DNA of 20,798 bases from a virus. Below, piece after piece: positions 1-20,798 of this stretch. The stretch is taken from positions 1 through 20,798 of the IMG/VR virus record IMGVR_UViG_3300021961_000774. One strand, given 5' to 3'. Under the pieces are notes generated by a model. It made no database searches. It saw only the letters and a list, made by a program, of their open reading frames with translations, and was not told where the DNA came from. Each line of letters begins with the position of its first letter. Position 1 is the first letter of the stretch. The position numbers were made by a program, and so were the translations under genes.

Positions 1-30
1 GGCCTCCTTGGCGAGAGCGGTGCAGCATAA
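1..30 (+). CDS. possible 3' end of an upstream gene (partial)
   Basis: Reading from base 1 gives nine codons (GLLGESGAA) and a TAA at 28-30, shortly before a strong terminator, as expected for the end of a structural gene. The two other forward frames also stay open for 12-13 codons (stops at 38-40 and 42-44), so the frame cannot be settled here. The stretch is clearly richer in G and C than what follows. No function can be assigned. Confidence 0.2.
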   Translation, partial: GLLGESGAA

Positions 31-46
31 TCTATCTTAGATAGAT
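30..46. repeat. 17-base near-perfect palindrome
   Basis: ATCTATCT, one central T, then AGATAGAT: two 8-base perfect inverted arms with a one-base centre. It lies just before the terminator hairpin and just after the putative upstream stop. As RNA it would have no workable loop, so a protein-binding or cruciform site is as likely as an RNA structure. Chance in AT-rich DNA is possible. Confidence 0.4.
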
Positions 47-52
47 AAACAG

Positions 53-81
53 ACCCCCGATTAGAAATAATCGGGGGTTTT
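53..81 (+). terminator. rho-independent terminator
   Basis: An 11-bp perfect stem (53-63 with 68-78) carries a run of five C:G pairs, a GAAA tetraloop at 64-67 and a T tract from 78. It closes the transcript of whatever gene lies upstream of the window and separates it from the 155-559 gene. Confidence 0.93.
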
Positions 82-93
82 GTTATATTTGTT

Positions 94-101
94 ACTATTT
101 A
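94..101 (+). promoter_or_regulatory. ACTATTTA late-promoter-like motif 1
   Basis: ACTATTTA lies between the terminator and the 155 start codon, with 53 bases to the ATG. It is one of five exact copies, plus one single-mismatch copy, in front of tail and head genes in this window. Function as a promoter is inferred from position and recurrence. Confidence 0.6.
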
Positions 102-154
102 TAATTGATATTGGTTAAAAACCAAATTACACAATAATTGGAGGATTTTATAAA

Positions 155-559
155 ATGGCTGGTAAACTTTCTTTAGCTAGAATGAGAGCATTACTCTCTG
201 CTAATTCAATGACTTCTGTAGAGACTTCTGGTGATGCAACTGTAGGTTCTGGTTTAGTTCTTAGCGACGTTGGCACAGTAGCAGCTTCTGGCTCTAATAT
301 TGCCACGGCACAAGCTTTCACAACACATGTTACAATAGTAACTGCTGCTGATGGCACAAAGGGTGTCAAACTCCCAACAGGTGCAACAACTGGCGAGGTT
401 TATGTTGTAGGTAATCACGCTGCCGCAATATTAAAACTTTATGCTACTAGTGAAACATTGAACGGTGTTGACGGTGCTACTGGTTTATCAGTCAGCGGTT
501 CTGCTTCAGCTTTGTGTGTTAAGAGTGGTGCATCAACTTGGACAGTAGTTCTTCCATAA
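155..559 (+). CDS. small beta-rich virion protein, head decoration/fibre candidate
   Basis: The 134-aa protein has a basic N-terminus (about residues 1-15) and then a Gly/Ala/Ser/Thr/Val-rich region with no membrane segment. Residues about 65-134 (TAADGTKGVKLP, then GEVYVVGNHAA and NGVDGATG, ending TWTVVLP) look like the small beta-sandwich proteins often found next to capsid genes in marine phages, usually annotated as head fibre or structural proteins. That match is from memory of the family pattern, not a search. The start is fixed by GGAGG at 140-144. It stands alone in its own transcription unit, with a terminator on each side and its own ACTATTTA motif, which fits a highly expressed virion component. 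The exact role is unproven. Confidence 0.65.
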   Translation: MAGKLSLARMRALLSANSMTSVETSGDATVGSGLVLSDVGTVAASGSNIATAQAFTTHVTIVTAADGTKGVKLPTGATTGEVYVVGNHAAAILKLYATSETLNGVDGATGLSVSGSASALCVKSGASTWTVVLP

Positions 560-584
560 TAGAACATTTAGGTTAGTTTAAAAA

Positions 585-615
585 GAAGCCCTCCTTATTT
601 GGAGGGTTTTCTTTT
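585..615 (+). terminator. rho-independent terminator
   Basis: CCCTCC (589-594) pairs with GGAGGG (601-606) around a TTATTT loop. The stem is extended by weaker A:T and G:T pairs at 586-588/607-609 and followed by a T-rich run. It ends the 155-559 transcript; the next promoter-like motif begins eight bases later. Confidence 0.88.
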
Positions 616-622
616 ATTTATA

Positions 623-630
623 ACTATTTA
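623..630 (+). promoter_or_regulatory. ACTATTTA late-promoter-like motif 2
   Basis: An exact ACTATTTA in context TAACTATTTA sits between the terminator and the 653 start codon, with 22 bases to the ATG. It is the only candidate promoter in this 93-base gap. Confidence 0.6.
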
Positions 631-652
631 CCATTGAAGGAGTATCTTCTTA

Positions 653-1930
653 ATGGCAGTTCCAAATTTGCTTCCACAAAGCACTTTAAGTGCAGTAGTT
701 TTACCAGTTACTGGAAGCCCATCAGAAGTCACACAATATTTACCATTTGCAGTATACTCTGGCTCAACATCGTTTCTATCTGGTGCAGCCGACCAAGTTG
801 CTTATGTTTATAAGAAATTAGGTGGTGATGTATTAGATATTGAATTAACAGTTGGTAATGTTTATGCTGCTTATGAAGAAGCGGTATTAGAATACTCATA
901 CCTTATCAATCTTCATCAAGCACAAAACTCACTACCAACATTACTTGGAAAAACAACTGGTACATTTGACCATACTGGTGAATTAACAACCGATATTGGC
1001 GGCAAAGCAGAGTTAGCATATCCAAAGTATAATCTAGATTATCTACGCCACTTTGGAGATGCATTTGCCCAAGAGGCTGGTATAGGTATGAACTCCTCTA
1101 TCTATTCAGCATCAATACCAATAGTTGAAGAAATACAAGATTATGATATTCAAGCTATAATACAATCCGCATCCTTAAACAACTATGACCCAGCAACTGG
1201 TGGTCCTGTATTGTTCTCTGGTTCACTAGCTGGTAAGAAAATAACCGTAAGAAGATTTTATTACAGAACACCAGCTTCTATGTGGAGATTTTTTGGATAT
1301 TACGGTGGTCTTAACGTAATTGGCAATTTATCAACTTATGGTCAATATGCAGACGATAGTACATTTGAAGTAATTCCTGCATGGCACAACAAATTACAAG
1401 CTATGGCTTATGAGACTTCTATTTACACTAGAAATTCTCACTATTCATATGAGATTATAAATAATAAGCTTAGAATCTTTCCAGTTCCAAATTCGTTTAC
1501 TCCTCAATACTTCTGGATTGATTTCAGCGTAGAAGAAGATGGATGGAAGCAAAGCAATAATGATGCTGGAACAAATCAATCTGCTGGTATCAATAATATG
1601 AACACACTTCCATTTGCAAACTTACCATATGAAAATATCAACTCTATTGGTAAGCAATGGATTAGAAGATTCTGTCTGGCTCTCTGCAAAGAGATATTGG
1701 GACAAATACGTTCAAAATTCTCAACAATTCCTATTCCCGGTGAATCTGTTACTCTTAATGGAACAGCCCTAATCTCCGAGGGTAAGGAACAACAAGAGAA
1801 GTTAAGAGAAGAATTAAAGACAATGCTTGAAAAGATAACATATAGCAAACTTGCAGAGCAAACAGCCAATGATGCAGAAAATCTTCAAAAGACTGTCTCT
1901 AAAGTACCACAGAACATATTTGTAGGATAA
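653..1930 (+). CDS. neck/head-tail connector-like virion protein
   Basis: A 425-aa soluble protein with no signal peptide or membrane segment. It is rich in aromatic residues (for example YYRTPASMWRFFGYYGG near residues 201-217) and ends in a charged helix, about residues 375-415, that could form a coiled coil. It lies immediately upstream of a gp15-like tail terminator and the sheath gene, the place where T4-type phages encode neck proteins gp13/gp14. The neck role rests mainly on this position. AAGGAG at 637-642 supports the start. It is longer than T4 gp13 or gp14 and could be a fused or independently derived connector. The next gene begins one base after its stop, so the two are surely co-transcribed. 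Confidence 0.55.
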   Translation: MAVPNLLPQSTLSAVVLPVTGSPSEVTQYLPFAVYSGSTSFLSGAADQVAYVYKKLGGDVLDIELTVGNVYAAYEEAVLEYSYLINLHQAQNSLPTLLGKTTGTFDHTGELTTDIGGKAELAYPKYNLDYLRHFGDAFAQEAGIGMNSSIYSASIPIVEEIQDYDIQAIIQSASLNNYDPATGGPVLFSGSLAGKKITVRRFYYRTPASMWRFFGYYGGLNVIGNLSTYGQYADDSTFEVIPAWHNKLQAMAYETSIYTRNSHYSYEIINNKLRIFPVPNSFTPQYFWIDFSVEEDGWKQSNNDAGTNQSAGINNMNTLPFANLPYENINSIGKQWIRRFCLALCKEILGQIRSKFSTIPIPGESVTLNGTALISEGKEQQEKLREELKTMLEKITYSKLAEQTANDAENLQKTVSKVPQNIFVG

Positions 1931-1931
1931 C

Positions 1932-2732
1932 ATGGAAGCAGATTTAAAAGAACTACATTTTAACCCATCCACAATTGAAACAGTAGATACCGCTTTTTAT
2001 GAATGGGTCAATGAAACGATGAATGTATGGGCACAAACATCAGAAGGGTGGAAGAAGGTTCCTGTTATTTGGTTATCAGCAGAACGAGCCTTCCAGATGA
2101 AATCAGATAAAGATATTCGCGATTCTTCTGGTATGGTTAAACTCCCAATCATAACTATTGAGAGAACGTCAATCAACAAAGACCCCACTAAAACGGGTGC
2201 ATTTCCAGCTAACATACGACCAGTAAACGATGAACAAGGTGGCTATTTAACTGTTGCTCGTAGAATAAATCAAGAGAAATCTAATAACTTTACTAGAGCA
2301 ACAGTAGCAAATAGAAGATTTGGACTGCGTGACCCAAGAGCAATACAGAAAACCGTATATCAAACAATAACTGTACCAATACCTGTGCATCTGAACATCA
2401 CATATGCATTAAATGTCAAGTGTGAATTTATGCAACAATTAAACCAAGTTGTTACTCCTTTCTTTGCAAAGAACGGAAACACTAAACATTTTGTTTTTGT
2501 TTCTAAAGATAAGCATAAGTTTGAAGCTTTTATAAAAGGTGATTTTGGAACTACAAGCAATTCAAACAATCTTGCAGAAGAAAGAAAACTATATACCTCA
2601 AAAATAGAAATAGAAGTATTGGGTCGAATTTTTGGCTCTGACTTAAATCAAGAGAAACCAAAGATAGTTGTTAGAGAAAATGCAGTAGAAGTTAAAATTG
2701 GAAGAGAAAAAACAATACTTAGAGAAGATTAG
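1932..2732 (+). CDS. tail terminator / sheath stabiliser, gp15-like
   Basis: A 266-aa protein. Residues about 41-56 (KKVPVIWLSAERAFQM) and 69-80 (VKLPIITIERTS), followed by 147-180 (a PIPVHLNITYAL strand, then a helix ending in TPFFA), follow the order of T4 gp15. gp15 likewise has a VPI segment, a LP-I-hydrophobic segment and a central strand-helix ending in a PYF motif. gp15 forms the hexamer that caps the finished tail and binds the neck. Placement directly before the sheath gene agrees with this. The match is pattern-level; a structure search would decide it. It starts one base after the previous stop, with a weak GGATAA upstream sequence. The C-terminus is charged and probably flexible. 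Confidence 0.65.
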   Translation: MEADLKELHFNPSTIETVDTAFYEWVNETMNVWAQTSEGWKKVPVIWLSAERAFQMKSDKDIRDSSGMVKLPIITIERTSINKDPTKTGAFPANIRPVNDEQGGYLTVARRINQEKSNNFTRATVANRRFGLRDPRAIQKTVYQTITVPIPVHLNITYALNVKCEFMQQLNQVVTPFFAKNGNTKHFVFVSKDKHKFEAFIKGDFGTTSNSNNLAEERKLYTSKIEIEVLGRIFGSDLNQEKPKIVVRENAVEVKIGREKTILRED

Positions 2733-2751
2733 TCTTTTCAGATAATGTAAT

Positions 2752-2759
2752 ACTATTTA
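2752..2759 (+). promoter_or_regulatory. ACTATTTA late-promoter-like motif 3
   Basis: An exact ACTATTTA (context ATACTATTTATT) in the 69-base gap before the sheath gene, with 42 bases to its ATG. No terminator is visible in this gap, so readthrough from the neck genes could add to sheath expression. Confidence 0.6.
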
Positions 2760-2801
2760 TTTATGATTTTCAAATTATTATCGTATTAGGAGAGCTTTAG
2801 C

Positions 2802-5630
2802 ATGGCAGCAACAAGATTTAAGTTCGTTTCTCCCCGCATTTTTGTAAACGAAATTGACCAATCACAATTACCTGCAACACCAATCGGTGTTGGCCCAACT
2901 GTTATCGGTCGTTTCCAAAAAGGCCCAGCAATGCGTCCAGTACGTATTAGCTCACTTGCTGAATTAACTGATGTATTTGGTCAACCAGTAGCTGGTCGTA
3001 AAGGTGGAGATTTATGGCGTGATGGTAATACATTAGGCCCAACATATGCTGCTTATGCTGCACAAGCATGGTTAGCTAACAATAATTCTATCAACATTGT
3101 AAGATTGCTTGGTACTCAACATTCTACTGTTCCAAACGGTGACGCTGGTTCTGCTGGTTGGAAGACCGATAACACAGATGCTGCCACAAGTGGTGGTGCT
3201 TATGGTTTGTTCTTGGCTCCATCTGGTGCTGCTGCTACTACAGTTAATGGTACACTTGCTGCTATATGGTACTTAAATGAAGGTTCGATGGCACTTTCTG
3301 GTACAAGAGCAGGTTCAACTGATACGGTATCTGGTTCAAACGTTCTTCTAAAATCACAAGGAGAATACTCAGAGTTTAAAGCCATTGTTTATAATGCTGC
3401 TGGTACTGCAACCCCAGTAACATTTAACATGAATAAAGATTCGTCAAAATATATTAGAAAGGTATTCAATACGAATCCAGTATTAACAAACACCACCGTA
3501 ACAAGAACGGCAAATGCCAAATCATATTGGCTTGGCGAGTCTTTCATTCGTTCATATGATGAAATTGTTGGCGCAGTATCATCCTCTGCTGGTGAAGTAT
3601 ATGGGTTCATTGCTCCATTGGCCTCTGGCTCAAATTATGGTTCTGTTCACAAAAGACCAATGGCAGCAGCAAAAACAGGATACGTAATTTCACAAGACCT
3701 AACAGTAGATACTGCTTCCTATAGCCCAGCATCTCAAACAAAACTTTTCCGTATCTCAGCACTTGATTCTGGTGAATGGGAAAGCAAAAATCTTAAAATT
3801 GCAATCGAAGATATCAGAGGACCAAGAAACGAATATGAAAATTACGGTAGTTTCTCGGTTGTTGTTCGTGGCGCACAGGACTCAGATGCAGCACCACAAA
3901 TTCTTGAAAGCTTTGCTGGATTAAACCTTGACCCAACATCTACCAATTATATTGGTAAAAGAATTGGTGACAAATATTTAGCTTGGGATGATGTTGAAAA
4001 TCGTTATTCTGAATATGGTACTTATGCTAACCAATCACAATACATTTATGTAGAGATAGAGCAAGAAGTAGAACAAGGCTATACAGACCCATTGCTTCTT
4101 CCATTCGGATTTGAAGGTCCACCAAGATTTAAAGCATTTACTGCTAATAGTGGTTCAACCGTAGCTAGTTTAGGTAATACCTTTGTAAATCGTTCCGCTC
4201 TCAGAGCAACAAGTGTAACACCATTCTTGGATGTGGGAACTTTGAATTTCACAGGTTCTTTCAAGTTCCCAACAGTAGCCCTAAGAGTGTCAGCTTCCGA
4301 TGCTGGTCTTTCAAGACCAACAAGAGCTTACTTTGGTTTGGATGTTGCTAAATATGGTGCAAGAGCTTTGGTAGATAGAAGCTATCAAGATGTTCTTCGT
4401 CCACCACCATCAATGTATTCAAATTATGTTGCATCTGATGCCAATAGAGAAATTTCATTCTACTTTTCATTAGATGATTTGGTAGATACATCAACAGGTG
4501 CTTACTGGTTATCTGGTTCTCGCGCTTCTGGTGCGTCAATTACCGCAGTAAGTGCTAGCGTTACAGGCTCAACTGGTGGTTACGCCTCAGTATTGGCTGC
4601 TGGTTACGATAAGTTCTTAATGCCACTTTACGGTGGTAATGACGGTCTTGATATCACAGAAGCTGAACCATTTGGCAATCATCTTATCACAAGTGCCGAT
4701 ACTGAGTTGAACAAGCATCAATTCTATACTCTCCGCAGAGCTATTGATACTGTTGCAGACCCAGAAAGAGTTGTAACAGATATCATAACAGTACCCGGTG
4801 TAACAAATGAGAGCATAACAGATTATGTTTTGTCAACTTGTGAAAATCGTGGTGATGCATTAGGTATTATTGATTTGCCAAATGTCTACACTCCAGAGAC
4901 TGAATCAACAGCTTCTGCTGCGGCCCGTAGTGATACTACTGTCTCTCAAACAGTATTGGCATTGAGAAACAGAGCAATCAATAATAGCTATGGTGCAACC
5001 TATTATCCTTGGGTACAAATCAGAGATTCATACAGCGCACAAAACGTATGGGTTCCACCTTCAGTAATTGCTCTTGGTGCCCTCTCATACGGTCAAGCCT
5101 CAAGCGAACTTTGGTTTGCTCCAGCAGGTTTCACCAGAGGTGGCTTATCTAGCGGCAATGCAGGTCTACCAGTATTGGCTGTATCAAGAAGACTTTCAGC
5201 AGCAGAGCGTGATTCTCTCTATGAAGCAAATGTTAATCCAATTGCTCAATTCCCAGCAGAAGGTATCGTAATCTTTGGTCAAAAGACAATGCAAGTTACT
5301 CCATCTGCTCTTGATAGAATCAACGTTCGCAGACTAATGATTTACCTCAAGAGAGAAATCTCAATTATTGCTGCAACAATTCTGTTCGACCAAAATGTTC
5401 AAACAACTTGGGATAGATTTAAGACTCCTACTGATGCCTTGTTGTCTAGGGTTAAAGGAAGATTGGGCATAACTGAGTATAAGATTGTTCTAGACAACAC
5501 TACCACAACACCAGATTTGATTGACCGTAATGCTCTCTATGCCAAGATTTTCTTGAAACCAGCAAGAGCAATAGAATACATTGTAATTGACTTTAATATT
5601 ACAAGAACTGGTGCATCTTTTGCAGACTAA
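2802..5630 (+). CDS. contractile tail sheath protein
   Basis: A 942-aa protein that polymerises around the tail tube and contracts on infection. The N-terminus (SPRIFVNEIDQS, then PTVIGRFQKGP) is the standard sheath opening. The C-terminal part is equally typical: residues about 625-695 (NHLITSADTELN through GDALGIIDLPN), YYPWVQI near 734, and the last 100 residues with RRLMIYLKREI, a Phe-Asp-Gln-Asn segment and the final beta strands that link neighbouring subunits. It is much longer than T4 gp18 (659 aa). The extra length lies in Gly/Ser/Ala/Thr-rich stretches, roughly residues 110-600, likely surface domains. AGGAGA upstream fixes the start. The first 90 codons use mostly CGT/CGC for Arg while later parts favour AGA, a mild mosaic. 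Confidence 0.96.
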   Translation: MAATRFKFVSPRIFVNEIDQSQLPATPIGVGPTVIGRFQKGPAMRPVRISSLAELTDVFGQPVAGRKGGDLWRDGNTLGPTYAAYAAQAWLANNNSINIVRLLGTQHSTVPNGDAGSAGWKTDNTDAATSGGAYGLFLAPSGAAATTVNGTLAAIWYLNEGSMALSGTRAGSTDTVSGSNVLLKSQGEYSEFKAIVYNAAGTATPVTFNMNKDSSKYIRKVFNTNPVLTNTTVTRTANAKSYWLGESFIRSYDEIVGAVSSSAGEVYGFIAPLASGSNYGSVHKRPMAAAKTGYVISQDLTVDTASYSPASQTKLFRISALDSGEWESKNLKIAIEDIRGPRNEYENYGSFSVVVRGAQDSDAAPQILESFAGLNLDPTSTNYIGKRIGDKYLAWDDVENRYSEYGTYANQSQYIYVEIEQEVEQGYTDPLLLPFGFEGPPRFKAFTANSGSTVASLGNTFVNRSALRATSVTPFLDVGTLNFTGSFKFPTVALRVSASDAGLSRPTRAYFGLDVAKYGARALVDRSYQDVLRPPPSMYSNYVASDANREISFYFSLDDLVDTSTGAYWLSGSRASGASITAVSASVTGSTGGYASVLAAGYDKFLMPLYGGNDGLDITEAEPFGNHLITSADTELNKHQFYTLRRAIDTVADPERVVTDIITVPGVTNESITDYVLSTCENRGDALGIIDLPNVYTPETESTASAAARSDTTVSQTVLALRNRAINNSYGATYYPWVQIRDSYSAQNVWVPPSVIALGALSYGQASSELWFAPAGFTRGGLSSGNAGLPVLAVSRRLSAAERDSLYEANVNPIAQFPAEGIVIFGQKTMQVTPSALDRINVRRLMIYLKREISIIAATILFDQNVQTTWDRFKTPTDALLSRVKGRLGITEYKIVLDNTTTTPDLIDRNALYAKIFLKPARAIEYIVIDFNITRTGASFAD

Positions 5631-5632
5631 TA

Positions 5633-5640
5633 ACTATTTA
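5633..5640 (+). promoter_or_regulatory. ACTATTTA late-promoter-like motif 4
   Basis: An exact ACTATTTA in context AATAACTATTTA, starting two bases after the sheath stop codon, with 23 bases to the tail tube ATG. It would allow tube and sheath to be transcribed separately. Confidence 0.6.
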
Positions 5641-5663
5641 GGAATATAAGGGAGAAATAAGCT

Positions 5664-6341
5664 ATGGCATTTTGGGACGACGCACAAATAGAGCCAAAAA
5701 GAAAATTTAAGTTTCTAATGTCAATTGATGGTCGAGGCACCTCTGGTACTACTATCGGTGAAGCGGACGGTGTTCAATTAAAAATACCAGAATATGTTGT
5801 TAAAAAAGCAGGTAAACCATCATTCAGTATTTCAGAAGCTAAACACTCATTCTTGGGTCATAACTTCTTTTTCCCCGGTAAGATTGAGTGGAAAGAAGTA
5901 GATGTAACTGTAGTTGATGCTGGTGGTTTTAATGAACAAGATATAACTGATTTAGCTGGCACTAACAAAAATGGTAATCTACAGACAGATACAACTAAAA
6001 CTATTATGCAACTGTTAAACGAAATGGGCTATCAACACCCAAATCAAACAGGCACAGCAGTTACTAATGGTACTGCTGGTGGTGTTAAGACATTTTCAAA
6101 ATGGGGTGGCACTACATCACTTGGTACAGTAAAGTTTAAAGCTTTAGACTCAAATGGTGAAATAGTAGAAAGTTGGGAGCTTAAAAATGCTTGGATTAAA
6201 GACGTAAACTTTGGCGACGGTGATTATTCTTCAGACGATGTAGTTGACATTACAATCAAGTTGCGTTACGATTGGGCAGAATATACACCAGCAACTCCAC
6301 CAGCCGTGACTGGTACCCGTGCTTCTTATCCAAAGAATTAA
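5664..6341 (+). CDS. tail tube protein, gp19-like
   Basis: A 225-aa protein expected to stack as hexameric rings forming the inner tail tube. The N-terminus has FWDDAQIEPKRKFKF (residues 3-17), the C-terminus WIKDVNFGDGDYSSDD (about 176-191) and a closing beta strand. The middle contains a DAGG segment and a helix (TIMQLLNEMGY). This is the usual gp19 layout, somewhat longer than T4 gp19 (163 aa). GGGAG at about 5650 supports the start. It follows the sheath directly, as in most contractile phages, and is paralogous to the next gene. Confidence 0.92.
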   Translation: MAFWDDAQIEPKRKFKFLMSIDGRGTSGTTIGEADGVQLKIPEYVVKKAGKPSFSISEAKHSFLGHNFFFPGKIEWKEVDVTVVDAGGFNEQDITDLAGTNKNGNLQTDTTKTIMQLLNEMGYQHPNQTGTAVTNGTAGGVKTFSKWGGTTSLGTVKFKALDSNGEIVESWELKNAWIKDVNFGDGDYSSDDVVDITIKLRYDWAEYTPATPPAVTGTRASYPKN

Positions 6342-6360
6342 TATTTTATAAGAGTGTGAT

Positions 6361-7329
6361 ATGGCATTAGTTCTGCCACCAGAGTTTTGGGATAATGCTG
6401 TTAGTGACCCAAAACGAAAGTTTAAATTCTTTGTACAATTTGGGGATAAATCTCTTATAAACGAGGTTTATCCCAAATTTTCCTATATGTGGATGATAAA
6501 GAGTGTATCGAAGCCAAAGCCCTCTTTAGATACCAAGGAAGCAAGTGACCCCGAAACACGCACTTGGTTTGGTTATATTCCAGACCCAAATAAAAGAAAC
6601 CTTGGTACAGTATCGTGGGCACCAATACAAATAAAGTTTATCAACCCAGTTACAAGACAAGAAAGAACAAACTATTCTTTTAAATCTTTTTCATATGACC
6701 CACCAGATATAGAACACCCACCAGCAGTCTCTGTTGTTGCAGATTTAGACCATTTCTTTAGCAGAATCATAGAAGAATCTGATTCTGCTTTTGCTGGTGG
6801 TACTGCTGGTAAAGAACTTAAATGGAGCAATATCTCTTTAACAACAAGACAAGATGTTGTAGCAGCTTATCGCGATTCAATTAAAAATGATAATGATGCA
6901 TTGCAAGCATTTACAAGAAAAAGTCTTAGCGAACAAATCACAGAGGCTGAACCTGCTGGTTTTAAAATGACCAAGGATAATACACAAGATTTGTATTCTT
7001 TTAGTGATACTGGAATGACTTTAGAAAACAATATTGACTGCAAATCAAGTATAGACCAATTCATGAGAGCATCCTGTGTGTTTATAAAATACTTTGGTGA
7101 GATTAGAATCTATGATATGATTAATAATTCACCCGGTGCAAAAAGTTCGCAAACACAAGAAGAGATTGCTTCGGCACCAACAACCTTAACAAATGGTTAT
7201 TGGACTTTGAGAAATCCTTGGATTAAAAGTATAGATTTTGGTAATAATGAATATTCTAGCGATGATTTACAGGAATATACTTTGGAATTAGCTTATGAAT
7301 CTGCTAGATATGTTTCTGGCGATGTTTAA
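6361..7329 (+). CDS. second tail-tube-like protein (baseplate/tube junction candidate)
   Basis: A 322-aa paralogue of the preceding tube protein. Shared ends: FWDNAVSDPKRKFKFF (residues 8-23) against FWDDAQIEPKRKFKFL, and NPWIKSIDFGNNEYSSDD (about 285-302) against NAWIKDVNFGDGDYSSDD. Between them it carries about 100 additional residues, including a charged helical stretch near 165-200. In T4, gp48 and gp54 share the tube fold and start the tube on the baseplate; a longer tube paralogue made in fewer copies fits such a role, or a tube-terminal ring. This is inference. The upstream signal is only AAGAG and there is no ACTATTTA motif, so it is probably co-transcribed with the tube gene and translated less. 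Confidence 0.8.
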   Translation: MALVLPPEFWDNAVSDPKRKFKFFVQFGDKSLINEVYPKFSYMWMIKSVSKPKPSLDTKEASDPETRTWFGYIPDPNKRNLGTVSWAPIQIKFINPVTRQERTNYSFKSFSYDPPDIEHPPAVSVVADLDHFFSRIIEESDSAFAGGTAGKELKWSNISLTTRQDVVAAYRDSIKNDNDALQAFTRKSLSEQITEAEPAGFKMTKDNTQDLYSFSDTGMTLENNIDCKSSIDQFMRASCVFIKYFGEIRIYDMINNSPGAKSSQTQEEIASAPTTLTNGYWTLRNPWIKSIDFGNNEYSSDDLQEYTLELAYESARYVSGDV

Positions 7330-7345
7330 AATTTAAGAGGTAGTA

Positions 7346-8230
7346 ATGAGAAAAAATGAAGATAGAATGGGTGCAGAATTTAATCAAGACCCACCATTTC
7401 AGCAAGTAGCAAATTCACCAACTGCAACTGAGCAACAATCAACACCACAATTATCGTTTGTTGTACCAACTCAAATGGTTGATTTACCATCAAAAGGTTT
7501 AGTTTACCCAGAGGGACACCCTTTGCGTGGTCTAGAATCTGTTGAAATTAGACACATGACAGCAAAAGAAGAAGATACATTAACATCTAGAAGTTTGCTT
7601 AAAAAGGGAACTGCTATTGACAAGATGTTAAATGATATTATCATGGATAAGAATATTAAAGTTGAAAACATGATAATTGGAGATAAAAACGCTCTTGTCG
7701 TAGCGGCAAGAATTACGGGCTACGGTCCAGAATATACAACAAAAGTTGCTTGCCCATCTTGTAATAAAAATCAAGAATATGAATTTGATTTGCTTCAACA
7801 AAATGTAAACGGTCCATTGTCAGAAGAAGAAGTAAAAGAAGTTGGTTTAAGACTAACGGCTAATAATACCTATATTATGACACTATGGGGCGGCAAGGCT
7901 GAAGTTGAACTTAAACTATTAACTGGTCGTGACGAAGCAGTATTATTTGAAAAGATGCAAAAAAATCAAAAAGCAACAGGAAACGCAGATACTACACTAA
8001 CGGACCAACTAAGATTGATGATTCGTTCAGTCAATGGTTCATCAGACGTTGGTGTTATTAATCAGTTTGTTAATTCCTTACCTGTTGCTGATTCCAGAAG
8101 ACTTAGAATGATTTACAAGAAGATTACTCCGTCTGTTGAATTAATTAACACGTTTACTTGTGTTGCATGTGATTATGAAACGGATATGGAGGTTCCGTTC
8201 TCCCAAGACTTTTTTTGGCCTAAGTCCTAG
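7346..8230 (+). CDS. gp26-family baseplate/tail assembly protein with zinc ribbon
   Basis: A 294-aa protein. Residues 1-35 are a polar, Gln-rich leader. About 40-85 (VDLPSKGLVYPEG, then VEIRHMTAKEEDTL) match the T4_baseplate (gp26/gp51) pattern. Cys136-Pro-Ser-Cys139 and Cys272-Val-Ala-Cys275 are two CxxC knuckles that could hold one zinc. Family members act at the hub or as assembly factors upstream of the tape measure. AGAGG precedes the ATG. The reading frame ends 12 bases after seven T's at 8210-8216, where a +1 shift would enter the following ORF and give a 350-aa product. This recalls the two-product tail chaperones that precede tape measure genes in many phages. Confidence 0.75.
   Translation: MRKNEDRMGAEFNQDPPFQQVANSPTATEQQSTPQLSFVVPTQMVDLPSKGLVYPEGHPLRGLESVEIRHMTAKEEDTLTSRSLLKKGTAIDKMLNDIIMDKNIKVENMIIGDKNALVVAARITGYGPEYTTKVACPSCNKNQEYEFDLLQQNVNGPLSEEEVKEVGLRLTANNTYIMTLWGGKAEVELKLLTGRDEAVLFEKMQKNQKATGNADTTLTDQLRLMIRSVNGSSDVGVINQFVNSLPVADSRRLRMIYKKITPSVELINTFTCVACDYETDMEVPFSQDFFWPKS
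8210..8216 (+). other. putative +1 programmed frameshift site (seven T's)
   Basis: In the 7346 frame the codons are GAC TTT TTT TGG CCT AAG TCC TAG. If Phe-tRNA in the P site slips forward one base over the T run, reading continues GGC CTA AGT CCT AGT TAT ATG into the next ORF and bypasses the TAG at 8228-8230. A -2 slip would reach the same frame with one extra Phe. The site lies near the end of the upstream ORF, and the downstream ORF lacks a ribosome binding site of its own. This is an inference from sequence. Confidence 0.5.
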
Positions 8231-8234
8231 TTAT

Positions 8235-8399
8235 ATGGAGAATGTTTATGAACAATTCTTTGTTCTTAAACATCACGGTGGTTGGAGTTTTATAGAAGCT
8301 TATAATCTTCCTCTTGGTCTTAGAAGTTGGTTTGTAAAAAGATTGATGAAGCAATTTGAGGAAGAAAAGAAAGAATACGATAAAGCGACGAGGAAGTAG
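8235..8399 (+). CDS. short tail assembly partner ORF, probably reached by frameshift
   Basis: From the ATG at 8235 this reads 54 aa. The same frame is open back into the upstream gene, and as a +1 frameshift extension it adds 60 aa (GLSPSYMENVYEQFF onward) to that protein. The peptide is helical, with HHGGWSFIEAYNLP and LRSWFVKRLMKQFEEEKKE. It resembles the short ORFs found between gp26-type genes and tape measures in many myophages (from memory). No Shine-Dalgarno lies before 8235; the GGAG at 8237-8240 would serve only an out-of-frame ATG at 8248 that stops after 15 codons. Independent initiation by coupling remains possible. It ends exactly at the terminator hairpin. Confidence 0.65.
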   Translation: MENVYEQFFVLKHHGGWSFIEAYNLPLGLRSWFVKRLMKQFEEEKKEYDKATRK

Positions 8400-8432
8400 A
8401 ACGCTAGTTTAAAAGAACTAGCGTTCTTTTTG
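8398..8432 (+). terminator. rho-independent terminator
   Basis: A 12-bp perfect stem (8398-8409 with 8416-8427), a TAAAAG loop and a T-rich tail. The stem starts inside the TAG stop codon of the short ORF. It closes the tube/assembly transcription unit. Confidence 0.94.
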
Positions 8433-8440
8433 TTTTAAGA

Positions 8441-8448
8441 ACTATTTA
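8441..8448 (+). promoter_or_regulatory. ACTATTTA late-promoter-like motif 5
   Basis: An exact ACTATTTA (context AAGAACTATTTAATT) directly after the terminator and 16 bases before the 8465 ATG. A terminator followed by this motif, here and at 585-630, is the strongest positional argument that it starts transcripts. Confidence 0.65.
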
Positions 8449-8464
8449 ATTTGAGGTTTTATTT

Positions 8465-8791
8465 ATGGAAGATAAAGATATCACTCCCATCCATATTGAT
8501 TTGGATAGTAAAGATAAATTAAATGAATCTTGGTTATTTGCATTTGGTACTATGATTAAGTTAGTTCTTAAGCAAATGTTTGGTCAAGATGTATTTGTCC
8601 CAATATCTGTTTCTGGTACTACTTCGCAAATTGAGTCTTTTGCAAAAACTCTTGCAAGCGAAAAAAGATATTTTGAATCATATGTTAAACATGGATTAAA
8701 TGACCCAAGAACACATGAAAATAAGTATAAATTAAATATTGCAGTTGACAAATTTGAACGCGATACTGGCATTAAGTGGCCTTACAAATAA
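8465..8791 (+). CDS. conserved small protein upstream of the tape measure
   Basis: A 108-aa acidic-then-basic soluble protein with no membrane segment. Visible features are NESWLFAFGTMIKLVLKQMFG (about residues 20-40), a helix SFAKTLASEKRYFESYVKHG (about 58-77) and the end FERDTGIKWPYK. GAGG precedes the ATG. Its stop codon overlaps the ribosome binding site of the tape measure gene, so the two are translated together. A role in tail assembly is plausible from position, but I do not recognise a named family. Confidence 0.75.
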   Translation: MEDKDITPIHIDLDSKDKLNESWLFAFGTMIKLVLKQMFGQDVFVPISVSGTTSQIESFAKTLASEKRYFESYVKHGLNDPRTHENKYKLNIAVDKFERDTGIKWPYK

Positions 8792-8808
8792 AGGAAACTA
8801 CATTCTAA

Positions 8809-11800
8809 ATGGCTGAACCTACGTCTTATTCTAATGAACAAATTGCGAAGGCTAAAGAAGCTATTCTCAATGGTGAAGAACTTAATGAGCAATTACTTAA
8901 AATTATTAATAGTGAAAAACAATTAAGAGATTTATTAAATCAAACTCGTAAGTCTGAAGAGCAGATAGCCTCTGAACGTGCAAAATATCATGAAAAAAGA
9001 TTAGCAGAGCTTAATTTAGAAACAAAAGCTATGGCTACGTTAAGCAATGAAGCTTTAAGAGCAGCAGACGGGTTTCAAGACCTATACACCAAACAACAAA
9101 GAGAGTCTCAAATTGCTGTTGAAAAAGCCTCAATTGCAGTAGAACAACAAAAAGAAAAAATAAAACAATTAGAAAAAGAAGGTGCAACTCATTCTGATAT
9201 TAAAAAACAATTAGAAGAATTAGCAAAATTACAAAAAGATTTATTAAAAACTAAGCAAGAAAATAAAAAACTTGAAGACGAAATAGCCGCTGGCGTTGAT
9301 GGATTTACAACAGCAATAAATCTTTTAGGAATAAAAACTCATGAACAACAACTTACATTAACCGAATCATTTGGTGCTGGTGCCATAAATTATGAAGTTA
9401 TGGCTAAAAAATTTGAAGAGTTTACTGGTTCTAGTATGGCCTTTAGAAACATTATGGCTTCTTTTGGTGCAAAATTTATTGAATCAACTATTGCAATGGC
9501 AAAAGCTCTTGATGGATTGAGAGCTGAAATGTTTAAAGCTACAGGAGGCTCTAACGAACTCACATATTCATTTATGAGATTAGCAGAAACTTCTGGCGAT
9601 ACAGGTACTTCTTTCAAAGAGATGAATGAATCAATAAGTGGTTTATTACAAACAAGTAGTAATTTTACAGAAATGACCAATTCTCAAAGAGAATCGGTAG
9701 CCAGAAATAACGCACAGTTAATTGCAATGGGCGTATCAGCGCAAACTGCTGGTAAGAATTTCTCCATATTCTCTCAATCTCTTGGTATGACAGCGGAACA
9801 ATCAAATGCCTCTTCTAGAGAATTAGCCAGTTTAGCTAAGAATTTAAATATGTCTTTGTCTGAAGTTAGCGACGGATTTGGTCAAGCCGCCACAACAGTT
9901 GTCGCCTATGGTCAAGGGGCGGTAAGAGAGTTTAGTAGACTAGCAGCAGAATCGAAAGCATTAGGTCTTTCAGTTCAAGAACTCATTAATATTGTTAAAG
10001 GTGCGGATACTTTTCAAGGAGCCGCCGAACAAGCAGGTAAATTAAATGCAATGCTTGGTGGTGGTTTGTTAAACTCTTCTCAATTGTTAGTAGCATCAGA
10101 AAGTGAAAGAATTCAATTAATTCGTGATGCTGTTATGCAAACTGGTAGAAGTTTTTCTACAATGAGCAAATATGAACAAATTGCTATTGCAAACGCTGCT
10201 GGTATTCAAGACTTAACTGTAGCACAAAAGTTATTTAATAATGAAATAAATGGTGGCGAACTAGACAGATATCTTGGAAAAACAAATGTTCTTGGTATGT
10301 CACAAGAAGAAATGGAAAAACAAGCCATAGCTGCCAAAGATACTCAAGAAAAATTGAATGTTATAATGGAACAGTTTGCTGCGATAATGTCGCCAGTAGT
10401 AACTATTTTTGGAAAATTATTAGGACTTTTAGTTGAATATGGCACAATAATAAAGATTATATCAGTTTTAACTTTTGCTTATATGACATTAGTAAACCTT
10501 GAAAATATTATAAAAGCGAGAAAATTTATTATAAATGCAATTGAAATGTCTTGGATAAACGCTCAAATTGGTGCAGAAATTATTCAAACTGCTGTTACTG
10601 AAGCTAAGATTTTTACTAAATTAAAGGATATTGCAACAACGATACGTGGAATTGCAGCTAAAGGATTGGATAAAGCTGCTGAATGGGCTGGTATTGCAAT
10701 TGATTGGTTGAAGGTAGGTTCTGTCACGGCTAAAAACGCTGTAATGAATTCCTCATTACTTATCATGGCAAGAAACTTAATTGCTATGGGATTGCAAAGA
10801 GCAGCTACAATTATAAACATAGGTATAACATATGCTATGGCTGCTGCACAATGGTTTTTGGGTGCCGCATCACAATTTGCTGGTGGTAAATTAATGCTAT
10901 TAGTAAACGTATTCTTATTATTATATAATATTTTCCACATGACAGGTTCTCCAATGTTGTACCTTATATTTGGATTCGTTGCAATAGGTGTGTTTCTTCT
11001 AGGTCAAGCAGCCGAAAAGAGTCAAAAAGGTTTGTATGCGTTTGGTGCTGCTATGTTGATGGTTGGTACTGGTGCGTTCTTGGCTTTTCACGGTTTAGAA
11101 GGTTTTGCAACTGCATTAGCTGCACTTGACCCAACACAACTAGCTGCTCTTGTTGCCACTATTATTTTCCTTTCCCTTGCTATGATTGCAATGTTTGCAA
11201 TTGTAATTTTTGCTGGCTCTTCTGCTGTTGGTCCAATGTTAGCATTAGGTGTAGCTTTTCTGCTAATAGGTGCTGGTGCTTATTTGGCTGGTCTTGGTTT
11301 ATCGCTGGTTGTTAATGCTTTTGCTAATTTAGCAACCAATATGGTTGCATTGTTGCTTTTACCATTATTCCTTCAATTAATGGCACTTGGATTTATAGCT
11401 TTAACAATTTCAATATATATGTTTGGTACTGCATTACCAGTATTAATCACAGCAATACCTTTATTATTTATTTTAGCAATAGCATTAGGTTCTGTAGGTG
11501 TTTCATTAGGAATTATTGCTACTGCAATGTTAACCGCTGCTATGGCAAGTGTTATATTTGGAGTTGGATTATTATTAATAAGTAAAGGATTATCGTCATT
11601 TACAGTAGAAGCCGCAGTTGGAATAGCAGCCGTAGCAGTATCATTAGTGTTCTTAAAGTATGCATTGACTGCTATAGGAGCATCAATGATATTATTTGGT
11701 GGACCAATATTAGCTGCCATAGCAATGATAGGATTGTTGGCAATAGCAATCAGTTCAATAACACCAGAAAAATCTATTGCTCTTAAAACTACTGTAGACT

Positions 11801-12105
11801 CAATTCAAGATTTATCCAATACTGGTAAGACGATTACACCAGAGACAATAACTAATTTAGATAAAGTTGTTGACCAAATTCATAAGCTTAATATTGAAGC
11901 CACAATATCAAAAGCTGTAAACATTACTGCACCATTTAAAGAATTGATTGATGCAATCAATGGTCAAACTGCTGCCGCTGCTGGAGGCAAAGAGACAACT
12001 GTTGTTATGAAACTTAATGATAGAGAGTTTGGTAGAGCAGTTGTTGGTGTTATGAACGAGTACGGTACAAAGAATACTTCAATAAGAAAACCAACACCAG
12101 CGTAA
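8809..12105 (+). CDS. tail tape measure protein
   Basis: A 1098-aa protein, the longest in the window, placed after the tube and assembly genes as tape measures normally are. Residues about 10-165 are charged, Gln/Glu/Lys-rich coiled coil. About 180-520 are mixed helix with Ser/Asn-rich repeats of the SREL-SLAKN-LNMS kind. About 540-690 are Ala/Ile-rich helices. About 696-984 form a long run of hydrophobic, Gly/Ala-rich helices, many long enough to span a membrane. The last 110 residues are soluble and charged. Such proteins set tail length and may enter the host membrane during DNA delivery. AAGGAA at 8791-8796 gives a long spacing of 12 bases. The final 110 residues may bind the tail tip. 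Confidence 0.92.
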   Translation: MAEPTSYSNEQIAKAKEAILNGEELNEQLLKIINSEKQLRDLLNQTRKSEEQIASERAKYHEKRLAELNLETKAMATLSNEALRAADGFQDLYTKQQRESQIAVEKASIAVEQQKEKIKQLEKEGATHSDIKKQLEELAKLQKDLLKTKQENKKLEDEIAAGVDGFTTAINLLGIKTHEQQLTLTESFGAGAINYEVMAKKFEEFTGSSMAFRNIMASFGAKFIESTIAMAKALDGLRAEMFKATGGSNELTYSFMRLAETSGDTGTSFKEMNESISGLLQTSSNFTEMTNSQRESVARNNAQLIAMGVSAQTAGKNFSIFSQSLGMTAEQSNASSRELASLAKNLNMSLSEVSDGFGQAATTVVAYGQGAVREFSRLAAESKALGLSVQELINIVKGADTFQGAAEQAGKLNAMLGGGLLNSSQLLVASESERIQLIRDAVMQTGRSFSTMSKYEQIAIANAAGIQDLTVAQKLFNNEINGGELDRYLGKTNVLGMSQEEMEKQAIAAKDTQEKLNVIMEQFAAIMSPVVTIFGKLLGLLVEYGTIIKIISVLTFAYMTLVNLENIIKARKFIINAIEMSWINAQIGAEIIQTAVTEAKIFTKLKDIATTIRGIAAKGLDKAAEWAGIAIDWLKVGSVTAKNAVMNSSLLIMARNLIAMGLQRAATIINIGITYAMAAAQWFLGAASQFAGGKLMLLVNVFLLLYNIFHMTGSPMLYLIFGFVAIGVFLLGQAAEKSQKGLYAFGAAMLMVGTGAFLAFHGLEGFATALAALDPTQLAALVATIIFLSLAMIAMFAIVIFAGSSAVGPMLALGVAFLLIGAGAYLAGLGLSLVVNAFANLATNMVALLLLPLFLQLMALGFIALTISIYMFGTALPVLITAIPLLFILAIALGSVGVSLGIIATAMLTAAMASVIFGVGLLLISKGLSSFTVEAAVGIAAVAVSLVFLKYALTAIGASMILFGGPILAAIAMIGLLAIAISSITPEKSIALKTTVDSIQDLSNTGKTITPETITNLDKVVDQIHKLNIEATISKAVNITAPFKELIDAINGQTAAAAGGKETTVVMKLNDREFGRAVVGVMNEYGTKNTSIRKPTPA

Positions 12106-12118
12106 TTTCATTTAGTCA

Positions 12119-12126
12119 CCTATTTA
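12119..12126 (+). promoter_or_regulatory. CCTATTTA late-promoter-like motif 6 (one mismatch)
   Basis: CCTATTTA in context CACCTATTTAATATG, 16 bases before the 12143 ATG, in the 37-base gap after the tape measure. The spacing equals that of motif 5. It would start the baseplate operon. Confidence 0.5.
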
Positions 12127-12142
12127 ATATGAGAGAATCAAT

Positions 12143-12736
12143 ATGATAAAATATGGTGATTTTGAACTAAAAAATGTAGCAACTGGTCAAACAGCTAATA
12201 TACCTGCTGATGCTATTTATAAATTTAGTATTGATGATAAAATTACACCAAATTATAACGAATCTACTGGTTATGGTAAGTTTGACCCAATCGTTGTGTA
12301 TAAAAATACTACAAGAACAGTAGCAGTAAATTTATCATTAAAAGGCGGAATTGACTACACATATCTGATTAAAGATTTTGCAGTTATAACCTTGCCAAAA
12401 TACTTCACACCAGAAAGCTATTCTAGCACATCTAATACTGGCTCTATATCTGCATCGTCAGTAATCTCAGCGGCACCTCTTTATAATCTAAAATTAGCTG
12501 GTTATTTTGAGGAATTTGGTGTTATAAAAGACTTAAACGTAAAACCAAGTTTTGATTCAAAAGATATTATGTTTATACAAGATGATTTTAAAAAATCTGG
12601 TACTACCGCAGACCTCAATAGGCGATATGGATTTACTAAATTAGATATATCATTTAGTTTTATTGTTTTACACAAGCAAACTCCAAACGCGGATGATTGG
12701 TCTTCTTTGAAGAATTGGCCCTTTTCAGAAGGATAA
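12143..12736 (+). CDS. baseplate/virion structural protein
   Basis: A 197-aa soluble, beta-rich protein. The telling region is about residues 33-66: ITPNYNESTGYGKFDPI followed by VVYKNTTRTVAVNLSL. The combination of a Gly-(Arg/Lys)-x-Asp-Pro-Ile step and a Thr-x-Arg-Thr strand recurs in virion proteins that pair with LysM-like baseplate proteins in large phages (recalled pattern). A Ser/Thr-rich linker lies near residues 93-112. It is followed after three bases by the LysM-like gene, which supports a shared place in the tail tube/baseplate junction. GAGAG precedes the ATG. The exact role is not shown. Confidence 0.65.
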   Translation: MIKYGDFELKNVATGQTANIPADAIYKFSIDDKITPNYNESTGYGKFDPIVVYKNTTRTVAVNLSLKGGIDYTYLIKDFAVITLPKYFTPESYSSTSNTGSISASSVISAAPLYNLKLAGYFEEFGVIKDLNVKPSFDSKDIMFIQDDFKKSGTTADLNRRYGFTKLDISFSFIVLHKQTPNADDWSSLKNWPFSEG

Positions 12737-12739
12737 CAA

Positions 12740-13075
12740 ATGAATAGAATTAAAAACAATCTTAGAAATACATTATCTAATGAAATGTACTCCAACTATC
12801 TACAAGAGCGTGGTGTACAACAGATTAATTTTATACCATTTAGTGCATTTAAAAAATTAACACCGCAACAAAAATCTTCAATAACAGAATATAAGCATAT
12901 ATGGAAATCAAATGATAGATATTATAAGCTTTCTGTGCAACACTATGGTAATCCCTCATATTGGTGGATAATAGCCTATTATAACAATAAACCAACAGAA
13001 GCGTCGGTATCGCTTGGAGATACCATAATAATACCAAAACCGTTAAATATATTAATAACTTTATTGAGTGAGTAA
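12740..13075 (+). CDS. LysM-like baseplate protein (gp53-type)
   Basis: A 111-aa protein. Residues about 51-102 read as the LysM-like module of phage baseplate wedge proteins: IWKSNDRYYKLSVQHYGNPS, then WWIIAYYNNKP, then a Gly-Asp-Thr-Ile-Ile-Ile-Pro ending. In T4 gp53 a similar module helps lock wedges together. The protein is shorter than T4 gp53 (196 aa), so it may be only the LysM core with an N-terminal helix of about 35 residues. It follows the previous stop by three bases, with AGGATAAC upstream, and ends two bases before the next start. Confidence 0.72.
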   Translation: MNRIKNNLRNTLSNEMYSNYLQERGVQQINFIPFSAFKKLTPQQKSSITEYKHIWKSNDRYYKLSVQHYGNPSYWWIIAYYNNKPTEASVSLGDTIIIPKPLNILITLLSE

Positions 13076-13077
13076 AA

Positions 13078-15795
13078 ATGTCAGGTTCAGCAGATACGCA
13101 AACACAATCAGAACAACAACCAGAAGAATTTCCAATTGAAAATGTTTTAGCAGATTATATGGATTTATTTACTGCCAAAATAAGTGGTTCTTTTACCAAT
13201 GTAGTGTGGGTTAATCCAAATGGTAATGGTGGGGAAGAATTTAATAAATCTAACTTTTTTAATAGAGTTGATTTAAATAAAAAATATGATATAAATCAAG
13301 ATTTACACAAACTCTCTCAATTACAATTAGCTGCAATAACTCCTACTGTATTACTTTATCGTCGTGATTATTCTGGTGAATCTTTAGACGATTATAAAGA
13401 TAGATTATTTTTGTTTAATAATGTTTATCCAAAAGGTGGTGATGCTGCATTCTTGCGACAACAAGCTGAGTTTTCTGCTGGTTCTGGTGCAGACCCAACC
13501 TTGATGGGCGCAGCAATGACAAATATACAATATACTTTTGCTGGCAGAAATCCTGTTGAAAGCGAAAGAGCAATAGATGTTACAATCACTATGAAATTTG
13601 CCTCATTTGAAGCATTAGTTGGGCGTAATACTGCAATATTGGATTTAAACAAAGATTTGGTAGGTAAACAAAAAGGACAGGCTGGTAAATATCCATCAGA
13701 TATTACAGATTATACCGATACGGGTGGGGCTAATAGTAATAGCGGTGTAACATATAATTTTCTATCATTAATAACACATCCACCAAGCGACACACAATTA
13801 AAAGAATTTGATGCCTCAATGACCGAAGGAGTAAGAGTATATTATCCAAATAAATTTAGGGTATACTTAAGGCTCGGTTGGAGAGCAATTGTCAACTCAG
13901 AAGTTTTCCCAGACTCTTTTAAGCAATTTACTGAAAGTATAAACAAGGGTGAGCATGATAAAGGACTATTATTAAATTTAATAAACCATGAATTATCATT
14001 TAATGAAGAAGGAGAAGTTGAATTAAAAGTTAACTATATTGGTTCTTTAGATACTAGCTTGACTTCTGGTGATTCTGACTTCATGAAGGCACTATTAGAA
14101 ATTAAAATGAAGGAAGTCGAAGCTGAATCCAAAGCTGTTACTGAATCGAATTCTGCTATTAAATCTGTTGAATTACTAAACAAATGGATTAATCAAGGTT
14201 GTGCGGGCAAGGATGGTGTTAAAAGTGACGACCCAATTGATACGCAAAGAAAAGCCTTAAATGAAAAAATAGAAGATAAAAAAGAAAAATATGCAGAGAA
14301 AAAGCAAGAAGCAATTAATGATGTATTTGCCGGATTTTTAAAACTACTAACCGACCAAGGTGCTTTAAAAGATTTTAATAATATCTTTGCCTTAGCAATG
14401 AGTGGCGACTCAGCAAAAGCTTTCGCTACGTCAATGTTTAGTCCCGGTCGTGATAGGCTATTGTTTGATAACATTATAAAAGCATCTCAAAATGTTTATA
14501 GTGCAACACAGGCCCAAACAGATGCACAAAGCTCTTCTAAAACTGCTCAATCAGCCACTAAAGCACAAGAAGCTGGTACTGCTGGAAGCACAGAAAAGTT
14601 TTTTGGGGCTGATTTACGTTCTGTACAAGCAGCAAAGACGCAAACAGACCCTTGGGGTAGCAATGCAGCAATAACGCAAAAATTTAAGTTAGTAACTGTT
14701 GGTTCATTAATAGATGGTTTGATGTACACTTTGAAAACTAGTTTTGAAAATTCTGCTAAACAAGAAACAAAAGATTTTTTAAAAAGTTTTTGTGTAATAC
14801 TTGGCGATTATTATTATTATCCTCGCGGTGAAACTGGTAGTGTTTTATTACCAATTTCAAAAATTTTAATTAGTTTTGATTCATTTCTTGTTTGGTATAA
14901 AGATAATGTTGTAGCAAAGCAGAGAAAAAATTATGTAATTAAAGATTTTTTAACAGATTTTTTTACAGGAGTAGTAGTTCCTTCTCTAAAAGGATTTGAT
15001 TCTGCTGGTCTTGTTGGTAGACAATATAGCGTTTATTTTGACCAAAGAACTGTAAAAGCTTCACCACAAGATGATAATCCTTTTAAATTAAATGGGGACC
15101 GTTCAATAGATAATACTCTTGTTGCGTCATATGCTAGTGGTAGTGCAGCAACAGCAAAAGATTGCAATATTATTTATATATCAATGAAAGTATCAGACCC
15201 AGATGCTTCTGGAAGAAAATTTGTAAACTTACAAAAGGATAATGAAGAAGGAATTTCTCATTTTTGGGTTGGTGATACAAGAGGTATGATTAAGTCTATT
15301 AAATTCAAAAGAGTTGAACAGCCCGGTCTTAAAGAAGCAAAAGCAACAAAAGAAGCATTTATACCACTAAATCAATTAAGAGATTTATACAATACTGATA
15401 TATCAATGTTTGGTAACCACTATTACTACCCCGGAGATATGGTATTTATTCATCCACAAAATTCTATTTTAGGAGAACCCTATAAAAAAGGTTCAATTAG
15501 CAATATTATGGGTATAGGCGGTTATTATGATATTATTAAAGTTTCAAGCAATATTGGTGAAGGTGGTTATGAAACTAATTTAGAATGTGTTTGGACTTGT
15601 AGCGGAGAAGAATTTGTTAAATCTGACCAAGAGAAGGCTATCCAATGTAATTCAATTCAAAAAGAATATGCATCTGCTATTACTGGTTCTGGTATATCAA
15701 ATACAGATTCTGCAATTCCCGTACTTAACCCATCAGCTAATACACCAGTAGGTGCTACTACAGAGCCAGCACCACCCGCAGGTTCAGCACCATAA
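13078..15795 (+). CDS. large baseplate/tail structural protein
   Basis: A 905-aa soluble protein. An acidic Gln-rich leader (1-20) is followed by a mixed domain to about 340 (LYRRDYSGESLDDY, FRVYLRLGWRAIVNSEVF, NLINHELSFNEEGEVELKVN). Next come a charged coiled coil near 390-420, an Ala/Gln/Ser/Thr-rich linker near 475-510, a second folded domain, and a C-terminal module at about 780-841 (HYYYPGDMVFIHP, then GIGGYYDIIKVSSNI and YETNLECVW). That last GIGGYY...VT-type strand pattern recurs in virion structural proteins of large phages. The final 35 residues are Pro/Ala/Thr-rich. Its place between the LysM-like protein and another structural gene suggests a baseplate or hub component. No enzymatic motif is visible. 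Confidence 0.68.
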   Translation: MSGSADTQTQSEQQPEEFPIENVLADYMDLFTAKISGSFTNVVWVNPNGNGGEEFNKSNFFNRVDLNKKYDINQDLHKLSQLQLAAITPTVLLYRRDYSGESLDDYKDRLFLFNNVYPKGGDAAFLRQQAEFSAGSGADPTLMGAAMTNIQYTFAGRNPVESERAIDVTITMKFASFEALVGRNTAILDLNKDLVGKQKGQAGKYPSDITDYTDTGGANSNSGVTYNFLSLITHPPSDTQLKEFDASMTEGVRVYYPNKFRVYLRLGWRAIVNSEVFPDSFKQFTESINKGEHDKGLLLNLINHELSFNEEGEVELKVNYIGSLDTSLTSGDSDFMKALLEIKMKEVEAESKAVTESNSAIKSVELLNKWINQGCAGKDGVKSDDPIDTQRKALNEKIEDKKEKYAEKKQEAINDVFAGFLKLLTDQGALKDFNNIFALAMSGDSAKAFATSMFSPGRDRLLFDNIIKASQNVYSATQAQTDAQSSSKTAQSATKAQEAGTAGSTEKFFGADLRSVQAAKTQTDPWGSNAAITQKFKLVTVGSLIDGLMYTLKTSFENSAKQETKDFLKSFCVILGDYYYYPRGETGSVLLPISKILISFDSFLVWYKDNVVAKQRKNYVIKDFLTDFFTGVVVPSLKGFDSAGLVGRQYSVYFDQRTVKASPQDDNPFKLNGDRSIDNTLVASYASGSAATAKDCNIIYISMKVSDPDASGRKFVNLQKDNEEGISHFWVGDTRGMIKSIKFKRVEQPGLKEAKATKEAFIPLNQLRDLYNTDISMFGNHYYYPGDMVFIHPQNSILGEPYKKGSISNIMGIGGYYDIIKVSSNIGEGGYETNLECVWTCSGEEFVKSDQEKAIQCNSIQKEYASAITGSGISNTDSAIPVLNPSANTPVGATTEPAPPAGSAP

Positions 15796-15807
15796 TGGAG
15801 AATTACA

Positions 15808-17052
15808 ATGTCTATTGCTAGAATAAAAGACATATTAAATAATGCAAATTATCTAACTGGCTCTAATGAATCAACTTCAATTAAAATTTATGAAGAAAGA
15901 ACAGCATTTAAAAACAAATATTTTAATGTAGAAAATTCTATTGATTTTCAAAATACTAGAACTTTTTATGGTAGATTTGATTTGCAGCAAAATACCATTA
16001 TACCAGACATAGAAAAAATGACTCTTTTAAATTCCAATGGAAAACAAAAAGATGATTATGTTTTTCCATTTGTTAATGATGCTTTTAGAGACTTACAATC
16101 AAAAATAAATGAATTTATATCAAATGGAAAATTACAGCCAAACGAGCTTCTTCCTATTGATGCACAAAAGTCTTTTATAAGTTTTCAAAATAAATACGAA
16201 GAAAGCACAAATCAATTATTAGATGTTTTTTATGTATATATCTATACTAGGGGTATAATTGACCACATATTAACTTTTAAAGATTTTATAAATGAATTTA
16301 TAAATTATGTAACAGTTGCGAATATTCCAATTACAATGACAAAATTTTGCATATCTAGTACCAATATTATGTATAGTGGTTTAGCAATTGATACAAAAAA
16401 ACAACTGCTAGACTTAGATATATTAAAAGATATTTTTTACCAAAACACGAACTATAAAACATATAATAGTTTATTGGCAAGTTATGGATTTTCAATAGAC
16501 AAACACATACCTTGGAGAATTGTGTTTAATATAGATTCAGCTATTGCAAAAAATTATATGTCAAAATACAATATTGTTGATAATAATGATTTATTTAATA
16601 AATATTTTATTAGAACACATGAAGTGGACATATCAGTTTTATTTGAATTATTGTTAAATTTTTATAATGATAAATTACAACAATATAGACCTTATAATTT
16701 TCAAATTAAAACAGCAGTTACAAAAAAAGGAATTAAATCATATCTTAAACCTATACAGAGACTTAAATTAGAAGAAGAAAATTTATATAAACTAATACCA
16801 GAAATATCAATATTAAAACTTTATTTTTATTTGAGATTAAAAGAAACAGGATTTGATTTGAATCAACAAGAATTTGATTCCTTGATGAACCACATGACAA
16901 TACTATACGAAACCTCTGGTGTCAATGGTGCAAATGAGTTTGTAAATAATTATACCAAACCTTTTATATCAAAGGGTGCCAATCCATCTTTGTCCTTGAC
17001 AAACAGCGTGGTAACGGAATATAATAAACTCAATGTACACTTCCGTATCTAG
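15808..17052 (+). CDS. conserved virion structural protein, probable baseplate
   Basis: A 414-aa protein, very rich in Asn, Ile, Lys, Phe and Tyr, encoded by DNA of only about a quarter G+C in places. Segments that look conserved are NIPITMTKFCISSTNIMYSGLAID (about 173-196) and GFSIDKHIPWRIVFNIDSA (about 227-245), the latter like the GF-PWR-I/V-D-S pattern of structural proteins next to the 905-aa type protein. No catalytic motif or membrane segment stands out. TGGAG precedes the start, in the 12-base gap. Its TAG stop overlaps the AGGAGG of the polymerase gene. Family function unknown; baseplate membership is inferred from the operon. Confidence 0.6.
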   Translation: MSIARIKDILNNANYLTGSNESTSIKIYEERTAFKNKYFNVENSIDFQNTRTFYGRFDLQQNTIIPDIEKMTLLNSNGKQKDDYVFPFVNDAFRDLQSKINEFISNGKLQPNELLPIDAQKSFISFQNKYEESTNQLLDVFYVYIYTRGIIDHILTFKDFINEFINYVTVANIPITMTKFCISSTNIMYSGLAIDTKKQLLDLDILKDIFYQNTNYKTYNSLLASYGFSIDKHIPWRIVFNIDSAIAKNYMSKYNIVDNNDLFNKYFIRTHEVDISVLFELLLNFYNDKLQQYRPYNFQIKTAVTKKGIKSYLKPIQRLKLEEENLYKLIPEISILKLYFYLRLKETGFDLNQQEFDSLMNHMTILYETSGVNGANEFVNNYTKPFISKGANPSLSLTNSVVTEYNKLNVHFRI

Positions 17053-17063
17053 GAGGCTGCTTG
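17051..17063 (+). promoter_or_regulatory. ribosome binding site deciding a TTG start
   Basis: AGGAGG at 17051-17056 is the strongest Shine-Dalgarno in the window. The only in-frame start at a usable distance is TTG (17061-17063), four bases on. It overlaps the TAG stop of the upstream gene, so translation is likely coupled. Confidence 0.7.
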
Positions 17064-18248
17064 TACTTTGAAGTCCTCGATAACAAGATTGAATGTTATG
17101 GTTTTTATGCAGACGGAGAAATCCACAAAACCCTTCCCGACGATGCAAAATACACTTGGAGTTATAATCCCAACATTTCATTAGATTCTGTTGAATATAT
17201 GAATCTTCGTGTTGGTGGTAAGGACATTGGCGAAGTGTGCCCAGACCATCTTAAAGAAGATTGGAAGATTGCATCTGATAGGCTCAAGGCTTATATGAGG
17301 TCTTTTGTAACTGCCAAGATTAATCTTGAACATAACTGTTTCTATGACTTGGTGCCAGAGCGGTTCTTGCTTGAATATTTCTCGATTAAATCCAAGATTA
17401 CACAATGGGTGCAAGAAAACCACAAAGCACCAGACAACTATGAATTTATGGTAGACCTTGCCAAGTTTGTAGACGACATTAAGCGTCAAAAGCTTGAGAT
17501 TGACCTTGCACCGCTTAACACAAAGATTGCGAATCCTCGCACCAAAGCGATGCGTAAAAAGCTTGAAACAATGCCACCATTTGTTCGCTACAATATGTTT
17601 GGCACGATTACTGGTCGCCTATCGACTATTGAGAACTCGTTTCCAATTCTGTCTCTCGACAAAAACTATCGTTCCGTAATTAAGCCTACAAATGATTGGT
17701 TTGTTGAACTAGACTTTAATGGTGCAGAACTGCGTACATTCTTGGCTCTTGCTGGTCATAAACAGCCAGACGTAGACATTCACGATTGGAATGTTGAGAA
17801 CGTGTTTGGTGGTGGTATTACGCGAGAAGAAGCAAAAGAGAAAATTTTTGCTTGGTTATATGGTTCTGGCAAGAAGGATACAATCTTGTCTAAGATTTAC
17901 GACCGTGATATGGTTCGTGAGAGGTATTGGAATGGTTACGAGGTCAACACGCCTTATAATCGTAAGATTGAGTCCGATAGACACCACGCAATGTCTTATA
18001 TTATTCAATCTACGTTCTCCGATATTGTGTTAAGACAAGCAATTAAGGTGCATAACTTTTTGAAAGATAAGAAGTCGTTTATTTCATTTGCTATTCACGA
18101 TAATATCGTTCTTGATATTGCAGATGATGAAAAAAGATTGCTTAGAGAGATTATGAACATCTTCTCTAATACAGATTATGGACTATTTAAAGTAAATATC
18201 AAAGTAGGAAATGACTACGGAGATATGAAAACTTTGGGTAAAAACTAA
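17061..18248 (+). CDS. compact family A DNA polymerase without exonuclease domain
   Basis: A 395-aa protein with the Pol I palm and fingers: TGRLST (184-189); motif A Asp218-Phe-Asn-Gly-Ala-Glu223-Leu-Arg225; O helix Arg255-x3-Lys259-x3-Phe263-x3-Tyr267-Gly268 with the same spacing as E. coli Pol I R754/K758/F762/Y766; Gln316 and Asp321; motif C His346-Asp347-Asn348. Both metal-binding Asp residues are present, but the usual Glu of HDE is Asn. The first 150 residues match a thumb-like region, not a 3'-5' exonuclease; any proofreading domain must be elsewhere. The start is TTG at 17061, four bases after AGGAGG (17051-17056). The gene is visibly richer in G+C than its upstream neighbour. It probably extends phage DNA or repairs it. 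Confidence 0.9.
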   Translation: MYFEVLDNKIECYGFYADGEIHKTLPDDAKYTWSYNPNISLDSVEYMNLRVGGKDIGEVCPDHLKEDWKIASDRLKAYMRSFVTAKINLEHNCFYDLVPERFLLEYFSIKSKITQWVQENHKAPDNYEFMVDLAKFVDDIKRQKLEIDLAPLNTKIANPRTKAMRKKLETMPPFVRYNMFGTITGRLSTIENSFPILSLDKNYRSVIKPTNDWFVELDFNGAELRTFLALAGHKQPDVDIHDWNVENVFGGGITREEAKEKIFAWLYGSGKKDTILSKIYDRDMVRERYWNGYEVNTPYNRKIESDRHHAMSYIIQSTFSDIVLRQAIKVHNFLKDKKSFISFAIHDNIVLDIADDEKRLLREIMNIFSNTDYGLFKVNIKVGNDYGDMKTLGKN

Positions 18249-18255
18249 TTATAAC

Positions 18256-19341
18256 ATGGAAACAGCATTACAAAAGATTGAAAAACAAGCTTTAGAAGAG
18301 ATTAAAGATTATTCTACGGGAAAGAAATACTTTGTTAGTGATTTTCAAGAGAGAGTAAGAAAGAAGAATATTAAAGCAAAGAAGAGATTAATTGGAACAG
18401 GTAATGAAGGTGCGTTATCTGGTCTTGGTGCTATGGAAGAAGAAAAGAAGAAGACACATAGACTTGATAAAGAGTATGACCTATCTGCGCTTAAGAAAGG
18501 CACGAAGGTTGAAATGGAACATGAGAAGGGTGTAAAAAATAAGAAACGTGCCCATGATATGGCAGAGAAAACAGCTAAAGACCATTTAGATGAAGACCCA
18601 AAATATTATGATAAATTAGAGAAGATTGAAGAATCTATAAAACAATATGCTGCTTTAGAAGAAGGTATTCTTCAATGGCTAGGATTAGCTAAACCAGATA
18701 AAGAAATAGAACCATATTTAGATTATAGTCAACCAGACGGAGCAAATCAATTATATATTGGTGCTTTTCCATCAATTGTTAGAGGTGAAATGGAAGATGC
18801 TAAGAAAAAGTTTGATAAAATCTATAATATGTCAATTGATGCTAAACAGATAATGTCAAGAAATTCTCCAAAAGAATATAGTGAATTAACTGCGGGAGAT
18901 AATCCTTTTATAATTGATACATATGCGATTGAAGATTTAGATTTAGATGAAACTACAGATGCTGCTAGAATTCAAGAAGAAAACATCATTCTCACAACTG
19001 CTGCCGAATTGGTGGCTCGCGATGTAAAGGCTGGTCTAAGAGTTTTGGTGGTATGTTCCGAAGGACGTAATCGCTCTGTAGCCACTTCTATTGTCGCATT
19101 AAGAACTTTGGGAATGAATCCACAAGAAGCTTATCAAGCAATTAAGGCTGCTAGAGCAAAAACTATGGATGAAGTTGAATTAATTAAAGCAGCAAAAGAG
19201 AACAGGCGCGCAAAAAAAATGAATAAACCTATATTTCATATTAACAATAAACCACATGCAAGATTCATTAAGTTTACAGGAATAACTCCAGATAAGATAG
19301 AAGAAATGGTACGAAGATTCCTTGCCAAGATTCTTCATTGA
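18256..19341 (+). CDS. DUF5661-like / dual-specificity phosphatase fusion
   Basis: A 361-aa protein in two parts. Residues about 75-128 (LSALKKGTKVEMEHEKG, then AEKTAKDHLDEDPKYYDKLEKIE) carry the K-G-x-x-V-E-x-EH and DHL-E-P-x-YY-x-L pattern of DUF5661, a short module common in phages and of unknown function. Residues about 164-310 form a phosphatase-like domain: LYIGAFPSI, acidic IEDLDLDE (225-232, possible general acid) and the P loop VVCSEGRNRSV with Cys267 and Arg273 (CX5R). The His usually before Cys is Val. It should remove phosphate from a protein or small molecule; the substrate is unknown. A C-terminal extension of about 50 basic residues follows. No Shine-Dalgarno is evident; it begins seven bases after the polymerase stop. 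Confidence 0.8.
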   Translation: METALQKIEKQALEEIKDYSTGKKYFVSDFQERVRKKNIKAKKRLIGTGNEGALSGLGAMEEEKKKTHRLDKEYDLSALKKGTKVEMEHEKGVKNKKRAHDMAEKTAKDHLDEDPKYYDKLEKIEESIKQYAALEEGILQWLGLAKPDKEIEPYLDYSQPDGANQLYIGAFPSIVRGEMEDAKKKFDKIYNMSIDAKQIMSRNSPKEYSELTAGDNPFIIDTYAIEDLDLDETTDAARIQEENIILTTAAELVARDVKAGLRVLVVCSEGRNRSVATSIVALRTLGMNPQEAYQAIKAARAKTMDEVELIKAAKENRRAKKMNKPIFHINNKPHARFIKFTGITPDKIEEMVRRFLAKILH

Positions 19342-19365
19342 TGTTAAGATATAGGTGAGGAAAAA

Positions 19366-19773
19366 ATGACATACACATCTGCTGTAGCTGTTGTAGTTAT
19401 CAATCAAAAAAATGAAATCCTATCGCTTCTGAGGTCAGAAACAGATGATTGGAGGCCATTGCATTGGGGGCTTCCGGGCGGCCATATCGATGAAGGTGAG
19501 ACACCTTTTGAAGCTGCTATCCGTGAAACAAAAGAAGAGTGTAATTTGGATATTAATCCAATTTATGCTGGTCATATTATGACTGATGAAAATTACAAAA
19601 TTTATTTGTATTATGCAGTTCAATATTCTGGTGATATTGAACTTAGTTATGAACATAGCGATTTTAAATGGTATTCTAGAGAAGCACTATTAGAGGTTCA
19701 AAATAGAACACCATTACTGTATACTAATGTCTGTAAGGCATTTGATGAAAGAAGTATAAATGAGATAAAATGA
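19366..19773 (+). CDS. Nudix hydrolase
   Basis: A 135-aa protein, the usual size for a single Nudix fold. The Nudix box starts at Gly39 (GGHIDEGETPFEAAIRETKE), with Glu45, Arg53, Glu54, Glu57 and Glu58 in register; only the late Gly is replaced by Asn60. It hydrolyses a nucleoside diphosphate linked to another group; the substrate (damaged dNTP, NAD-type or capped RNA) cannot be told from the box. The stretch WRPLHWGLPGG before the box is common in MutT-like clean-up enzymes. GTGAGG precedes the ATG. Its last codons overlap the next gene by ATGA, so the two are translationally coupled. Confidence 0.93.
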   Translation: MTYTSAVAVVVINQKNEILSLLRSETDDWRPLHWGLPGGHIDEGETPFEAAIRETKEECNLDINPIYAGHIMTDENYKIYLYYAVQYSGDIELSYEHSDFKWYSREALLEVQNRTPLLYTNVCKAFDERSINEIK

Positions 19774-20585
19774 ACATCATAGGATTAGGAAACATTGGCT
19801 GCTCAATAGCCAAACAATTTGCTAAATATAAACAATTCTCTACCCATCTTGTTGATACTGAAAATCAAGGTGGTAGCTGCTTTGTATTGCCAGAATTTAA
19901 CAAAGCAGAAGATTATGAGAACAAATACGCCAATCTTCCTTTTGAATTAGAGGAAGATTTAACTGTCATACTATCTGGTGATGAATTGATGTGTTGTTCT
20001 GTCTTACGTATTTTAGAACAATACAGAAATCTTGACCTACACGTTATATATGTAAAACCAGATACAAAGTTTCTAACTCAAACACAGATTATGATAGACC
20101 GTACTGTGAGTGGTGTACTACAAGAGTTAACAAGGTCAGCAAAAATTTCTTCAATGTTTCTTGTTGACTTAAAAAAAGTTTCTGATATAGTAGGTAAAGT
20201 GGCTCTCAAGGACAGAGAGATAAAACAATACGAACTTATTGCCACTTCGTATTATATGAAAAATATGTTTGATAATATTCAGCCAGTTCTCGACAAGACA
20301 ATTGATAGTCCAACCACATATTCTATAAAAACTTTTGGAATTATGGATTTGGATAGTGGAGAAGAAAAGTTCTTTTACCCCCTTGACGAGATACGCGAGA
20401 AGAGATATAGTTACTACATCAACAAAGAAAAGTTAGACTCCGATGTTGACCTCTCGGACCACATAGAGCATCAAATAAGTTCTAAGTTTGTGGAAAACCT
20501 AAAGGTTTCATATGCAGTCTACGAAAGTCCACTAGAGCAATCTAGCGTGTTCATAGAAGTAAAAACACCACATATTCAATCATGA
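19770..20585 (+). CDS. possible FtsZ/tubulin-fold protein
   Basis: A 271-aa soluble protein starting with a Gly-rich nucleotide-type turn (IIGLGNIGCSIAKQF, residues 3-17) and VDTE at 28-31. A second loop (LSGDELMCCSVLRILEQ, 68-84) is followed by a strand HVIYVKPD (91-98), a helix with Arg111 and GVLQELTRSA (115-124), and a strand FLVDLKKVSDIVG (130-142). This strand-loop-helix order follows the FtsZ/tubulin GTPase core, but the GGGTGTG signature is missing. Related phage proteins, as I recall them, keep GGSGS there. The C-terminal part (TFGIMDLDSGEEKFFYP, then EIREKRYSYYIN) would be the second domain. A dinucleotide-binding fold is the main alternative. It overlaps both neighbours by ATGA. 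Confidence 0.5.
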   Translation: MNIIGLGNIGCSIAKQFAKYKQFSTHLVDTENQGGSCFVLPEFNKAEDYENKYANLPFELEEDLTVILSGDELMCCSVLRILEQYRNLDLHVIYVKPDTKFLTQTQIMIDRTVSGVLQELTRSAKISSMFLVDLKKVSDIVGKVALKDREIKQYELIATSYYMKNMFDNIQPVLDKTIDSPTTYSIKTFGIMDLDSGEEKFFYPLDEIREKRYSYYINKEKLDSDVDLSDHIEHQISSKFVENLKVSYAVYESPLEQSSVFIEVKTPHIQS

Positions 20586-20798
20586 TTATTAGAAACTCAA
20601 TCATTCCACGACTATTAAGTAACAAATATCTATACATTGATATATACGCAATTACGCTTTATCCTTTCGTTTTTGTTAGAGATGAAAGCGACGATGTAAC
20701 TAATAACCATGAAAGTATTCATTTAGCGCAGCAAAGAGAATTATTTATAATTCCTTTTTATGTTCTTTATGTTTATGAATATTTTAAAAATAAATTAA
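20582..20798 (+). CDS. HEXXH-motif protein, partial (runs off the window)
   Basis: The ATG at 20582 overlaps the previous TGA (ATGA), and the frame stays open for 72 codons to the window end, so the C-terminus is missing. His43-Glu-Ser-Ile-His47 forms an HEXXH zinc-binding motif in the setting NNHESIHLAQQREL, followed by a hydrophobic aromatic segment (about 54-68) that may enter the membrane. Similar short HE-x-IH-x2-Q-x2-E proteins are common in Bacteroidota and phages and are thought, without proof, to be peptidase-like. A conserved upstream segment LYPFVFVRDE (26-35) precedes the motif. Co-translation with the tubulin-like gene suggests a linked role. Confidence 0.7.
   Translation, partial: MIIRNSIIPRLLSNKYLYIDIYAITLYPFVFVRDESDDVTNNHESIHLAQQRELFIIPFYVLYVYEYFKNKL

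What the first reader, a model, noticed from the sequence alone, without database searches (positions are those of the whole stretch)
8201..8399. Probable +1 programmed frameshift joining a gp26-type gene to a short ORF
Seven T's at 8210-8216 sit 12 bases before the upstream stop. The +1 frame leads without interruption into a short conserved-looking ORF that has no Shine-Dalgarno of its own. Overlapping, frameshifted tail chaperone pairs just before tape measure genes are well established in lambda-like and Mu-like phages, mostly as -1 or -2 shifts. A +1 shift in a zinc-ribbon gp26-family gene would be less usual.
Basis: partly seen in the sequence, partly recalled or inferred. Interest (0 to 1): 0.6.

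Follow-up and report, generated by a model that had tools for sequence, protein, structure and literature searches.

The report
Conserved +1 frameshift in phage chaperone
A tailed phage appears to make the long form of its tail-assembly chaperone by letting some ribosomes skip one base forward on a run of T's; hundreds of relatives keep this, while the cyanophage branch of the same gene family slips one base backward at the same spot.

Summary
In detail: seven T's at 8210-8216 read GAC TTT TTT TGG CCT AAG TCC TAG in a T4 gp26-family gene (7346-8230), and the +1 frame is open from about 8145 to 8399. In 199 distinct relatives the +1 frame leads into one homologous three-helix domain. Every one keeps UUU-pyrimidine in the zero frame at the site. 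Conservation in the +1 frame begins at the first residues after the shift; the ATG at 8235 is not kept, and 42 relatives have no usable start codon. This is best read as a +1 programmed ribosomal frameshift making the long form (TAC-NC) of the tail assembly chaperone.

It is a variant of something known: gp26/gp51 of T4-like phages were already identified as tail assembly chaperones, frameshifted in several groups (Vladimirov 2022, not readable here; a citing paper calls the poly-T signal -1). New here: cyanophages and other T4-like groups reach the same domain by -1 at T_TTT_TTC, with a Shine-Dalgarno-like element and a downstream structure, whereas this clade (also SP-15, RM378, Mel-JY01, immuto) uses +1 at UUU_Y, without those signals and avoiding T before the run. 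Efficiency and direction are unmeasured.

The parts
7346..8230 (+). gp26-family zero-frame protein, 294 aa; short form of the tail assembly chaperone (TAC-N), with two CxxC motifs
   Evidence: PF12322 T4_baseplate E 2.5e-12, above its cut-off; phrog_150 baseplate hub E 9e-13; AlphaFold2 pLDDT 90, matches predicted T4-like baseplate hub proteins
8210..8216 (+). slippery run TTT TTT T; P-site UUU_U at 8210-8213 or 8213-8216 (both give ...D-F-F-G-L...)
   Evidence: sequence; UUU_Y kept in 199/199 relatives
8217..8399 (+). +1-frame C-terminal domain, 60 aa after the shift (GLSPSYMENVYEQFF...), TAC-C; three helices
   Evidence: homologous domain in the +1 frame of relatives; AlphaFold2 pLDDT 94; best structural neighbour Gp51 of Prochlorococcus phage P-HM1
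8188..8197 (+). GGAGGTTCCG: upstream nucleotide element of the window's clade (GAG codon and CCG codon kept beyond coding need); role unknown
   Evidence: GAG 46/48 vs 32% expected, CCG 34/51 vs 13% expected
8207..8209 (+). codon before the run (GAC): the base before the T run is almost never T in the +1 clade
   Evidence: T in 2 of 154 distinct +1 loci vs 35% T at third positions; T in 58 of 58 distinct -1 loci
8398..8427 (+). terminator-like hairpin right behind the +1 ORF, followed by a T run
   Evidence: a hairpin of this kind in 29/48 and 32/40 relatives of two clades
8465..8791 (+). 108-aa ORF of unknown function between chaperone and tape measure
   Evidence: no Pfam match and no PHROG match at E <= 0.1
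8809..12105 (+). probable tape measure protein, 1098 aa, likely client of the chaperone
   Evidence: weak TMP_3 match below cut-off, length, position

Best explanation
[quoted passage not shown] Most ribosomes read gp26 to the TAG at 8228 and make TAC-N. Some ribosomes hold tRNA-Phe on a UUU followed by a pyrimidine; it re-pairs one base forward (UUU_U to UUU; UUU_C to UUC in relatives), the next codon read is GGC instead of UGG, and translation continues through the 60-aa C-terminal domain to 8399, giving TAC-NC of 350 aa. By analogy with lambda gpG/gpGT, the short form would coat the tape measure protein and the long form would recruit tail tube subunits. Shown by comparative sequence: the +1 frame is translated from the junction on, and the site is under nucleotide-level selection. 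Inferred: the P-site slip mechanism, the efficiency, and the chaperone function.
For: (1) +1 frame open into a homologous domain in about 215 relatives; the -1 frame usually ends at once. (2) The first +1 residues after the shift (G1, L2, Y6) are at least 90% conserved; the 0-frame Pro codon is CCT in 48/50 and 95/95 distinct loci vs 26-35% expected, as a +1-frame Leu demands. (3) No ATG/GTG/TTG in the +1 frame from its upstream stop to 12 codons past the site in 42 of 199 loci; only 2 of 199 have a start after the site with a Shine-Dalgarno. (4) UUU_Y in 199/199 loci; this tetranucleotide is described as especially prone to +1 shifts in bacteria (PMC5009743). (5) Near relatives: changes fall mostly on third +1-frame codon positions, 170 vs 62 and 45. 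(6) Two relatives that lost UUU_Y (L396, L401) also lost the open +1 frame and have the domain in another frame behind an ATG. (7) The domain is homologous to the one reached by -1 in cyanophages: hhalign 95.4%, E 2e-8; predicted fold closest to Gp51 of P-HM1; T4 gp51 residues 200-245 match the -1-clade profile.
Against: No protein or reporter data. No classical +1 stimulator (stop or rare A-site codon, RF2-type Shine-Dalgarno at about 3 nt) is evident in the window's clade; the conserved GAGG lies too far upstream. No consistent downstream RNA structure. Loci are related by descent, so the p-values overstate independence.
Confidence: 0.87

Rival explanations
1. Two separate genes with overlapping ends: the short ORF is started on its own (ATG 8235, GTG 8160, or re-initiation after the gp26 stop), without frameshift.
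For: The window has an ATG at 8235 just after the stop and a GTG at 8160. In L396 and L401 the domain does sit behind an ATG after the stop.
Against: No Shine-Dalgarno before 8235 although most genes here have one. A start codon at that position is present in only 37 of 199 relatives; 42 have no start at all in reach. Residues before the ATG are conserved in the +1 frame. UUU_Y is kept.
Confidence: 0.06
2. A -2 ribosomal shift (as in phage Mu) on the T run, which enters the same frame as +1.
For: TTTTTTT would allow re-pairing two bases back; both shifts give the same frame.
Against: Loci with TTC TTT TGG, TTT CTT TGG, TTT CTA TGG or TTC TTT CGT cannot re-pair well at -2 but all keep UUU_Y for +1. 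A -2 product would have an extra Phe (DFFFGL).
Confidence: 0.04
3. Transcriptional slippage on the T run (RNA polymerase drops one U or adds two).
For: A run of seven T's.
Against: Many relatives keep only a run of three or four T's (TTTCTTTGG, TTCTTTTGG) with the same frame relation. The literature held here names runs above 8 for poly-T transcriptional cases (PMC3711429).
Confidence: 0.03

Closest known systems
T4-like tail assembly chaperones gp26 (TAC-N) / gp51 (TAC-NC), Vladimirov, Gautam and Davidson 2022 (pmid 34826709; abstract recalled, paper not held)
   Same: Same gene family (PF12322, phrog_150), same place before the tape measure, same C-terminal domain; frameshifting reported there for several T4-like groups
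   Different: A citing paper (PMC12846349) describes the T4-like poly-T signals as -1; in my sample cyanophages, HTVC008M, KVP40, phiM12, phiW-14, Atu_ph07 and LR756511 use -1 while this clade uses +1
Lambda gpG/gpGT and related -1 tail chaperone frameshifts
   Different: +1 at UUU_Y instead of -1 on a heptamer; different protein family with CxxC motifs
UUU_Y +1 sites: Yersinia YopN-TyeA (PMC5009743) and influenza PA-X UCC_UUU_CGU (PMC3498833)
   Same: P-site UUU followed by a pyrimidine, +1 direction; Streptococcus phage GXN1 has TTC TTT CGT C, close to the PA-X site
   Different: Unrelated genes; here conserved across a large phage group with UGG usually in the A site
Archaeal virus HSTV-2 tail chaperone, predicted +1 (PMC5009743)
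   Same: Tail chaperone gene with likely +1 shift
   Different: Archaeal host; its sequence was not compared here

Membership tests
T4 gp26-family (PF12322) tail assembly chaperone TAC-N | Profile match to the family | tested here: met
   PF12322 47.4 bits vs cut-off 24.5; phrog_150 E 9e-13
T4 gp26-family (PF12322) tail assembly chaperone TAC-N | Lies between tail tube and tape measure genes | tested here: met
   Tail tube at 5664-6341 (phrog_4542), probable tape measure 8809-12105 (weak TMP_3)
T4 gp26-family (PF12322) tail assembly chaperone TAC-N | Binds the tape measure protein and is needed for tails | not testable with these tools
   needs binding assay or knockout
TAC-C (gp51 C-terminal) domain | Homology to the C-domain of cyanophage or T4 gp51 | tested here: met
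   hhalign 95.4%, E 2e-8 vs -1-clade domain; Foldseek top hit Gp51 of P-HM1, prob 1.00, TM 0.75/0.83, but E 0.07; direct match of the +1-clade profile to T4 gp51 not significant
Programmed +1 ribosomal frameshift | Conserved shift-prone site and open +1 frame under coding selection from the junction on | tested here: met
Programmed +1 ribosomal frameshift | Fusion product and efficiency measured | not testable with these tools
   needs reporter or mass spectrometry
Programmed +1 ribosomal frameshift | Stimulator such as RF2-type Shine-Dalgarno or slow A-site codon | tested here: inconclusive
   GGGG 5 nt before the first Phe codon in part of the Mel/immuto clades; GAGG 17 nt before it in the window clade; UGG in the A site nearly always
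Canonical -1 frameshift (heptamer, internal SD, downstream structure) | Base before the run makes T_TTT_TTY and a structure follows | tested here: not met
   T before the run in 2/154 +1 loci; downstream mean z -0.16, against 58/58 and -3.74 in the -1 clade

The most novel reading that the evidence does not exclude
Within one homologous chaperone gene pair the programmed frameshift changed direction at the same T run, from -1 (T_TTT_TTC, Shine-Dalgarno-like element about 10 nt upstream, strong downstream structure) to +1 (UUU_Y, none of these, T before the run avoided), or the reverse. This makes the family a natural experiment on what sets frameshift direction; the +1 form is widespread in phages of several bacterial phyla and unannotated.
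Probability: 0.75. Interest if true: 0.7.

Novelty: new variant of a known kind. Interest (0 to 1): 0.6.

Why it matters
Conserved +1 frameshifts in bacteria are few and their signals poorly understood. Here one gene pair keeps the product and the slippery run but uses opposite directions in sister groups, with a clear exchange of accompanying signals, so the causes of direction can be tested by swapping single elements in a reporter. It also corrects annotation: in five cultured phages looked at, the C-terminal domain is annotated as a separate or truncated hypothetical protein or not at all.

Tried and rejected
PDB sequence search of the fused protein and PDB fold search of the N-terminal protein gave nothing. 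A direct PHROG scan of the +1 ORF gave only a sub-threshold hit to phrog_634 (gp51) at E 0.16. Downstream RNA structure as a stimulator of the +1 site was tested and not found (the window alone has one weak hairpin, z -2.5, not general). The absence of a Shine-Dalgarno was judged weak across the clade, since only about a third of gp26 starts there have one by my criteria, though most genes of the window do. The paper by Vladimirov et al. 2022 is not held. The 595-kb phage LR756511 is an exception in the tree: it uses -1 but groups with +1 phages on a long branch. L401 was counted as +1 in that tree although it is one of the two decoupled exceptions; it lies deep among +1 rows, so the result is not affected.

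Full report
What is there. The window is a 20.8-kb fragment of a contractile-tailed phage (tail sheath 2802-5630, tail tube 5664-6341 and a second tube-like gene 6361-7329). The gene at 7346-8230 belongs to the T4 gp26 family (PF12322, 47.4 bits against a cut-off of 24.5). It ends GAC TTT TTT TGG CCT AAG TCC TAG, with seven T's at 8210-8216. One base further on, the +1 frame runs through to a stop at 8397-8399 and codes for GLSPSYMENVYEQFFVLKHHGGWSFIEAYNLPLGLRSWFVKRLMKQFEEEKKEYDKATRK.

Homologues. Three scans of IMG/VR with gp26 of the window, of Microcystis phage Mel-JY01 and of a Flavobacterium immuto phage brought in 240 loci; with the loci from annotated phages, 199 distinct ones with a located site were analysed. 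In all of them the next domain is in the +1 frame. The site reads TTT TTT TGG in 150 and TTT CTT TGG in 28; rarer forms are TTT TTT TAC, TTC TTT TGG, TTT CTA TGG, CTT TTT TGG, TTT CTT TAC, TTT CTA TTC, TTC TTT CGT, TTT TTT AGT and TTT TTT CAC. All 199 have an in-frame UUU followed by U or C at one of the two codons. That tetranucleotide is described as especially prone to +1 shifts in bacteria and is the likely site in Yersinia YopN-TyeA (PMC5009743). A set from a jumbo-phage query adds 16 more +1 loci, and Rhodothermus phage RM378 and a Flavobacteriales genome contig show the same site.

Why a frameshift and not a separate start. The residues right after the shift are conserved in the +1 frame (G1, L2, Y6 at 90% or more), before the 8235 ATG, which codes for position 7; a start codon at that position is present in only 37 of 199. 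In 42 of 199 loci there is no ATG, GTG or TTG in the +1 frame from its upstream stop to 12 codons beyond the site, and only two loci have a start after the site with a Shine-Dalgarno. The Pro codon after Trp is CCT in 143 of 145 distinct loci, although CCT is used for 26-35% of prolines in the same genes; its T is the middle base of the +1-frame Leu codon. Near relatives of the window change mostly at third positions of the +1 frame (170, against 62 and 45). In the two loci that lost UUU_Y, L396 and L401, the +1 frame is closed and the domain lies in another frame behind an ATG.

The sister groups shift the other way. In Prochlorococcus phage P-SSM2, Synechococcus phage S-PM2, Pelagibacter phage HTVC008M, KVP40, phiM12, phiW-14 and Atu_ph07, the same gene ends in TTT TTC (TTT TTT in phiM12) and the domain is in the -1 frame. 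Of 89 loci found with P-SSM2 and phiM12 queries, 86 show the -1 relation, and one (L347) has the two parts fused in frame. The +1 and -1 domains are homologous by profile comparison (95.4%, E 2e-8). The predicted structure of the window's domain (pLDDT 94) has Gp51 of P-HM1 as nearest match (Foldseek probability 1.00, TM 0.75/0.83, though E only 0.07). T4 gp51 residues 200-245 match the -1 domain profile, in line with the report that T4 itself encodes the long form as a separate gene.

The accompanying signals differ as sharply as the direction. The base before the run is T in 58 of 58 distinct -1 loci and in 2 of 154 +1 loci, where T makes up 35% of third positions; among Asp, Asn, Ser and Thr codons the T-ending form is not used at all there. 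The -1 loci have a Shine-Dalgarno-like element about 10-12 nt before the heptamer (53 of 58) and a strong structure just downstream (mean z -3.74, 90% below -1.5). The +1 loci lack that structure (mean z -0.16). The +1 clades have their own conserved upstream nucleotides: GAG and CCG codons 8 and 6 codons before the site in the window's clade, and GGG four codons before it in the Mel/immuto clades. The GGGG of the latter lies 5 nt before the first Phe codon, near the RF2 arrangement (own knowledge); the role of the former is unknown.

Tree. A maximum-likelihood tree of 87 gp26 proteins needs only two changes of direction. One side of the deepest split is -1, the other +1 except for LR756511, whose branch is long. 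Which direction came first is not resolved.

Mechanism. The best reading is P-site slippage of tRNA-Phe on UUU_Y into the +1 frame, giving a 350-aa long form next to the 294-aa short form. A -2 shift would enter the same frame but is disfavoured by the interrupted runs (TTC TTT TGG, TTT CTT TGG, TTC TTT CGT), and these also speak against polymerase slippage. The function as a tail assembly chaperone rests on family membership, on position before the tape measure and on Vladimirov et al. 2022, which I know only by its title, its citations and a recalled abstract.

What is new and what is not. That T4-like phages have gp26/gp51 tail chaperones and that several groups use frameshifting is known. 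A paper that cites this work calls the T4-like poly-T signals -1 (PMC12846349). A +1 tail-chaperone shift has been proposed for archaeal virus HSTV-2 (PMC5009743). I found no description of the +1 UUU_Y version in the gp26 family or of the change of direction, but I could not read the key paper. I therefore file it as a new variant of a known kind.

Noticed in passing
8398-8427: A terminator-like hairpin stands right behind the +1 ORF, between chaperone and tape measure; relatives have hairpins of other sequence at the same place (29/48 and 32/40 loci), perhaps to lower tape measure expression.
   Followed up: partly
L396 (stop at 1918) and L401 (stop at 1915): Two relatives have lost UUU_Y; the C-domain sits in another frame behind an ATG after the gp26 stop, a possible loss of frameshifting.
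   Followed up: partly
L347, 1201 onward: In a 236-kb cyanophage-like contig gp26 and the C-domain are one in-frame gene (SFWLGMAHVDL..., 289 codons from the match start): a natural fusion or a sequencing error.
   Followed up: partly
L005 2197-2290: The 595-kb phage LR756511 has GGT TTT TTC TTC with the C-domain in the -1 frame, although its gp26 groups with +1 phages.
   Followed up: partly
5664-6341 and 6361-7329: Two tail-tube-like genes in a row (both match phrog_4542).
   Followed up: no
8465-8791: A 108-aa ORF without any family match between chaperone and tape measure.
   Followed up: no
17061-18248: An ORF starting with TTG behind an AGGAGG, with motifs that look like family A DNA polymerases, downstream of the tail genes.
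   Followed up: no
18256-19341: An ORF with a CSEGRNRS motif like cysteine-based phosphatases.
   Followed up: no
8186-8209: In the window's clade a GAG, a CCG, an NCG and a GAC codon before the site are kept beyond coding need (p down to 1e-20); CCG and CGG could pair in many members but not in the window.
   Followed up: partly
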